Assembly: GCA_038873195.1 (NCBI GenBank)
Contig: JAVZEV010000001.1
Coordinates: 1,268,490-1,332,489, forward strand
Source of the DNA: Candidatus Bathyarchaeia archaeon
GTDB lineage: Archaea > Thermoproteota > Bathyarchaeia > Bathyarchaeales > Bathycorpusculaceae
Direction: 5' to 3'
Length of the DNA: 64,000 nt
Position 1 is the first letter of the stretch, and each line of letters opens with the position of its first letter. The position numbers and the translations under genes are program-made. The notes beneath the pieces are model-generated. The model was not told the origin of the DNA. It made no database searches and was given only the letters and a program-made list of their open reading frames with translations. Of the stretch, positions 1 through 64,000 are shown in pieces.

Positions 1-32
1 CTATAACCTCCGTGAAGGCACTTATTCCTCCA

Positions 33-1814
33 CTATGCAGCCCAAAAAGGCACTTTCTTCCGCATCAACGCAACAAACTCATTCAACGCTTCACGCTCAT
101 CCTCACCAAGCCTATCCATAAACTTCGACAACAACACCTTCGCATCTGCTTCAGGCACTTTAACAAATAGCACATCCCTCTCAAACACATGTCGCCCAAC
201 CATCGGCTTATCCATCGAAATCGCCACCTGCATACCTGCCTTAGCTTCCGACAAAGCTTCGCCTTTCTCTTGAATCTGCTGTATTTCGCCTATTTCTTCG
301 CCATCTTCAGCACGAATCAACGCAACTCTCGGCTTAATCCTTCCCGCTAATACTTCGACACCAAAAATCGCAGGCTTAGCACGCCTAAACACATAACCCT
401 CCAAAACCCGAATCTTCCCAGGCTTAACCAAACCTTCAAACTCCACCTCAAACTTCGCTTCCCGCTGCCCCTTAAGCCAAACCAAATAATTATCCACCAA
501 ATGATAAATAATCTGCTCTTTAAAAATCTGAACACCATTAATTTCCGCTTCTTCCTCTGCATCCGGCAAAACACGAACATTAAAAGCTAAAACAGCCCCA
601 TACAAAGGCTCATGCTCCTTCACAACAGCCGCTTCAGTAACATCCCTTTTACTAACATCACCAACATCCGCCAACCTAATAGGCACACCATTACGCTTCA
701 AATAATCCGCAATTGCCTCCAAACTCCCCAACGTATCCGCCTTCACAACAACCCCATCCACACCCGTCGCAATACGAATCCGCTCAACCTCCTCACCAAC
801 CAACCGCACATACTTATCAACACTCTCGCCCTCCGCAACCACATACAACGGCGCACCAGCCAAAGCCCCCTCCAAACCAGGCGCAACAATCTTCACACCA
901 GCCGCAGCCGAAACCACATCCACACTCGAAAAACGATCACGCGGATCACGAATCTCATCTAGAGGCTTCGGAACCAAAATTGCACGAACACGCGTCACAA
1001 TAGGCTTCTCACGCCCACCAACAACCACAACATCATCCCGCCGCAAAACACCATCATAAACAATTGTGTTCAACGTCAAACCCAAACCAGGCTCCTCCTT
1101 AACCTCCAAAACCGTCCCTTTCGCTGCTCCTTCAGTCGTCTGCAAACGCTTCTGCAAATACTGCTGCGTCAAACCAACAAGCACCATCAACAACTCCGTA
1201 ATGCCCTCACCAGTCTTAGCACTAACAGGTACAACAGCCACAGTCTTCGTAAAATCCTTAATCCGGTCAAACCTGTCAGCCCTAAAACCCAAACGCGAAA
1301 ACACGCCAATAATCTCATAAATCCTATTATCCAAATCCTCCCGCACATACCTATCCTGCGCTTGATAAGAACGCAAAAACGGCGTATCCTCCAACGCCTT
1401 CCAACCCGGAACACGATCAATCTTATTCGCAGCAACCAAAAACGGAACCTTCCGCGCCTTCAAAATTTCAATACACTCATACGTCTGCGCCTCAAACCCA
1501 CGTAAAACATCAATTACCAAAATCGCAATATCCGCCGCGCTTCCGCCTCGCTTACGCAAATTAGTAAACGCTTCATGCCCCGGCGTGTCAATAATCAGCA
1601 AACCCGGGATTTCAACCTCGCCCTTAACCATCGACAATAAAGGACCAACCAATTGCTTCAGCGTGTCAACCGGGAAAAAACTAGCGCCGATATGCTGCGT
1701 CATTCCACCAGCTTCACGCGCTTGCACACTCGTCTTGCGAATCTTGTCCAAAAGCAAAGTCTTACCAGTATCCACATGCCCAAGAACACAAACAATCGGC
1801 TGACGAATCGGCAT
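33..1814 (-). CDS. infB: Translation initiation factor aIF5B (IF2 family GTPase)
   Basis: GTPase that promotes ribosomal subunit joining and initiator tRNA placement. The 593-residue protein has the G1 loop GHVDTGKT (12-19), switch I GGMTQHIG (36-43), DTPGH (76-80), NKID (130-133) and a G5-like SAKTGEG near 200. These are followed by the beta-barrel domain II, domain III and the C-terminal IF2 domain. The length is normal for archaeal aIF5B, which lacks the long eukaryotic N-terminal extension. The ATG is preceded by GGGTGATG at a suitable distance. It is divergent from the DUF4342 gene, with a 98-bp shared promoter gap. Confidence 0.97.
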   Translation of the reverse strand: MPIRQPIVCVLGHVDTGKTLLLDKIRKTSVQAREAGGMTQHIGASFFPVDTLKQLVGPLLSMVKGEVEIPGLLIIDTPGHEAFTNLRKRGGSAADIAILVIDVLRGFEAQTYECIEILKARKVPFLVAANKIDRVPGWKALEDTPFLRSYQAQDRYVREDLDNRIYEIIGVFSRLGFRADRFDRIKDFTKTVAVVPVSAKTGEGITELLMVLVGLTQQYLQKRLQTTEGAAKGTVLEVKEEPGLGLTLNTIVYDGVLRRDDVVVVGGREKPIVTRVRAILVPKPLDEIRDPRDRFSSVDVVSAAAGVKIVAPGLEGALAGAPLYVVAEGESVDKYVRLVGEEVERIRIATGVDGVVVKADTLGSLEAIADYLKRNGVPIRLADVGDVSKRDVTEAAVVKEHEPLYGAVLAFNVRVLPDAEEEAEINGVQIFKEQIIYHLVDNYLVWLKGQREAKFEVEFEGLVKPGKIRVLEGYVFRRAKPAIFGVEVLAGRIKPRVALIRAEDGEEIGEIQQIQEKGEALSEAKAGMQVAISMDKPMVGRHVFERDVLFVKVPEADAKVLLSKFMDRLGEDEREALNEFVALMRKKVPFWAA

Positions 1815-1912
1815 CTTAACACATCACCCGCCAACAAGCCTTTTTCAAACACGCACTTCAAAACTAATAAATCATTACCCATATAAACACTAACCAAAAG
1901 GAGAAAACACAC

Positions 1913-2230
1913 GTGCCATACTGCCCAAAATGTGGAGCCAAACTAAAAGAAGACGACAAGCACTGTTACAACTGCGGAACACCCGCAACAAAAATAGTGA
2001 AAGAAGAATTCATCATATCTGCCGACAACCTGATCGAACGAGTCAAAGAACTACTCCACGAAGGAAACGTGACGCGAATAATCGTAAAAGACGAAAAAGG
2101 CAAGGTCATGCTTGAAATTCCCGCTACGGTAGGCGTAATCGGCACGGTTCTTGCGCCGTGGCTTGCAGCGTTAGGCGTGATAGCAGCGTTAGCAACAAAC
2201 TGCAAAATAGTAGTCGAAAGAAGAAAGTAA
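1913..2230 (+). CDS. Zinc-ribbon DUF4342 protein
   Basis: Small protein of 105 residues with an N-terminal zinc ribbon (C4, C7, C18, C21) followed by a DUF4342-type domain. That domain shows a conserved leucine-rich helix, a GNVTRIIVKD strand and a hydrophobic glycine/alanine-rich hairpin before the final VVERR. The GTG start at 1913 follows AAAAGGAG about ten bases upstream, which decides the start. Function is unknown; in bacteria DUF4342 domains often accompany UBA-like or nucleotide-exchange-factor-like modules. It is divergent from infB. Confidence 0.8.
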   Translation: MPYCPKCGAKLKEDDKHCYNCGTPATKIVKEEFIISADNLIERVKELLHEGNVTRIIVKDEKGKVMLEIPATVGVIGTVLAPWLAALGVIAALATNCKIVVERRK

Positions 2231-2247
2231 CCCATGCAGCACAACGG

Positions 2248-2451
2248 TTACTGTTCTATCTTCGCAGTAACCAAAAGTACTCCTATCACTATTGGCAGAA
2301 TACTTAGGAATCCGAAAAATCCCGTGAATACTCCCAAAGTGTCGGCGCTTGTGAAAGTGTAATACGTTGCTATAGCGCCGATAATAACAAGTATAAATCC
2401 AAAGAATTTTTCTGCAAGCGTTAATCCGAAACCGCCTTCTTCGCTGCTCAT
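2248..2451 (-). CDS. Small two-helix membrane protein
   Basis: A 67-residue hypothetical protein with two hydrophobic segments separated by a short polar loop (TSADTLG). The ORF could extend to 2520. The ATG at 2451 is preferred because AAGGA lies about ten bases upstream and the product then begins with a short acidic stretch before the first membrane helix. It follows the Ig-repeat surface protein on the same strand and ends just short of the convergent DUF4342 gene. No function is recognised. Confidence 0.6.
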   Translation of the reverse strand: MSSEEGGFGLTLAEKFFGFILVIIGAIATYYTFTSADTLGVFTGFFGFLSILPIVIGVLLVTAKIEQ

Positions 2452-2523
2452 ATCTGCTTCTTCCTTGAACGTGTTTTCTATAGAAATAACCGTCCAAGAT
2501 TTAAAGCATTTCCTTCTCAAACA

Positions 2524-4479
2524 CTACACACGTTTCTTCCGATACTTGTAGTAGTAAACAGTTCCGCCTATCACTGAAGCAATTATCGCAATTATTAACA
2601 GAAGCCAACTCAACGGAAAACCGGAAACCGTGCCTGCACCACCGCCTTCAGCCTTAACCGTATACGCTTTTTCTTGTGTCACAGCAGAATTTCCAGCGTT
2701 ATCATAACATTCCACAAAGAACGTGACAGTAACATTTTCCTCTTGCCCAAGAATCACGCCTGTCCAGTTGCCATTCTGCAAAGTCATAGCCAAACTGTTC
2801 CATTCACCCTCGCCAATTTTGAACCACAAAGTGACATTTTGAATTCCGCTCCCTTCTTCGAACACTTTTACAGAAACATTAACTTGTTCACCAGCCATGG
2901 GCTCCAGTGGATTCCAAGTAAGATTACTAATCAACGGCACCGTGTTGTCCACAGTAACCGAGACGCTAGTTTCAGCTTCGTTTCCAGCCTTGTCACGTGC
3001 AGACAAAACAATTGTGTAGATGCCATCATCATACTCTGGCGTTTCCCAAATGTAAGTTTGGCTTCCATCCGCATTCCAAACATGGACAAACTCATCAATT
3101 TCAAGCTCCATTTCATCAAAGTTGGCGTCTTCAGCGCTAACCTCAACAATAACCATGCCTCTAACATAGCTCCCATTCAATGGCCATACAATTTCCACTG
3201 TTGGCGCTGTGTTATCCACTATTATTGTACATTCTGTTTTGGCAGTGTTTTCCGCTTGGTCGTGTGCTTCAAGCTTTAATGTGTAAGTGCCGTCAGGCAA
3301 TGTTGTTGTGTCCAATAAATATGTATGATGTTCAACTTCACTCCACGAAGTTAAAATTGTTCCGTTAACTGTTAAGTTTGCTTCGACAAAATTATCATCA
3401 TAAACATAAACTTCAATACTAACGATTCCCGCTAAACAACTTCCACAAGTTGGAGCATCAATTCTTGCGACTGGCAAGAACCGGTCTTGTACAGAGTAAG
3501 AGTAGACATCCATAGCCATCCAGTTTCCCGCATTATCAAACGCGTAGACTCGATATTGAACAAATGTTCCATAAGGAAATTCTGGAATTGTTGCAACATA
3601 CAATCCACCTTGAACACTCATTGTAGTGTTCATCCAGCCTGTTCCACTGCTATAAGCTAAGATTACTTCTTTGACACCGCTGGCAAATTGCGGCTCAGTC
3701 ACATTCACGGAAACTAAAACGGTTTCATTGTAGTTTGGTTCTGCTGGCACTCGTTCAATGTATGTTATAGTTGGTGGGTGAAAATCTCCCACTTTATATG
3801 AGTAAGTTGATGATACCGCAATGTTTCCAGCTTTATCCCATGCATAAACGAGGAAAGTAACATTCGCATTATATGGTTGAGGAGGAATCTCCGTTGTGTA
3901 GAAGCCATCGGTTTTACTCATTGTTAGATTAAGATTTTCGCCTAAATCTGTTGAATAGTTTAAGGTTACGTTGGCAACTCCGCTTTTTGAATCAGTAACA
4001 TACGCTACAACGCCCACGTAATCATCATATTCAGGCGTTTCTGGGTAATAAAAAACTCCATGAATTACTGGTGGCGTCAAATCATGCGGAGGACAACAGC
4101 ATCCTTTAATGGACTTTATGATTTCCTCGATTAAATCAAACAAGCATTCCTTCCATGGGCTGGTAATCCATTTGGTAACTACATTTTCAAGGTCGTTTCT
4201 TAACTTGTTTACTGCGCCATCATAAGCTCCAGCCTCAATCTGATTTATAATGGCGTTAATTTTGTTGCAGAAAGTGTTCTTTTCCATGCTTGCATGTTTG
4301 GAATTTTCAAATGCTTCATTAGGCAACATTGAAACGTTGTCGCAGAGCTGTTGCAGTAACAGAATAATGGATTGGCTTTGATTGTAGTACCGTTTTCCTG
4401 AAACGTTTGTAACTAACACTGGAGAGATTATTAAGAATAGCAAGATAATGTTAAGGCTAACAGCTAAGAGTTTTCGCAT
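2524..4479 (-). CDS. Secreted, membrane-anchored protein with Ig-like repeats
   Basis: A 651-residue surface protein. It has an N-terminal signal peptide (hydrophobic core about 4-24), a helical region with a CCCPP motif near 125-135, then about five repeats of roughly 90-100 residues. Each repeat ends in a related motif (AWDKAGN, AFDNAGN, AHDQAEN, ARDKAGN, CYDNAGN), typical of Ig-like or cadherin-like beta-sandwich domains. A single C-terminal membrane helix is followed by YKYRKKRV, so the bulk of the protein is outside the cell. Many N-x-S/T sequons are present, making it a plausible AglB substrate. It is probably an envelope or adhesion protein; the ligand is unknown. Confidence 0.8.
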   Translation of the reverse strand: MRKLLAVSLNIILLFLIISPVLVTNVSGKRYYNQSQSIILLLQQLCDNVSMLPNEAFENSKHASMEKNTFCNKINAIINQIEAGAYDGAVNKLRNDLENVVTKWITSPWKECLFDLIEEIIKSIKGCCCPPHDLTPPVIHGVFYYPETPEYDDYVGVVAYVTDSKSGVANVTLNYSTDLGENLNLTMSKTDGFYTTEIPPQPYNANVTFLVYAWDKAGNIAVSSTYSYKVGDFHPPTITYIERVPAEPNYNETVLVSVNVTEPQFASGVKEVILAYSSGTGWMNTTMSVQGGLYVATIPEFPYGTFVQYRVYAFDNAGNWMAMDVYSYSVQDRFLPVARIDAPTCGSCLAGIVSIEVYVYDDNFVEANLTVNGTILTSWSEVEHHTYLLDTTTLPDGTYTLKLEAHDQAENTAKTECTIIVDNTAPTVEIVWPLNGSYVRGMVIVEVSAEDANFDEMELEIDEFVHVWNADGSQTYIWETPEYDDGIYTIVLSARDKAGNEAETSVSVTVDNTVPLISNLTWNPLEPMAGEQVNVSVKVFEEGSGIQNVTLWFKIGEGEWNSLAMTLQNGNWTGVILGQEENVTVTFFVECYDNAGNSAVTQEKAYTVKAEGGGAGTVSGFPLSWLLLIIAIIASVIGGTVYYYKYRKKRV

Positions 4480-4512
4480 TCTCCTTTCTCCCAGATGCTA
4501 ACTCCAATTCTT

Positions 4513-4522
4513 GTATAAAAAG
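4513..4522 (-). promoter_or_regulatory. TATA-type promoter of the Ig-repeat protein
   Basis: On the minus strand the stretch reads CTTTTTATAC, an archaeal TATA-like box about 35-40 bp upstream of the ATG at 4479. A GGGAG ribosome-binding site lies between. The position would give a short leader. Confidence 0.45.
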
Positions 4523-4555
4523 GGTTATTTCGAGATGGTAATATGCAATTTCATG

Positions 4556-5647
4556 TTATTTTGTTTCTTCAAGTTTCGCCGGCAAGTACTCGTCAACAAT
4601 GTATGTTAAGCCATATCTGCTGAAAGCTTCCTGTTCTGCCTTTCGTTTGATTTTCATGAATGTCTTAATTTCTCTTTGCCAAAGTGGGTCTTTGTAACGT
4701 GGGTCTTTCTGTAGTTCGTAGAGCCTTTTCATGTCTACATCATCTAATGGGTCTGTTGGCAGTTTGTAATTTACTATGTCTGTTGCCCATACACCGCTCC
4801 ATTTTGCGTCCGGCGTATTTAGTTCTCTGAGATGTGCAGCGTTTGCCGAACCCGAAATTATCACCATGGCTATGTGCATTCCCCATGGGTCGCCATCCGT
4901 GAAAACGTAAACTGGAAGGTTTAGTTCTCTGTTGAGTCTTCTGATAAAATGTCTTGTTGCTCTCGGGGCTTGCCCAGCCGTTAAAACAAGCAACGCGTTG
5001 AATTTTTTGTGCACACTTTCTTCTATGAAGCGTGTGAACAAACCGCCTTTCTCTATAGCTATGACTTTGTCGGCGGATGTTTTGACGAATTCAGACGAGG
5101 TTAAGGCTGGTCCTATTAGGACACCGTCTGGGTGTGATGTTAGGTTTAGTGTTCTTCCCTCATAGCCTGGCACAGTGTATTCTATTGTTAAGTCGCCGAA
5201 AACAGCTGAGCGTTCTTCTGGGAAAATGTTAAAGTCTTCTCTTGATAAGCCCAGAACCGTTTCCAAATCCGTTATTATATTGTTTGATTCTTGTTGGTCT
5301 GTGAAAGTCATCTCATAAGCTTGTGCGGAATAGTAAACATCCCTTAACGTTGATGTCTTTCGTTGCGAAGTTAATTCGTGAGAAAACGTTGCAGCCCAAG
5401 TGAGTTGAGTGAAAGGTTTAAGATGGCGGATGTTACGGGCGCTTCTTCGAACCTTTCGGTCGCCTAAGATGAATTGTCTAACTTGCGGGTCGTAGTATAT
5501 GTTTTCTGTTGACCGACTTGGCATTTCTATCGATGGAAAATAGCCTTTGTCAAGTTGGTCGTAAATTTTGAGCCCTAAACCTTCTAAACTTGCTAAGACT
5601 TCCTTTCTTTTTTCTATCATGCTAACTTTATGTTTCTTCTGTTCCAA
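4556..5647 (-). CDS. top6A: DNA topoisomerase VI subunit A (Spo11-like)
   Basis: DNA-cleaving subunit of the type IIB topoisomerase, forming an A2B2 enzyme with Top6B that relaxes and decatenates DNA. The catalytic tyrosine lies in the RDVYY motif (Y105/Y106) of the winged-helix domain. The Toprim metal site is visible as AIEKGG (E199) and TDGDPWG (D251, D253). Length of 363 residues is typical. The start overlaps the end of top6B by 20 bp, indicating one transcript with B upstream of A. Confidence 0.97.
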   Translation of the reverse strand: MEQKKHKVSMIEKRKEVLASLEGLGLKIYDQLDKGYFPSIEMPSRSTENIYYDPQVRQFILGDRKVRRSARNIRHLKPFTQLTWAATFSHELTSQRKTSTLRDVYYSAQAYEMTFTDQQESNNIITDLETVLGLSREDFNIFPEERSAVFGDLTIEYTVPGYEGRTLNLTSHPDGVLIGPALTSSEFVKTSADKVIAIEKGGLFTRFIEESVHKKFNALLVLTAGQAPRATRHFIRRLNRELNLPVYVFTDGDPWGMHIAMVIISGSANAAHLRELNTPDAKWSGVWATDIVNYKLPTDPLDDVDMKRLYELQKDPRYKDPLWQREIKTFMKIKRKAEQEAFSRYGLTYIVDEYLPAKLEETK

Positions 5648-7157
5648 ACCTTTTCACGCTCTTCAAAAGTTTTTCTATATCGGGGAGTTTTTCTTTTCCA
5701 GCAAGTTTTGCTGAGAATTGGGCTATTTTTGGCAGGTACTTGCTGAAGACGCCGAGTCGTTTCTTTTCTCTGTCTACATGTTCTATTCTTGTTAGGAAAT
5801 GTTGGATTTGGCGGGCGACTTCTCTGAGTCCGTTGGCGATTTCTCTTCTGACTTCTGGTCGGTCGGCGATGAATTCTTTTCCGACTGTTTTGTATGGGAC
5901 TTTTGTGCTGCAAATGTGTACTAAGATTGCGATTGGCATTTCTGGTGTGACTTTGTATCTTCTCCAGTTCATTGCGTTTATGACTTTGACTGAGACGTCG
6001 CTTGCTTCGTCGTAAAGCAGTGGGATTCTGTTTGCAAATCGGTAGATTATGAAGGCTCCTCTCTTTGGAATTTCTCCTCCATAGGCGATGCCGACTTCAA
6101 TTATGAATGGGTGACCTGCGTATGTGGATGGTTTACGCTGGTGGACAGCTACAAACTCTGGTTTTAGTTCTTTCATTATTCCTGCTTTTAATAGCTCTTC
6201 GCCTAAAGGGGACAGGCAACTAGCGTCGGGTGGTAAGAAGTCTTTGAATTTTTTAAGCATGTGCATTAATCTTACGATTTCTTCATGTGATAGTTTCTTT
6301 GGATTTTTTGATGGACTTATGTTGCTGAATTCTAGAAATTTTTGTGCTGTGATTTCTCCGACTCTGTGGAAATGGTTTTTTAGAAATTCCAGCATGTTCT
6401 TGTACGGTGTGACTTGGATTAGCCGTTGAAGGAGCTCCACGTCTACGCCGTAGGGGTGTGGTAATGTTTCTTTGGGTGGTTCGGGCATTTCTTTGGTTAC
6501 TCTTGTGAATCTGTACAACCTTCCTTTTGGGTCAACGAAAGTTAAGTTTGCATATGGGTTAACCATTGCTGTTTGTTTGAAGTAATCCAAAATTTTGGGC
6601 ATAGCCCTCAAATAGTCGCCTTCCAAGCAGAATTCGACTATTGTTCCTCTCCATTGTTCCTTGTTTATGAGCACTTTTCTGTCAAGTATTATTGGGCGGT
6701 TTCGTTGGATGTCGATCATGAGTTTATAACTGTAGATTTTTGTCATTCCGCCGGTGCTTGAGATTATCGTGGCCGGCTGATGTGTGGTGATTTGTCCGTA
6801 TAGGATTGCCATTTTTCCGCCGAGACCGAATGTTCCTCTTTGTTGTTTTAGTTTGTATTTTGAGCCGAAAAGCACTTGTCCGAAGGCTGATGGTATGTGC
6901 CTCGGCGGGACGCCTATTCCGTTGTCTTCCACTCTTAGCTTGTAAATTTGGGTTTCTTTGCTGGCTTCTCCTTCATATGAGAGTCGGACGTAGATGTCTG
7001 GTGGAATTTTTAGGCTTTCTGCAGCATCTAAAGAGTTCTCAACAAGTTCTCTTATTGCTGCGAAAATGGCTCTTGACGGATTTGTGAAGCCAGCAATGTC
7101 GCGGTTGCGGTAGAAAAAGTCTGAAGCACTTATTTCTTCGAAGGTTATCTGAGCCAC
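5628..7157 (-). CDS. top6B: DNA topoisomerase VI subunit B
   Basis: ATPase subunit of topoisomerase VI. GHKL motifs are present: ELVENSLDAAE (N box, near 37-47), DNGIGVP (G1) and GTFGLGGKMA (G2). These are followed by the H2TH and transducer regions. The 509-residue length is normal for the short archaeal form without an added C-terminal Ig domain. It lies immediately upstream of and overlaps top6A. Window context (topA, polB, radB elsewhere) gives no sign of a gyrase. Confidence 0.97.
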   Translation of the reverse strand: MAQITFEEISASDFFYRNRDIAGFTNPSRAIFAAIRELVENSLDAAESLKIPPDIYVRLSYEGEASKETQIYKLRVEDNGIGVPPRHIPSAFGQVLFGSKYKLKQQRGTFGLGGKMAILYGQITTHQPATIISSTGGMTKIYSYKLMIDIQRNRPIILDRKVLINKEQWRGTIVEFCLEGDYLRAMPKILDYFKQTAMVNPYANLTFVDPKGRLYRFTRVTKEMPEPPKETLPHPYGVDVELLQRLIQVTPYKNMLEFLKNHFHRVGEITAQKFLEFSNISPSKNPKKLSHEEIVRLMHMLKKFKDFLPPDASCLSPLGEELLKAGIMKELKPEFVAVHQRKPSTYAGHPFIIEVGIAYGGEIPKRGAFIIYRFANRIPLLYDEASDVSVKVINAMNWRRYKVTPEMPIAILVHICSTKVPYKTVGKEFIADRPEVRREIANGLREVARQIQHFLTRIEHVDREKKRLGVFSKYLPKIAQFSAKLAGKEKLPDIEKLLKSVKRFGTEET

Positions 7158-7251
7158 TTTAAGCCTCCACCAGCCTCTCTCCCGAAAGGTAACATCCTAC
7201 GATATGCTTTGCTCATTCTTTAATTTAACTACACTTTTCAGTGTAGATAAT

Positions 7252-7695
7252 TCATTTCCGGAAAGGAAATGGCAACAACTCCTTAATACTCTTTACTTCA
7301 ACGGTTTCAAACAGGATTTTGCCATTTTTTGCTTTTGCCATGAGGATTTTAATTTTGGGATTTTCTGCAAAGTCATAAATGTACTGTAAGCATGCTCCGC
7401 ATGGTCTGGGTTCTTTATTTGCATTTGCATTCATAACGAGAGCTACTGCTTTGATTTTGCAGTTTCCATGTGAGATTGCGTGGTTTATTGCGCATCTTTC
7501 TGCGCATATGCCAAGTCCAGAAATCCAGCTTTCCACGTTACAACCGCCATAGATTTTTCCGTCTTCTGCGAGGACAGCAGCGCCAACTTTGATGCCCCAA
7601 AGAACATACGCGTTATCCATGGCTTTTAAGGCGGTATTTAGCAATTCGTTTTCTATTTTATTCAGCTTAACCATGGCATTCACTTTCTGCTTCAT
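7252..7695 (-). CDS. cdd: Cytidine deaminase
   Basis: Zinc enzyme of pyrimidine salvage converting cytidine or deoxycytidine to uridine forms. The 147-residue protein has the CAER active-site motif (zinc Cys and catalytic Glu) and the PRPCGACLQ motif giving the other two zinc cysteines, in the spacing of the tetrameric Cdd family. The region before CAER, SWISGLGI, differs from the common NASYGLTI pattern. Its ATG overlaps the ABCE1 stop in an ATGA arrangement (7692-7695), so it is probably cotranscribed and translationally coupled. Confidence 0.9.
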   Translation of the reverse strand: MKQKVNAMVKLNKIENELLNTALKAMDNAYVLWGIKVGAAVLAEDGKIYGGCNVESWISGLGICAERCAINHAISHGNCKIKAVALVMNANANKEPRPCGACLQYIYDFAENPKIKILMAKAKNGKILFETVEVKSIKELLPFPFRK

Positions 7696-9479
7696 TTTCG
7701 CAGCTCACGTACGTAATAGTACTCTCCAATTTGTTTTTGAAACTTGTCCAACTTCGAGTTTTCCTTGTTAACTCTCGGTCTTTTCGTAGTTGGGTCTCTT
7801 CGGAAAGTGACTTCCATATCCTTCAAAAACATGTTCATCCCATCTCTCAAGCTTGTAGGCGGGTTTGCAATTCCCTTCACTCCGGGTTCTCCTGTGAAAA
7901 TCATTAGGCGGTCTGCTATGAAGTCTTGGGCAACCACGTCATGCTCGACGACGAAGGCTGTCACGTTGTGTGCTTCTACGATTCTTCTGATGGTTCGTGC
8001 CATGCTCAATCGTTCTTCAACGTCTAAGTAAGCGCTTGGCTCATCAAGTAGGTATAGTTGGGCTTTACGCGATAAGCAAGCGGCAATGGCGACCTTTTGT
8101 AGTTCGCCGCCGCTGAGTTCAGTTAGATTTCTATCTAGAAGAGGTTCTACATTTAGGGGTTGAAGGATTTCTGTTTTGTACCAGCTTGAGGTGAAGTTTT
8201 CTTTTGCGATATTTTTCAAGAGCTCGTGGACTGTGCTTTCGTATTCTGCGGAAATGTATTGGGGCTTGTAGCTTACTTCTAATTCTCCAAATTTGATTCC
8301 GCCATTTGCCTCTTCGATTCCGGCAAGGATTTTCACAAAGGTTGTTTTTCCAATACCGTTAGGTCCGAGAATGCCGATGATTTCGCCTCTCTTTATTTCT
8401 CCTGGGCTTGCGACAAGCTTAAACCCTTCATAGGTTTTCTCGATTTGTCCCCATTTTAGTTGTGTTTCGCCGGCGCCAAAGCTTGTTCGCGGGGGTTTCT
8501 CGTGAAATATTATGGCTTCTTTTCTGAATCTGACGTTCTCGTCTGGGATGTAACCTTCTAAGTAAATGTTTATTCCTGTCCTTACGCCGTGAACGTTGGA
8601 AACTACGCCGTAGACGCCTGGTTCTCCGTAAAAAATGCAGATTTGGTCTGATAAGTAGTCTATTATTGCTAGGTCATGTTCCGCTACAATAACTGTTTTT
8701 TCTTCATTCTTTAGGCTCCTTATTGCCTTAGCTACTTCCAATCTTTGTTTTACGTCTAAATAGCTTGATGGTTCGTCAAAAAGGTACACGTCAGCTTCGC
8801 GGCAAATTGCTGCTGCTACAGCTACACGTTGCAGTTCACCTCCGCTTAAAACGTCTAATGAGCGGTTCCAGAGTTGTTTCAGTTCAAGTTGTTTAGAGAT
8901 TTCTTCGAGTTTCTTGCGTTCGTTTACTTTTTCGAGTAGTTCTCCAACTTTTCCAGACACGGCTTTTGGAATTTTGTCTACGTATTGTGGCTTATGTGAA
9001 ATTTTGAGTTTGTTTTCGCTCATCTTTTGGAAATATTCTTGGAGTGTTGACCCTCTATAATGTGTGATTATTTCGTTCCATTCTGGTGGCGTTTCGTAAT
9101 TTCCAAGGTTTAGTTTGGTTTCTCCGGAGAGTATTTTGAGTGCTGTTGTTTTGCCTATTCCGTTTTGTCCAAGCAATCCCAAAACCGTGCTGGGGGCTGG
9201 TGTTGGTAGTCTGTAGAGTTTGAATGTGTTTTCTCCGAAGCGGTGGCTGCAGTCTTTTTCTAATTCGTCTGGAAGGTTGACTATGGAGATGGCTTTAAAC
9301 GGGCATTTTTTTACGCATATTCCACATCCGGTGCAGAGAGATTCAACAATTACGGCTTTGTCATCTTCAAATCGTATAGCTTCAACGCGCGTGCGCACTA
9401 TGGGGCAAAAGTGATGGCATAGTCTATTGCAACGTTTTGGCTTGCACTTGTCAAAGTCTATCACTGCAACTCTCGTCAT
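7692..9479 (-). CDS. ABCE1/Rli1 ribosome-recycling ATPase
   Basis: Twin-ATPase that splits post-termination ribosomes. The N-terminus carries two iron-sulfur clusters: the atypical CKPKRCNRLCHHFCP region and a ferredoxin motif CTGCGICVKKCP. Two ABC domains follow. The first has Walker A GQNGIGKTT and signature LSGGELQRVA; the second has GPNGIGKTT and LSGGELQKVA. Both have DEPS-x-YLD Walker B motifs and the ABCE-specific hinge. The ORF opens at 9491, but the ATG at 9479 (MTRVAVIDFD) matches the family N-terminus better. A TATA box lies about 50 bp upstream. Confidence 0.96.
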   Translation of the reverse strand: MTRVAVIDFDKCKPKRCNRLCHHFCPIVRTRVEAIRFEDDKAVIVESLCTGCGICVKKCPFKAISIVNLPDELEKDCSHRFGENTFKLYRLPTPAPSTVLGLLGQNGIGKTTALKILSGETKLNLGNYETPPEWNEIITHYRGSTLQEYFQKMSENKLKISHKPQYVDKIPKAVSGKVGELLEKVNERKKLEEISKQLELKQLWNRSLDVLSGGELQRVAVAAAICREADVYLFDEPSSYLDVKQRLEVAKAIRSLKNEEKTVIVAEHDLAIIDYLSDQICIFYGEPGVYGVVSNVHGVRTGINIYLEGYIPDENVRFRKEAIIFHEKPPRTSFGAGETQLKWGQIEKTYEGFKLVASPGEIKRGEIIGILGPNGIGKTTFVKILAGIEEANGGIKFGELEVSYKPQYISAEYESTVHELLKNIAKENFTSSWYKTEILQPLNVEPLLDRNLTELSGGELQKVAIAACLSRKAQLYLLDEPSAYLDVEERLSMARTIRRIVEAHNVTAFVVEHDVVAQDFIADRLMIFTGEPGVKGIANPPTSLRDGMNMFLKDMEVTFRRDPTTKRPRVNKENSKLDKFQKQIGEYYYVRELRK

Positions 9480-9530
9480 GTCTCTTCCCATATCATAATG
9501 TCAACTAGTATGGTCTAAACATAAACATCA

Positions 9531-9544
9531 AAATTATATAAAAA
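9531..9544 (-). promoter_or_regulatory. TATA box of ABCE1
   Basis: Minus-strand sequence TTTTTATATAATTT is a strong archaeal TATA element centred about 58 bp upstream of the preferred ABCE1 start at 9479. It would place transcription start near 9512. It lies between the micro-ORF and ABCE1, so ABCE1 has its own promoter. Confidence 0.55.
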
Positions 9545-9601
9545 CCGTTTGAATATTCTCATAAAGAAAGATACAAAAAAATTCTAGATGATGCTAAATA
9601 T

Positions 9602-9670
9602 TTACCATTCTTCCTCTTCCCACTCTTCTTCTTCCCATTCCTCTTCTTCCCATTCTTCTTCCTCTCGCAT
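9602..9670 (-). CDS. EEEEW-repeat microprotein, 22 residues
   Basis: The ORF ATG...TAA encodes M-R followed by four perfect EEEEW units, ending on the last Trp. A textbook ribosome-binding site, GGAGGTGA, stands four bases upstream of the ATG. All base differences among the four 15-nt units are GAA/GAG third-position changes, so the peptide repeat is exact while the DNA is not. A TATA-like CGTATAAAAATG lies at about 9731-9742, roughly 65 bp upstream. It sits alone between the isoaspartyl peptidase (end) and ABCE1 (promoter). No known family is recognised; the peptide would be extremely acidic with regularly spaced Trp. Confidence 0.65.
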   Translation of the reverse strand: MREEEEWEEEEWEEEEWEEEEW

Positions 9671-9798
9671 TTTTTCACCTCCACTTGTTTTATGTTTAGG
9701 GATGCAAGAGAAACCTACCGTTGCTTTAAGCATTTTTATACGTCAGTTGTCGAGAATAGCAACCAAAAATCTTGTTCGCTTACGTATTTTTGGATGCT

Positions 9799-10758
9799 TT
9801 ATTTCACGATTTTAGCTGTTAAAGAAGCAACTGGCTCTTTTTTTTCTTGCGTTAGGTATGCCCAGCACATGTTTGGCGAGCTGTGGGCTGCACCAATTCT
9901 TCCTTGAGCGTCAACCGCGATTAATCCCATGGAATTGTAAGTGGCTGACATTCTCTTGTTTACGAGACTTATAGCTGATTCAACAGCCTCTTGCGCACTT
10001 TTTCCCATTTCAATATAGTTACAAACTGTTTTCGCCAGAACAAGCCGTATGGCTATTTCGCCAACACCTGTGGCTGAGCATGCTCCAGCTTGATTGTCTG
10101 CGTATGTGCCGCATCCTATCAGCGGAGAATCACCGATTCTTCCTGGAAGTTTTAATGGGAACCCACCGGTTGAAGTTGCTGCTGCGACATTTCCATCTTT
10201 GTCTAATGCAACAGCACCTACGGTTTCAAGCTCGAAAAATTCTGGGTGATTTTTAACTAGATTATACAGTTTTGGCAGCTCAAACTTGCCTTCAAGAAGG
10301 ATTTTCTTCTGTTGCTCATGATACTTTAGCCTGAGCTCCGTTACGGGGCTTCTTCTTTCAAGGTTGAAAATTTTGGCAAGTTTTTCTGCGCCTTCGCCAG
10401 CCACGAAAACATGGTCTGTTTTTTCCATAACTATTCTTGCCAAACGGACAGGATTTTTAATGTCTTTCAAAAGGCTTGCAGCGCCAGCTTGCAACGTTTT
10501 TCCATCCATAATTGACGCTTCCATCTCCACCTGTTTTTCAATGTTAAGGGTCGAACCGTAGCCTGCATTGAACGCGCCGTCATCTTCCATGACTACGACA
10601 GCCTCCATGACGCTGTCAACAGCACTGCCGCCATTATTTAAAATTTCAAAACCAGTTCTTGCTGCTCTTTTGACTCCTTCCAATCCTGGTTGGCTGCGTT
10701 CAGGTTGCCATGTACCGGCTCCGCCGTGAACTACGATTACGGGCTTTTTTTCTGTCAA
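9799..10758 (-). CDS. Isoaspartyl peptidase / plant-type L-asparaginase
   Basis: N-terminal nucleophile hydrolase that removes isoaspartyl residues or hydrolyses asparagine after autocleavage into two chains. The HGGAG motif (11-15) and the cleavage/nucleophile region TVGAVALDKDG (nucleophile T179) are present, followed by AAATSTGG and the oxyanion GCGTYAD segment. The residue before the nucleophile is Glu178, where the best-studied enzymes have Gly. Length (319) is normal. The TTG start is supported by AAGGA upstream and by the MTEKKP opening. Confidence 0.9.
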   Translation of the reverse strand: MTEKKPVIVVHGGAGTWQPERSQPGLEGVKRAARTGFEILNNGGSAVDSVMEAVVVMEDDGAFNAGYGSTLNIEKQVEMEASIMDGKTLQAGAASLLKDIKNPVRLARIVMEKTDHVFVAGEGAEKLAKIFNLERRSPVTELRLKYHEQQKKILLEGKFELPKLYNLVKNHPEFFELETVGAVALDKDGNVAAATSTGGFPLKLPGRIGDSPLIGCGTYADNQAGACSATGVGEIAIRLVLAKTVCNYIEMGKSAQEAVESAISLVNKRMSATYNSMGLIAVDAQGRIGAAHSSPNMCWAYLTQEKKEPVASLTAKIVK

Positions 10759-10867
10759 TGTTGATTCCTTCTCTTTAGAGTTATAGAAGTCATTTGCAGA
10801 GAAATTTAAGCCTAATGTTTACGTTTATGCATCAAAATGGATAAATCTTTGTGATTGCATGTTAAAT

Positions 10868-10936
10868 GTGGGATGATGTGAGGCGACGGCTGAGAGCCAA
10901 AAGCTGTGAGATAGCCACTAACCTGCACTGACCCTA
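10868..10936 (+). ncRNA. Candidate C/D box guide sRNA
   Basis: The box order fits an archaeal C/D RNA. GGG at 10870-10872 is followed by a C-like box ATGATGT (10873-10879), a 10-nt spacer GAGGCGACGG, a D' box CTGA (10890-10893), a degenerate C' (TGTGAGA, about 10904-10910), a second guide, a D box CTGA (10928-10931) and CCC (10932-10934). GGG and CCC can form the kink-turn terminal stem. The D' guide is complementary over about eight pairs to the conserved CCGUCGCU of crenarchaeal-type 16S rRNA near the decoding centre. The imperfect C and C' boxes limit confidence. Confidence 0.4.
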
Positions 10937-11002
10937 AAATTGTTTTATAACAATTAAACGTTAAATTTGGTTGTTGACTTAATTACTAGTGAGGGTGAGG
11001 TT

Positions 11003-11527
11003 GTGCTTAGAGATTTTAATCTTTTAGCTACAACTTCTCGTGGAAATGAGGATGAAGCTTGTTCTGAATTGTGGTATTTGCTTGGAGAAGTGGGAGATTC
11101 AGCGGCGACTGTTGATAAAACTGGTGTTGCGGGTTTGATTGCTGCAAAAACCGCGTTTAACCCGTTTGAGGTTATAGAGAAGCTTCGCAAAATCTTGCAT
11201 GAGCGTCCCTACGAGTTCCGCTACACTCTTAGGATAATTCCGATAGAGAAGGTTGTCCGCACAGATTTAGGCGCTATTCAGAAAGCTGCTACTGAATTAA
11301 GCACGAAAATAATGGAAAATGAGACGTTCCGCGTGACGGTTGAGAAACGCTTTACAGAAACATCCACAAGAGACATAATCGAGAATGCAGCGGTAAACAT
11401 TGAAAGAAAAGTCGACTTAAACAAACCCGACAAAATTCTCCTAATCGAAGTTGTCGGCGGATTGACTGGAATCTCCGTTATAAAACCAGACGAAATCTTA
11501 GCAGTCATAAAAGAAAAAGTGCTATAA
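11003..11527 (+). CDS. THUMP-domain protein, Tan1-like
   Basis: About 174 residues. The FNLLATTSRGNEDEA opening is characteristic of archaeal THUMP proteins related to Tan1, the adaptor for tRNA N4-acetylcytidine formation. A THUMP-like alpha/beta core follows (FRYTLRIIPIEKVV, FRVTVEKRFTETSTRDII, ILLIEVVGGLTGISVI). The ORF opens upstream at a TTG (10967), but the GTG at 11003 has GGTGA four bases before it and gives the usual N-terminus. Likely role: RNA binding in tRNA modification. It converges on the Cgi121 gene. Confidence 0.75.
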   Translation: MLRDFNLLATTSRGNEDEACSELWYLLGEVGDSAATVDKTGVAGLIAAKTAFNPFEVIEKLRKILHERPYEFRYTLRIIPIEKVVRTDLGAIQKAATELSTKIMENETFRVTVEKRFTETSTRDIIENAAVNIERKVDLNKPDKILLIEVVGGLTGISVIKPDEILAVIKEKVL

Positions 11528-11528
11528 A

Positions 11529-12095
11529 TTAACGTTGAGTAGCCAACAGTGCCATCCGTTCAATAACAAGGTCAGTTAAAGCGTCTTCTATATTATCTTC
11601 CCTCGTTACTGCTTCAAGTTCCTTGTCTGATATTTTGAAAGTTTTTCGAATCGTTGCCATCTTTTGTCTAGACATTTCCAAAATTTTATCGTCAACTTGT
11701 GCAGCAATCCGCTTTGAAATGGCTGATGCTGTTGCCTTTACCTTTTCTCTTTCGTCTCCAACAACGAGCACTGCTATGTTCGCTGTGTTGGACTTGATTC
11801 CAAGCAGCTCCATAGCCTTTCGAATTTGGCGCTGCGCCGAAGCATAAAGCATTGTTTCCATTTCAAAACTTTTTGAAATATTGCATTTGTTTTTGAAGGC
11901 TGTTAATGCGTTTAAAACAGCAAAATACAAGTGCCGCCAAGTAGCCACAAATTCTGCATCAAAAAATTGAATCTCCACAGTTGAAGGCTTTTCCTTCCGA
12001 ATGTCCTCTAAAAATTTCTTAACATCCCAAATTTTCGCGTTTTTGAAGCCTTCTATTGCCGCATACTTCCCAAACTCTTCTACGTGTCTCAGCAA
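11529..12095 (-). CDS. KEOPS complex subunit Cgi121
   Basis: A 188-residue protein with the Cgi121/TPRKB pattern: an IQFFDAEFVATWRHLYFAVLNAL segment (residues about 42-64), then SKSFEMETMLYASAQRQI, then a strand with AVLVVGDE. KEOPS transfers threonylcarbamoyl to A37 of ANN-decoding tRNAs; Cgi121 binds the tRNA 3' end. It overlaps the upstream phosphoribosyltransferase by 7 bp. Pcc1 (58310-58564) and the TC-AMP synthase Sua5 (20468-21535) are also in this window. The C-terminal third extends beyond the short eukaryotic form. Confidence 0.8.
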   Translation of the reverse strand: MLRHVEEFGKYAAIEGFKNAKIWDVKKFLEDIRKEKPSTVEIQFFDAEFVATWRHLYFAVLNALTAFKNKCNISKSFEMETMLYASAQRQIRKAMELLGIKSNTANIAVLVVGDEREKVKATASAISKRIAAQVDDKILEMSRQKMATIRKTFKISDKELEAVTREDNIEDALTDLVIERMALLATQR

Positions 12096-12685
12096 TTTTC
12101 TTCCTCAAAAATTTCCTTCAAAAACCTCTCGGCAAGTTCAGCCGGAATCCCCGACTTTACAAGTTTCTCAATTTCTTTTTCCACAGACGTTCCTTTTTCT
12201 CTGCATTTTTTGACTATTTTTCTAACAGTTTCTTTTATTTCCCATGGAAAAACCACCCAACGGCTTGTTTCCTTTTCGTAGTAGTCTGGTTTTATGATGC
12301 TCCATGGCTTGTAGTAAACAGTGGCTATTTTGACTTCTTTTGCGCCTTTTTCAAACAAGTGCTCTTTAACTAATTTTAGGCTGTTGCCAGTGTCCGCAAT
12401 TTCGTCCACAACAAGCACTCGCCTATTTTCGACGGGTACAGAAACTGGCTGCGTTAAACATGGCTCGCCTTTTGTTTCTGCAACTCCAACGTAAAATTCG
12501 GCTCTGACATTAGCAAGGTTAGGATTGTTCAGCAAATCAGAGAGTACTCTTGCTGGTGGCCAACCGCCTCTGGAAACGCCCACAATCACGTCCGGCTTGA
12601 ACTTGTTTCTTCGTATTTTTTCTGCCAAGTTCAAAAGCATAGTGTATATTTGATTCCATTGAGGGCTTTCAAACTCAAGTTCCAT
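12089..12685 (-). CDS. Purine phosphoribosyltransferase (Gpt/Hpt-like)
   Basis: Type I phosphoribosyltransferase of 198 residues. It has the pyrophosphate loop VSRGGWPPAR and the PRPP motif VLVVDEIADTGNS, as in archaeal hypoxanthine/xanthine-guanine phosphoribosyltransferases. A helical C-terminal tail (about 150-198) rich in Lys and Glu is added to the core. Probable role: purine base salvage. It overlaps the Cgi121 gene by 7 bp, so the two are one transcription unit. Confidence 0.8.
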   Translation of the reverse strand: MELEFESPQWNQIYTMLLNLAEKIRRNKFKPDVIVGVSRGGWPPARVLSDLLNNPNLANVRAEFYVGVAETKGEPCLTQPVSVPVENRRVLVVDEIADTGNSLKLVKEHLFEKGAKEVKIATVYYKPWSIIKPDYYEKETSRWVVFPWEIKETVRKIVKKCREKGTSVEKEIEKLVKSGIPAELAERFLKEIFEEENC

Positions 12686-12814
12686 GCGTATTCAATCCTC
12701 ATTTTCTTTGGCGAATAATTTTGTTGGAGCAATTATTAAGTTTTAGAGTGCGGTTTCCTCTTACCATTGCATTTGAGTTGGCAGCTTTATAGAAAATGTT
12801 AAAAATGGTACGTT

Positions 12815-13702
12815 ATGATTTATCATGTGGGTTCAAAAATGAAAAAGCTGAATATGTTGCTTTTAGTTTCAATGCTAGCGATTTTCGCATTATCCGCAAC
12901 TGCTAGACCGGCTAAAGCGACTATATCATCGCATAACTGGATTGACGCTTTATTAAAAGACGAAACTGACAGTTTTCTAGGATACGTTTCCGCTGGATAC
13001 AAAACTGGGTCCACAGCAATTCTGAAAGTCAACGTTTATAACCATCTTTCTGACACGATGAACATCACTGCCGTTTACGTAGGTTTTGACTGGGGAATCA
13101 ACTACTCTTCCACTGAAGTTAACCTAACTGAGTTGCTCATTTATCGATTACCGCCAGGATTGTCGCATGTGTTCACCATTACGTTTACTGTTCCAGACAC
13201 AACAGTGGCTTCAAACATTGTAAAACATAGCTACACGATTTATATAGAAGACGTTAATGCCGTCGGAACAAACTTAGGGTCAAACACTCCGCAAGGTGGA
13301 AGCAATTTTGCAGTTTTATCCGACGAACAAGCAGATGCAATAGAATTGAGACGAGAGATTAACAAATACTCATCTGGCTATATGTCCCTTACTGCAAAGG
13401 CAAGAGAACTATTTCGTAAGGCTGAAGCTACAGAAGACATTGCTGACGATGATTATAAAAAAGGTAGATTTAGCGACGCAGTAAGCAATTATCAAGACGC
13501 TTTAAGCCTATACCAAGACGCATGGAATAGCGAAACCGAAACGTTCTTGGGATTCGAAAAAGCGTTCAAGGACATCTTATCTAACGGTGCAGGCGCAATT
13601 ACTATGGTTGGATTAGGCTACATTGTCTTCGGGCTCGGTTGGGTTTTCATTGGCATAGGCATAATAATCTACGCGGTCAGAAAGCCAAAGGCAACCTCTT
13701 AA
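12815..13702 (+). CDS. Exported protein with C-terminal membrane anchor
   Basis: A 295-residue protein of unknown function. It has a signal peptide (MKKLNMLLLV core), an extracytoplasmic beta-rich domain with several N-x-S/T sequons (about 35-170), an alpha-helical TPR-like stretch (about 180-245) and one C-terminal membrane helix followed by RKPKATS. A TATA element TTTATA at 12786-12791 would start transcription near 12815, so the first ATG could be leaderless; the ATG at 12839 (MKKLN) is the alternative. It resembles archaeal envelope proteins with a short tetratricopeptide-like region. Confidence 0.65.
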   Translation: MIYHVGSKMKKLNMLLLVSMLAIFALSATARPAKATISSHNWIDALLKDETDSFLGYVSAGYKTGSTAILKVNVYNHLSDTMNITAVYVGFDWGINYSSTEVNLTELLIYRLPPGLSHVFTITFTVPDTTVASNIVKHSYTIYIEDVNAVGTNLGSNTPQGGSNFAVLSDEQADAIELRREINKYSSGYMSLTAKARELFRKAEATEDIADDDYKKGRFSDAVSNYQDALSLYQDAWNSETETFLGFEKAFKDILSNGAGAITMVGLGYIVFGLGWVFIGIGIIIYAVRKPKATS

Positions 13703-13797
13703 TTCTAAGTAAACCGAAACCCCATTCTTTTTTTATTCTTCTTCAAAAATGCTTATCTAATAAACACCCTTCTCATAAAGTGCGTGGAGGCTTGGAG

Positions 13798-14718
13798 ATG
13801 GCTGAAATCGTTGAGTGTGTGCCTAACTTTAGCACTTCAGACCCGAAAGTTGTTGAGTCAATTCTTAACGAGGTTCGAAAAACGCGAAACGCGTTTTTGC
13901 TTGATTATACCTTTGATGGTTATTATAATCGGCTTGTGGTTTCGGTTGTTGGTGACAAGAAATCTGTTCTTGACGCTGTTTTGAATGCGTCTTTTAAGGC
14001 GGTTGAGCTTATTGACATGCGCAAGCATAAGGGTCAGCATCCACGTTTAGGCGCAGTTGATGTTGTGCCTTTCATACCTATTAAAAACGTAACGTTAGAA
14101 GACTGTATTGAGCTTGCAAAAAAATTTGGCAAAACATTAGCAGAAAAATGTAACGTTCCAGTTTATCTCTATGGGGAGGCGCAGCCGAAGCCTGAACGTA
14201 AAGATTTGGATTGGATTCGTGAAGGTGAATACGAAAAGCTCGCTGAAAACATTACTAAGCCCGAGCGTAAGCCAGATTTTGGTCCAGCCAAGTTTAATCC
14301 CAAAGCTGGCGCGACTATAGCTGGGGCTCGTAAACTTATGGCTGGCTTTAACGTTAATTTGGGCACTGCGGATTTGGCGGTTGCGAAGAAAATTGCGAAG
14401 GCTTTGCATGCGAAAAAGGGCGGTTTTTCAAATGTTAAGGCTATGGCTGCTTTTATTCCTGAAAAGAACATTACGCAGATAGGCATGAGCATAAACGATT
14501 TTGAGAAGACGCCGCTTTATCGAGTATTTGAATTGCTGAAGGTTGAGTGTGCACGGTATAACGTGCCGATAGTAGGCTCAGAATTCTGTGGTATGGCTCC
14601 TTTAAAAGCTCTTATTGATGTGGCTGCATATTACTTGAAGGTTGACAATTTAACAGAAGACCGCGTTTTAGAAATAGCCATACACAATGTCATGGAGAAA
14701 GGCGGTGCCTTTGAATAA
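13798..14718 (+). CDS. ftcD: Glutamate formimidoyltransferase (FtcD, transferase domain only)
   Basis: Transfers the formimino group of formiminoglutamate, the product of histidine breakdown, to a tetrahydropterin. The family opening AEIVECVPNFSTSD and internal motifs (MRKHKGQHPRLGAVDVVPFIP, NPKAGATIAGARKLMAGFNVNL) are clear. At 306 residues it contains only the transferase domain; the cyclodeaminase domain found in animal FTCD is absent. ATG 13798 follows TGGAGG at good spacing, so the longer reading upstream is rejected. It is followed, with a short overlap, by hutI. Confidence 0.93.
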   Translation: MAEIVECVPNFSTSDPKVVESILNEVRKTRNAFLLDYTFDGYYNRLVVSVVGDKKSVLDAVLNASFKAVELIDMRKHKGQHPRLGAVDVVPFIPIKNVTLEDCIELAKKFGKTLAEKCNVPVYLYGEAQPKPERKDLDWIREGEYEKLAENITKPERKPDFGPAKFNPKAGATIAGARKLMAGFNVNLGTADLAVAKKIAKALHAKKGGFSNVKAMAAFIPEKNITQIGMSINDFEKTPLYRVFELLKVECARYNVPIVGSEFCGMAPLKALIDVAAYYLKVDNLTEDRVLEIAIHNVMEKGGAFE

Positions 14719-16030
14719 AACTGTCAAGCCACGAGCCAGAGAAAAAGTAGATTTGCTCATCGTGAATGCTGATGAGCTTGTTACTCTTGGCGGAGGCAAC
14801 CAGAAACCTCGTGTTGGCAAGCAGATGCGTGAGCTTGGAATAATACGCAATGGTGGTTTGGCGATTAAAGACGGCGTTGTTGTAGCCGTTGGAAAAACGC
14901 CTGAGGTTGCAAAGGTTTACAGAGCAGAAACCATACTGAGCGCTAATGGCAAGACTGTTTTACCCGGTTTTGTTGACCCTCACACGCATTTGGTTTTTGC
15001 TGGTTCGCGTGAAGAAGAGTTTCAGATGCGGGTTGAAGGCGCTTCTTACATGGAGATTCTCAGCGCGGGCGGCGGCATATTGAAAACTGTTAAAGAGACA
15101 AGAAAGGCAAGTATGGAAAAGCTTGTTGATTTAGGCATCAAAACGCTTGATATTATGTTGGAGCATGGAACAACCACTGTTGAAGCTAAAAGTGGTTATG
15201 GCTTAACAACTAAAGATGAATTAAAGATTTTGGAGGCTGCAAAGCGCATAAACCAGCTTCATTGCGTGAATGTAGTTTCAACTTTTCTAGGCGCTCATGC
15301 TATTCCGCCAGAATTTAGGGACAACCCAAATGGTTATGTTAACCTTGTAGTTGAGGATATAATTCCGAAAGTGGCTGAGAAGGGCTTGGCAGAGTTTTGT
15401 GACGTTTTCTGTGAGAGAGGCGTTTTCACTCTTGAGCAGTCTAGGCGCATTTTGAGTGCAGGCAAAAGCCATGGGTTGAAGCCTAAGGTTCATGCTGATG
15501 AGATGAGTATGCTTGGTGGTGCGGAGCTTGCGGCTGATGTAGGCGCTGTTTCTGCTGAGCATTTGCTTTTTTCTTCGGTTGAGGGCATAAAAGCCATGGC
15601 TGAAAAGGGAGTGATTGCAGTTTTGCTTCCTGCCGCCGCCTTTAGCCTTATGATGGGGCGCTATGCAGACGCTAGGTTAATGATTGATTCTGGCGTTCCT
15701 GTGGCTTTGGCAACAGATTTTAATCCTAACTGTTTGGTCGAGAATATGCAGTTGGTTATAGCGTTTGCCTGTCATTTTATGAGGTTAACTTCTGCCGAAG
15801 CCATAACGGCTGCAACGATAAATGCGGCTCATGCAGTTTGCAGAGCCGGCGAAGTTGGTAGTTTAGAGGTTGGCAAAAAAGCTGACGTCGTCATTTTGGA
15901 TGTGCCGAATCATAAGTTTCTCGGCTATCATTTTGGCGTGAATCTCGTGGACAAGGTTATCAAAAACGGCAGAGTGGTTGTTGATAGAGAAAAGCAAGGC
16001 GAGATGGTGCTTATTCGCGAGACTGAATAG
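14705..16030 (+). CDS. hutI: Imidazolonepropionase
   Basis: Amidohydrolase-family metalloenzyme opening the imidazolone ring to give N-formiminoglutamate. Metal-site motifs are GFVDPHTHLVFAG, the VEAKSGYGLTTKDELK segment, VHADEM and ATDFNPN. The GTG at 14705 has GGAG seven bases upstream and leaves a 14-bp overlap with ftcD; an in-frame ATG lies at 14687. The length of about 441 is slightly above the bacterial norm because of an N-terminal extension. The product is the substrate of the neighbouring FtcD. Confidence 0.93.
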   Translation: MPLNKTVKPRAREKVDLLIVNADELVTLGGGNQKPRVGKQMRELGIIRNGGLAIKDGVVVAVGKTPEVAKVYRAETILSANGKTVLPGFVDPHTHLVFAGSREEEFQMRVEGASYMEILSAGGGILKTVKETRKASMEKLVDLGIKTLDIMLEHGTTTVEAKSGYGLTTKDELKILEAAKRINQLHCVNVVSTFLGAHAIPPEFRDNPNGYVNLVVEDIIPKVAEKGLAEFCDVFCERGVFTLEQSRRILSAGKSHGLKPKVHADEMSMLGGAELAADVGAVSAEHLLFSSVEGIKAMAEKGVIAVLLPAAAFSLMMGRYADARLMIDSGVPVALATDFNPNCLVENMQLVIAFACHFMRLTSAEAITAATINAAHAVCRAGEVGSLEVGKKADVVILDVPNHKFLGYHFGVNLVDKVIKNGRVVVDREKQGEMVLIRETE

Positions 16031-16042
16031 GAGCGTATTAGT

Positions 16043-16282
16043 TTATTTTTTACGTTTTCTTACTTTGTCTATGATTGTGAAGATTACCCAGATTATTATG
16101 CCATAAATTACTGCGTTGAATATTGCTGAAGTTATTGTTTTAACTTTGAACCCTCCATATTCTACTGTTGGGTCTACGTTCATGTTTTCGCTGATTGTGT
16201 TGCCGGGTGGTAGTTCAGCATAGTATAAGGTTGCGGCTAAGAAGATGAAGAAGATTGCAAGGAACACTAATACTCCTTTCAT
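16043..16282 (-). CDS. Small two-helix membrane protein
   Basis: A 79-residue hypothetical protein. An N-terminal helix (about 3-22), an external loop of about 25 residues (ELPPGNTISENMNVDPTVEYGG) and a second helix (about 49-69) are followed by KVRKRKK. Translation is supported by AAAGGAG about eight bases before the ATG. It is inserted on the opposite strand between hutI and hutU, splitting the hut genes into two transcripts. Function unknown. Confidence 0.65.
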   Translation of the reverse strand: MKGVLVFLAIFFIFLAATLYYAELPPGNTISENMNVDPTVEYGGFKVKTITSAIFNAVIYGIIIWVIFTIIDKVRKRKK

Positions 16283-16345
16283 GCTTCTTTCTCCTTTCGA
16301 TTTACGTTAGTGCGTTCCTTAATAAACGTGACGGGTGTGAGCAAA

Positions 16346-16355
16346 AATTATAATG
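16346..16355 (+). promoter_or_regulatory. TATA-like promoter of hutU
   Basis: An AAAAATTATAATG stretch lies about 37-43 bp upstream of the hutU ATG at 16389, consistent with a TATA box. This supports hutU having its own promoter, separate from the ftcD-hutI transcript. Confidence 0.35.
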
Positions 16356-16388
16356 TGCTTCTGTCATTGTGGTTCACAGTGAGCTTGA

Positions 16389-18047
16389 ATGGTTAAGATT
16401 AAGAGACCCGTTAAGTGTTTGACGGGTCCAGAACTGCATTGTAAGAACTGGCAGATTGAAGGCATCCTACGCATGCTCTTTAACGTTGTTGACCCAGAAG
16501 TGGCTAAAGACCCAGAAAGGCTCATTGTTTATGGCGGCACGGGTAAAGCTGCGCGAAACTGGGAATGCTTCGAAAAGATTGTTGAGACGTTAACGGAGCT
16601 TGAACCTGACGAGACCATGCTTGTTCAAAGCGGCAAGCCTGTTGCCGTTTTTAAAACTCATGAGTGGGCTCCTCGTGCTTTAATTGTTAACGCGATGCTT
16701 GTGCCGAAATGGGCTACTTGGGATTACTTTTACGAGCTGGAGCAGAAGGGCTTAATAATGTTTGGGCAGATGACGGCTGGTTCTTGGGCTTACATAGGAA
16801 CGCAAGGAATTTTACAAGGCACTTACGAGACTCTTGCGGCTGTTGCAAAGGAACATTTCGGCGGTTCGTTGCGTGGACGGTTTGTTTTGACTGCCGGTTT
16901 GGGTGAGATGGGCGGGGCTCAGCCTTTAGCGGTTACCATGAATGATGGTGTTGCACTTGTTGTTGAGATTGATAAGTGGGCTATTGAACGCAGACTCAAG
17001 CATAAGTATTTGGAGATGTGGACTGACGATTTGGATGAAGCTGTAAAACTGGTCATGGAAGCCAAACGTGATGGTGTTCCACGCAGTATAGGCTTGCTTG
17101 GCAACGCAGCGGAAGTTCATCCAGAACTGCTAAAGCGTGGAATAATCCCAGATGTTTTAACTGACCAGACTTCAGCGCATGACCCGTTGAATGGTTATTA
17201 TCCTGCTGGTTTATCCAAAAAAGAAGCTGATGAGCTTCGAAATAATGACCCAAAGGAATATCTGCGAAGGGCAAATGAAAGCATGCGCGTGCAAGTTGAA
17301 ACTATGGTTAAGATGATGCGGAAGGGAGCGGTTACTTTTGATTACGGAAACAACCTACGGCAACAAGCCTACAACGCTGGGTTCAAAGACGCTTTTGCTT
17401 ATCCAGGCTTTGTTCAGCGTTACATTAGACCCATGTTCTGCGAAGGACGCGGACCGTTCCGTTGGACCTCGCTTGTCGGCAGCAAAGAAGACATTTACGC
17501 GTTAGATGACGTGATTCTGCGAGAGTTCGCCTACGACAAGGAACTGTGCCGCTGGATAAAAAAGGCAAAAGAACAAGTGAAGTTTCAAGGCTTACCAGCA
17601 CGGGTTTGCTGGCTTGGGTTCGGTGAAAGAGCAAGATTTGGCAAAATAATCAATGAGATGGTAGCTAAAAAAGAGCTTTCTGGACCAGTTTGGATTGGAC
17701 GAGACCACTTGGACGGTGGAAGCGTGGCTTCGCCTAACCGCGAAACAGAAGCCATGAAAGACGGAAGCGACGCAGTGGCTGATTGGCCTATACTCAACGC
17801 TTTAATCAACGCTGTTGGTGGGGCGACATGGGTTAGTGTGCATCATGGCGGAGGTGTGGGCATAGGTTACAGTATACACGCTGGAATGTGTCTTGTAGCG
17901 GACGGCACAAGAGAAGCAGAAAAACGCATAGTTACAGTGTTGACAACAGACCCTGGAACAGCAATAGTGAGACATGCAGATGCGGGCTACGAAAAAGCAC
18001 AAAAAATAGCAAAGGAAAAGGGCGTCAAAGTACCCATGCTAAAGTAG
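16389..18047 (+). CDS. hutU: Urocanate hydratase
   Basis: NAD-dependent enzyme converting urocanate to imidazolonepropionate, the step before HutI. Family hallmarks run through the 552 residues: [29 protein letters not shown], a nucleotide-binding region around [26 protein letters not shown] and [16 protein letters not shown]. Length is typical. It lies 358 bp after hutI with a small opposite-strand gene between them. No histidine ammonia-lyase is seen in the window, so the source of urocanate is not explained locally. Confidence 0.96.
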
Positions 18048-18058
18048 GCTGGTGCACT

Positions 18059-18355
18059 TTGAAGTTTGTTGCTGCTTGCGGCATCTGCTGTGATGTTTGC
18101 GCTCTTCACACTAAACTGGGTTGTGTTTGCAGTTCAGGCGTTGAGGAAGTAGCAAAAGAGAAGGTTAAAACTCAATGGGGCGGTAAGGGCGTTTTATGTT
18201 TAGTTTTAGATTGTGCAGTGAAGTGTGGCATTGCTTATTGCATGCGTGATTGCGAAGAATTTCCATGTCAGAAATATTTTGAATGGTGCTTTCCGTATGG
18301 AAAGGACTACCTAGAAATGCACATGAAAAGAAATCCGAAAAAGAAAGACAAATAG
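18059..18355 (+). CDS. Cysteine-rich DUF3795-like protein
   Basis: A 98-residue protein with the N-terminal pattern CGICCDVCALHTKLGCVC and a second cluster ending in CMRDCEEFPCQKY, as in the DUF3795 family (putative zinc or Fe-S binding). A TTG at 18059 follows GGTG just after the hutU stop and is the best start; the open frame extends further back inside hutU but that part reads as an out-of-frame shadow. Possibly cotranscribed with hutU. Function unknown. Confidence 0.65.
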   Translation: MKFVAACGICCDVCALHTKLGCVCSSGVEEVAKEKVKTQWGGKGVLCLVLDCAVKCGIAYCMRDCEEFPCQKYFEWCFPYGKDYLEMHMKRNPKKKDK

Positions 18356-18359
18356 CAAA

Positions 18360-18572
18360 TTAACGACTGTGAACCTTAACGAACCTTTCAATAGTCCGGT
18401 CATACGTCTTCTCAACCTCTGACGGAAACAAACAACCCGGCAACTCTCCCCTTTCCCTATGATAACTTATACATTCGCAACATTTTCCACGTTTTTCACA
18501 ACTGCCATAACTGCATGTACAATCCCGCAGATTAATCTGCACATTTGGACAAGACTCACGCTCAATCATCAC
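18360..18572 (-). CDS. DUF6485-family cysteine-rich protein
   Basis: A 70-residue small protein with the DUF6485-type cysteine pattern: [18 protein letters not shown] (about 8-25), then [40 protein letters not shown]. Eight cysteines and two nearby histidines suggest metal binding. It starts at ATG 18572 or the next ATG, 18569. It converges on the DUF3795-like gene with a 4-bp gap. The TATA/G-run element at 18610-18636 lies about 40-65 bp upstream and is its probable promoter. Confidence 0.75.
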
Positions 18573-18609
18573 TTAGACCCCTCTTTCGTAACAAACAGAA
18601 TATTACAAA

Positions 18610-18636
18610 TTCAACCTATAAATAAGGGGGGCTATA
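18610..18636. repeat. TATA/G-run element, copy A
   Basis: Core TTCAACCTATAAATAAGG followed by GGGGCTATA. It matches copy B at 40891-40918 at all but two positions plus one extra G. The minus strand reads as a TATA box (TTATTTATAGG) correctly placed for the DUF6485 gene; the plus strand also contains a TATA-like CTATAAATAAG facing the thermosome 3' end. Confidence 0.7.
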
Positions 18637-18683
18637 GCCTCCACAAGCTTAACAACACACTTATCATAATCTAAAACTTTACA

Positions 18684-18710
18684 ACAAAAAGAAATAAGAA
18701 AAAGAAATTT
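18684..18710 (-). terminator. Pyrimidine-rich terminator after thermosome
   Basis: Minus-strand T-rich run (TTTCTTTTTCTTATTTC and following T5) begins about 18 bp after the thermosome stop. This is the usual form of archaeal intrinsic termination, with no strong hairpin. Confidence 0.45.
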
Positions 18711-18727
18711 AGACGAATTGTCGTCTT

Positions 18728-20377
18728 CTAGTATTCTTCGCCGAACTCTGATGGTTCCTTAGGTGGTTTCTTCTCTTTCTCTTTTTCCATACCCTTCGCA
18801 GCAATCAAATCGTCAATCTTCAGTATCATGTTCGCCGCTTCAGTCGCAGACTTCACAACCTGCTGTTTCACACGCAATGGCTCAACAATTTTCAACTCCA
18901 GCATATCCCTGACCTTACCAGAAAACACATCAACACCATAAGAAGGCGAAGCAGCACTTTCATGCTTAGCACGCAAAGCCACCATGATATCAATAGGGTC
19001 CAAACCGGCATTTTCAGCCAAAATTAAAGGAATAGACTCCACAGCATCAGCAAAAGCTTCAATTGCCAACTGTTCTCGACCGCCAACTTTCACTGCGTAC
19101 TCCCTAAGTTGCCTTGCAACCTCCGCTTCAGGTGCACCACCACCAGGAACAATCTTTCCGTCTTCAACCGCATTTCTAACAACGCACAGCGCATCATGCA
19201 GTGAGCGTTCAGCCTCGTCAATAACGTGTTCTGTTCCGCCTCTAACAACAATTGTGACAGCCTTCGGATTCTTGCATTCCTTGACATAAACAAGCTTGTC
19301 CTCGCCAATCTTGACTTCTTCAACAACCTTTGCTTCTCCCAAAACCTCGCTTGACAAATCTTTAAAGCTAGCCATGATTTTGCCGCCAGTAGCCCTTGCA
19401 AGTTTCTCCATGTCACTACTGCTTACATTTTTCACTGCCAAGATGCCCTTCTTTGCCAAGAAATGCAAAGCCAAATCATCAATGCCCTTCTCACAGAAGA
19501 CCACGTTTGCACCGGCTTCCGCTATTTTATCAACCATTTCTCGAAGCATTCGTTCCTCTTCATCTAAGAAAAGCTTCATCTGCTCTGGACTTTCAATGTT
19601 AATTTTAGCGTCAAACTCCGTCTTTTCAATCTCCAACTTCGCATTTAGCAACGCTATCTTCGCGTTTTTGACAATTTTCGGCATTTGCGGATGTGCTACT
19701 TCCTTGTCGATGACCATGCCTTTGACAAGCTCTGTTTCCTCCAAGCTTTTTCCATGTTTTTTCAAAACCTTAATCAAGTCCACATCAGCCTTGATTTTTC
19801 CATCTTTCTTCTCTGCAACATGCTTAACCGCTTCCACAGCCAGCTTAGCAAAATGTTCTTTGGAGCCAGCGATGCCTTTGCTGCCCATGGATGTCACTGC
19901 CACGTCGATGAGTTTCTCCTCGTCACTCATGCTCACTGGAATCGCCATTTTCTCCAAAATTTCCTGGGCCCTTTCACTAGCTTTCTTAAATCCTTCAATA
20001 ATTACTGTTGGATGAATGTTCTGGTCAAGCAAATTCTCAGCCTTCGAAAGCAACTCTCCAGTTAAGACCGCAGCAGTAGTTGTTCCATCGCCCACCTCAT
20101 TGTCCTGCGCCTTCGCAACTTCAACAAGCATTTTCGCTGCCGGATGCTGCACATCAAGCTCCTTCAAGATTGTAGCGCCATCATTAGTTATGGCAACATC
20201 ACCGAAACTGCTGACTAACATCTTATCCATACCCCTCGGACCCAAAGTGGTTTTCACAGTCTCAGCTATTATCTTCGCAGCCATAATGTTATTTCTCTGC
20301 GCTTCTCTTCCCGTAGTTCTGCCAGTTCCCTCTTTCAAAACCAACACTGGCACTGTACCAGATGGTGCAGCAGCCAT
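18728..20377 (-). CDS. Thermosome subunit (group II chaperonin)
   Basis: ATP-driven protein-folding chamber of archaea. The 549 residues include [11 protein letters not shown] (43-53), [14 protein letters not shown] (96-101) and an intact apical and intermediate domain. The C-terminus is a charged tail ([11 protein letters not shown], then EFGEEY) rather than the Gly-Gly-Met repeats common in the family. A perfect GGAGGTGAT ribosome-binding site precedes the ATG. A TATA box lies at 20451-20462. Only one subunit gene is seen here, so the complex may be homo-oligomeric or have partners elsewhere. Confidence 0.97.
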
Positions 20378-20450
20378 TAAACATCACCTCCTACACGTTT
20401 TCATGTATGGAAGTGAAACTGAAACTTAGCAAAAATCAAAGGGAAAAGCG

Positions 20451-20462
20451 CTTAAATATAAA
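20451..20462 (-). promoter_or_regulatory. TATA box of the thermosome gene
   Basis: Minus-strand TTTATATTTAAG centred about 80 bp upstream of the thermosome ATG, giving an expected leader of about 55 nt. It abuts the end of sua5, indicating independent transcription. Confidence 0.5.
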
Positions 20463-20467
20463 TTTTT

Positions 20468-21535
20468 CTAACAATCACTAACTCTAATGATCTTGTATCC
20501 AGAAGCCTTCCTTAATCTGTTCATAACAGCCAATCCTAACCCTTCTAATGGTACACCTTCAGCAATTATAACGTCAACCCCTTCGAAATCAAACTCTCTC
20601 AAAAGCCTAAACAAGTTTTTTGCAATAGTTACAAAATCATTCCTACTTCCAAGCGATTTCACTACGTCAGCCCGATAAAACGCAGCAGATTCATCGGTGG
20701 CAAGAACGCCAACTTTCTTGCCTTCACGCATAAATGTTTCCGCTAACTCCTTAATTTTCGCAGCAACAGCTGACAATTCACCTTCAACAACAAACATCTC
20801 CGCTTTTGGAGCATAATGCCTATGCCTTAACCCAGGAGAACGCGCTTGCTCAATCGAAAGTTGTTTTTCAGCAATCGCAATCGGGTGAAGTCTAACTTCT
20901 CCAAGAATTTTCTTCAACACTTCATAAGGTGTTCCTCCAGGGCGCAGAATTTGTGGAGGGTCAACCGTCATGTCCAGAACAGTTGATTCAACTCCAATAC
21001 AAGTTGGTCCTGCATCCAAAATCGCATCTATGCTTCCCTCAAGGTCATCCAAAACATGCTTCGCAGTTGTTGGACTTGGCTTCCCAGCAAGATTTGCGCT
21101 TGGAGCTGCAATTGGGCATTCGCTTTCTCTAATCAACGCTAAAGCCACATTATGATTAGGCATACGAATAGCTATAGTGCTCAAACCCGCAACAGTCACA
21201 TCTGGAACAATCTCCGAACGTTTAAAAATCAAAGTTAAAGGTCCAGGCCAAAACTCGCTCATAAGCCGCTCAGCTTTGTAAGGCACTCTTTGTGTTAATC
21301 TGTAAACGTCTCTGATGTTTTCCACGTGTATTATTGGAGGATTATCCAATGGTCTTTTTTTAGCTTCGAAAAGAGCCAAAACCGCATTTTTGTTTAATGC
21401 GTCTGCGCCTAAGCCATAGACGGTTTCTGTTGGAAACGCTACCAAACCGCCTTTTTTGATGAAGTCTGCTGCTATTCGAATTTTCTCGATTTCTGGTTTC
21501 TGCGAATCTACCTTTAACACTAAAGTCTCTTTCAA
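20468..21535 (-). CDS. Threonylcarbamoyl-AMP synthase (Sua5/YrdC)
   Basis: Makes the TC-AMP intermediate for tRNA t6A37. It has an N-terminal YrdC domain with the KKGGLVAFPTETVYGLGADA motif and the KKRP and PSAN elements (SAPSANLAGKPSPT), a linker (SPGLRHRHYAPK) and a C-terminal Sua5 domain. The length of 355 is standard for the two-domain form. The TTG start carries an upstream AAAGGA. It acts together with KEOPS subunits also encoded in this window. Confidence 0.93.
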   Translation of the reverse strand: MKETLVLKVDSQKPEIEKIRIAADFIKKGGLVAFPTETVYGLGADALNKNAVLALFEAKKRPLDNPPIIHVENIRDVYRLTQRVPYKAERLMSEFWPGPLTLIFKRSEIVPDVTVAGLSTIAIRMPNHNVALALIRESECPIAAPSANLAGKPSPTTAKHVLDDLEGSIDAILDAGPTCIGVESTVLDMTVDPPQILRPGGTPYEVLKKILGEVRLHPIAIAEKQLSIEQARSPGLRHRHYAPKAEMFVVEGELSAVAAKIKELAETFMREGKKVGVLATDESAAFYRADVVKSLGSRNDFVTIAKNLFRLLREFDFEGVDVIIAEGVPLEGLGLAVMNRLRKASGYKIIRVSDC

Positions 21536-21631
21536 GGAATATCGGGTTCCTTTATTGCTTATTTGATTAGAGTAAAACCTAAAAATTAAACTTCTTTAAA
21601 AAGGAGTAGTTAGATAGAAGTTTCTGTTCCC

Positions 21632-22120
21632 TTAAACAACGTAGTAATCTATTACTTTCTTCATGCTTTTTGGTGTTGTTTGTCTCATAGCAAGTTGCTT
21701 CAATATTCTTATCATTTGAGGTTGAAAACGAGCTATGTCTGTCAGGGAGATTAAGCCCACAAGGCGTTTTCCATCGACGACAGGCAACTTTTTGATTTTC
21801 ATCTGAAACATCAACTTAACAGCTTCTTCCAAATCCATATTGGGTTCAACAACAACAAGCGGACTTGACATGACATCCTTCACTTTAGTTTTATTAGCAT
21901 CTTTTGCATCTGCAACAACCCTTTTTAAAAGGTCTCTTTCAGTTATTATCCCCATTGCTTTTCCTTTTCTAATTGCGATCAAGCAGCCTATCTCAAACTT
22001 GTTCATAACTTCTGCTGCTTCTTTAACAGTCGCGTTCTCATCTATGGTTATTACTTCTTTAACCATAACATCCTCAACTTTCAATGACACGCCGCTTTCT
22101 TCTTTTTTCTCTTCAGACAA
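21632..22120 (-). CDS. Protein with two CBS domains
   Basis: A 162-residue protein with paired CBS motifs, VEDVMVKEVITIDENATVKEA and VKDVMSSPLVVVEPNMDLEEA, each with GIITERDLL or GLISLTDIA ends that form an adenosyl-ligand-binding Bateman module. The C-terminal tail ends KKVIDYYVV. The TTG at 22120 has GGTGAT four bases upstream; the open frame reaches another TTG at 22132. Stand-alone CBS pairs in archaea usually sense AMP/ATP or S-adenosyl compounds; no partner domain is fused. Confidence 0.85.
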   Translation of the reverse strand: MSEEKKEESGVSLKVEDVMVKEVITIDENATVKEAAEVMNKFEIGCLIAIRKGKAMGIITERDLLKRVVADAKDANKTKVKDVMSSPLVVVEPNMDLEEAVKLMFQMKIKKLPVVDGKRLVGLISLTDIARFQPQMIRILKQLAMRQTTPKSMKKVIDYYVV

Positions 22121-22187
22121 TAAAATCACCAACTTCTGTATTTTCTCTTCATATCCCCTATATAAATAGGTGTGCAGAAATTTAGCG

Positions 22188-23528
22188 TCACAAACTGCGC
22201 AACTTATTAACCAATGCCTCTACATGCTTACTGGTTGGAATTTTTGCCCGCTCAAACTTCTCCTTTGGCTTAACGAAAGGTCTAGTGGCATCTAAACCCA
22301 TTTTAGTTGTCAAACCAGTTTCCTGGTCGGCAGAAGAGTCCAACGTTGAACCACGCACATTGTTTATGATGATGAGGTCTTCGTTGGCTTGAAAGCGCGT
22401 CGCTATAGCCCACTCCACATCTGAAGCGTCCAACACGTCAATGTCGGAATCCACAACCACCGCATGCTTCAAGCTTGGATGCGCAGCAAACGCAGCTAGC
22501 AAAGCATTTTTTCCATCCCCGTCAAGTTGTTTTTCAATAGCTATTACTGCATGAAGCCATCCGCTTCCACCAATTGAAAGGTTAACTGCATGCAATTTTG
22601 GAACAACCTTAGAGACAGCCTCCCAAATCAAAACTTCATGCGGCAAGCCCATCAAAAGCTTGTGCTCTGTTCCTGAAGGCAAAAGCGCTTGATAAAAATA
22701 GTCCTTACGATGCATGACGCCAATAATCTCGACAACTGGCTGTTTCCTAACGATGTCATACGTGCCTGTTATATCCACAAATGGGCCTTCATCAACTTCC
22801 TTCTGTGCAGATATCTTGCCCTCCAAAACTAGTTCTGCTTCGGCAGGAGCATAAGCGTTTACATGTTCGCATTCTATTAGTTGAAGTTTCTCTTTCATCA
22901 ATGTGTTTGCAACTTCGAACTCGCTAACTCCAAATGGAATGGGCGAAGACGCTGCAAGCATAACCGCTGGATGAACACCAATAGAAATTGAAACATCCAA
23001 ATCTTTACCAGCATTTTTAGCTTCTTGCCACAGTTTGAAAAGATGTCGAGGAACCAAACGAATTGCCAAATGTTTTCTGTCTAAAACTTGAAGACGATGC
23101 ACTGATACATTCTCGGCATTCCCATTCAAGCTTTTTGCATGCACAACTGCTGAAGTAATATATGGTCCAGCATCCTTTTCGAAATGTGTTAGTATAGGAA
23201 TTTTAGACAAGTCATTCTCAAAAACTTCCTTCACTGACCCGTTTCTAACAATTTTTGGTTTTTTCGGAAAGTGCCAAGCCTCTGTCAGTTTTTTGTAAAA
23301 TTCATTTTGGCTTGTAGCGAGTGCCGTGTAGATTCTGTTTCTGCTTCCGCAAATATTAGCAACAACTTTCGTATTGTAACCTTTTACTTTCTCAAACAAT
23401 AGCATCGCGCCTTGATGGTCAAAGCTTTTCATTATATGAGAGATTTCAAACTTTGTAGAAACCTCATCTTTGATGTGTAATACTTGTTTTTCCAGTTCCA
23501 TCTGCTTGAGAAATTCTCTTAAACTCAT
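22188..23528 (-). CDS. UbiD-family decarboxylase (possible anhydromevalonate phosphate decarboxylase)
   Basis: Prenylated-FMN-dependent decarboxylase. Motifs are ENVSVHRLQVLD (with the family R), SIGVHPAVMLAASSP, EGPFVDITGTYD with the active-site E-x-x-x-D network, and VVVDSDIDVLDASDVEWAIATRFQ. The 446 residues fit the archaeal clade; several members act as anhydromevalonate phosphate decarboxylase in the modified archaeal mevalonate pathway. The substrate here is inferred. The start overlaps the stop of the upstream small gene by 4 bp. No UbiX homologue is seen in the window. Confidence 0.85.
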   Translation of the reverse strand: MSLREFLKQMELEKQVLHIKDEVSTKFEISHIMKSFDHQGAMLLFEKVKGYNTKVVANICGSRNRIYTALATSQNEFYKKLTEAWHFPKKPKIVRNGSVKEVFENDLSKIPILTHFEKDAGPYITSAVVHAKSLNGNAENVSVHRLQVLDRKHLAIRLVPRHLFKLWQEAKNAGKDLDVSISIGVHPAVMLAASSPIPFGVSEFEVANTLMKEKLQLIECEHVNAYAPAEAELVLEGKISAQKEVDEGPFVDITGTYDIVRKQPVVEIIGVMHRKDYFYQALLPSGTEHKLLMGLPHEVLIWEAVSKVVPKLHAVNLSIGGSGWLHAVIAIEKQLDGDGKNALLAAFAAHPSLKHAVVVDSDIDVLDASDVEWAIATRFQANEDLIIINNVRGSTLDSSADQETGLTTKMGLDATRPFVKPKEKFERAKIPTSKHVEALVNKLRSL

Positions 23529-23896
23529 GCGACAGCACCTTCCTTTTCGGCTTCTACGCGAACAACCTTTTCAATTAACCTCTTGAAGATTGATTGTGCT
23601 TGTATTTCGTTGATTGTCTCCAGATAGATAGAAACCAGCGCAATCTTCTTTTTGATGGAAGATACGTATTCAGCGAACATGCGAGCGGAAATCGCGTTTT
23701 TATCGCCTAAAAGTACTGATGACGAAGGTGGTCCAAGCAAATCTTTTGGTTTCGGAACTGCAATGGCGAGTGTTCCAAGCTTGTCTTCTTTTTCGCTTAG
23801 AAGAACTAGGCATGCATTTTTTGTTTCCAAATAAACTGCAAGAATGTGCATGTTCTGCTCGATTATTTCGTCTTTAACGATTTTTGCCCGTTCCAT
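23525..23896 (-). CDS. Small protein resembling proteasome assembly chaperone 4
   Basis: A 123-residue alpha/beta protein with repeated strands (NMHILAVYLE, LGTLAIAVP) and a conserved-looking segment PPSSSVLLGDKNAISARMFAEYV followed by KIALVSIYLE. The arrangement resembles Pac4/Poc4-type chaperone domains, but this is fold-level pattern recognition only. ATG 23896 has GGAG eight bases upstream. The 4-bp ATGA overlap with the UbiD gene shows tight coupling, which could instead mean a role with that enzyme. Confidence 0.45.
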   Translation of the reverse strand: MERAKIVKDEIIEQNMHILAVYLETKNACLVLLSEKEDKLGTLAIAVPKPKDLLGPPSSSVLLGDKNAISARMFAEYVSSIKKKIALVSIYLETINEIQAQSIFKRLIEKVVRVEAEKEGAVA

Positions 23897-23967
23897 CAAC
23901 AAATCTCCATTGCTTATTTATAGCTTCACACATTCACTATTTATTATTTTCAAGGGCGATTCAGTAA

Positions 23968-24624
23968 ATGACCAAAACTAACGCCGAAAAAATCTTGAAG
24001 TTACTCCGAAAGACATTTGCAATGCCAAAATGGGCGACTGTCAAGAAAGAACCCTTCGAAACATTAATAGCGACAATAATTTCACAAAACACTGCAAGCA
24101 AAAACACGGCAAAAGCTTTCGAAAGCCTCTCGAAGCGGTTCGAAATAACACCCGAAGTGTTGGCAAATGCCAAAACAAGCCAAATTGAAGAATGCTTGAA
24201 AGTGGCAGGTTTATACAAAAACAAAGCCAAGACAATAAAGCAAGTCTCGCGAATAATTCTTGAAAGATTCCACGGAACTCTAGAGCCAATTTTATCAATG
24301 CCATTCGAAGAAGCAAGAAAAGCATTGCTGCAACTTCCCGGTGTTGGACCCAAAACAGCTGATGTAGTATTGCTTTTTTGTTCAGAAAAGCCAACAATTC
24401 CCGTAGACACACATGTCAACCGCATTTCAAAACGGCTCGGCCTTGCGCCTAACAATGGAAACTATGCAGTTATTCGTGAATCTCTGCAATACCTTTACAG
24501 ACCAGAGGATTATTTAGCCGTCCATGTATTGCTGATTGCGCTTGGTAGAAAATACTGTAAAGCCAGAAATCCATTATGCAAGCAGTGTCCACTAAACCTG
24601 CTTTGCCCTTCCAAACAACAATAA
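23968..24624 (+). CDS. nth: Endonuclease III (DNA glycosylase/AP lyase)
   Basis: Base-excision repair enzyme for oxidised pyrimidines. The helix-hairpin-helix LPGVGPKTAD carries the catalytic Lys (K129) and the conserved Asp is D147 in PVDTHVNR. A C-terminal 4Fe-4S loop is present with spacing C-x6-C-x2-C-x5-C. The length of 218 is standard. It is divergent from the UbiD operon and convergent with the Clp1-type kinase gene. Confidence 0.95.
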   Translation: MTKTNAEKILKLLRKTFAMPKWATVKKEPFETLIATIISQNTASKNTAKAFESLSKRFEITPEVLANAKTSQIEECLKVAGLYKNKAKTIKQVSRIILERFHGTLEPILSMPFEEARKALLQLPGVGPKTADVVLLFCSEKPTIPVDTHVNRISKRLGLAPNNGNYAVIRESLQYLYRPEDYLAVHVLLIALGRKYCKARNPLCKQCPLNLLCPSKQQ

Positions 24625-24644
24625 ACAGAAAGTAAAATAGACTT

Positions 24645-25961
24645 CTAAAACAGTTCTCTGACCGTGGAAAATTCAGACTGGTTTTCTTCTTCCAAAAACA
24701 GAATTTCTTTCAAGTTCTTGTCTAGTTTTACTTTTCCTAAGGCAGCAGTTGAAATTTCCTCTTTAACTGGAGTTAAAATTTTCAAAGTTTTTCTGGTATA
24801 GTCAAGTTCTTGTAGGATACCTATTCCAAGAAATTTCCCATTAGCATCGTATAGACCTGTGAGTAATCCTTCCTCGTCGCCTTTGCGTGCTATCACAATT
24901 TTCTTTTTTGCAAATTCCTCAGCTTTGAGTAGTTTTTCCGCATCAATCCACCGTTTTCTTCCTATGAGTATCACAATTTTATCTTCAGATTCCGCAATAT
25001 TCAACGGTTTCATTCCTAAAATTTCATACATCCTCTCTGTCTTCCTTGTATTCCTCATAGTCTTATCCAAATTAAACAACTCATTTCCTTCAATTTTTAA
25101 CCAGTTAAGCGGAAGCGACCGCATTTTCATGTTTTTAAGGTATTTTATATATCCGAGTTCTCGTAGGTTTTTGCGTTTTTCTCTGTCTTTTTGTTTTATA
25201 GCAGTGGGTGAATCAACGGCTATTGTTCTAAATTTTTCAAAGACGTTCAAAAACTGATTTGTCTCGTCTTTTTGCTGAATGCAGAAAATTAGGTCTGGGT
25301 GGAGCTTGCTGACAAGCTGCATTTTATAGTTGACTGCGTCTTCTCCTTCAACCCACCCGTCAGTGTTTACAACGATAAAGTCTGGATTTTCATTCAGAAC
25401 TTCCGCTTTTAGTAAGCTTAACCCTTCTATTACCTTGTTGAGAGCTCTGCTTGGTGAAGTTACGCCTACAAAAAAGGCGTTTTTTGCCTCTAAACTAAAC
25501 AAATCAGTAATCGGCTTAGTGACTACCGCATAAGCAATAGTGCATGGAGGACCCACATCAGACTGACCCAAATCTCCATCCAAAATCACACATTTTCTTT
25601 TTTCTTGCAATAGCCTGTTTATTAGGTAGGTGCAAAAACTTGACTTTCCAGAATCAACGGCGCCTAACACTACCACTGTGCAAGGCTTTGCTTGAAGATT
25701 AGAAAGTTCCTCGCTTGCCTTCACCCAAGAAGACGGAATGGTGCTTCCTTCAACTTCCTCTATGTTGGCGCCTTCACCTAACGAGATTTCGAACGTTGCT
25801 GCTTCCTCAACTATAAAAGGCAACCGTTTTCCTTCACGTATTACAACTTTCTTTGCGTTACTCAAAAAGGCGCCGAACACTTCTGTCTTACCAGAAACGA
25901 CCGTGACAGAAGCTGGGCCGTCCACTAATAGAGTCTTACCTTTTTCAACTGTGCGGTTCAC
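24645..25961 (-). CDS. Polynucleotide 5'-hydroxyl kinase, Clp1/Grc3 family
   Basis: RNA 5'-OH kinase. An N-terminal beta-sandwich domain (about 1-100) is followed by a P-loop VLGAVDSGKSS, Walker B-like ILDGDLGQSDVGPP and the Clp1 lid region, then a C-terminal beta domain. The GTG at 25961 is preferred over the ATG at 25991 because GGAGG stands seven bases before it; this also reduces the overlap with the upstream gene to 17 bp. In archaea the enzyme is linked to tRNA or rRNA maturation. Confidence 0.88.
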   Translation of the reverse strand: MNRTVEKGKTLLVDGPASVTVVSGKTEVFGAFLSNAKKVVIREGKRLPFIVEEAATFEISLGEGANIEEVEGSTIPSSWVKASEELSNLQAKPCTVVVLGAVDSGKSSFCTYLINRLLQEKRKCVILDGDLGQSDVGPPCTIAYAVVTKPITDLFSLEAKNAFFVGVTSPSRALNKVIEGLSLLKAEVLNENPDFIVVNTDGWVEGEDAVNYKMQLVSKLHPDLIFCIQQKDETNQFLNVFEKFRTIAVDSPTAIKQKDREKRKNLRELGYIKYLKNMKMRSLPLNWLKIEGNELFNLDKTMRNTRKTERMYEILGMKPLNIAESEDKIVILIGRKRWIDAEKLLKAEEFAKKKIVIARKGDEEGLLTGLYDANGKFLGIGILQELDYTRKTLKILTPVKEEISTAALGKVKLDKNLKEILFLEEENQSEFSTVRELF

Positions 25962-26598
25962 TTGTCTTCCTCCGTGGAAATTTATGTCCATTTCTTCCAG
26001 CTATCCTTATGGCTGAAACGATATCTCTTAAGCCTCGTCTATGTTTAGTTTCATTTAAGTTACGATTTGTTCCTGCTTCACTTACACTTTCTAAACTTAC
26101 ATTTGAAGGTAACACATTATCTAAATCATGCAGTAATTGTTCTCTGTATGTTGGAACTCCGTCACCAATTTTGACTGAAATTGATGTCACCGGTGCAGTC
26201 TCAAGGTTTCTTATAATACTTTTTATTTTTTCTAAAGTTTCGGCGACGCTAAAACAGTTTTCTGTCTCGATGACTTTTCCATTCGCCAAAACAGCTAACC
26301 CAAAGACTTCACCGGGATCCACGCCTATGACGATTTTTTCATAAAACTCTTTTCCTCGAATGATCTGCAAAGCCTCGTTTATTAACGCTTCCTCTTCTCC
26401 TTCTTTATGGTAAACCAAGATTTTTTCGTGTTTTATCAAGTGTTGTTCTTCTTCTGTGGTTATGACCGCTTTAATATCTATTGGAATGGGTTCGTTTGGT
26501 GTTAAACTTACAAAGGGTATGTTCTTTCTCTTTAGTTCATTAACAATTAAGTAGTAGGCTTTCCCCGAAACGGTTGCAACCGCGATATTTGCTTTCAT
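25945..26598 (-). CDS. RNase H-fold (RuvC/YqgF-like) protein of unknown role
   Basis: About 217 residues. The middle holds a RuvC-like first strand IGVDPGEVFGLAVLANGKVIE with the catalytic-type Asp, preceded by a small alpha/beta domain that ends VYHKEGEEEALINEAL. The C-terminus is basic (HKFPRRKTSEPHS). The ORF opens at 26637; the ATG at 26598 (MKANIAVATVSG) has GGAAAG upstream and is preferred. It overlaps the Clp1-type kinase gene, hinting at joint RNA processing. Related to the nuclease domain of COG2433-like proteins by pattern; activity unproven. Confidence 0.6.
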   Translation of the reverse strand: MKANIAVATVSGKAYYLIVNELKRKNIPFVSLTPNEPIPIDIKAVITTEEEQHLIKHEKILVYHKEGEEEALINEALQIIRGKEFYEKIVIGVDPGEVFGLAVLANGKVIETENCFSVAETLEKIKSIIRNLETAPVTSISVKIGDGVPTYREQLLHDLDNVLPSNVSLESVSEAGTNRNLNETKHRRGLRDIVSAIRIAGRNGHKFPRRKTSEPHS

Positions 26599-26666
26599 AC
26601 GGCTTTCCATTTCTTGCGTTATACAAGCGCAAAGCAAATTATTAGTTTGGCGGTTTATATCTGTTG

Positions 26667-27386
26667 ATGTGCATTAACGTGTTACAGAAGATTCCAACGG
26701 GCTGCAGAACTATTGATAAAATTCTGCAAGGAGGCATTCACTCCGAAACAATTAGTTTAATCTATGGCGAAGCAGAAACCGGAAAAACCACTCTGGCAAT
26801 GCAGTGCGCTGTAAACTGTGCAAAGAAAGGATACAAAACATTGTTTGTAGATTGTGATGGCACTTTTTCAGCACTGCGGCTGTCTCAAATCGCTTCTGAA
26901 AGTTTCAAGGAAATTGCTGATCTTGTAATTCTGGCAAAACCTAACAATTTTCGAGAACAAGCTATGCTAATAGACCAACTAACAGACCTTATAGCAAAAA
27001 ATTTCGGACTCGTTATCATAGATACGATTACATCGCTTTATCGCGTTAAAATTGCGGAATCTCCAGAAAAGACATTTGACTTAAACCGCGAATTAAACAG
27101 GCAAATGGCGCTGTTAGCGCAGAATGCTAAAACCCAAAAAGTCGCAGTCTTAGTAACAAGTCAAGTGCGAAGCGTCTTAAACGACACTTATGTCCATGTT
27201 GAACCAGTTGCCACAAGAGTTTTGAAATTCTGGGCAGAAACAATAATTGACATGAAACCCACCGAAACACCCCAAAAAATCAAGGCAATTTTAGAAAAAA
27301 TCCCAATAAAAGATAAAAAGCCTCAACCAATAACTTGCTACCTAAAAATAGACGAAACAGGCATACACGAGTATCTGCCACATTGA
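26667..27386 (+). CDS. radB: DNA repair and recombination protein RadB
   Basis: RecA/RadA-superfamily ATPase lacking the N-terminal helix-hairpin-helix domain, as RadB does. It has TGCRTIDKILQGGI, Walker A YGEAETGKTT, LFVDCDGTF and Walker B LVIIDTITSLY, with an L2-like VTSQVRSV region. A TATA box TTTATAT at 26653-26659 predicts transcription start near 26680, so translation may really begin, leaderless, at the GTG at 26679 (MLQKIPTGC). The stop overlaps the carS ATG by one base. Confidence 0.85.
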   Translation: MCINVLQKIPTGCRTIDKILQGGIHSETISLIYGEAETGKTTLAMQCAVNCAKKGYKTLFVDCDGTFSALRLSQIASESFKEIADLVILAKPNNFREQAMLIDQLTDLIAKNFGLVIIDTITSLYRVKIAESPEKTFDLNRELNRQMALLAQNAKTQKVAVLVTSQVRSVLNDTYVHVEPVATRVLKFWAETIIDMKPTETPQKIKAILEKIPIKDKKPQPITCYLKIDETGIHEYLPH

Positions 27387-27901
27387 TGGTTATTAAAATG
27401 GACATAACAAAACTACTTATCGAAGCGTTAAAATTCATATTTCCAGCATATTGCGCGAATGCAATACCCGTAATTGTGGGTGGAGGTTACCCTTTAGATT
27501 TTGGAAAGAAGTTTTTTGATGGGAAACCAATTTTCGGAAAAAACAAAACTTTTCTAGGATTTTTCGCTGGTCTCGCAGTCGGAACGGCTGTCGGTTTAGT
27601 TGAAACTGCGCTTTTCCCAGAATATCCAGTACTGTTTGGCTTCGTGCTATCTTTAGGAGCGTTACTCGGAGATTTAGCTGGAGCTTTCCTAAAAAGAAGG
27701 CTTGGTCTTGCACCGGGAGAACTGTTGCCTGTGGTTGACCAAGTTGATTTCGTGTTAGGAGCGGTTTTGTTTTCGCTTCTTCTTCCCATGCCCATGATGT
27801 CTTTGGAGCTTATTATTGTAGTGTTAATTATAACGCCACCTATACATTTGCTAACAAATTTTGTGGCGTACAAGTTAGGATTAAAAACTAACCCTTGGTG
27901 A
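27386..27901 (+). CDS. carS: CDP-archaeol synthase
   Basis: Membrane CTP:2,3-di-O-geranylgeranylglyceryl-phosphate cytidylyltransferase, which activates archaeal ether lipids. The 171 residues carry four to five hydrophobic helices and the family motifs FDGKPIFGKNKTFLGFFAG, GDLAGAFLKRRLGLAPGE and VVDQVDFVLGA. The ATG at 27386 overlaps the radB stop as TGATG; the earlier open frame is a shadow of radB. Confidence 0.93.
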   Translation: MVIKMDITKLLIEALKFIFPAYCANAIPVIVGGGYPLDFGKKFFDGKPIFGKNKTFLGFFAGLAVGTAVGLVETALFPEYPVLFGFVLSLGALLGDLAGAFLKRRLGLAPGELLPVVDQVDFVLGAVLFSLLLPMPMMSLELIIVVLIITPPIHLLTNFVAYKLGLKTNPW

Positions 27902-27904
27902 ATT

Positions 27905-28327
27905 CTAGCCAAGTTTTAAGCGAATGACAGTTTCTAAGAATATGTAAGCTATCACTAACAAGATTATTCCTGCTAGAAACATCATGTGGGCTTGTCTTGG
28001 CTTATAAGCATACTTTGTACTCTGATACATGACTATCAACCCTACTATCCCTAAAGAATAAAGAGCAATCGCGATGACGCTGTCATATACGAATTGTTCT
28101 GACAACCGTGGATAGAATAAGACAAAACCTACTCTGCTACCTCCGTAATACGATGGAAGTGGTCTCATTACAATATCATATATACCGCCTCCGAATAGAA
28201 ACACCGCAAAACCCATGATAATTACCGAGATGATAAGAGTTGATGGTTTTGTCGTTGATATTCTCCTGTAAAGTCTGTTCATGGAAAATGACATTGAGGA
28301 GACTTTTTTCTTAGCTTGTTTTGACAT
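27905..28327 (-). CDS. Three-helix membrane protein, possibly OST3/6-like
   Basis: A 140-residue protein. A basic N-terminus is followed by three or four hydrophobic segments (about 30-52, 85-103, 115-136). The second is preceded by a loop with PLPSYYGG and YPRLSEQFVYDS. The E/Q-x-x-x-E-like entry to the second helix and the terminal Lys resemble the membrane part of oligosaccharyltransferase OST3/OST6 proteins; this is only a suggestion, and no thioredoxin domain is present. The start overlaps the preceding small gene by 17 bp, with GGAGAAAAAG upstream. Confidence 0.5.
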   Translation of the reverse strand: MSKQAKKKVSSMSFSMNRLYRRISTTKPSTLIISVIIMGFAVFLFGGGIYDIVMRPLPSYYGGSRVGFVLFYPRLSEQFVYDSVIAIALYSLGIVGLIVMYQSTKYAYKPRQAHMMFLAGIILLVIAYIFLETVIRLKLG

Positions 28328-28544
28328 TTTCTTTTTCTCCGCTTTTGCTTAGGTATTCTGCCACTTCTTTAGCCCATTCTCCTGTTAGGGGATTCTTAGC
28401 AATCTCACTTAAATACTCTTTCCAAGAAATTTCTAGGGCTTTCTTCCACTGTTCATATTTCTTCACTATGCTTTCGTAAGCCTTTGAATGTAACTCGCAA
28501 TAGTGATTCTCAACTGCTTCTCTACTGCATATTGCGCATTTCAA
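28311..28544 (-). CDS. Small zinc-finger-like protein
   Basis: A 77-residue protein. Residues 3-18 contain CAICSREAVENHYCELH, a C-x2-C...C-x2-H metal site, followed by a long amphipathic helix with many Lys and Glu. The TTG start at 28544 overlaps the topA end by 23 bp and has GAGG about ten bases upstream. Conserved-looking arrangement between topA and a membrane protein; function unknown. Confidence 0.65.
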   Translation of the reverse strand: MKCAICSREAVENHYCELHSKAYESIVKKYEQWKKALEISWKEYLSEIAKNPLTGEWAKEVAEYLSKSGEKENVKTS

Positions 28545-30621
28545 TTCTTTTCTTCCTCTCCTCTATTAAGGGACATTGTGGATTAAAACATAACGTCCAC
28601 GGGCGTCTTCCTTTGATTTTAACTTGAACGGTAGGCCAGCCACATCCGCGGCAGTTTCTTCCAAGGGGCTTTAGTGTTCCTCTTTGCGGTAGTGGAAATG
28701 ATGTTTTGCATAATCCTTTGAAGTAGTTGGTGCAGCCGATGAAGCGTTTGCCTGTTTTTCTTGAGTATAATATCATGAGTTTTCCAGTGTTACATATTGG
28801 GCAAGTGCCTATTGTTCGTTCCTCAATTCTTGATTTTTTTATTGCGTTGCTTAGTTGTTCGCCTATTATTTTTTCTTTTGTTTTAAGTTCTGTCACTACT
28901 GGTTTGAGGATTTCTACAGCGTCTACAAGAACATTTTCTCTCTTTTCTTCGTTCAATTGTATTTTATTCATTCTTTCTTCAAGTTCCTTTGTTAGTTTTA
29001 TTGAAACAACTGTTGGGCAATATTTTTCTAGAACTTCTAGAACGTCGAAGCCCAAGTCTGTCACAACGATTCTTTCGTCTCGGACGTATCTTCTATCATA
29101 AAGTGTCTGTATAATGTCTGCTCTTGTTGCTTTGGTTCCGATTTCTGCTTCTTCCATTTTTTTTAGTAAACTGCCGGGGTTGTATCTTGGTGGTGGTTTT
29201 GTGAACTTGTCTTCTACAATAACTTTTTTGATTTTGATTGTTTGTTTCTCTTTTATTGGCGGTAATAGGACTTCTTCTGATCTTACGTAGGGTCCATAAA
29301 AACGCAGCCAGCCTTCTTTTAGGGTTTGTCTTCCTCTTAGGTAGAAGTGATGCCCATTAACGTTGATGTTGATTCTCATGCTTTGTCTTATGGCTGGCTC
29401 GTCAAAAACTGCCATGAATCTTCTTACTACGAGGTCCCAGATGTTTCTTTCAGAATCGTCAAGTTCTCTTTCTGGCAATTTTCCAGTTGGATAAATGGCT
29501 GGATGTGCGGGGTCTTCCTTTTTTCCTTCTTTCGGTTTTAGTTCCGGCTTTGCTAGCAATTCTGCTGTGAGTTTGCTGTATTGCGGAAGCTTGTTTAGAT
29601 TTTTCAAAATTGCCTCGTAGCCTATTGCTGGTGGAAGTTTTTGGCTGCTTGTTCGTGGATAAGATATTAAGGCGTCTAGGTATAGGCGTTGAGCAATGTT
29701 TGATGTTCGTCTTGGCGTGTATCCGAATAAACCGTAGGCTTCGCTTTGTAGAGCGCCTAAATCAAAGGGCAGCGGCGGTGATTGCTGGAATTGTTTAACG
29801 TCGATTTTTTCAACTATTCCATTTTTTTCTTTGCATGCGCTTAGGATGGCTTCTGCTTCTTTCTTTGTTTCAATTGTTTCCTTTTCATACTCTGCCTCGA
29901 AGGGTTTTCCGTCTATTTCCACTTCAGCCTTGATTTCCCAGTATGGCGTTGGCACGTAGCTTCTGATGGATTTTTCTCTGGCAGCAAGAAACTTTAATGT
30001 GGGTCCTTGCACTCTTCCCGTGCTTAATGTGGCGTATTTTCCGCTCCAATCTCTTGCTGCTATGGTTAAGGCACGGGAAAGGTTCACGCCGTAAAGCCAG
30101 TCAATCTCGTGTCTTGCGCGTCCTGCTTCTATCAACGCAAAATCTAATTTTGGTAGTGGTTTCGTGTATGATTCTTCTAATTCTTCTTTGGTTAGAGTGG
30201 AGTATTTCATTCGTTTTGCGACGTTTTCTTTATCACCACATGCATATTTTAGTATGCAATATCCAATGATGCTTCCTTCAATGTCGTAGTCGCAAGCGTC
30301 AATGAACAAGTCAGCCTCGTTTGCCAACTTTGATATGGTTTCTAACCATGTGCGAATTTGTTTTACGCCTCTCTCGGCGACGTATCTTGGTACCCATTTG
30401 AAACCGAAAACAGGATAGTAATTTCTTCCTCTTCTTTCTTCCGCAACTGTGTATAAATGTCCAAGAGCCGGAACGACAACTATTTCCTTGTCCCGTTTAG
30501 CCACATAATATGGGACTCCATTGTCTTCCATTTTTTTGGCTTTCCCCTTTGCGTCTAAAGCTAAAGCTATTCTTTGTGCTGCATCCGGCTTCTCAGTTAC
30601 AATTAAAGTGTATTTTCCCAT
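28522..30621 (-). CDS. topA: DNA topoisomerase I (type IA)
   Basis: Relaxes negatively supercoiled DNA through a 5'-phosphotyrosine. A Toprim domain begins LIVTEKPDAA and includes the DACDYDIEGS acidic triad. The active-site Tyr is in LDALISYPRTSSQ. Two C-terminal zinc fingers are visible (CPICNTGKL...CTNYFKGLC and CRGCGWPT...CFNPQCP). About 699 residues. ATG 30621 (MGKYTLIV) is preferred to the GTG three codons upstream. There is no helicase domain, so this is not a reverse gyrase. Confidence 0.95.
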   Translation of the reverse strand: MGKYTLIVTEKPDAAQRIALALDAKGKAKKMEDNGVPYYVAKRDKEIVVVPALGHLYTVAEERRGRNYYPVFGFKWVPRYVAERGVKQIRTWLETISKLANEADLFIDACDYDIEGSIIGYCILKYACGDKENVAKRMKYSTLTKEELEESYTKPLPKLDFALIEAGRARHEIDWLYGVNLSRALTIAARDWSGKYATLSTGRVQGPTLKFLAAREKSIRSYVPTPYWEIKAEVEIDGKPFEAEYEKETIETKKEAEAILSACKEKNGIVEKIDVKQFQQSPPLPFDLGALQSEAYGLFGYTPRRTSNIAQRLYLDALISYPRTSSQKLPPAIGYEAILKNLNKLPQYSKLTAELLAKPELKPKEGKKEDPAHPAIYPTGKLPERELDDSERNIWDLVVRRFMAVFDEPAIRQSMRININVNGHHFYLRGRQTLKEGWLRFYGPYVRSEEVLLPPIKEKQTIKIKKVIVEDKFTKPPPRYNPGSLLKKMEEAEIGTKATRADIIQTLYDRRYVRDERIVVTDLGFDVLEVLEKYCPTVVSIKLTKELEERMNKIQLNEEKRENVLVDAVEILKPVVTELKTKEKIIGEQLSNAIKKSRIEERTIGTCPICNTGKLMILYSRKTGKRFIGCTNYFKGLCKTSFPLPQRGTLKPLGRNCRGCGWPTVQVKIKGRRPWTLCFNPQCPLIEERKKRIEMRNMQ

Positions 30622-30781
30622 GGTTAGCACAAACCACGCAGTTTATTGGGAATGGTTTCCCAGAATTAAGCGTTATCTGAAATTAAAAGTTTCTGTGCCA
30701 AATAAACGATGTTGTATACTTTGACCAGCAATTGATAAATACGCGAGAGAACTTTATTGCTTTGCGTGAAAGGAGTGTGTT

Positions 30782-30949
30782 GTGTTGCCTCAGCGTGTTG
30801 TATGTCAACAGTGTGGTTGTGTTTTGTATGAAGGCGCTGAACTCAAACCTCCTGATGAAATCCTACATCAACATAATGGAAAATGTCCGGGATGTGGAAA
30901 GAAACTTTCGCTAATCCCCATTAATGTAGAGGTTAAGCCAGTAAAATGA
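30782..30949 (+). CDS. Small zinc-ribbon protein, 55 residues
   Basis: A short gene with two CxxC knuckles: CQQCGC (8-13) and CPGCGK (35-40). Between them is an acidic stretch with ELKPPDEI and the HQHNGK lead-in; the tail ends NVEVKPVK. The GTG at 30782 follows AAAGGAG at six bases, decisive for the start. It ends 18 bp before gcvT and is probably cotranscribed with it. Rubredoxin-like or RNA-polymerase-ribbon-like fold is possible; the role is unknown. Confidence 0.7.
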   Translation: MLPQRVVCQQCGCVLYEGAELKPPDEILHQHNGKCPGCGKKLSLIPINVEVKPVK

Positions 30950-30967
30950 GAACTGCTGGGATAATTT

Positions 30968-32113
30968 TTGACTGAAAAACTGCGTAGGACACAACTTTAC
31001 GAAGTACATAAGCGAACGGCAAAGATGACTGTTTTTGCGGGTTTTGAGATGCCCTTATGGTACACGGATGTGATACCAGAACATTTAGCTGTGCGGAACA
31101 GTGTTGGCATTTTTGATATTTCGCATATGGGGCGAGTAATAGTCACTGGTCCAGATTCGGAGCGCTTTTTGAATTATGTTATAACCAATGATGTTTCAAA
31201 ATTACTGCCAAACAGCGCTCAATATTCGGTCATGTGCAACGAGAAAGGCGGTATAATCGACGATTTCGTTGTTTATCGGCTAGAAATGGAGAAATTTCTG
31301 GTGGTTTTCAATGCAAGCAACCGAGAAAAAGACTATAACTGGCTAATCAAAAACTCCAACGCGTTTAACGTGAAAATTGAAGAAGTTTCAGATAACGTAG
31401 CCATGTTCGCGGTTCAAGGTCCAAAAGCTGAAAAAACTTTGCAGAAAATATCCACGGAAGATTTGAGTAAAATTGAAAGATTCAAATGCGGGCATACACG
31501 ATTATTAGATGTGGAAGTTTTTGTTTCCAGAACTGGTTATACAGGCGAAGACGGATTCGAAGTTTTCGTGTGGAATGTTTCACTCGCCAAACCAGAGAAC
31601 GCAGTAAAACTGTGGAATGCCATTCTTGAGGCGGGAAAAGCCTTTGAAGTAAAACCATGCGGTTTAGGAGCCAGAGACACATTGAGGTTGGAAGCTGGAA
31701 TGTGCCTTTATGGAAACGACATAGACGAGAGCACAACGCCTTTGGAAGCGGCATTAGGATTTGTGGTGAAACTTCAAAAAGACAACTTCATAGGAAAGGA
31801 GGCTTTGCTGAAGCAGAAAACTGATGGAATTAAACGCAAACGGGTAGGAGTACAAATGATAGACCAAGGAATACCCAGACCAAACTTCGAAATCTATAGC
31901 GCTGATAGCACAAAAATTGGATACGTGACCAGTGGAACGTTTTCTCCATTATTGCGGTATGGCATAGGAATGGGTTACGTGGAAGCGTCTCAAACCTTGG
32001 AAGGAACAATCGTAAATGTGAAAATACGTGGCAAACTGGCACGTGCAAAGATAGTGTCATTTCCATTTTATGACGCTGAAAAATACGGGTATAAACGAAA
32101 AATCACAACGTGA
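30968..32113 (+). CDS. gcvT: Aminomethyltransferase, glycine cleavage T protein
   Basis: Folate-type-cofactor-dependent T protein. Motifs: GFEMPLWY, RNSVGIFDISHMGR, GGIIDDFVVYR (with the catalytic Asp), SRTGYTGEDGFEVF, GLGARDTLRLEAGMCLYGND and the C-terminal barrel. Length 381 is normal. The start is TTG at 30968 with only a weak upstream purine tract. P, H and L proteins are not in this window. Alternative roles for solitary GcvT-like proteins (demethylation of methylated glycines) are possible. Confidence 0.9.
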   Translation: MTEKLRRTQLYEVHKRTAKMTVFAGFEMPLWYTDVIPEHLAVRNSVGIFDISHMGRVIVTGPDSERFLNYVITNDVSKLLPNSAQYSVMCNEKGGIIDDFVVYRLEMEKFLVVFNASNREKDYNWLIKNSNAFNVKIEEVSDNVAMFAVQGPKAEKTLQKISTEDLSKIERFKCGHTRLLDVEVFVSRTGYTGEDGFEVFVWNVSLAKPENAVKLWNAILEAGKAFEVKPCGLGARDTLRLEAGMCLYGNDIDESTTPLEAALGFVVKLQKDNFIGKEALLKQKTDGIKRKRVGVQMIDQGIPRPNFEIYSADSTKIGYVTSGTFSPLLRYGIGMGYVEASQTLEGTIVNVKIRGKLARAKIVSFPFYDAEKYGYKRKITT

Positions 32114-32180
32114 AAATTCTCAGTTAACCGCAAGGGAAATAAAACACCTCACTAATCTCTGTAGGAGAGATGAATTCAAA

Positions 32181-34427
32181 ATGAAGTTCCCAGCAAGAGA
32201 ACGCGTTGTCAGTGCTCTGAAGAATCTTGGAAAACTGCGGATTAAAATAAGCCACAGTGCAATAATGACTTTTTCAGCTTTATTGCTCATCCTTTTAGTA
32301 GCGTTTACCGTTCGCATCTTTCCATTGCGCTGGGAAATACAAACCGGAGCGCTACATCTTTCTGAATTTGACCCTTACTACCAATTTAGCTTAGCAAGCT
32401 ACATGGTAAAGAATGGTTTACTTTCGCCTTATTGGCCAACACAGTGGGTTGACACTCAACGTTGGTATCCTGGCGGAATAAATATGGGCATGTCCTATCC
32501 AGCATTGCCGATGACTGCGGCTTCGGTGTACATGGTAATTACTGCGTTAGGCGTTAACATTGATTTGATGAGTTTCTGTGCATTATTTCCAGCGATAATG
32601 GGCACATTAGCTTGTTTTATGATTTTTTTCCTCGGTAAAGATGTTGGCGGAACATCTATTGGATTGCTTGCCTCGCTCTTTCTGGCTTTAAGTCCCTCTT
32701 TTATTCAGAGGACTTCTTTGGGATTTTTTGATGACGAGACAATAGGTATATTTGCCCTTTTGCTGTTCGCGTTTCTATTTTTAAGAGCGATTGAGACAGA
32801 AAGACCTGTAGGTTCAAGTGTGAAATATTCAATTGGCGCAGGTTTAGCCTTAGCATATTTCATTTCTGGATGGGGTGCCGCGTATTATCCAATTGCTCTC
32901 ACTGCACTTTTTGTTTTCTTACTGGTTTTGTTGAAACGGTATACCTCGCGATTGTTACTGTCCTACAGCCTGACATTTGGGTTAGGTTTATTCATATCCA
33001 TAAATGTTCCTTATATTTCACCAACATACCTTTCAACTTTCGTGATTTTGCCAGTTGCAGGCGTTTTCGTGTTGCTATGTATTTGTGAGATACTCCGTGT
33101 TTTAACGTCAACAAAATCAAAGGTGCTTTTTGTTGCGTTACTCTTAGCATTGCTCATTGGCGGCTTCGCAGTACTTTGGCAACTAGGCTACATGCGAACT
33201 ATAGCTGGGAAGTTCTTTTCCGTCATTAACCCTCTTGCACGGGCAGAATCTCCTCTCGTAGAGTCTGTTGCTGAGCATAGAATTTCAGCGTGGGGTTCCA
33301 TTTATTACGAGTTGGGAATTGGAATACTCTTCTTTGTTGTTGGTTTCTATTTCCTTCTTAAGAATCTTAACAATAGAAACTTGTTTATGTTGCTTTTTGG
33401 TATCACATCGCTTTACTTCGCCAGCTCTATGGTGCGTCTGCTTGTTCTTTTGGCTCCTGCTTTCGCCATTTTAGCTTCCGTCGGCATAATGGGCGTTTTG
33501 AAACCCTTTGTCGCCTTATTAAAAGAACCTCCAAAGATTATTACAAAAAAGAAGTTCGGTTTGGAACATGTTGGAAAAGAATTCAGCGGAGTTGCTATCA
33601 TTCTCATATTCATCATCTTAATGACTAACTTCGCTTTTTCACCGCAATCAGGCGGAATACCAAAAGTCTACAGTCAAGCCTACGCTCCAGTAACCATCAC
33701 TGCTGGAAGCCTTCCCATTGTTCCTAATCAACCAGTGCAAGAATGGCTAGACATGCTAGACTGGCTGAAAAGCAACGTGGGATATCTACCAATAGACGAA
33801 AAAGTTGTTTGCAGTTGGTGGGACTATGGATACTGGCTAACCATACTTGGAAACGTAACATCCCTTGCAGACAACGCGACAATAAATGGCACTCAAATAG
33901 AGAATATAGGTTTCACATTCATGGCTAACGAGACACAAGCAGTGGACATGTTGAAACGTTACAACGCAAAATACATTTTAATATTCACAACGCTCTCGGT
34001 GGGACAGCAGAATAATCAATATTATGCTGGCTGGGCTGGTTATGGCGACGAAGGGAAATGGATGTGGATGGCGCGCATCTCTGGCAAGGCAAAAGACCGA
34101 TTTATACAGGAAGGTATTCTTGATGAAGGCTCTGCGTGGACTGATGAAGCAACTTTCGGGAACTACACAGAAAATCGATGGGCTTGGAATGATGTAGGAA
34201 AAAACTCCACAATATATAAACTGATGCTTTATGGGAAACAGAGATGGTGTGGGGTCAATAATGCTGCGTCTGTTAATGAACAAGGACAAACAGAACCATC
34301 CGTAGAACTATTGTACTTCAAAGAAGCTTACATCGCTGGACTGAATTTATCTCCAAGCGAGGCCCAAAGCAAATATGGCAATCTTGTTCCATTAGTGTGC
34401 CTTTACGAGATTAAGTATCCAAGCTAA
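32181..34427 (+). CDS. aglB: Oligosaccharyltransferase AglB (STT3 family)
   Basis: Transfers the lipid-linked glycan to Asn in N-x-S/T sequons at the outer face of the membrane. About 13 membrane segments are followed by a globular C-terminal domain with the catalytic-site signature WWDYG (in CSWWDYGYW). Acidic metal-binding motifs SEFDPYY in the first external loop and FFDDET are present. The ATG at 32181 (MKFPARERV) is preferred; the frame extends back into gcvT. Length about 748. The GT4 gene follows in the same frame after 15 bp. Confidence 0.93.
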   Translation: MKFPARERVVSALKNLGKLRIKISHSAIMTFSALLLILLVAFTVRIFPLRWEIQTGALHLSEFDPYYQFSLASYMVKNGLLSPYWPTQWVDTQRWYPGGINMGMSYPALPMTAASVYMVITALGVNIDLMSFCALFPAIMGTLACFMIFFLGKDVGGTSIGLLASLFLALSPSFIQRTSLGFFDDETIGIFALLLFAFLFLRAIETERPVGSSVKYSIGAGLALAYFISGWGAAYYPIALTALFVFLLVLLKRYTSRLLLSYSLTFGLGLFISINVPYISPTYLSTFVILPVAGVFVLLCICEILRVLTSTKSKVLFVALLLALLIGGFAVLWQLGYMRTIAGKFFSVINPLARAESPLVESVAEHRISAWGSIYYELGIGILFFVVGFYFLLKNLNNRNLFMLLFGITSLYFASSMVRLLVLLAPAFAILASVGIMGVLKPFVALLKEPPKIITKKKFGLEHVGKEFSGVAIILIFIILMTNFAFSPQSGGIPKVYSQAYAPVTITAGSLPIVPNQPVQEWLDMLDWLKSNVGYLPIDEKVVCSWWDYGYWLTILGNVTSLADNATINGTQIENIGFTFMANETQAVDMLKRYNAKYILIFTTLSVGQQNNQYYAGWAGYGDEGKWMWMARISGKAKDRFIQEGILDEGSAWTDEATFGNYTENRWAWNDVGKNSTIYKLMLYGKQRWCGVNNAASVNEQGQTEPSVELLYFKEAYIAGLNLSPSEAQSKYGNLVPLVCLYEIKYPS

Positions 34428-34442
34428 CAAAGGAGAGATAGC

Positions 34443-35300
34443 TTGTTTCCTAAGGTTCCGGACTACCACAAGCCAAACAAGCCTTTAGTCCCAAACGGTT
34501 TAGGCGTAATTTATGTTCTAGTGAGCGTAACCTACCTCTTTGCCTTATATTACTTTAACCAACCACCAGCATCCAACAATATTTCTTCTGCTTTGACATT
34601 AGCTGTTTGCATTTTGTTTGGAGGTTTTATGGGCTTGCTTGACGACTGGATGGATCTGCGGTGGCGTTACAAGGCTTTCTTTCCTCTAATAGCCTCTATT
34701 CCGCTCGTTTCTTTAGCAGTCAAGCTTGGATTGCGCACTTCTTTGACAATTCCGTTTTTTGAACCTCTAGATTTTGGTCTCTTATACTATTTTGTGGTTA
34801 TTCCGTTAATTGTGACCGTGACTACTAATACTGTGAATCAGCTTGGAGGATTGAATGGTGTAGAAACAGTTTGTCCCGCAATTGTTTTGGTTGGGTTGAT
34901 GGTTGTTTCTGGAGAGCATGCCATTATGTTGTATGCTCCGTTAGTTGCATGGCTTTTTCTTGCGTTTCTTAATTTTCAGGGGAAAATTTTTGTTGGAAAC
35001 ACTGGGTCCTTTGCGATTGGAATAACGTTGGCTGCCTTCGCCATTATTTCTGATGTAAAATCTTTTTTGATTGTTTCTATATTGCCGTACGTTTTTAATT
35101 CGGTGCTTATTCTGTTAACTTATTTCTTTTATAAGTCTAAAGCGCAGGTTGTGTTTGATGGTAAAAAGTTGTCTTCAGATCATAGGCGTAGTTTGGTTAC
35201 TTTGATTACTTATTATCGTCCTTTGACTGAACGGCAAGTAGTTGTTACAATTTCGCTTCTTTTTGCAGCTTCAACCACGCTTGCTTTACTAGTTTACTAA
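34443..35300 (+). CDS. GT4-family N-acetylhexosamine-1-phosphate transferase (MraY/WecA/ALG7-like)
   Basis: Polyprenyl/dolichyl-phosphate sugar-1-phosphate transferase that would start the AglB glycan. Motifs include GLLDDWMDLRWR (acidic metal site), TVTTNTVNQLGGLNGVE and FVGNTGSFAIG, with a final basic HRRS loop before the last helix. The TTG start behind AAAGGAG is firm, and an in-frame stop (the aglB stop) lies just upstream. The protein therefore begins at the KPNKPLVPNGLG motif and lacks the N-terminal helix seen in many homologues. Confidence 0.85.
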   Translation: MFPKVPDYHKPNKPLVPNGLGVIYVLVSVTYLFALYYFNQPPASNNISSALTLAVCILFGGFMGLLDDWMDLRWRYKAFFPLIASIPLVSLAVKLGLRTSLTIPFFEPLDFGLLYYFVVIPLIVTVTTNTVNQLGGLNGVETVCPAIVLVGLMVVSGEHAIMLYAPLVAWLFLAFLNFQGKIFVGNTGSFAIGITLAAFAIISDVKSFLIVSILPYVFNSVLILLTYFFYKSKAQVVFDGKKLSSDHRRSLVTLITYYRPLTERQVVVTISLLFAASTTLALLVY

Positions 35301-35457
35301 CGTTCAAGTTTATGTCTGTTCTATTCTTAGCTGTATGTATTGTGGTGTTACACACAAAAGGCAAAAATCAGTTTCAAGCGAGGCTTAATTGCAAGAGGTT
35401 AGAGGACTAGCTCACCATGTAATTGGCTAATGTGAGGAATCAATTATTTGCCCAGCT

Positions 35458-35961
35458 TTGTATGTTCCAAACGTTTCAGTTAAAGTGGAAATCACCAATT
35501 TAATAGGCGTCCGTCTAGGTGTGAAGGGCGGCGGAGTTGAAAACATTAATTTTGATGTTAAAGCAAAGCTGGAAGAAAAAGAACGCAAAAGCCAAATAGT
35601 TGTTGTGGGTTTTGGTTTGCTTTTAAATACTAAACCGAACGTTGTAAAATTTGAGATTGAGGGCATAGCAACCATAACGGGTAAGGACGCAGAAATTAAA
35701 AAAATGCTAGAGGTAGACCCTGAAACTAAAGTGCCGTATGTTTTTCAAAGCATTTACCAGCATGCCTTTACTGCAATGTATTTGATGTCGACAATTTTGA
35801 ATGCGCCTCCGCCTCCAAACAATTTGCTTGTCCCGCCAAAGCAAGGGGTTCCAGTTGAGGACGTAAGCGTTGAAGTTGGAGCAGAAGCGGTAGAGGCTGT
35901 GAGTGTTCAAGCTGCAACTGCGGCGGAAGAGACAAGCGAGGTCAGCACTTCTGCAAAGTGA
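35458..35961 (+). CDS. Conserved protein with possible SecB-like fold
   Basis: A 167-residue protein. The first 120 residues form alternating strands (KVEITNLIGVRLGVKG, INFDVKAKLEE, QIVVVGFGLLLN, VKFEIEGIATITG), then a helix VFQSIYQHAFTAMYLMSTIL ending in the proline-rich NAPPPPNNLL. This order (sheet, helix, proline-rich edge) is like SecB-type chaperones, known to have archaeal relatives. The tail from 125 on is Val/Ala/Glu-rich and disordered. TTG start assumed; no strong ribosome-binding site. A small stem-loop (CTCAC/GTGAG, about 35410-35436) lies upstream. Confidence 0.5.
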   Translation: MYVPNVSVKVEITNLIGVRLGVKGGGVENINFDVKAKLEEKERKSQIVVVGFGLLLNTKPNVVKFEIEGIATITGKDAEIKKMLEVDPETKVPYVFQSIYQHAFTAMYLMSTILNAPPPPNNLLVPPKQGVPVEDVSVEVGAEAVEAVSVQAATAAEETSEVSTSAK

Positions 35962-36007
35962 TTTGTAGTAAACATTTAATAGTCTAAAACTCTGTGCATA
36001 TGGATTA

Positions 36008-36071
36008 TTGGCGGGTGAGTGGGCCTCCACCCGTTCCGCCATTATAAACCCCGGGAGTAGGAGGTGGAAAA
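36008..36071 (+). promoter_or_regulatory. Structured leader of queT, candidate riboswitch
   Basis: GGCGG (36010-36014) pairs with CCGCC (36036-36040), enclosing GTGG/CCAC. An alternative pairs GGGTG (36013-36017) with CACCC (36028-36032). The ribosome-binding site GGAGG (36060-36064) can pair with CCTCC (36024-36028), which is the loop of the first structure. These exclusive pairings could switch translation of the transporter gene. The primary sequence does not match preQ1-I or preQ1-II patterns I know. Confidence 0.5.
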
Positions 36072-36572
36072 GTGAAATTTGACACTGAAGATTTGGCTTT
36101 GAGTGCAGTTTTCGCTGCATTATATGCGGCGGGAGTTATCTTTCTGGCGCCTATAAGCTTTGGAGTCTATCAGGTTAGAATTGCCGATGCTTTGTTGCCG
36201 CTTTCGATGATTTTTGGCATGCCCGTTGCTGTCGGGTCAGGTCTTGGCTGCTTGGTCGCAAATGTTTACGGCGGCTTAGGCATTGTAGACATTATAGGCG
36301 GGACAATTGCAAACTTTGTGGCGTGCGCTTTAGCATGGTATGTTGGCAGAGGCGGGTTTGCTCGAAGGTTTCTAGGCGCTTTCGTTGAGACAGTGGTTAT
36401 AACAGCGATTGTTGGAGGTTATCTTGCGCTTCTGTTCGAAGTGCCAGTTGAGATTGGGTTGCTTGGCATTTTCATTGGTTCTTTGGTGGCGATAAACATT
36501 CTGGGCTTTGCGCTTCTAGAAGTTTTCTATCGAAGTGGTGTAGCAAAGAAATACGCTGAAAAGCATACATGA
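36072..36572 (+). CDS. queT: QueT-family transporter (ECF substrate-binding subunit)
   Basis: A 166-residue membrane protein with about five or six helices. It carries the family-like YQVRIADALLPLSMIFG segment, GLGCLVANVYGGLGIVDIIGGTIANFVACAL and a final GSLVAINILGFALLEVFY. QueT proteins take up queuosine or archaeosine precursors and work with an ECF energy module; one is encoded at 53875-56332. GTG start behind a perfect GGAGGTG. The structured leader suggests ligand control. Confidence 0.8.
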   Translation: MKFDTEDLALSAVFAALYAAGVIFLAPISFGVYQVRIADALLPLSMIFGMPVAVGSGLGCLVANVYGGLGIVDIIGGTIANFVACALAWYVGRGGFARRFLGAFVETVVITAIVGGYLALLFEVPVEIGLLGIFIGSLVAINILGFALLEVFYRSGVAKKYAEKHT

Positions 36573-36593
36573 TAAAGAGATGTGCAATGTGGT

Positions 36594-39275
36594 TTACATG
36601 AACCGTTCCAGTTTTGTTAACCCTATTATTTCATCAAAATCCAAACCTAACGCGTCTAGTACTTGGTCGAATGTTGAATGCAAGTAAGCTATGTATTTGT
36701 CCACGTCAATCTCATTGTTTGTGGCTAATTCAACAGGCTTCACATGAGGTTCCTTAGCAACTTTTACAAAGCTTATCAAGTCGCCTGCTCTCAACTCTAC
36801 TCCATTTTCTTTCAGTATTTTTGCGGCTTTGACGTGTTGTGGCGTCGTTTTTGTGTAGCGTTCCAGTTCTTCACCTAAGACCACATTGAATGCTAAATCG
36901 TTTAGGCTTTCCCACTCTCTCCGTTTTAGTCGCATGTAGCAGTCGCGGATTATTTGGCTTATGTCTTTTTTGGCATTTTCAAAATCTGCTGGCGTCTTGA
37001 CCATTGCTAAGCGTTCTTTCATTCGGTCAAAAGCTTTTTTGATGAATGGTGGAATATGCTTCTTTTTGCCTGTTAATCCTTTCACGTCGACGCTTCCGTC
37101 TTCGAAAACTCCGAGGTAATTCTTCTTGCGGGAGCTGAAAACGGAGTATCTGTAAACTTTGTCTACGTCTAAGCTCATTTTTAATTCGTGCTCTGTCCAA
37201 TGGGCGAGCTTTTCGATTTGTTCTTTTGAGGGGTTTTTTAGGAATATGCTGTCTGTGTCGCCGTAAAGAACTTGAATGCCAAGCTGCTCTGCTTTGTTTA
37301 GTATTTGTGTTAGCGAATGTCTTGCAATTGCTGCTGTTGCTTCGGCTACTGGTGGACAGTAGAGGTCGAAGGTTTCTGCTCCGAAGACTCCGTAGCTGGC
37401 GTTTAAGATTACTTTGAGTGCTCCTTGGATTAGGTTGTACCAGCTTCGAAGTTCGTTGGGTAATGTTTTGTCTTTTGTTTTCGGCTTGTACCATTGTACT
37501 CGCAAGTCTCTAAGCGAGCCGATTAGGAGGCTTTCTAATGCTCGTTTTTTGGTGCAGACCCAGTGTGGCGTGTCTGGGATTAGGTTGCTGCGGCATTCTG
37601 GGTGTTGGCAGAGTATGGATTGGTAGCCGAGGTTCCAAACTTTTATTATTGATGGGTATAGGCTTGGAAAGTCCATGACTGCAACGTTGAAGTGGACGCC
37701 GGGTGTTGGTTCGACAACTATTGCGCCTTTGTATTTTTTGCCTTTGATTATGGCTTTGGTTACTGTTTTGCCTTTTACGGCTAGAATGTCTTCTATGTTT
37801 GGGATGAGCATGTTTTTTCGGCGGTGTTCGTGGTGCATGAAGTTTCTTATCCAACGTGAAACGCCTTGGCGGCTTACGTCTTCCATTGGCATGCTGCTGA
37901 TTCTGGCTAAAACGAGAATTAGTTTCATGACTAGTTCGTCTTCGAAGCTTGTTAGTTTGAAGGTGATTTCTGCGTCTCTGAAGCAGTATTGGGCGAGTTC
38001 TGTGTAGGATAGTTCGCCTAAACTTTTTTCCAGTTTGATTTTTTCCATTCCGATTAGGGCTTTGCCTACGTCGTCCAGCGTTACGTCGCGGTATCGGTTG
38101 TTAAAGGCGTAAATTTGGATTGAACGGTTGAAGAAAAACTTGTACAGGTCAATGTGCACGCCATATTTTAATAGGCAAACGCGTCTGCCAACCTCTATTG
38201 GAATTTCATTTCTTTTGAAGCCGAAATTTAATGCTCTATGTGCTAAATATCGTAGGTCGAAGTCGTCGCCGTTGAATGTTAATGCGAAAGGATAATTCCA
38301 TAAAGCGTCAAACACAGCTCTGATTAGTTTTTCTTCTGAGTCAAAATATTCTAGGGTTACATCTGCTGGCAAGCGTTCGTTTCCTTCGCGGACTCCCTCG
38401 CGCTTTAGGAGTAAGACTTTCTTTTGGTCGTCTGAACCGTAAAGTGAAACACACACGATTGGGTAAGCTGCTTCTCTGGGGTCGGGCATTCTTGTTGGGA
38501 CAGGCGTGTAAACTTCGATGTCTAAGGCTACGCGGTGGAATTTTGGAGCTGAATACTCTAACAGCCTAGCCCATTGCTCAACATATTGTAGTTCCTCATC
38601 CGTGGCTTCTTTGAAAATTTCACGTATATTATGAACCATTCTTTCGGCTTCTTCTAGGCTCTTGGGAATTAACTCGCCATTCTTTACTTCATAAAGCATT
38701 CCAGGCTGAAGATTTCTATCGTAAATGTATGATTGGTAATACTTTATTTTTGATTCCCAAACCCTAATTTTCTCCGGCTCAATGGGAGTTTCTGAAACTT
38801 TTGGAAAATCTTCTGGAATTATGTCTCTTATGCATCCAGTTGGGCGTCCACCCACTGCAAGCGGGTCTTTTGCAACAATTTTTGTTACTTTTACATTTCG
38901 TTCGGATAGTGGGTCGAATTTTTCGACAATTTCGAAATGGTCGAAGCCTTCATGTTGTGTTAAGCGGGTGATTTTTTCCAGTTCGTATTGTGAAAGGTTG
39001 GTTAGACAATAGGGCTTATGTCCAGTGTTGTCGTACCAGAAGTAGATTTTGCCGGAGTTTGGTTCGTAAAGTTTGATTAGGGCTTTTCCGGTTTTTCCGT
39101 CGTAGGTGGCTGAAACAAAATAGGAAGGCGGCAGATTATCCGGCGCTAACGGTGGAAAAGCGTGTTCTTTCTTTTCTTTTGTTATGGTTTCTGTGAATGG
39201 TAAGGCTTCCGCTTCTTTTTCCTTTAAAGGTTTAGCTTCAACTTTAGAGAAGTCCTCTAAACGTCTCTGCGCCAT
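36594..39275 (-). CDS. polB: Family B DNA polymerase
   Basis: Replicative or repair polymerase with proofreading. Exonuclease motif I is LDIEVYTP (D252, E254), motif II lies in FNGDDFDLRYL and motif III in YCFRDAEITFKL. Polymerase motif A is MDFPSLYPSI, motif B is ILNASYGVFG and motif C is YGDTDSIF. All motifs are contiguous, with no intein. 893 residues, longer than Pfu-type enzymes mainly at the N-terminus. The N-terminus begins MAQRRLEDFS, a PIP-box-like pattern. It converges on queT with a 21-bp gap. Confidence 0.96.
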   Translation of the reverse strand: MAQRRLEDFSKVEAKPLKEKEAEALPFTETITKEKKEHAFPPLAPDNLPPSYFVSATYDGKTGKALIKLYEPNSGKIYFWYDNTGHKPYCLTNLSQYELEKITRLTQHEGFDHFEIVEKFDPLSERNVKVTKIVAKDPLAVGGRPTGCIRDIIPEDFPKVSETPIEPEKIRVWESKIKYYQSYIYDRNLQPGMLYEVKNGELIPKSLEEAERMVHNIREIFKEATDEELQYVEQWARLLEYSAPKFHRVALDIEVYTPVPTRMPDPREAAYPIVCVSLYGSDDQKKVLLLKREGVREGNERLPADVTLEYFDSEEKLIRAVFDALWNYPFALTFNGDDFDLRYLAHRALNFGFKRNEIPIEVGRRVCLLKYGVHIDLYKFFFNRSIQIYAFNNRYRDVTLDDVGKALIGMEKIKLEKSLGELSYTELAQYCFRDAEITFKLTSFEDELVMKLILVLARISSMPMEDVSRQGVSRWIRNFMHHEHRRKNMLIPNIEDILAVKGKTVTKAIIKGKKYKGAIVVEPTPGVHFNVAVMDFPSLYPSIIKVWNLGYQSILCQHPECRSNLIPDTPHWVCTKKRALESLLIGSLRDLRVQWYKPKTKDKTLPNELRSWYNLIQGALKVILNASYGVFGAETFDLYCPPVAEATAAIARHSLTQILNKAEQLGIQVLYGDTDSIFLKNPSKEQIEKLAHWTEHELKMSLDVDKVYRYSVFSSRKKNYLGVFEDGSVDVKGLTGKKKHIPPFIKKAFDRMKERLAMVKTPADFENAKKDISQIIRDCYMRLKRREWESLNDLAFNVVLGEELERYTKTTPQHVKAAKILKENGVELRAGDLISFVKVAKEPHVKPVELATNNEIDVDKYIAYLHSTFDQVLDALGLDFDEIIGLTKLERFM

Positions 39276-39503
39276 CTTGTCGTTGACCTACTTAACTTTA
39301 TGAGAAGTATTTACTAAAATCTCTTACTACCCACTTTGTTTTTGGATTTCTCTTAAGATAACACATCGGTTGCTATTAATACGGTGTTTGAAGACAATAG
39401 CAAAAAACTATGCCCAACAATTATCTACACTGAGTATGTATAGGAAAGTCTTTAATTCTCATTTACAACATGTTGCTGTTTTGACGATTGCCAAGTCTGT
39501 GGG

Positions 39504-40859
39504 TTGAAATGTTTGCTTAAGGAAGCTTGGACGCTTGCTATTGAAGCTTTAAGCTGGATGGAAATGCGAAGATTAAGTGAGCGGTTAGCTTTGGCGAAAA
39601 CCGTTCAGCAACTGGACATAAGAGATGCTGATGCGGTGCGATTGGCTCACTTGCTTGTGTGCGAAACAGTTAGGCGGCGAAACTTCATAGACGCGTTCAT
39701 AAACAAGACATTGGAACCAGAAACAATAGACGAGTTTGACCTTGGTGTTCAAGCTTTTTTGCGGCTCTATGTTTACCAAACGCGCATAGCCAAGAACTGG
39801 GCTAAAATCGACATTAAAGAAGCTGAGAATATAGCAAAGCTTGCGCGTTCTATTCTCGGCTGGAAAACTCTCAGAAAAGTTGAACATGTCCTTGGTGAGT
39901 TGTTAACGCAAAAGCCAAAGCTGATTTTTGAAGGCTTAAGCGACGAAGAAAGAATTGAGCTTTTAACGTTTCATCCAACATGGTTCGTGAAATACTGTTT
40001 AAAGACGTTCGGAAGGCAAGAAACCATAACTCTTTTAGAGGCAAATATGCAGTCGCCGCCGGCATACATAAGAGTGAACACGCTTAAGGCTGAAGAAAAC
40101 GAGATTTTAAAAAAACTTGTGGAAGAAGGCATTAAAATTGAGAAAGTTGAGCAGCTAAGACACGCATACAAGGTTCTTGGCACAAAGAAACCCTTAACCC
40201 AAACCACAAGTTTTCGCGAAGGCTTATTCTACATCCAAGACAAAGCAAGCTGCTTCGCAGCAGAAACAGCAAATCCCAAACCCGGAATGACTGTTTTAGA
40301 CGTTTGTGCTGCGCCTGGAGCTAAAACCACATATTTGGCTCAGCTCATGCAGAATCGAGGCGTCATGTTTTCTGTGGATTATTCGAAGTGCAGAATGAAC
40401 GTGTGGAAGAACGAAGTTGCACGCATGGGCGTTGTAAATGCAGTGCCAGTCATTGCTGATGCATGCAGCCAGCTGCCTTTCAATCTTGAAGCCGACATTG
40501 TAGTTTTAGACCCGCCTTGCACAAGCACAGGCGCATTTGGAAAATTGCCTTCTGCAAAATGGAGGCTTACAAGGCGTTCTATTGATAGAATGGCTGAGAT
40601 TCAATGGCGGATGATAAACAATTGCGCAGCGCATGTTAAATCCGGAGGCACTCTGATTTATTCCACGTGCAGCATAACATTAGAAGAAAACGAAATAATC
40701 ATTGAACGATTTCTAAAATGGCACCCAGAATTCGCTTTAGCTGAAACAACACCGAAAATAGGCTTACCAGCACTGAGAGGACTGGAAAAATGCCAAAGAC
40801 TATACCCACATATCCATCAATGCAATGGCTTCTTCATCGCCAAACTATCAAAAGAATAA
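39504..40859 (+). CDS. RNA m5C methyltransferase with NusB-like domain (NOP2/Sun/RsmB family)
   Basis: SAM-dependent cytosine-5 methyltransferase. An N-terminal all-helical NusB/RsmB-like domain (about 1-140) is followed by the catalytic domain: VLDVCAAPGAKTTYLA (SAM site), VVLDPPCTSTG (catalytic-release Cys) and IYSTCSIT (nucleophilic Cys). Length 451 is typical of the RsmB-type layout. The start is TTG at 39504, with another TTG nine bases later; the ribosome-binding site is weak. Likely targets are rRNA or tRNA cytosines. Confidence 0.9.
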   Translation: MKCLLKEAWTLAIEALSWMEMRRLSERLALAKTVQQLDIRDADAVRLAHLLVCETVRRRNFIDAFINKTLEPETIDEFDLGVQAFLRLYVYQTRIAKNWAKIDIKEAENIAKLARSILGWKTLRKVEHVLGELLTQKPKLIFEGLSDEERIELLTFHPTWFVKYCLKTFGRQETITLLEANMQSPPAYIRVNTLKAEENEILKKLVEEGIKIEKVEQLRHAYKVLGTKKPLTQTTSFREGLFYIQDKASCFAAETANPKPGMTVLDVCAAPGAKTTYLAQLMQNRGVMFSVDYSKCRMNVWKNEVARMGVVNAVPVIADACSQLPFNLEADIVVLDPPCTSTGAFGKLPSAKWRLTRRSIDRMAEIQWRMINNCAAHVKSGGTLIYSTCSITLEENEIIIERFLKWHPEFALAETTPKIGLPALRGLEKCQRLYPHIHQCNGFFIAKLSKE

Positions 40860-40890
40860 GACCCCAGTGAATCCCTCTTTCTCCAGAAAA

Positions 40891-40918
40891 TTGAACCTAT
40901 ATATAAGGGGGGGCTATA
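40891..40918. repeat. TATA/G-run element, copy B
   Basis: Core TTGAACCTATATATAAGG followed by five Gs and CTATA, almost identical to copy A (18610-18636). It lies between two convergent genes, the methyltransferase and the ureohydrolase, where no promoter is needed for either annotated gene. Read on the plus strand it is a strong TATA box that would produce a transcript antisense to the ureohydrolase 3' end. Confidence 0.7.
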
Positions 40919-40973
40919 CACACGCAAACACACAGTTTTTTAGCTTTTTCATTACTAGTACGACTTAACTCTT

Positions 40974-41879
40974 TTATCTCGCACCTTTCCTAGACTTTTC
41001 CAAAAAACAAAGAACTTCAAAAATCACTTTAGCCGCTTGAACAGCCGAAACCCCTTGGTCATAGTTTGGCGCAACTTCCAAAACATCAAAGCCCACAACC
41101 CGCTTATCGCATAAACCGCATAGAATATCCAGCAAAACGTGCGGTTCTAACCCTTCTGGTTCCGGATTCTGCACTGCAGGCGCGAATGCTGGGTCAAGCA
41201 CATCCATGTCCACAGACAAGTAAATGCTCTCGCATCCTGCAAGTTTCTCATGCAACTGCTTTATAACGCGCTGAACTCCATCCTTTCTAATCTGTTGCGC
41301 CGTGAAAAATTCTATTCCAACCTTCTTTGCGTAAGCTAACTCTTCCTTACAAACAGCTCTCGTGCCCACTTCAACAATTTTCGCAGGCTTGACTTCCTCA
41401 TTTATTCTACGCATAAAAGTCGTGTGAGAAAGCGTCAATCCCATAAACTCGCTACGCAAATCCAAGTGCGCATCAAAACTCACAATCGCCGTCTTAGACG
41501 CTCTTTTACCCAACCCCTTCGCAACGCCCAACGTAATAGTATGCTCTCCGCCAATGATTACTGGAATTTTTCCGGCTTCCAAAATATCAGCAACTACCAA
41601 CTTGATTCTTTCCAAAGTCTTTTCCGTGTCTGCAAGCACATGCAAATCACCCAAATCATGCAACTGTAAATCCTCAACATCCACACCCGTGCGAAAACTG
41701 TAAGTTTCTATATTAAGCGACGCTTGCCGAACCGCGTTTGGACCAAATCTTGCCCCAGTACGATACGTGCTTGTAACATCAAAGGGAACGCCAAAAATCA
41801 CATACTTCGCTTTTTCGAAAGGCTTCTGAAAACCGCTGAAAACGTTCGATTGAGAAACAAAAAGCTCATGGTGACTCAT
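40974..41879 (-). CDS. speB: Agmatinase-type ureohydrolase
   Basis: Mn-dependent hydrolase of the arginase/agmatinase family, removing urea from agmatine for polyamine synthesis. Metal motifs are GGEHT, SFDAHLDLR and SVDMDVLDPAFAPAVQNPEP. The last carries the SxDxDxxDP signature and an agmatinase-like N-terminus (RTGARFGPNAVRQAS). Length 301 is normal. Formimidoylglutamase (HutG) is the same superfamily, but distance from the hut genes and the presence of FtcD make that less likely. Confidence 0.88.
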   Translation of the reverse strand: MSHHELFVSQSNVFSGFQKPFEKAKYVIFGVPFDVTSTYRTGARFGPNAVRQASLNIETYSFRTGVDVEDLQLHDLGDLHVLADTEKTLERIKLVVADILEAGKIPVIIGGEHTITLGVAKGLGKRASKTAIVSFDAHLDLRSEFMGLTLSHTTFMRRINEEVKPAKIVEVGTRAVCKEELAYAKKVGIEFFTAQQIRKDGVQRVIKQLHEKLAGCESIYLSVDMDVLDPAFAPAVQNPEPEGLEPHVLLDILCGLCDKRVVGFDVLEVAPNYDQGVSAVQAAKVIFEVLCFLEKSRKGAR

Positions 41880-41982
41880 GCATTTTCCTCTTTTTCTCTT
41901 CTCTATTCTAATGCTGGTGTTCTAAACTTTTTCGTTAACTACTGGCTAAAGCTAATCCACTTCTTAAATGGCTTGCCAAGAA

Positions 41983-42003
41983 AACATTAAATTTATTAAT
42001 GTT
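41983..42003. promoter_or_regulatory. Perfect 8-bp inverted repeat over a TATA box
   Basis: AACATTAA-ATTTA-TTAATGTT, exact half-sites with a 5-bp spacer, about 36-56 bp upstream of the membrane-protein ATG at 42039. It overlaps the only TATA-like stretch there, so a repressor could block TBP binding. Confidence 0.45.
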
Positions 42004-42038
42004 AGTGTCAATGCATCTTTAAAAAGAGCGGTGATTGA

Positions 42039-42404
42039 ATGTCCATTAAATCAAAATTTACCATGGAAAACTTGGGAATGTACGCTGCATCCGTATTTTA
42101 CATAATTGCTGGAATAATACTCCTCGCCATATTACCATTCGCCAATTTTCCACTACACATCAGCATAATCGGCATGCTAAGCATAGTAACAGCGTATGGA
42201 TTAATTAGAAAACGGTTCTGGACAATATGGCTAGTCATTATACTTTTCTTCACAGCCACAACCTTCTCAGCCTACACAATATTCACGTCCATTTCCTCGC
42301 TAGGAAAGAACCTAATTTATGACATAAGTACAATTGCTTACTTAATCTTAACATGGATTTTCACAGTATACATAGCAACCAAAAGAAAAACCTTAGAAAG
42401 CTAA
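42039..42404 (+). CDS. Four-helix membrane protein
   Basis: A 121-residue hypothetical protein with four hydrophobic helices (about 13-34, 40-57, 63-83, 96-113) and short polar ends; the tail is KRKTLES. GGTGAT precedes the ATG. It stands alone between a ureohydrolase and moeA, overlapping the moeA stop region by 4 bp (convergent). An inverted repeat lies over its promoter. No function recognised. Confidence 0.7.
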   Translation: MSIKSKFTMENLGMYAASVFYIIAGIILLAILPFANFPLHISIIGMLSIVTAYGLIRKRFWTIWLVIILFFTATTFSAYTIFTSISSLGKNLIYDISTIAYLILTWIFTVYIATKRKTLES

Positions 42405-43654
42405 AACCACCTTTCTTCTAAGCTTCTAAAAAGACGAACCAAAACCTCCTCATCAGCATCAACGAACTGCTGGTTTTCAGCTATTTCCACAAAACCATCC
42501 GCCTTTGCAAGCGTAGTAATAGCTCCCGAAAGCCCCGATGGAACTGGCTCCGCAAGCAACCGCTTTGACTTGTCACGTTTCAACTTAACCATAACAAACG
42601 TTCGTCTACCCTTCGCTGGAAACATTCTCGTAGCCGCAAAAGCCTTAACAGTTGAAAGCCCTTTCGCTTTTCGTCCCGCCAATTGCTGAATAATTGGACG
42701 AACAAGCAAATGAAAAATTAACAACGCCGAAGTTGGATGCCCCGGCAACGAAAAAACCAGTTTCCCATCAACCAAAGCAACCGTTGTAGGTTTTCCCGGC
42801 TTAGTCGCGATTCCACAAACAATCACTCCTGGTTTTCCAAGCGAATTTAACGTTTGTGGCATAACATCTTTTGGACCAACTGAAACTCCACCTGAAGTTA
42901 CGACCATATCTGCAGATGCCAAAGCCTGTTTTAACGCTTTTTGTACTTCATCCTTATCGTCTGGAAAAACACCCAAATAAACTGGTTTTCCGCCACTTTC
43001 CAACACTGCAGTGCTCAAACTGTAAGCGTTTATGTCATAAATTTTACCAAAAGACAATACTCTTCCTGGCTCAGTAATTTCAGCGCCTGTTGAAAGAACC
43101 GCAACTCGTGGAATCTTGTAAACCCTAGCCTTAGTTTTTCCAATTGCCGCTAAGACACCTATTTCTCTTGACCCAAGCAACTGTCCATTCTTTAAGACAG
43201 TTTCCCCCTCCCTAATATCTGCACCAGCTTTCATTACATTTTCATCCTTCACAACAGCATTGTAAATCCAAACTTCACCATTCTTCCGCTCCGTGTGTTC
43301 AACCATCACAACAGCATCAGCCCCATTAGGCATAGGCGCTCCAGTTGCAATCTCAACAACTTCGCCCGAAACAACAGCTATTTTTGGCGGTTCTCCAACA
43401 TTGACCATGCCAAAAATTTTAAGCTTTACCGGTTTGTTTTCTTCTGCACCAAACGTGTCTTCAGCTTTCACCGCATAACCATCAACAGTTGACCTGTCAA
43501 AAGGCGGAATATCCAAATCAGCGATTACATTTTCTGCGAGAACACGATTATAAGCTTCTAACAATTGAATCTCTTCAACGCCCAGAGGCTTTGGTCTAAA
43601 ATATTCCAGTATAGTCTGTTTTGCTTCATCCAGCGTAAGGAGCTTTCTAAACAT
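42401..43654 (-). CDS. moeA: Molybdopterin molybdenumtransferase MoeA, paralogue 1
   Basis: Inserts molybdate or tungstate into adenylylated molybdopterin. MoeA motifs: PPFDRSTVDGYAVKAEDTFGA, TGAPMPNGADAVVMVEHT, VTSGGVSVGPKDVMPQ and FSLPGHPTSAL, plus the C-terminal barrel domain. ATG 43654 is preferred over the upstream GTG because GGGTGAGG ends six bases before it. It overlaps the second moeA by 8 bp, so both are made from one transcript. Length about 417. Confidence 0.93.
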   Translation of the reverse strand: MFRKLLTLDEAKQTILEYFRPKPLGVEEIQLLEAYNRVLAENVIADLDIPPFDRSTVDGYAVKAEDTFGAEENKPVKLKIFGMVNVGEPPKIAVVSGEVVEIATGAPMPNGADAVVMVEHTERKNGEVWIYNAVVKDENVMKAGADIREGETVLKNGQLLGSREIGVLAAIGKTKARVYKIPRVAVLSTGAEITEPGRVLSFGKIYDINAYSLSTAVLESGGKPVYLGVFPDDKDEVQKALKQALASADMVVTSGGVSVGPKDVMPQTLNSLGKPGVIVCGIATKPGKPTTVALVDGKLVFSLPGHPTSALLIFHLLVRPIIQQLAGRKAKGLSTVKAFAATRMFPAKGRRTFVMVKLKRDKSKRLLAEPVPSGLSGAITTLAKADGFVEIAENQQFVDADEEVLVRLFRSLEERWF

Positions 43655-44894
43655 CTGCCTCACCCATCTCTACATAACCGAACAAGTAAACCGTGACAGT
43701 TTCTCCTTCTGTAAGTCCTTCTCGGTTCTCTGGAACAATCACATAACCATTCGCTTTGGCCACAGTTGAAATCATCCCAGACCCTTTTGCACTCACAGGC
43801 TCGGCAAAAAACTCTCCATTTTTCTGAAAAACGCGAACACGGACAAAAGTTTTTCTTCCCAACGTCATAGCTACTTTTCTCGTCACCCTAGCAGTCACGA
43901 CTGGTCTGAGCTCCTGCCGCTTCATTCCAAGCATTCTACTGATTAACGGTCTAGCAAAAACTTCAAACCCAATCATCGCAGCAACAGGATTGCCCGACAA
44001 GATAATAATAGGTTTTCCAGACACAACAGCAAGAGCAGTTGGCATTGCAGGGCGCATGGCAACACCATGAACGATTACCCCAGGTTTCCCAAGCTTGTTT
44101 ACCGCTTCTGGAACAAGGTCTGAAAGACCAACACTAGTCCCGCCAGTAGTTATTATTACGTCAGCCGCAAATCCCGCCTTCAATTTCGAGACAATCTCAG
44201 CAACGTTATCCTTCGCTATTCCCAAATCAACAAGTTCCGCGCCTAATTCGCGGCACATGGCTGAAAGAACAAGCCTATTAACCTCAAAAACTTGTCCTTC
44301 TCCAAGCTCTTCGCCTACGCTAACTAACTCGTTTCCAGTGGCTAATAAGGCAACTTTAGGCAATTCAAAAACCTTAACTTTAGAAAATCCTAAAGCAGCA
44401 ATTAATCCTAAATGTTGAGGTTTTAATCGAGTCCCAGCTTTTACTGCTATTTCTCCTTTCGCAACATCTTCGCCCTTTCTAGAAACATTTTCTGCAGGCG
44501 TAACTGGCGTCCAAACTTCTATTTTATCACCGTCGATTCGTTTGGTGTTTTCCAACATGACGACTGCATCTGCACCCTTTGGAATGGGATTTCCAGTCCA
44601 TACTTGCTTAGCCTTTCCCTCATCCACTTCCCTTTCGTCCGTGACCCGAAAAACCTTAGGTTTAAACTGAGACGCTCCGAAAGTATCCTTAGCCTTAACC
44701 GCATAGCCATCAACCGTTGATCTGTCGAATCTTGGCAAGTCTTCCTCTGCCACGACATCTTCTGCTAAGACGCGATTCAAGGCTAAATCTAAAGAAATAA
44801 TAACCGTTTTTGGTTTCCTGATTTGAACTGTGTTAAAGAAAGTTTGTAATGCCTCATCCACTGATGTCAGCTTTTGGAATCCCTTCAGTCGCAC
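43647..44894 (-). CDS. moeA: Molybdopterin molybdenumtransferase MoeA, paralogue 2
   Basis: Second MoeA with the same domain order: LPRFDRSTVDGYAVKAKDTFGA, TGNPIPKGADAVVMLENT, ITTGGTSVGLSDLVPE and ILSGNPVAAMIG. It is clearly diverged from its neighbour (LSGNP in place of LPGHP). The GTG at 44894 (MRLKGFQKLTSVDEAL) fits the usual archaeal N-terminus; the longer frame to 44951 adds an unlikely Cys/Tyr-rich stretch. In archaea paired MoeA enzymes may discriminate tungsten from molybdenum. Confidence 0.92.
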   Translation of the reverse strand: MRLKGFQKLTSVDEALQTFFNTVQIRKPKTVIISLDLALNRVLAEDVVAEEDLPRFDRSTVDGYAVKAKDTFGASQFKPKVFRVTDEREVDEGKAKQVWTGNPIPKGADAVVMLENTKRIDGDKIEVWTPVTPAENVSRKGEDVAKGEIAVKAGTRLKPQHLGLIAALGFSKVKVFELPKVALLATGNELVSVGEELGEGQVFEVNRLVLSAMCRELGAELVDLGIAKDNVAEIVSKLKAGFAADVIITTGGTSVGLSDLVPEAVNKLGKPGVIVHGVAMRPAMPTALAVVSGKPIIILSGNPVAAMIGFEVFARPLISRMLGMKRQELRPVVTARVTRKVAMTLGRKTFVRVRVFQKNGEFFAEPVSAKGSGMISTVAKANGYVIVPENREGLTEGETVTVYLFGYVEMGEADV

Positions 44895-44960
44895 CAAAAC
44901 GCGTACCCCAAAACAGCATTGTAAACAATAATAAAAAATGTATCGCAACAAGAAAACGCT

Positions 44961-45770
44961 TTAGCTTCTCCTACTCTTCCTATAACGGTAACTTTTCCGC
45001 ATATACTGCCCATAAACCAACGCTACCAAAGCAGCTATCCAAGCCGCAACATTCTGGAAAACCAAATATTTTCCAACACTATCTAAACTGGCTAAAGGCT
45101 CAAAAACAGAGCCCAAAGCCAAGACAAAATTTCTGAAGCCCGGTGCTACAGATAATAAAGCGTTATTTACTCCAGCGAAAAACTCGCCGATTGGTGCCAG
45201 AGCTTGTGATGTGCCTTTCACAAAGTTCAATAGGGCAGGATTTGTTTTGTAGACGCTAACTATGGTTTGGTAAATAAGTTGCGGATATGCCAAAACTGAG
45301 ACTAGTAGTATTAATGCAGAAAAAACTAAGATTATCGTTAAGGCACTTTTTATTGTGGCTCGAGCAAAGTGTATTTTCTGCCAAACATACGTGATACCCT
45401 TAACCTTCAGCAACCCCAATTTTATTCTTCCAAAGAACTTCCTCACTTCTCTCAGTCTATGCTTTTTATCGTGTTTAAAGTCGCCTTTTTCCTTCTGTAT
45501 TTCCGGATGTTTTACGGCTGCATGCCTTGTCAAGTATATCCAACTTGACATAAGCGCAATTACGACTGCTGCAGGGACTAAATGGAAGAGTGGACTAATC
45601 AAACCAAACATCTTGCTTTCCGGCTTTTCTTCAGCGCCTAAACGCATGCCATAAAGGACAACCAAATACTCAATTAAGACAGTTATAATTAGGAATAGAA
45701 TTATTGCTATTAGTCCTTTCAGTGTTGCCCAACGAATCACTAGCCGCTTTAGAGGTTTCTGACTTGACAC
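44961..45770 (-). CDS. Conserved membrane protein
   Basis: A 269-residue protein. Helices lie at about 17-40 and 60-80, then comes a highly charged cytoplasmic segment (KEKGDFKHDKKHRLREVRKFFGR), a third helix at about 145-165, a long amphipathic region and a C-terminal helix ending MRKSYRYRKSRRS. The GTG start is behind GGTGA. It ends about 66 bp before the moeA pair, but the genes are not obviously coupled. No family is recognised. Confidence 0.65.
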   Translation of the reverse strand: MSSQKPLKRLVIRWATLKGLIAIILFLIITVLIEYLVVLYGMRLGAEEKPESKMFGLISPLFHLVPAAVVIALMSSWIYLTRHAAVKHPEIQKEKGDFKHDKKHRLREVRKFFGRIKLGLLKVKGITYVWQKIHFARATIKSALTIILVFSALILLVSVLAYPQLIYQTIVSVYKTNPALLNFVKGTSQALAPIGEFFAGVNNALLSVAPGFRNFVLALGSVFEPLASLDSVGKYLVFQNVAAWIAALVALVYGQYMRKSYRYRKSRRS

Positions 45771-46002
45771 TTAGCTCACCATCAACTTCGTCTTGACATG
45801 TTTATGTGTGCTCTTGGAATATGCAAGTTCTCATTAAAAAATGTGACTGTGTACGTTGCCTAACGATTTCAACTCTGAATTATTACACCTTAAATTCTTT
45901 ATTTTTAAAGAGAGTAGTGTCTAATTGCGGATGGTAACATAGTTATGGGAAGTTCTGTTGGGCAAAAAATTATTCAACGCATAATCTGTTTACTTTTATC
46001 CT

Positions 46003-46158
46003 TCACAATGGAAATTCATGCCCGCACTTAGGGCATTTAGCCATTCCACACTGCACGGAAGACGGGCAACCACCACATGCGAATGCTCGACCATACGATA
46101 TGTCAAATGCGAATCCACATTTTGGACATTTAACTACATGTTTCGATTGCATGCTCAT
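46003..46158 (-). CDS. Small double zinc-knuckle protein, 51 residues
   Basis: A short gene missed by length filters. The product has CPKCGFAFDISYG (11-23), a central CGGCPSSVQC (28-37) and CPKCGHEFPL at the end, so six or seven cysteines in three clusters with mirror-image CPKCG knuckles. The ATG at 46158 gives MSMQSKHVVK before the first knuckle; a second ATG at 46152 is possible. Proteins of this pattern occur in archaea, sometimes beside iron-transport genes; that link is not visible here. Confidence 0.65.
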   Translation of the reverse strand: MSMQSKHVVKCPKCGFAFDISYGRAFACGGCPSSVQCGMAKCPKCGHEFPL

Positions 46159-46329
46159 TCTAAATCGCTTATCCTAAATCAACCATCGAGAAAAATTTTA
46201 AAAACTTTTCTAAATGATTCCAAACGTTTTTATGCAAAAATTTTAACAATACTAAAAACAATTAATAAAGACCGTAAGCCATTCCATATGAATAACTGTT
46301 GGCATAGAACGAATTAGTCTGGGAAGAGA

Positions 46330-47310
46330 ATGCAGAAAACGGAAAAAGCTGAAAGGTTAGAACTCTACAAGGACCGTAACACGCAAGTTTTCTTAAGTAA
46401 ATTTTTAAGTAGCGAAATTAGTGAGCTTGAACCCGTTTATGACCCTAAACTGGGTTACCGTTACCCTATGGTTGAGGCGATTGTTGGTGATGCAGCAAAT
46501 GTGGAGCCTTTTCTTAATAGACTCTATGAAGCTAAGGTTTTGGACAGAAAACTTTACGACAAAATCATTTACTGCCCAAAATGTGGTTCTGTAAGCATTT
46601 CCGTCCGCTATTGTTGTCCGTACTGCAAATCGTTTGACATACAGAGAAGTGCTCTGATTGAGCATGTCAAGTGTGGCTACATGGATATTGAGGAGAATTT
46701 CCTTAAGGGAAACAAGTTTGTCTGTCCAAAATGCCATGAAGAACTAAAAAAACCGGATGTTGATTATCGAAAGGCTGGAGTATGGTGCAACTGTAAAGAC
46801 TGCAACAAAAGCTTTGACATTCCAGTGACAGGACATTTCTGCCGAGATTGCCACGTACACTTCACATTTGAGGACGCGGTAATTAAAGACATTTACACAT
46901 ACAGCCTGCGAGAAGAAGCGAAAGAAGAAGCGTCGTCTGGTTGGGTTATAATCGCTCCAATTAGGGATTTTCTTACAGAAAGCGGCTTTAAAGTTGAGAG
47001 CCCAGCTTTTCTCAAGGGTAAGTCTGGCGCGAACCACATGTTTGACATCGTTGTCTATGAGGCATCTGTTAAAGGAAAAGTGACCGTGATTGATGTTGCG
47101 ACAAGCTCTGAAAATTCTGTTTCTGAGCAGCCAGTAATTGCGTTGTTCGCCAAGATTTTTGATGTCTCCCCAGAAAATGCCTATTTGATTGCTATTCCGA
47201 AAATAAGTGAAAATGGAAAGAAAATGGCGGAATTATATAATATTCAAATAATTGAAGCGAAAAATCAAAAAGAAGTTATTAAGGCGTTAAAGGAAAAAAT
47301 GGAGAAATAA
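46330..47310 (+). CDS. TackOD1-type zinc-ribbon protein with nuclease-like C-terminal domain
   Basis: Residues about 44-175 match the thaumarchaeal output domain 1 pattern: YRYPMVEAIVGD, a winged-helix-like stretch, then YCPKCGSVSISVRYCCPYCKS (81-101), IEHVKCGYMDIEENF and VCPKCHEELKKPDVDYRKAG, followed by further CxxC pairs at 153-174. Residues about 205-326 form an alpha/beta domain (FDIVVYEASVKGKVTVIDVA) like restriction-endonuclease folds, but I do not see a full catalytic ExK. Likely a sensor or regulatory output protein. Confidence 0.75.
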   Translation: MQKTEKAERLELYKDRNTQVFLSKFLSSEISELEPVYDPKLGYRYPMVEAIVGDAANVEPFLNRLYEAKVLDRKLYDKIIYCPKCGSVSISVRYCCPYCKSFDIQRSALIEHVKCGYMDIEENFLKGNKFVCPKCHEELKKPDVDYRKAGVWCNCKDCNKSFDIPVTGHFCRDCHVHFTFEDAVIKDIYTYSLREEAKEEASSGWVIIAPIRDFLTESGFKVESPAFLKGKSGANHMFDIVVYEASVKGKVTVIDVATSSENSVSEQPVIALFAKIFDVSPENAYLIAIPKISENGKKMAELYNIQIIEAKNQKEVIKALKEKMEK

Positions 47311-47314
47311 ACGG

Positions 47315-49147
47315 TTAATCAACCGGGAAAACTGCAGTATTGCCTCTTTCTGTTATAATTTTAACTATGCAGTTTTCTTCTGGCAAGGTTATGTCGACGC
47401 GAATGTATGTTTTTTCTTCTCCAGCGTTAATGAATAAGTTAGCTGTGTAACGTTGATGAAGGGTTGAATTGGTTACCCATATGGCGATAATGTGCACTGT
47501 TAGTGGACTTGTATTCTTTAAATCTAAACGTGCACCGTTAATTATCACTCTTACAGCAAAAAAATCCACTTCTGTTATAGCTCGAGGCGTGTTCAATCCT
47601 TCATCTGAGAATTCGGCAAGTAGCGTTCCGTCATCTCTAATGTAGCTTGCCCAATTATCAGTTATGTTAATTGCGTATTCATTCCACTCATTCTGTGTAG
47701 GTTGGCTTCCTCCAGTGTTGTTGAAACCGTTGTCGCTGAAGGTCGCCGCACTCCAGTTGTATGCTTTCAAGAACCATCTTTCCGCGTCTTCTGTAACGTT
47801 ATATCTAACCACTATCTCAATGCCATAAATATAGTCTAACGGGTAAGTTGACAAGTCTACTATGAAATTATTGCTAATGGACAACCTGTAAATGTCTGAC
47901 ATTGTCGTTTCAAACTCAACCCAATCAACATTGAGTTCAAACTGTGTAGAAGCTACTTTAACTCCCTTGATTTTTATTTTCCAATTTCCGTTCGCATCCT
48001 TAAAGTCTGTTGGGTTAGTAGTTATTGTCTGGTTTTTGGTGGTATCTGTTGTGCCTATGATATCTGTCATGTATCCGTCTCCGCTTGTTGGATACTCTCC
48101 TGTTTGGTAATTGTAAAGTTGAAATGTTGTGGTTACTCCATCTGTTGTGAAGGAACCGTCCATTGTCCATGTTAGGTTTGTCCAAGATTCAATGTTGGAT
48201 GTGCCCGCGAACTCGACTTCAACGGTTTCTTCCGTTGCTGGTTTGAAAGTACAGTAAATGCTGTACGCTCTTGTCTCATGAGTGGGATTGGGCATGGGGT
48301 TCGGAAAGTTTGCTCCATAGGTTGAGCCGGCATAATGCCCTTGATTTGCTGCTCCTGAAGAATAGTAGAGATAGGAAAACCCGCTTCCTGAATAGGACCA
48401 TGCCACGAGCAAGTATTCTGTGTTTGCTTTGAGTATTGGTTTAGGCGTGAGAAAGTTAAACGTGACCCAAGTTGCAGGGTTAACTGGGACAACTATTTCC
48501 TCTGTTTGTGCAACAAGGCTCAAGTTGCTGTGTAGATAGATTGCGCATTTCATGTTTTTGGAACTAGACGTAATGCGGATATATGCAGTGATGCTTTGTG
48601 CTTCGCCATCTTTTGTGGGAGTAAAAATAGAACCAACAATAGTGTTTTCTGTATTACGAGAGTTTGTTCCGGCCATCGTATTTCCAAATGTTTCTGTGGC
48701 GTCTGAAAATACAGATGGGTAACTGCGAAATTGCATATAGGCGCCATTATTCGTTTGTAGTTCAGTTAGAGAGCCAGAAACAAAAGTTGTAGAATTTAAT
48801 AGAGAATAGCTTGATGGACTATACTGGATGGTTGGGATTTCCTCTCTGAAAGTTTCTGGAGAATTATCTATGTTTTTCGTATTTGTGTATGTGCCACTTA
48901 ATCTGGTGCCCACACTAATTGAAAATTCTTCTTGCGCGGTAAACCATGAAGATCGTGTGATGCGCGTAGCGTTAGTGATGTTTACTGTTTCTTGCATTCT
49001 TTCTAGGTCTAGCTGGTTCATTTGGTAACTCCAAAGCACCACGTTACCAACTATAATCACTATTAGCACTAAGCTCAACATGACCACTATCACATTGCTT
49101 ACGCCGCGCTTGTTCTGTCTAAGGCGCCGTATAATAGCCTCCAACAT
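47315..49147 (-). CDS. Large pilin-like surface protein
   Basis: A 610-residue protein with a class III (prepilin) signal. A basic start RRLRQNKRG (cleavage expected after G15) precedes the hydrophobic helix VSNVIVVMLSLVLIVIIVGN. The remaining 560 residues are Thr/Ser/Asn-rich beta structure with many sequons and a concanavalin-like WVTFNFL/AEYLLVAWSYSG region. Start at ATG 49147; the longer frame overlaps the next pilin gene out of frame. It is last in the pilus operon and could be an adhesin or tip subunit. Confidence 0.75.
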   Translation of the reverse strand: MLEAIIRRLRQNKRGVSNVIVVMLSLVLIVIIVGNVVLWSYQMNQLDLERMQETVNITNATRITRSSWFTAQEEFSISVGTRLSGTYTNTKNIDNSPETFREEIPTIQYSPSSYSLLNSTTFVSGSLTELQTNNGAYMQFRSYPSVFSDATETFGNTMAGTNSRNTENTIVGSIFTPTKDGEAQSITAYIRITSSSKNMKCAIYLHSNLSLVAQTEEIVVPVNPATWVTFNFLTPKPILKANTEYLLVAWSYSGSGFSYLYYSSGAANQGHYAGSTYGANFPNPMPNPTHETRAYSIYCTFKPATEETVEVEFAGTSNIESWTNLTWTMDGSFTTDGVTTTFQLYNYQTGEYPTSGDGYMTDIIGTTDTTKNQTITTNPTDFKDANGNWKIKIKGVKVASTQFELNVDWVEFETTMSDIYRLSISNNFIVDLSTYPLDYIYGIEIVVRYNVTEDAERWFLKAYNWSAATFSDNGFNNTGGSQPTQNEWNEYAINITDNWASYIRDDGTLLAEFSDEGLNTPRAITEVDFFAVRVIINGARLDLKNTSPLTVHIIAIWVTNSTLHQRYTANLFINAGEEKTYIRVDITLPEENCIVKIITERGNTAVFPVD

Positions 49148-49538
49148 GAGCCCCCCTATTGGTAACGATGTCGATGTAGTACAAGTTGCCAGAAATCCAG
49201 CTGTACGAGATGTCGAGCCAACCATGCTTGCCAATTTCCAAATTGAAAGGATTAGTGAATGCTTGTGAAGTATGGTTAACATACACTGCGGAAACGTGAA
49301 TAGAAATTTTTCCAACATTGCGAAGATATACGCTTATGTGGCCTGTTGAATTATTAAACCACACATCTTCGACGACCACACGCTCACTCATGTTTTCCCG
49401 TAAGTTAGTAGTTATGACATACGTTGCTGTTGTAGCAATTGCCATGACACCTACAGCTACAACCATAAGTAAGATATTGCTCAAAACCGGCGTTATAGCC
49501 CGCTTATCACACAAAAATCCCTTTAACATTCGCCTCAT
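49119..49538 (-). CDS. Pilin-like protein with class III signal peptide
   Basis: A 139-residue protein. DKRA (11-14) precedes ITPVLSNILLMVVAVGVMAIATTATYV, the N-terminal helix typical of archaeal type IV pilins (DUF1628 group), with cleavage expected after A14. The rest is a small beta domain with two sequons. ATG 49538 is supported by GGGAG. It overlaps the large pilin start by 29 bp and follows the tadC-like gene by 12 bp. Confidence 0.8.
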   Translation of the reverse strand: MRRMLKGFLCDKRAITPVLSNILLMVVAVGVMAIATTATYVITTNLRENMSERVVVEDVWFNNSTGHISVYLRNVGKISIHVSAVYVNHTSQAFTNPFNLEIGKHGWLDISYSWISGNLYYIDIVTNRGAHVGGYYTAP

Positions 49539-49550
49539 TTCTTCTCCCTC

Positions 49551-50378
49551 TCACAAAAACAGCTTTAGAGCTACGTAGCCGCAAACCATCATTATGAGGC
49601 TGTGTTTTAACCCAGCATTTATTGTTCCTTCTCCCATTTTTCCAGCAACCAGTCCACCAAAAAAGGCTTGGATTATTGTCATGTGGAAAAAAATGCGTTG
49701 CATTTCTTGTGGCGACATGACTCCCGTTCCAAGCACAGGCAAGCCTTCTATGCTAACGAAGAACGACCTGAAAAGTAGTACGATTGTGAAAAGGAACACG
49801 AAAAAGGCTACGTAGATTATGGCAATGTAGGGTTTTGTCTGATTTCGTCTTTCTCTATCTAGCAAAAGTGTTGTCTGTATAAACTTACCCATTGGGTCAA
49901 AAACTTTTTCTACATGTCCTCCGGAATGACTTGCTTCAATAATTAGTGGTACGACTCTTTGCACAAGCACAGTGTTTACGCGTCTTACCAAAGCTAAGAG
50001 TGCCTCTTCAAATGTCATACCCCAAGATATTTGCGCATTCATTTTCTTTAATTCAGCTGTTAGCGGGCCATAACTTCTCTTTGATGCTTCTTCCAATGCT
50101 TGAGGAAGAGTCATACCTGTCTCTTGAGCTTGGACTATGCTTCTGAAAAGGTTTGGTAGGTTTTCGTCTATAGCTTTTCTCCATCTGTAGTCAATATAGT
50201 TTAGCACCGTCGATGGAAAAATTCCCGTCATAACTGCAAAAAACACAAATTCATCAAATGTTGCGGTTCCCCAAAACATAATGTAAGCAAATAAAACTAT
50301 GGCGATGGCTGACAAAGCCGAGATAATCCAAACGATTTTTTTAATTTTATTCGATATTTTTGGCGTTTTCATCACCAC
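49551..50378 (-). CDS. Type II/IV pilus assembly membrane protein (TadC-like)
   Basis: A 275-residue platform protein of the T2SF family. Membrane segments lie near 17-34 and 40-60, then a cytoplasmic helical T2SF domain (RSIVQAQETGMTLPQALEEAS, ISWGMTFEEALLALVRRV, EASHSGGHVEKVFDPMGKFI), and further helices at about 180-205, 230-248 and 255-273. It overlaps the second T2SF gene by 7 bp. With it, this forms the inner-membrane core for pilin extrusion. Confidence 0.88.
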   Translation of the reverse strand: MVMKTPKISNKIKKIVWIISALSAIAIVLFAYIMFWGTATFDEFVFFAVMTGIFPSTVLNYIDYRWRKAIDENLPNLFRSIVQAQETGMTLPQALEEASKRSYGPLTAELKKMNAQISWGMTFEEALLALVRRVNTVLVQRVVPLIIEASHSGGHVEKVFDPMGKFIQTTLLLDRERRNQTKPYIAIIYVAFFVFLFTIVLLFRSFFVSIEGLPVLGTGVMSPQEMQRIFFHMTIIQAFFGGLVAGKMGEGTINAGLKHSLIMMVCGYVALKLFL

Positions 50379-51370
50379 TTAGGCGAAACCGCATCTAAGA
50401 TTATCAGAAACATTATGGAGCCAAGCGGAATCCCAATGTAAGTGAGTATTTGGAGTATGAGGTCTGGACTTAGTATTCCTAAGCTGCCTCCTCCAAGCAT
50501 TGCCATGACTGCAAGCATAATGACAAGAAGTAATGGTCCTGTCACAAGTAAAGCCACATAAAACTCAGCCAAAGTTGACAAAGTGTCTGAAAACTTACGC
50601 AAACTCATTCGCTTCAACTTCATATATTGTCCAGATTTCTCTCGAAGATACGCGGCCAAGTTACTACCCGAATGTATTGTTGAGATGAATCCTTCCAACA
50701 TTTCATGAAATCTTTTAGATGGCGTGCGCTTTGACGCTTCTTGCAAGGCTGAAATAATGTCTAAACCGAAGAGGTTCACATTTCTGACAATGTCTTTGGC
50801 TTCTGTGGAAACAGCTAGTGGAACGCTTAGATTTGATAATGAATAGAAGGTTCTTTCTGGAGAAACTCCGGCGCTGGCGAGAATTGCCATGTAACCAGCC
50901 GTGAAAGGCAACTCGTCTTCCAATTCTCTTTTAAGCTTGTCTGCACGGTAGATAGGGTAAAAGTAGAATCCAATAACTGAAAGGGCACCGGCGAACAAGC
51001 CGCTTCCGACACCAAACAGTAACGCTGGTAAAAATGGCATGTTAAAAAGAAAAATAAACAAACACGGGACAAAAATTAACATAGCTACTGCAATCAGCAT
51101 CGCAGCTAAGACTGTTAAGCTAACATATGCTTTAAATGAAATCTTCAGTCCAGCACTTTGCAAACTCGAATCTAAATCTCTGAAGAGTGGCAGAATACGC
51201 TCTGTTTTTCCGCCAATAAGCTGGTAAGCTATGGAATGTGGTTCTCTTAACGTAAATTTTTCCTTCGCTGGCGATTCTGTTTTTTGCGCTGAAGTTGCTG
51301 TTGATAATCTGCACATTGCTTTGACGCGGTTCCAGAGTCTCTTGACATTTTCGTAAGCTTTGTTACTCAT
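50372..51370 (-). CDS. Type II/IV pilus assembly membrane protein (TadB-like)
   Basis: A 332-residue T2SF-family protein. A basic N-terminal region is followed by a central pair of helices (about 95-145), a T2SF helical bundle (DIISALQEASKRTPSKRFHEMLEGFISTIHSG-like, residues about 205-240) and C-terminal helices. ATG 51370 overlaps the ATPase stop in an ATGA arrangement and follows GGTAGGA, so the longer upstream reading is rejected. Partner of the neighbouring TadC-like protein. Confidence 0.87.
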   Translation of the reverse strand: MSNKAYENVKRLWNRVKAMCRLSTATSAQKTESPAKEKFTLREPHSIAYQLIGGKTERILPLFRDLDSSLQSAGLKISFKAYVSLTVLAAMLIAVAMLIFVPCLFIFLFNMPFLPALLFGVGSGLFAGALSVIGFYFYPIYRADKLKRELEDELPFTAGYMAILASAGVSPERTFYSLSNLSVPLAVSTEAKDIVRNVNLFGLDIISALQEASKRTPSKRFHEMLEGFISTIHSGSNLAAYLREKSGQYMKLKRMSLRKFSDTLSTLAEFYVALLVTGPLLLVIMLAVMAMLGGGSLGILSPDLILQILTYIGIPLGSIMFLIILDAVSPKW

Positions 51371-52929
51371 TTTAGTCCTACCCTCGCTTTTTGGAAAACA
51401 CGGTTTGGGTTGGCGTAATACTCTCGAATCACATTTGCAACGTCGAAGTGACGGCGAATTCCGGCTTTGACCATCCATTCTAGAACAGTTTTTCTACGGT
51501 GCAGTTCGCGTTTAATGTCTTCTTCATTCACGCCAGTCTTCTTCATATGCCTTTCTAAGATGGCGCTGTTGCCGGAAAAGATGAACTTGTCTTCTTTTTG
51601 GTTCCAGTGAAACACTTCTTGAGTCAGTATGTTCTTTGTTTTTCGGTCAAGTTCCACAACTTCCGCTGTTGTGCTGGCCCGTCTTGCCGGCTTTTCTTGA
51701 ATCTCTGTTCTTGTCATGACCATTATAACATCAGTCATTTTTATGAGCGATTTTGGAATGTTCATCGGTTCAGATTCTAAACGGTTTATTACGGCTTCAA
51801 CTGATTCAGCGTGTATCGTGCTCATTCCCAGATGGCCTGTCGCCATTGCTTGGAACAGTGTGTAAGCTTCTTCTCCTCGCACTTCGCCCACAATGATATA
51901 GTCTGGTCTTTGTCTGACAGCCGCCTTCAACAAATCAAACAAAGTTATTGTACCGCTTTTTTTGTCCTCATGCCCAAATCCCAATCTTATAACGGAAGGT
52001 ATCCAGTTTTCGTGGGGAAGATTGAGCTCCTGCGTGTCTTCTACACTTACTATTTTCATTTCAGGCTTGATGAACATCGATAAACAGTTTAGCATGGTTG
52101 TTTTGCCAGATGCCACACCACCGGCGACTATGACGGATGCTCTGTTTTCTATGATATACCACAAGTAAGCAGCCATTTCCGAGGAAATTGTATTAAAGGC
52201 AATCAAGTCTGAAACCGTAAGTGGGTCAACTCTGAAACGTCTAATGGTAAACGTTGAGCCCCTCCGCGTCACTTCGTTTCCATAAGTTAGTTGTATGCGG
52301 CTTCCGTCTGGGAGCGAGGCATCCAAAATCGGGGATGCAATTGAGATGTTTTTTCCGGATAAATATGCCAAGCGAATTATGAAGGAGTTTAATTCTGCTT
52401 CATCCTTAAATATTATGTTAGTAGGTAATGACTCGTAAAGTCTGTGCCAAACGTATATTGGTATGTTTACTCCGTCTGCAGAGATGTCTTCGATTAAGTG
52501 GTCCTTCATTAATGGGTCTATTTTTCCGTAGCCTATGAAGTCACGTATCATGTAGTATGTGAGTTTGTCAATGGCTTCTGGCGGTACTTTCATTCGATAT
52601 TTTTTGATTATTTCCTTCGTCTTCTGCCTAAGGTAGTTTTCTGCTTTTTCTTTGGTTTCAATTTCTTTTAGGTTTACGTCTATTTCTTCCATTAAGAAGG
52701 TTTTCAGCTCTTTTAGCCGTTTTTCCTCTTCTTCTTGAAGCGTTGGCTCTATGACTTCATAGAGCGTTTTTTGAGTTTCTGGATCTTTTACTATGGCAGC
52801 GTAAACATAGGGCTCTTGTATTGGATAGGCTTCTCGGAAAATTGCAGGTTTTTTCTTTTCTTCTTTTAGTATTATGGCTACTTCTGTCTCTTCTACTGCT
52901 TTCGGAGCCCTCGGTGTTTTTTGTTTCAA
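51367..52929 (-). CDS. Pilus assembly/secretion ATPase (GspE/TadA/VirB11 family)
   Basis: Hexameric motor ATPase for pilus assembly. The N-terminal domain is about 1-150. Then come the Asp-box-like GKNISIASPILDASLPDGSRIQ, TFTIRRF, Walker A VAGGVASGKTTMLN, VSVEDTQELNLPHENW, Walker B IIVGEVRGEEAYTLFQAMATGHLGMSTIHAES and the His box. The TTG start at 52929 has GAAGGAG about 12 bases upstream. First gene of the five-gene pilus operon, behind a palindromic promoter region. Confidence 0.92.
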   Translation of the reverse strand: MKQKTPRAPKAVEETEVAIILKEEKKKPAIFREAYPIQEPYVYAAIVKDPETQKTLYEVIEPTLQEEEEKRLKELKTFLMEEIDVNLKEIETKEKAENYLRQKTKEIIKKYRMKVPPEAIDKLTYYMIRDFIGYGKIDPLMKDHLIEDISADGVNIPIYVWHRLYESLPTNIIFKDEAELNSFIIRLAYLSGKNISIASPILDASLPDGSRIQLTYGNEVTRRGSTFTIRRFRVDPLTVSDLIAFNTISSEMAAYLWYIIENRASVIVAGGVASGKTTMLNCLSMFIKPEMKIVSVEDTQELNLPHENWIPSVIRLGFGHEDKKSGTITLFDLLKAAVRQRPDYIIVGEVRGEEAYTLFQAMATGHLGMSTIHAESVEAVINRLESEPMNIPKSLIKMTDVIMVMTRTEIQEKPARRASTTAEVVELDRKTKNILTQEVFHWNQKEDKFIFSGNSAILERHMKKTGVNEEDIKRELHRRKTVLEWMVKAGIRRHFDVANVIREYYANPNRVFQKARVGLK

Positions 52930-53009
52930 AGTTTGCGTTGTCTCCTTCGCTTAGAGTGGTGAGTGGTTTTTCATGAATATAGTGTGTAGTAAGTCTTAAT
53001 AAGGTATAT

Positions 53010-53031
53010 GCATGTTCAATCTTGAGCATGC
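53010..53031. promoter_or_regulatory. Palindrome at the pilus-operon promoter
   Basis: GCATGTTCAA-TC-TTGAGCATGC is a 10-bp inverted repeat with one mismatch and a 2-bp centre, about 80-100 bp upstream of the ATPase start. It abuts the TATA-like ATATACCTTATTAA on the minus strand. Its size and symmetry are those of a dimeric regulator site. Confidence 0.5.
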
Positions 53032-53095
53032 TTAACGCTACCAACCATTTAGAAACACGCTAACAAAATACATTACACTGCTATCTCTCACACAC

Positions 53096-53106
53096 AAAAG
53101 AAAAAA
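53096..53106 (-). terminator. T-rich terminator after eL41
   Basis: Minus-strand TTTTTTCTTTT begins about 15 bp after the eL41 stop codon. This fits archaeal T-run termination of the hxlB-eL41 unit, and separates it from the pilus-operon promoter. Confidence 0.45.
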
Positions 53107-53120
53107 CACCAAAGCTTAAG

Positions 53121-53207
53121 CTACTTGTATCTTGCTCGTCTCTTCTGCCGTTTCTTCTTCTGCTTGCGCATTCTCTTCTTTTTCCATTTAGCGCGGATGT
53201 TATGCAC
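53121..53207 (-). CDS. rpl41e: Ribosomal protein eL41
   Basis: The minus strand encodes RAKWKKKRMRKQ followed by KKKRQKRRARYK and a stop, matching the 25-residue, Arg/Lys-only helix of eL41 with its invariant RAKWxKKRMR core. No ATG precedes RAKW: the codon in that place is ATC (53196-53198). The nearest start is GTG at 53207, giving MHN-I-RAKW (28 residues). A GGGAG lies immediately upstream of the GTG and ten bases before the ATC. It follows hxlB by 11 bp and is followed by a T-run. Confidence 0.85.
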   Translation of the reverse strand: MHNIRAKWKKKRMRKQKKKRQKRRARYK

Positions 53208-53218
53208 GCTCCCAATAG

Positions 53219-53818
53219 TTATTCCAATGTTGCGTGTCTTCGCTTTAAGTCCTCTTCGGTTGTTCCTAACCGATGCATCAGTTCTACGACTAGACTGTCA
53301 AGGAAAACCATGCAGTTATTCTCGAACACACTTCCCAGAGGAGTTAATGGCTCGCGTTCACCAATAATTTGTCTAGCAAGATAGTCTTCTTCTTTTGGCC
53401 AGCCAGTCTTTGTTCTTCCCTTAATTGTTACGACATGGTCTGCAATTTGTCCCAACTGTGATTCAGGGAAAGATGTGATTGCTATGACTGTTGCACCGAT
53501 TTCTTTTGCGGCTGAGCTTGCAGTTAGAACCATTTTTGTTGCACCGGTTCCTGAAATTGCGATTAGTATGTCACCTTTTTCCGCAGCTGGTGTGATTGTT
53601 TCGCCTAGGAAATAGACGTGGAAGCCTAGGTTCATTAAGCGTAAGGCAAAGGCTCTGGCGACGAATCCGCTTCTTCCCATGCCTACTATGAAGATTTTTC
53701 TGTCTTTTGCTTGAAGTAGGAGTTCGATTAGCCGCTCTACTTCTTTCATGTTTAATTCTTCAATAGAGCGTTTTATGCCTTCAAGAATTTCTTCTGCTGC
53801 CGCTTTCAGCAACTTCAA
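53219..53818 (-). CDS. hxlB: 6-phospho-3-hexuloisomerase
   Basis: SIS-domain isomerase of the ribulose monophosphate pathway, which many archaea use to make ribose 5-phosphate from fructose 6-phosphate. Motifs: IFIVGMGRSGFVARAFALRLMNLG, GDILIAISGTGATKMVLTASS and LTPLGSVFENNCMVFLDSLV, with the C-terminal helix RHATLE. Length 199 is typical. The partner hexulose-phosphate synthase is not in this window. It is directly followed by eL41. Confidence 0.92.
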   Translation of the reverse strand: MKLLKAAAEEILEGIKRSIEELNMKEVERLIELLLQAKDRKIFIVGMGRSGFVARAFALRLMNLGFHVYFLGETITPAAEKGDILIAISGTGATKMVLTASSAAKEIGATVIAITSFPESQLGQIADHVVTIKGRTKTGWPKEEDYLARQIIGEREPLTPLGSVFENNCMVFLDSLVVELMHRLGTTEEDLKRRHATLE

Positions 53819-53874
53819 CTTCTTTTAACTCCGAGAACCCTTTACATTTGCGCCTATATTAAAAGTCTTGCGGT

Positions 53875-54663
53875 TTAAAGTAAACTTCCTAAAAGTTGAT
53901 TTAAGGATGGGATTTTGAAGAATAGGCGAATATAGATTGCGACTGCTAAAATAAGAGTGGTTAGGGCTATCAGTATCATATCGCCTCTGTGCATCTTAAG
54001 CACGTATAGGTTTGTGCGTTTTTTTGTGGCTCCCCATGCTCGTGACTCCATGGCTTCTGCTAATTCTAGGCTTCTGCGGATTGCACTTACAATTAATGGT
54101 ATCAAGATTGGTATGTAATTTCTGATTCTTTTCAGAAAATTGCCCCGTTCAAGCTCTAATCCTCGTGCCTTTTGAGCGTCCATTATTGTTTGGGCTTCTT
54201 CAGCCAAGACTGGAACGAAACGCACGGCTGTGGTGAAAGCAAAACAGAACTCGTAAGGCACATGTGCTTGTTCTAATGCTAAGCCTAAATGGTCTGGTGA
54301 CGTGGTTAAGAAAAAGATTGAGAACGACTCAACGAGCACAATAAAGCGCAGGGTCATGGCGGATGCGCCTTCAAGACTTTCTGTGAGTCCTCGTCCTCCG
54401 AAGTAGGCGAAAATGAAGTTTGTTAAAAATATGATTGATGCTAGGAAGACTGCTCCTCTCATTGAACGGAACCATTCGCGTTTGACACCAGCTAATATAA
54501 CAAATGGAATCTGCATTACGAAAAGCACTATTAAGGGAATAAGTTCGCCGTAGAGTATTGCGATTACGAAAATCGCGCAGACGTACACAAACTTTATTCT
54601 TGGGTCTAAGTTGTGAATGGGCGAATAGACTTTTCGGAATTTAAGTCCTTCAAAAACACTCAT
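53875..54663 (-). CDS. ecfT: ECF transporter transmembrane protein EcfT
   Basis: Coupling membrane subunit (262 residues) with about five helices. The two coupling helices carry Ala-Arg-Gly-type motifs: MDAQKARGLELERG and AMESRAWGATKK. The start overlaps the ecfA stop by 4 bp. Together with the two ATPases it forms an energy module that serves one or more small substrate-binding proteins; none is adjacent, but a QueT-like one lies at 36072. Confidence 0.9.
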   Translation of the reverse strand: MSVFEGLKFRKVYSPIHNLDPRIKFVYVCAIFVIAILYGELIPLIVLFVMQIPFVILAGVKREWFRSMRGAVFLASIIFLTNFIFAYFGGRGLTESLEGASAMTLRFIVLVESFSIFFLTTSPDHLGLALEQAHVPYEFCFAFTTAVRFVPVLAEEAQTIMDAQKARGLELERGNFLKRIRNYIPILIPLIVSAIRRSLELAEAMESRAWGATKKRTNLYVLKMHRGDMILIALTTLILAVAIYIRLFFKIPSLNQLLGSLL

Positions 54664-55484
54664 TTTTGCTTTCTCTCCAGAGCCTTAAGTAATATTTCTC
54701 GTGCCTCGTAAACATCAATAATGTTGCTGGGCAAACCTAAATCAGATAACTGCAGAAAAATCTGCGCTATTTGAGGCGGAACAATGGATGCTTGAGTTAA
54801 AACATCTAGGTTTGTAAGTATTTTTCTTGCTTCTCCATCAGCGACTATTTTTCCTTCTCTCATCAACAGAACTCGCGGATTGCATTCTGCTACGAATTCG
54901 ACATCATGCGTGACAATGATTATGGTTTTTCTCTGAGCCTTCATTTGCAAAATGAACTGTCTTAGTTTCTCTTTTTGTTGATAGTCTTGTCCTATTGTTG
55001 GCTCGTCCAATATTAGCACTTTTGGATTCCATGCCAAAACAGACGCCAAGGCTACGCGTTTTCTTTCTCCTCCGCTGAGCATGAAGGGTGATGTTTTTCG
55101 ATACTGTGTCAAGCCTAGAAGATTCAAAGCCCACGTGACCCTTCTTTTTAGAATACTCTCCTTAAAGCCGAAATTTCTCAGTGCGAAAGCTATTTCCTCT
55201 TCAACTGTTTCGCTGAAAAGCTGGTGGTCTGGATTTTGGAAAACAAACCCCACGTTTCTTGCTAGTGTTGCTACGCTGACCTTTGTTGTATCCACGCCAT
55301 CAACAAACACGTTTCCTTTTGTTGGTTTGAGGAGTCCATTAAAATGTTTGACAAGAGTGGTTTTTCCAGCGCCGTTTTGTCCCATTATGGCTATAAACTC
55401 GCCGTTTTCAATTGTTACTGACACGCCTTTTAGAGCTTCTACTCCATTCGGATAAGAGAAGTAAATATCCTTAGCTTCAATCAT
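54660..55484 (-). CDS. ecfA: ECF transporter ATPase EcfA
   Basis: ABC ATPase of 274 residues: Walker A GQNGAGKTTL, Q-loop FQNPDHQLFSETV, signature LSGGERKRVALAS, Walker B VLILDEPTIG and the switch His (VTHDVEF). Its FQNPDHQ Q-loop is typical of ECF ATPases. It overlaps ecfA2 and ecfT by 4 bp each, with order A2-A-T on the minus strand. Confidence 0.92.
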   Translation of the reverse strand: MIEAKDIYFSYPNGVEALKGVSVTIENGEFIAIMGQNGAGKTTLVKHFNGLLKPTKGNVFVDGVDTTKVSVATLARNVGFVFQNPDHQLFSETVEEEIAFALRNFGFKESILKRRVTWALNLLGLTQYRKTSPFMLSGGERKRVALASVLAWNPKVLILDEPTIGQDYQQKEKLRQFILQMKAQRKTIIIVTHDVEFVAECNPRVLLMREGKIVADGEARKILTNLDVLTQASIVPPQIAQIFLQLSDLGLPSNIIDVYEAREILLKALERKQK

Positions 55485-56332
55485 TGTGCTCTAAAAGCCT
55501 CCTTCAATAGATTAGCCATTTCATCTGAGGAAAGCGGAATTGTGTTGCTGAGTTTCACTCCGTCTTTTTTGAGAATTTGGTAAAGGCGTGTTGCTTTTGG
55601 AATGCCAACTCCTATCAAGCGTGTTTCTTCAGAGCTTAATATTTCTCGTGGTTTTCCGTCTAAAACTACTTTTCCTTCATCCATTATAATTATGTGGTCT
55701 GCGTATCTGGCAGTTAAATCAAGTCTATGCTCAACCAACACCACAGTTATTCCAAGCGTTTTGTTTAATTCATAAATTACTTCGAATATTTTCTTTGCGC
55801 TTAATGGGTCGAGAAAAGACGTTGGCTCATCTAATACTATAACCTCAGGCTGCATTGCTAAAATAGATGCTATAGCGACACGCTGCTGTTGTCCACCAGA
55901 AAGTTCGTGAGGCGCCCTTTCCCTCAAATCATATATACCCGTGAGGTTTAAAGCCCAATCCACTCTCTTGCGCATTTCTTCTCTTGGGACTCCAAGGTTT
56001 TCTAATCCAAAAGCAACATCTTTCTCTACGGATAACGCAAACAATTGGTTTTCGGGATTTTGGAAAACAAGCCCCACATGTCTCGCTAATTCGTGAATTG
56101 GATGTTCAATAATATTTAACCCAGCAATGGTTATTTCTCCTTTTAATTCGCCATGGTAGAAATGTGGAATCAGCCCATTAAAGCATCTGCAGAGGGTTGT
56201 TTTTCCACATCCGCTCGGACCTGTTATAAGGGTGAATTCGCCTTTCTCTATTCTTATAGAGACTTCTCTAATGGAAGGCTTTGTTCCGCTTGGATATGTG
56301 TATATAAGATTTTTTGTTTCAATTATTGCCAT
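55481..56332 (-). CDS. ecfA2: ECF transporter ATPase EcfA2
   Basis: Second ABC ATPase, 283 residues: Walker A GPSGCGKTTLC, Q-loop FQNPENQLFALSV, signature LSGGQQQRVAIAS, Walker B VIVLDEPTSFLD and a C-terminal helical extension. It forms the heterodimer with EcfA. First gene of the three-gene transporter unit. Confidence 0.92.
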   Translation of the reverse strand: MAIIETKNLIYTYPSGTKPSIREVSIRIEKGEFTLITGPSGCGKTTLCRCFNGLIPHFYHGELKGEITIAGLNIIEHPIHELARHVGLVFQNPENQLFALSVEKDVAFGLENLGVPREEMRKRVDWALNLTGIYDLRERAPHELSGGQQQRVAIASILAMQPEVIVLDEPTSFLDPLSAKKIFEVIYELNKTLGITVVLVEHRLDLTARYADHIIIMDEGKVVLDGKPREILSSEETRLIGVGIPKATRLYQILKKDGVKLSNTIPLSSDEMANLLKEAFRAQ

Positions 56333-56394
56333 TCTTTTTGGGCGCCTGCCAGCTTTTTAGCGATTGTTTTGGCTCATTTAAGAGTAGCTACTTA

Positions 56395-57387
56395 TTATTG
56401 ATTAGATAACTTTTCCTTCAAAAGCCGCAAGCAACGCTTAAGACCGCTATCAATGTCGCCTACACCATTAACTCCAGCAGCAGACGCATGTCCACCGCCC
56501 ATTCCTTGAAGATACTCGCCTAGAGGTTTAGCAATATCCTTGCCCAAGTGTATCCCTGTTTTCTCTTGAAACTCGCGCGTGCAACGTAGACTAATCTCCA
56601 AACTTTCGTTCTTTTGTCCTGCAACAACAGCAACATGCGCACCTAAATCAATGATAGCCCTCGCCGCTGAAGCTTGATAAGCGCTAACATGAGAAAAGGC
56701 AACAATCCACTCGCCAATCTTGAAAAGTTTGGCTCTTTTACACGCCTTTAACCTTGCGACGCGTTCCGAGAAGTCCATAGGCAAAGACAATAATGACAAG
56801 GTTTCTTGGGCGTTTGCACCTGCATCGACGAGTTCTGCTATTGTCTTCAGCGTGGATGAGTTAGCTAGGACAAAATGGCGCGTGTCGAAGGCTATGCCCA
56901 AAAACAATGCTTTAGCTTCTGTTTCGTTTGGTTTGATGTTTTTTTCTTTGAAGAAACTGTAGACAATTTCGCATGTTGAGGATGCTTCTTCATTGGTTAT
57001 GCATATTTTAGCTAATCGTTCAGTTTCCGGGTGAGCCGCGTGATGGTCAACAACGATGATAGGCGCTTTTGAAGCCTTTACTTTTTCAGCCCAATTATTC
57101 AGTTGCTGTATAGTGTTAGTGTCGAGTAGCATTATTACGTCTGCCTTTTCCACACTTGGTTGAGTTTTCACTTCTATTGGCAAAAATCTGATAAGATGCT
57201 TTGAAAGTCTACTTATTCCCTGAGTTGCTCCAATTTCCACGGCGCATTCCGGCTTCAATCGCCGTATCAAACTTGCTAGTGCATAAGCTGAACAGACTGC
57301 ATCCGGATCTGCATTATGATGGCATAGCAAAACGGCAAGTTTAGCGTTTGTCTCCTCTAAAATTTTATCTATTTTGGCGAATGACAC
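56395..57387 (-). CDS. DHH-family phosphoesterase
   Basis: A 330-residue DHH-DHHA1 protein: CHHNADPDAVCSAYAL (motif I), MLLDTN (motif II), VVDHHAAHP (the DHH motif) and a C-terminal DHHA1 domain with MGGGHASAAG. Members are RecJ-like or NrnA-like nucleases that degrade short oligonucleotides or cyclic dinucleotides. The gene lies at the end of the proteasome-exosome superoperon, overlapping the DUF3194 gene by 19 bp, which supports a role in RNA end degradation. Confidence 0.85.
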   Translation of the reverse strand: MSFAKIDKILEETNAKLAVLLCHHNADPDAVCSAYALASLIRRLKPECAVEIGATQGISRLSKHLIRFLPIEVKTQPSVEKADVIMLLDTNTIQQLNNWAEKVKASKAPIIVVDHHAAHPETERLAKICITNEEASSTCEIVYSFFKEKNIKPNETEAKALFLGIAFDTRHFVLANSSTLKTIAELVDAGANAQETLSLLSLPMDFSERVARLKACKRAKLFKIGEWIVAFSHVSAYQASAARAIIDLGAHVAVVAGQKNESLEISLRCTREFQEKTGIHLGKDIAKPLGEYLQGMGGGHASAAGVNGVGDIDSGLKRCLRLLKEKLSNQ

Positions 57388-57680
57388 TTTAATTTCCTCA
57401 AATATTTTTCCGCCGAAGCAAAAGCTTCCTTAACTGCCTCATCAACAAGTTTCTGCACGTCAAGGTTTTCTATCGAGGGCGATAAGGCAATGTCTACGTC
57501 AATCGTAAGCGTTACTGGTCTTGTGCCATTTGCCTCGGCGATGATGTCCATTTTCTCTATCTTTTTCTGAGGAACCTTTGACAAGACATATTTTCTAGCG
57601 GCATACTCTGCGATAGAACACAGTTCTTCAACTTGTTCTGTAGTTAACTCCGGTATGCCCATGTCTTCCACAATCGTCAC
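57369..57680 (-). CDS. DUF3194 protein
   Basis: A 103-residue archaeal protein with the pattern LTTEQVEELCSIAEYAARKYVLSKV, a strand region TLTIDVDIALSP, and a helix DEAVKEAFASAEKYLRKL. It is found in archaea in the same place, between prefoldin beta and the DHH gene. Function unknown; context suggests RNA or protein quality control. Confidence 0.75.
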   Translation of the reverse strand: MTIVEDMGIPELTTEQVEELCSIAEYAARKYVLSKVPQKKIEKMDIIAEANGTRPVTLTIDVDIALSPSIENLDVQKLVDEAVKEAFASAEKYLRKLKCHSPK

Positions 57681-57696
57681 CTAGACGCAAACTAGG

Positions 57697-58068
57697 CTAT
57701 GACTGGGACGGAGAAACTGGACTCAAATCTTGTTGAAGCTTAGTCTGCAAATCTTTCAATTGACTACGCAATCGTTCTTCCTGCTTCCCCAACACCGTCG
57801 CTCTCGTGTTGAGCAACTCTTTCCGTTCGTTTAAATCCGCGGATATTTTGGCTTTCTCCGATTTCACCAGAAGCGAACCAATAGCCTTGTAGATTACTGC
57901 ATCGTCAGCCAATTTCTGCAACTCATTTAAGGCTTGTTCAATTTCTGTAAGTTCCATTTCTACCTGTTGCTTCTGCGCTAGAATTGACTGAAGTGTCTGC
58001 TGAAGTTGATTAAGCCGCAATAAGCGCTCTTGAACTTGAGGAGGAAGTTTCGAAATTTCATCACTCAC
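57697..58068 (-). CDS. pfdB: Prefoldin subunit beta
   Basis: Co-chaperone that delivers unfolded proteins to the thermosome. The 123 residues show the two long coiled-coil helices (about 8-50 and 75-113) around a short beta hairpin with AVIYKAIGSLLVKSE, which is the prefoldin beta signature. The start is GTG at 58068, sharing bases with the TGA of a possible upstream micro-ORF. The C-terminal tail is SPVSPSQS. Confidence 0.93.
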   Translation of the reverse strand: MSDEISKLPPQVQERLLRLNQLQQTLQSILAQKQQVEMELTEIEQALNELQKLADDAVIYKAIGSLLVKSEKAKISADLNERKELLNTRATVLGKQEERLRSQLKDLQTKLQQDLSPVSPSQS

Positions 58069-58160
58069 TTCTTATCCTTCCATTCTGCACAGCAATAAGC
58101 ACAGTCATTAATAAAACATTTCCCGAAATAAAGGTAAATTCCACAGAGGGATTGCTGCAA
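58065..58160 (-). CDS. Candidate Cys-rich micro-ORF before prefoldin beta
   Basis: A TTG-initiated reading frame of 31 residues ends MQQSLCGIYLYFGKCF then INDCAYCCAEWKDKK, with five cysteines in a C-x8-C-x4-C-x2-CC pattern. Its stop overlaps the prefoldin GTG (GTGA), as for coupled genes. There is no ATG or clear ribosome-binding site, and an in-frame stop lies just before the TTG. It may be real or a chance frame. Confidence 0.3.
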   Translation of the reverse strand: MQQSLCGIYLYFGKCFINDCAYCCAEWKDKK

Positions 58161-58309
58161 TGTTGTTTAACAAAACTTTCTGTGTTCTAACAAATTATAC
58201 AACTATAAACCAAAATCTAGAGAATAAGTCTGAAGGAGTTGTTTTTTACAGTAAACATAGAAAGGGATATTCTAATCACAAACTGCTTTATCCATCGCAG
58301 AATTGTAAT

Positions 58310-58564
58310 CTAAGATATACCTTCTAAAATTTCTAAAACATTTGTTGTCGAGTTTATCCATCTTAAATAAGCGTTTACTGCTGCTCGCAGAGCAACTGTG
58401 TCTTTAGCAGCAACACTCAAGATTATCAAGTTCTTTTTTCGCGTAAAGGTAGCTTGTGAACGCGTTGTAGGCGATTTTCTAATTTCTGGCTCCAAAGCCT
58501 TTAAGACTATTTCTAAGTGCTTTTCTGAGGGAAATTTCAAACGGATAGTAGCCTTTGCTTTCAT
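58310..58564 (-). CDS. KEOPS complex subunit Pcc1
   Basis: An 84-residue dimerisation subunit of the t6A-forming KEOPS complex. It has the Pcc1 fold order strand (KATIRLKFPSEKHLEIVLKAL) then PTTRSQATFTRKKNLIILSVAAKDTVALRAAVNAYLRWI. It lies between L37Ae and prefoldin beta as in other archaea, 8 bp after the L37Ae stop. Cgi121 is encoded at 11529-12095 and Sua5 at 20468-21535. Confidence 0.88.
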   Translation of the reverse strand: MKAKATIRLKFPSEKHLEIVLKALEPEIRKSPTTRSQATFTRKKNLIILSVAAKDTVALRAAVNAYLRWINSTTNVLEILEGIS

Positions 58565-58572
58565 GCTTCCTG

Positions 58573-58872
58573 TTACTCTTCTTCTTCTGTCGCTTTCACA
58601 ACTTCCTCTAATGGTGCTCCTTTAGCCACGCGTTTCGCTACGATTCCAAGTTTTGTGGTTGGTGTGTATGCTCCACCAGTGAAAGTGAATCCGCATTTTT
58701 TGCATTTCCAAACGCCAACGCTTTCTCTTTTGACGCGTGCAAATCCACATTGTGGACACGCGTGTGGCTTTTTCATTTCTGTAATTACCTTGATGTAGCG
58801 CTTTCTCACCGTGGCGCCGTAACGTGGTCCAAGTCCTCGTGTTGGCCCAACCTTTTTAGTTCTTTTTCCCAT
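58573..58872 (-). CDS. rpl37ae: Ribosomal protein L37Ae (eL43)
   Basis: Zinc-ribbon protein of the large subunit. The family start MGKRTKKVGPTRGLGPRYG and the C4 ribbon ACPQCGFARVKRESVGVWKCKKCGFTFTGGAYTP are unmistakable. ATG 58872 follows GGTGAGAAAA; the four-residue longer reading is not preferred. The acidic tail (VVKATEEEE) extends past the usual end. No rpoP gene follows it, unlike many archaeal superoperons. Confidence 0.95.
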   Translation of the reverse strand: MGKRTKKVGPTRGLGPRYGATVRKRYIKVITEMKKPHACPQCGFARVKRESVGVWKCKKCGFTFTGGAYTPTTKLGIVAKRVAKGAPLEEVVKATEEEE

Positions 58873-58877
58873 TTTTC

Positions 58878-59669
58878 TCACCATTTCAGTTTTTTACGCA
58901 TTTCTTCAGCTTTTTCTTTAGCTATTTTGGCGGCTTCGAAAACTTGTTCTTGTGTGAAATATCCGCTACCGCCTTTCTGTATTGCGCAGATGTTTCCGTC
59001 GTCGTCGATTGCTATTGAAAGCCTAGAATCCATTACTTGTTCTTCTTCGAGGCATGGGTCAACGATTAGTTTGTCGTTTATCTTAGCGAACGTGACGGTT
59101 ATGGGGCGCTTTTTCAATGGAAGCGGAGTGTATCCCGACTTTAATTTCACTTCGCCTTCTTCGATTTCATAGTTGGGCATTTTCGTGTTAAGCAAAGCAG
59201 CCATCGCAGCTAATGCTGAAGCATCTATCAAGTTTCCGTCGTGATTGAGCACATAAACATCAACGAAAACGACAAACACTTTTTTGCCAGGTTCGATGCA
59301 AAGTTTTTCTGTATCAATAGCTTTTGATTCTCTTATTCCTCTATCAACAATTCTTGCAAGTTCAATGGAGTTCTCGTCTGGTGGTCCAGGTTCAAAAGTT
59401 GATGAGGCTAAAGGCACAAGTTCAGCGTTTACTGTCAGAACTCCTTCGTTCGGCGTGTCTGGAAAGGGCTCGCCTGTTTCAATTTTGGTTCCGACCATGA
59501 CTTCTGTTTTTCCAAGCAACACTCTTGCTGAGCCTTCTGCGCGTTCTATTATTCCTTGTTCTAATTTTATCTCGCGGTAATCTGTTAATTCTCTACCATC
59601 CAAGCGTTTTCCTTTATCGATTAACTGTGCAATTTGTTTCTGTTTTACTCGTGTGATTATTGATGACAT
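58878..59669 (-). CDS. rrp42: Exosome subunit Rrp42
   Basis: RNase PH-fold, non-catalytic partner of Rrp41 in the hexameric exosome ring. The 263-residue protein opens [20 protein letters not shown] and has GKRLDGRELTDYREI, SARVLLGKTEVMVGTK, PDTPNEGVLTVNAEL and VDVYVLNHDGNLIDASALAAMAAL. The ATG overlaps the rrp41 stop as TAATG, so the longer reading to 59747 is rejected. Confidence 0.95.
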   Translation of the reverse strand: MSSIITRVKQKQIAQLIDKGKRLDGRELTDYREIKLEQGIIERAEGSARVLLGKTEVMVGTKIETGEPFPDTPNEGVLTVNAELVPLASSTFEPGPPDENSIELARIVDRGIRESKAIDTEKLCIEPGKKVFVVFVDVYVLNHDGNLIDASALAAMAALLNTKMPNYEIEEGEVKLKSGYTPLPLKKRPITVTFAKINDKLIVDPCLEEEQVMDSRLSIAIDDDGNICAIQKGGSGYFTQEQVFEAAKIAKEKAEEMRKKLKW

Positions 59670-60406
59670 TACTCTTCCGCCTCCTCTTTGACGCTTACAT
59701 ATTTGAGTTTCAATGCTTCTTTTTGTAGCGCGTAGATTTTTTTGCATCCTTCGATTGCCATGTTTACGGCTTTTTCAAACTCTTCTAAGGTTAGTATGCC
59801 GTCCATTTGCAGAAGCGTTATAGCATTTAAATTTGGCATTAAAGCGACTGGCACATCTGCTGTCCCTATTTTGTCTTCTGTGTCCATCAAATCCAATACT
59901 ATGGTATCATCAGCCTTTCCAGCAGCACATGCAGCGACCAAATCGCGCATTGGAATGCCTGCATCTGCTAAAGCTAAAGACGCAGCGGTTATGCTTGCGC
60001 ATCTTGTGCCGCCATCAGCTTGCAAAACTTCCACGAAGATGTCTATGCCTGTTCTTGGGTAGTATTCGAGAAAAATTGCGGGTTCTAGTGATTCTCTGAT
60101 GACTTTTGAAAGTTCGATTTCTCTTCTTGAGGGTGCCGGTGATTTACGTTCTTGAACCGAGAAAGGCGCCATGTGGTAGCGACATCTCAAAACCATTCGG
60201 TCTTGAAGTGCCAAATGTTTCGGGTGCAATTCTTTCGGACCAAATACTGCGGCTAAAATTTTATTTTTTCCCTGTTCAATATATGCTGAGCCGTCAGCGT
60301 TTGACAAAATTCCTACTTCAATTTTTATCGGTCTTAACTCGTCTGGTTTTCTTCCATCCAGTCTTAAACCTTTTTTATCAATTAATTTTTCAGTTTTCTG
60401 ACTCAT
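59669..60406 (-). CDS. rrp41: Exosome subunit Rrp41 (catalytic)
   Basis: Phosphorolytic 3'-5' exoribonuclease subunit. It has [40 protein letters not shown], the basic [22 protein letters not shown] and the catalytic-site segment [22 protein letters not shown]-like followed by [16 protein letters not shown]. 245 residues. It overlaps rrp4 by 17 bp and rrp42 by one to three bases. It forms the degrading ring with Rrp42 and Rrp4. Confidence 0.96.
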
Positions 60407-61109
60407 TTTTAACTTTCCCTCGTTTTGTTTTTTCTTGTTTAATCATTTGGGTTATGCGATCTGTCAAACCGCTTGTGTGAGATTCTTCTTCAATCTTGCG
60501 CAGCGCCATCACTGCCAACTGTTCATCTTCAAGGGTTTTCCCTGTAATTAACACGACTCCGTTGAGTCCGAGAATTATTTGACAGCCTGTTTCTTGTTTT
60601 ATCATTGATATCATGGATCCTTTTCTACCTATGGCGCGTGGAATTTTTGTCGGTGTAATCTTCATGATTTGTCCGCGAGTTACTTTTCCAAGTCCTGGTT
60701 CGCCAACCGTTAGTTGCGGGTTGTGAGCTCTGTCATAGGCGATTATTTTTGCGACTATTAAGTCTCCTACATCGAGAACTTGGGATAATTCGTCTTTTTG
60801 TGGTTTGAATGGTCTGCTTAAAACGTCTGATGCTCTTAAAAGGGCTTCGTATGGCGCGTTAATGTCCACTGTCCATCCGTTGAATCCTACTTCGGTGACT
60901 GTTCCTATGACTATGTCTCCGATTCTTGGAATGTAAAATGCTCGTAAAGCTACAACGTTGACTTTTTTGTTTTCGTATTCCACTATACCGATTCGCGAAG
61001 CGTAAATTTTGTTATCTTCCCGGTAAGTGTTCTCGCCAGCCATGTAATCGCCTTCTGCAATCAAATCTCCAGGCGTTACAAGCTGTCTTCTTTCAAAAAA
61101 TGTTGGCAT
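60390..61109 (-). CDS. rrp4: Exosome RNA-binding subunit Rrp4
   Basis: Cap protein of the exosome: an N-terminal domain (about 1-60), an S1 domain (about 62-140, [26 protein letters not shown]) and a KH domain (about 150-205, [31 protein letters not shown] with the GRKG loop). 239 residues, typical. Lies between SBDS and rrp41 in the superoperon. Confidence 0.95.
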
Positions 61110-61140
61110 AAATTCACACCTTTTCCATTCATAACAATTT

Positions 61141-61830
61141 TTAAGCGATTATTTTCGCTTCTCCATTTCCTTTAGTTATCTCTCCAAGTTTCTCCAGAAA
61201 AGGACCGTATAAACCTGCTGGCATTTCCAAGACGCCATACCATGAACCGTCGCCACGCCATTCTTCCCGTTTTATTGTTCCAAAAGTCTTTACTGTTCCA
61301 TATGCTCTAGCCGCGTATTCTGTCGGTATGTGGACGCCTACGGATACTTGTTCCATTTTTAGTGGCAGAATTGGTCTGAGTAGCTTGATTATTTCTCGTG
61401 CTTGCTCTTCCACCGGCTTAAAAGGGTCTATTGAGTAGCGGATTTGTTCTAGGGCGTTTTCTATGCGTAATGGTGGATGTGGAAGGTTTGTTTTGGGGTC
61501 GACACATTGTCTTGATATGAAGTCTACTATCTGTTTTCTTTTGTCCTCAATCATTTTTCTTCTTTGTTCAGTTGTTAGTTGCAATGTTCCTTTTTTCAGT
61601 ATCATTTCTGCTATTTTTAGTGGTTCTGTTGTTCCGAAGGCTTTGCGGAGGTTTTCTTCTGAAACTTTTGTGCCTTTGTTTGCGTCTGAAAATATGGTTT
61701 CGGTTACTAACACTTCGGTTATTGCGGCGATTTTTCCCATCCGGTAATCTAATGCTTTTTGAGGTTTTACGAGCACTTCAAAGTGTTCGTTATCCTTTAT
61801 TATGCGTGCGACGGTGTACTTTTCGCTCAT
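61141..61830 (-). CDS. Ribosome maturation protein SBDS/Sdo1
   Basis: A 229-residue three-domain archaeal SBDS that releases aIF6 from the large subunit in partnership with an EF-2-like GTPase. It has the family FYSH-domain start YTVARIIKDNEHFEVLVKPQKALDYR, QRRKMIEDKRKQIVDFISRQCVDPKTNLPHPPLRIENAL and the C-terminal ferredoxin-like domain. The conserved order psmA-SBDS-rrp4 is kept. Confidence 0.95.
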   Translation of the reverse strand: MSEKYTVARIIKDNEHFEVLVKPQKALDYRMGKIAAITEVLVTETIFSDANKGTKVSEENLRKAFGTTEPLKIAEMILKKGTLQLTTEQRRKMIEDKRKQIVDFISRQCVDPKTNLPHPPLRIENALEQIRYSIDPFKPVEEQAREIIKLLRPILPLKMEQVSVGVHIPTEYAARAYGTVKTFGTIKREEWRGDGSWYGVLEMPAGLYGPFLEKLGEITKGNGEAKIIA

Positions 61831-61837
61831 CAGCGTT

Positions 61838-62566
61838 TCACTTGCCCAGTCCTAACTCTTTCATGTAACTTTCAATTCTGTCGTCGCCTAACATTTCCAT
61901 TTTCTTTGTTGCCGAAGGAATGACGGCTATTTTTATTCTTGGTGGCAGTTGTCTGGCTTCTAGGGCTTTTACTAAACATTTTATTGCAAGTTTCGTAGCG
62001 TCTTCTAGCACCATGTCTTCACGGTATTCTTCCTTCAATACTGATAGCACGGTTTCTCTTCCAGCGCCTAAAGCTGTTGCTTTGTAGCCCCTGTATGTTC
62101 CGCTTGGATGCGTTCCCAATAGTCGGTTTCCCGCTTTGTCGACTCCGCCGAAAATCATTGAAACTCCGAAGGGTCTGACGCCTGCATGTTGCGTGTATAG
62201 TTGTTTTATGTCGCATATTCTTTTAGTTACAACTTCTACGTCTATTGGTTCATCATAAGTTAGTCTGTTACTTTGAGCGTACACTCTTGCTTGGTCTATA
62301 AGAATGCGCGCGTCAGAGCTTAAACCAACTATTGCTGCGCCAATATGCTCGTCAACTTTGAAAATTTTCCAGGAGTATTCTGCGTCCTCAAGGGGTTCAA
62401 CGGTTTCTTCCGCTCCCAAAACTATTCCTTCGGAGCAACGTATTCCCAAAATTGTTGCTCCACGGTTAACTAATTCCATTGCATATTCAACTTGGAACAG
62501 TCTACCGTCTGGTGAGAAAACGGTTATGGCACGGTCATATGCTCCTGGCGCTGCAAATACGGACAT
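61838..62566 (-). CDS. psmA: Proteasome subunit alpha
   Basis: Outer ring of the 20S proteasome. The family N-terminal gate YDRAITVFSPDGRLFQVEYAMELV is intact, as are GATILGIRCSEGIVLGAEE, RPFGVSMIFGGVDKAG and THPSGTYRGYKATALGAG. About 242 residues; the C-terminal YMKELGLGK carries no clear HbYX motif, as expected for alpha. ATG 62566 with GAGGT upstream is preferred over the GTG at 62584. It begins the superoperon running to the DHH gene. Confidence 0.96.
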   Translation of the reverse strand: MSVFAAPGAYDRAITVFSPDGRLFQVEYAMELVNRGATILGIRCSEGIVLGAEETVEPLEDAEYSWKIFKVDEHIGAAIVGLSSDARILIDQARVYAQSNRLTYDEPIDVEVVTKRICDIKQLYTQHAGVRPFGVSMIFGGVDKAGNRLLGTHPSGTYRGYKATALGAGRETVLSVLKEEYREDMVLEDATKLAIKCLVKALEARQLPPRIKIAVIPSATKKMEMLGDDRIESYMKELGLGK

Positions 62567-62788
62567 AACATATCTACCTCTCACTATTACCTAGTGCATT
62601 TGCAGACTTTCATATGACAACTTGACTAAAAACCTTTTCCTAAGTTATTTGGGACTTTAGTATAGTCGTTTATTTTGGTTTTTGGAAAAGTTGGCAGATT
62701 CGCTTTATTGAAGCAATCCCATCTGCGAGATAGTATAAGAAGTATGGTGATTGATGTATCTTGCTACGATCAGCATATCAATCTTTTT

Positions 62789-63343
62789 TTACCTCAGAAT
62801 TTCTTTTGCTGACTTCTTGTAAACTTCAAAGTCATGCGTAGAAAACAAGACAAATACAATCTTAGCAACATTGTCTTCTTTTTCTAAAAATTCTTTAACA
62901 GTTTCTAAAGCTATTCGGCATGCCTTTTCTATTGGGTAACTGTATGCGCCCGTGCTTATGGATGGAAAAGCTATAGTCTTAAGCCCTTTATTTACTGCCA
63001 GTTTTAACGAGTTACGGTAAGCGTTCGCCAAAAGCTCTGATTCGCCGCTGTTCCCGCCACGCCAGATTGGTCCAACCGTGTGAATGACATATTTAGCTTT
63101 TAAATTGCCTCCAGAAGTTATTACTGCTTTGCCGGTTGGTAAGCCTTCTGGCCATTCTGTGGCTCTTATGCATTTGCATTCTTCTAGGATTTTTGGTCCG
63201 CCTTTGCGGTGGATTGCGCCGTCTACGCCTCCTCCGCCCATAAGTGTTGAGTTTGCAGCGTTAACTATGGCATCAGTGTCCATTTCAGTTATGTCCCCTT
63301 GAACAAGACAGACCTTTGCCTTGCCGATTTGAAATTCGATCAT
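62789..63343 (-). CDS. Macrodomain protein (ADP-ribose binding)
   Basis: A 184-residue macrodomain: VQGDITEMDTDAIVNAANSTLMGGGGVDGAIHRKGG (residues about 14-49) with the catalytic-type NAAN and GGGGVDGAI loops, and PSISTGAYSYPIEKACRIAL. Such proteins bind or hydrolyse ADP-ribose derivatives such as O-acetyl-ADP-ribose. It is a single domain with no fusion. A hairpin and T-run stretch lies beyond its stop. Confidence 0.9.
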   Translation of the reverse strand: MIEFQIGKAKVCLVQGDITEMDTDAIVNAANSTLMGGGGVDGAIHRKGGPKILEECKCIRATEWPEGLPTGKAVITSGGNLKAKYVIHTVGPIWRGGNSGESELLANAYRNSLKLAVNKGLKTIAFPSISTGAYSYPIEKACRIALETVKEFLEKEDNVAKIVFVLFSTHDFEVYKKSAKEILR

Positions 63344-63421
63344 AGTTGGTTCCTTTTCTGACCCTACATATTTTCTATTCTACATTTATTCTCTTAAAAT
63401 TTTCAGCAAAAGGGCGCATTT

Positions 63422-64000
63422 CTAAAATATTGCTGAGAGGATAAACCATAATCCAAACCCAGTCAACACTACAAAGCAAAAGCCGAAAACTATCTTACGA
63501 GTCTTTTCTGTCCAGAAATGTCTCGATTTAAAGACGACCATGGATACAAACGTGTCCCATGCAAGGTCGCATGACCAGTGAGTTATAGCCAACGCCAAAA
63601 AGCCAGCAAACCCAAAAGCCACAGCGGTTAATATTAAATTTGCGCCAATTGTTGCCCACCAAAGGAAAAAGTAAGGATTGGCGATGGTTGCGAGAAAACC
63701 GGCAACAAAAGAACCGTGATGAAATGTCCTATAGTTCTCATTTTTCTCCTTTCGTGCTTGATATATTTGAAAGCCCATAAAAATGAGAATTAAACCTCCA
63801 ACTAGCCCAATAATCTTCTGAACGGTAGTGGAAGCAAAAAACCATGTAAAGCCAAAATAAATCAGAAACATTAATGGAAATTCCACTGCGCCGTGCCCCA
63901 AAGCGATTAAGGCTCCGGCAATTTTATTCTTGTATCCTTTTGCAATTGTTATGGCAAAAACTGGTCCAGGCATCATGACTCCAGACAAAGATAATAAAAT
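63422..64000 (-). CDS. LysE-family exporter, 5' end cut by window
   Basis: A partial gene whose open frame continues through the window edge. Six hydrophobic segments are visible. The conserved start of the LysE/RhtB family, LSGVMMPGPVFAITIAKGYKNK, is followed by G-H-G (ALGHGAVE), then GFLATIANPYFFLWWATIGANL and a C-terminal helix. Members export amino acids or other small metabolites. An internal TTG at 63988 is not the true start, since ILLS precedes it in frame. Confidence 0.85.
   Translation of the reverse strand: MLLSLSGVMMPGPVFAITIAKGYKNKIAGALIALGHGAVEFPLMFLIYFGFTWFFASTTVQKIIGLVGGLILIFMGFQIYQARKEKNENYRTFHHGSFVAGFLATIANPYFFLWWATIGANLILTAVAFGFAGFLALAITHWSCDLAWDTFVSMVVFKSRHFWTEKTRKIVFGFCFVVLTGFGLWFILSAIF

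Follow-up and report, generated by a model that had tools for sequence, protein, structure and literature searches.

Sequence evidence for a Thermoproteota family of Glu/Trp microproteins often encoded upstream of the ribosome recycling gene ABCE1

Comparison of archaeal sequences indicates that a 22-codon gene on the minus strand of the 64 kb stretch of DNA analysed here (the window), at 9602..9670, is real and is a member of a Thermoproteota family of Glu/Trp microproteins of roughly 20-50 residues. Its assignment draws on the sequence, the family and purifying selection. On the minus strand it reads ATG (9670-9668), CGA, four units and TAA (9604-9602), that is MREEEEWEEEEWEEEEWEEEEW-stop, or MR(EEEEW)4*. 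The four units of the 15-nt type, GAGGAAGAAGAATGG, GAAGAAGAGGAATGG, GAAGAAGAAGAGTGG and GAAGAGGAAGAATGG, differ by GAA/GAG exchanges alone. Re-reading matched exactly the four EEEEW repeats of the original prediction, and the ribosome-binding site and TATA-like element that it had described were likewise found. The Shine-Dalgarno sequence GGAGGTGA (9675..9682) is separated from the ATG by 4 nt (AAAA), and the TATA-type promoter element TATAAAAATGCTTAAAGC (9723..9740) lies about 55-70 nt 5' of the ATG. A palindromic element TCGACAACTGACG (9741..9753; consensus TCGNCANNTGNCG), present in one copy in the window genome, abuts the TATA on its upstream side. A T-run 3' of the stop codon (9575..9581) is a probable transcription terminator, and ABCE1 has a TATA-like element of its own (9534..9547, TTTTATATAA region); both were assigned by sequence and a shuffle test, and all of these elements are on the minus strand.

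The microgene lies in a gap flanked by an Asparaginase_2 gene on the 5' side (9799-10758; Pfam 7.5e-97) and by ABCE1 (RNase L inhibitor, the ribosome recycling ATPase; 7692..9491) as the next gene 3', all three on the minus strand. The ABCE1 product contains a Fer4_RLI domain (Pfam 1.9e-10) and two ABC domains (ABC_tran, 9.3e-43); its true start is likely at 9479 (MTRVAV), and its closest matches come from Candidatus Bathyarchaeota genomes, which points to a probable bathyarchaeal host. When the window was scanned for tandem arrays, the EEEEW array scored best (93), and a search of the 1.63 Mb genome for GAR4-TGG-GAR4-TGG returned the microgene as the single occurrence, with none for the reversed control.

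The extent of the family was assessed by a survey anchored on ABCE1, in which the motif was not assumed and 800 nt upstream were scanned at 45 archaeal loci, the window included. An acidic microORF was found within 800 nt 5' of ABCE1 at 31 of the 45 loci, against none on the reverse strand; of these 31, a terminal W is present in 30 and a terminal EEEEW in 29. Complementary counts came from the DNA pattern GANGARGANGARTGGTRR, which matched in 145/257 class genomes and 178/397 phylum genomes, upper estimates that include some ordinary protein ends or frames continuing beyond TGG; the reversed-pattern control matched in a handful of class genomes and in a few dozen phylum genomes at most. Curation by composition reduced 154 loci to 122 distinct acidic tails, spread over about 32 family labels by hand tally, in a genome sample that is uneven and in which the EEEEW pattern biases the C-terminus of pattern-found loci. 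The nearest relative encodes an identical 22-residue protein with one synonymous difference, and because relatives share the microgene, the repeat is far beyond chance.

The large family label f29, which probably corresponds to the ammonia-oxidising Nitrosopumilaceae, gave zero GANGARGANGARTGGTRR matches; two further labels appear to be Thermoproteaceae-like (f35) and Sulfolobaceae-like (f41). In genomes without the exact motif, a search that relaxed the C-terminus showed EEEW-ending variants at 3 of 29 ABCE1 loci (L265, L267 and L285) and no microORF variant at the other 26. Asgard genomes gave one pattern match each in 14 of 119, with few control matches; these are raw matches, from which we claim no relationship. 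Two bacterial genomes had zero pattern matches. Phage origin was rejected, as no phage DNA matched and the pattern matches in viral contigs were larger ORFs or unrelated frames.

The 122 tails are 12-47 residues long (median 24) and comprise 2297 E, 474 W, 179 D and 7 K, along with some F, G, L and P; R, H and C are absent. Hydrophobic residues are most often five apart, within a range of 4-9. Tryptophan is commonly swapped for F or L, and WW doublets occur in some families, so the exact fourfold repeat is one local version of a more relaxed rule. As far as the sequences tell, this rule consists of acidic runs, a hydrophobic residue every 4-9 positions and an acidic-acidic-W end, nearly always ...EEW. 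The exact EEEEW x4 peptide of the original prediction therefore stands for the window and fails as a description of the family, in which the near-invariant part is the C-terminal EEW; the phylum-wide spread and the linkage to ABCE1 go beyond that prediction. EEEW forms the last four residues in 117 of the 122 tails, partly by search design since most loci were found with that ending; the W-terminal figure of 30/31 is free of this bias because those loci were anchored on ABCE1. The first 30 codons contain acidic residues in succession, as in acidic leaders, and an acidic stretch and a hydrophobic free C-terminus are present, as in stalk-like ligands. We infer that the microprotein is probably disordered and that it may be abundant. 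Arg is absent from the acidic tail and Lys nearly so, and standard trypsin proteomics therefore cannot cut it there.

The claim of a translated microprotein under protein-level selection was supported by relatives, which keep the frame, the start and the ribosome-binding site and in which changes are mostly synonymous, with W to F/L and E to D among the replacements. Substitutions were scored as codon columns, a safer measure than pairwise counts, which are non-independent. Group B (three sequences) showed seven synonymous-only columns and no nonsynonymous one, and group C (nine sequences) seven synonymous and two nonsynonymous columns, the latter both within the first two residues. The more divergent group D had nine nonsynonymous columns, mainly in N-terminal residues, E/D exchanges and a G/I spacer. 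The synonymous fraction expected without selection is about 17-20%. Over the 60 nt 3' of the stop codon, the close groups share just 44-58% identity (ungapped). The microgene is thus constrained at the protein level.

Gene signals were then compared in 60 distinct Bathyarchaeota-type loci with mononucleotide shuffles, promoter calls being consensus-based. A Shine-Dalgarno sequence within 16 nt of the microgene start was present at 40 loci (1.5 in shuffles), a TTTAAA-type TATA at -80..-35 at 51 (7.1 in shuffles), and a U-run within 60 nt 3' of the stop codon at 58 (25.8 in shuffles). A separate TATA at -60..-25 of ABCE1 was found at 37 loci, compared with 4.6 in shuffles. From these signals, the microgene appears to be self-contained, with its own promoter, ribosome-binding site and terminator. 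The palindrome TCGNCANNTGNCG also lies directly 5' of the microgene TATA at many family loci (e.g. L012, L026, L046, L049, L053, L091 and L096) and may be an operator, the site for a regulator.

Genomic position was examined across the family. In a sample that is partly ABCE1-anchored, 81 of the 122 distinct tails lie 5' of ABCE1 on the same strand, with a median gap of 129 nt; in f41 the stop codon precedes ABCE1 by about 41-50 nt. In several orders (L148, L160, L162, L166, L170) just one small RPB9/TFS-like zinc-ribbon gene stands between the microgene and ABCE1; it belongs to a conserved ABCE1 neighbourhood that also includes genes for an eS17-like ribosomal protein and a phosphoribosyltransferase-like product. 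The microgene is away from ABCE1 in f35, f44, f46, f49, f55, f58 and f71. In f35 (L150, L151, L154-L157, L159) it lies 5' of, and on the same strand as, the gene for S-adenosylmethionine decarboxylase (polyamine synthesis), and other relocated copies are near EF2 and ribosomal proteins uL3/uL4/uL23, neighbour names being read from sequence. The gene immediately 3' of the microgene runs on the opposite strand in f28 (L166, L169-171), f46 (L144-147), f49 (L140), f55 (L120) and f71 (L163), and at L034/L205 one opposite-strand gene and another gene separate the microgene from ABCE1. One genome appears, by reading of the sequence, to hold a decayed copy beside ABCE1 (L014) and has an intact copy elsewhere (L204). 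An opposite-strand neighbour 3' of the microgene, or relocation of the microgene, indicates action in trans in several lineages: a purely cis-acting leader peptide is ruled out where the cis target is missing, and there the microprotein must act in trans.

On the basis of these findings, we propose a standalone, trans-acting microprotein whose EEEEW-COOH end would dock on ABCE1 or another stalk-binding factor, a reading based on analogy to which we give a probability of roughly 0.35. The closest working analogy would be the tail of the ribosomal stalk. The aP1 tail SEEEALAGLSALFG binds aEF1A, aEF2, aIF5B and aABCE1, and its last three residues are required for aEF1A binding (PMC6791870). The tails of aP1 and P1-P2 resemble the microprotein in that an acidic stretch leads into hydrophobic residues at the free C-terminus; they differ in being part of a structured stalk protein, with a Leu/Phe motif and no Trp repeats, and no homology was found. 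By this analogy, a disordered microprotein with acidic stretches, Trp about every five residues and a free EEEEW carboxy-terminus would serve as a multivalent acidic-aromatic ligand. Its C-terminal EEEEW would dock in a basic/hydrophobic pocket on a translation factor, for which ABCE1 is the leading candidate, much as the aP1 tail docks to its factors, and docking would tune ABCE1 recruitment or hold ABCE1 off ribosomes. Points in favour are the 31/45 anchored loci, the fixed W end, the linkage, the shuffle-tested signals, selection and the trans evidence. Against ABCE1 as the target, the EEEEW end lacks the Leu/Phe pattern of aP1 tails: that motif was absent from the 122 tails, whose residues are E, W and few F/L. 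The relocated copies and the 26 of 29 ABCE1 loci without a microORF also count against it. ABCE1 has no strict need of the microprotein, because many lineages lack the microgene, and a conserved neighbourhood can outlast function. The more specific idea of a phylum-wide free-peptide regulator of ribosome recycling, in which EEEEW-COOH would compete with the stalk for binding to ABCE1, and perhaps to further stalk-binding factors, would be a trans-acting peptide control of translation; it has no known counterpart and is rather unlikely.

The main rival, possible but doubtful, keeps a standalone microprotein and gives it a target other than ABCE1: a general chaperone or counter-ion of acidic-aromatic type that would act on basic proteins (those of the ribosome or chromatin, or short K-rich microproteins), on polyamines or on metals, with proximity to ABCE1 reflecting inherited gene order. 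Eukaryotic histone-chaperone and activation-domain motifs, in which acidic residues and scattered aromatics bind basic partners, offer a comparison. The original prediction had suggested basic proteins, RNA-binding surfaces or metals as possible ligands. The tails made almost solely of E and W, the relocated copies by speD, EF2 and uL3/uL4/uL23, and a K-rich microORF directly after the acidic one in L087, L203, L206, L118, L119 and L255 would fit such a role, but pure electrostatics leaves unexplained both the fixed C-terminal Trp (30/31) and the tight long-term linkage to ABCE1, and the window genome has no basic partner adjoining the microgene. A cis-acting leader peptide, in which the acidic run would destabilise or slow ribosomes and termination at EEEEW* would set readthrough into ABCE1 in an MgtL-like autoregulation of recycling, is decidedly improbable. 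Acidic leaders do destabilise ribosomes, as in the intrinsic ribosome destabilisation of MgtL/MgtQ (PMC11282234, PMC8092293), and they control mgtA and are sensed by the ABC-F protein EttA (PMC11282234; for mgtQ, PMC8092293). Those leaders resemble the microgene in being short acidic ORFs 5' of another gene, with a translation ABC ATPase, EttA, involved for MgtL (PMC11282234, PMC8092293); they differ in acting in cis, whereas several lineages retain the microgene although it has no cis target there. A position directly 5' of the gene for a ribosome-splitting factor, fixed residues at the stop codon and a T-rich tract between the microgene and ABCE1 speak for a leader, and the short gap in f41 means that a cis role could still apply there. 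However, a separate TATA precedes ABCE1 in 37/60 loci, the microprotein is kept where a same-strand downstream gene is missing or unrelated genes intervene, and tails reach 47 residues. Taken with the microgene's own promoter and U-run and the opposite-strand neighbours, this suggests that it is not the 5' leader of a regulated gene on the same transcript.

Two further explanations dispense with the peptide altogether. An RNA- or DNA-level element, such as an anti-SD decoy made by the purine-rich GARGARGARGARTGG repeat, with the peptide incidental, would suit repeats that are purine-rich and SD-like; it is very improbable given that GAT/GAC (Asp) replaces GAR and Phe/Leu codons replace TGG with residue class maintained, that frame, start, Shine-Dalgarno sequence and stop position are maintained, and that nonsynonymous change is confined to the first residues in group C and is nil in group B. 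A functionless tandem repeat arising by chance or slippage would agree with the genus-specific exact x4 form and with the tendency of repeats to expand, but the Shine-Dalgarno sequence, promoter and C-terminus are conserved phylum-wide, and we regard its probability as negligible; a chance repeat was refuted by the relatives and by the ABCE1-anchored survey, which carry the family. The confidence not placed in docking on ABCE1 or a stalk-binding factor, in the acidic-aromatic chaperone or in the cis leader goes mostly to other targets.

The microprotein gave no match at E<=10 in Pfam, NCBIfam or PDB, searches whose sensitivity is limited by low complexity, and no description of the family was found in the open-licence literature, where 'EEEEW' led to no biologically relevant paper. 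PBP1 and PBP2, the small subunits of Sulfolobus PolB1, are said to be small crenarchaeal partners of an essential enzyme, as the microprotein might be, and PBP1 reportedly has an acidic tail; to our knowledge neither consists of Glu-Trp repeats. A 22-codon gene beside an essential ribosome-recycling factor has seemingly been missed by annotation in much of an archaeal phylum, a caution that conserved genes can be hidden by low-complexity filters and gene-length cut-offs. With its near two-letter alphabet of Glu and Trp, it is an extreme conserved case of a probably disordered functional microprotein, and it raises the testable question of whether a small acidic peptide controls ABCE1 in Thermoproteota.

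Oppositely charged microprotein pairs occur in f44 and in some of the Bathyarchaeota, f4 among them. In these, an acidic microORF ending in ..EEEW or EDEW is followed by a Lys-rich microORF after 0-55 nt (L087, L203, L206, L255, L118, L119, L080, L089) or at a wider spacing of about 75-155 nt (L084, L086, L207); examples are MRNYSEEEEWEEEEEEEW then MPKKKKGKKKGKGKEK, and MSKKKPAKKEEEEEEEEEEEPEEEEEW then MAEKKKKPAKKKPEEKKEW. The sole acidic-basic match in the window genome lies inside a long ORF resembling a copper ATPase and was dismissed as chance. A lone microORF, MPKKKKEEKKEEKKEEKK, was also found near a hypA-like gene in G116 (L256), and similar ATGCCAAAGAAGAAG starts are present in G117-G119, G133 and G134.
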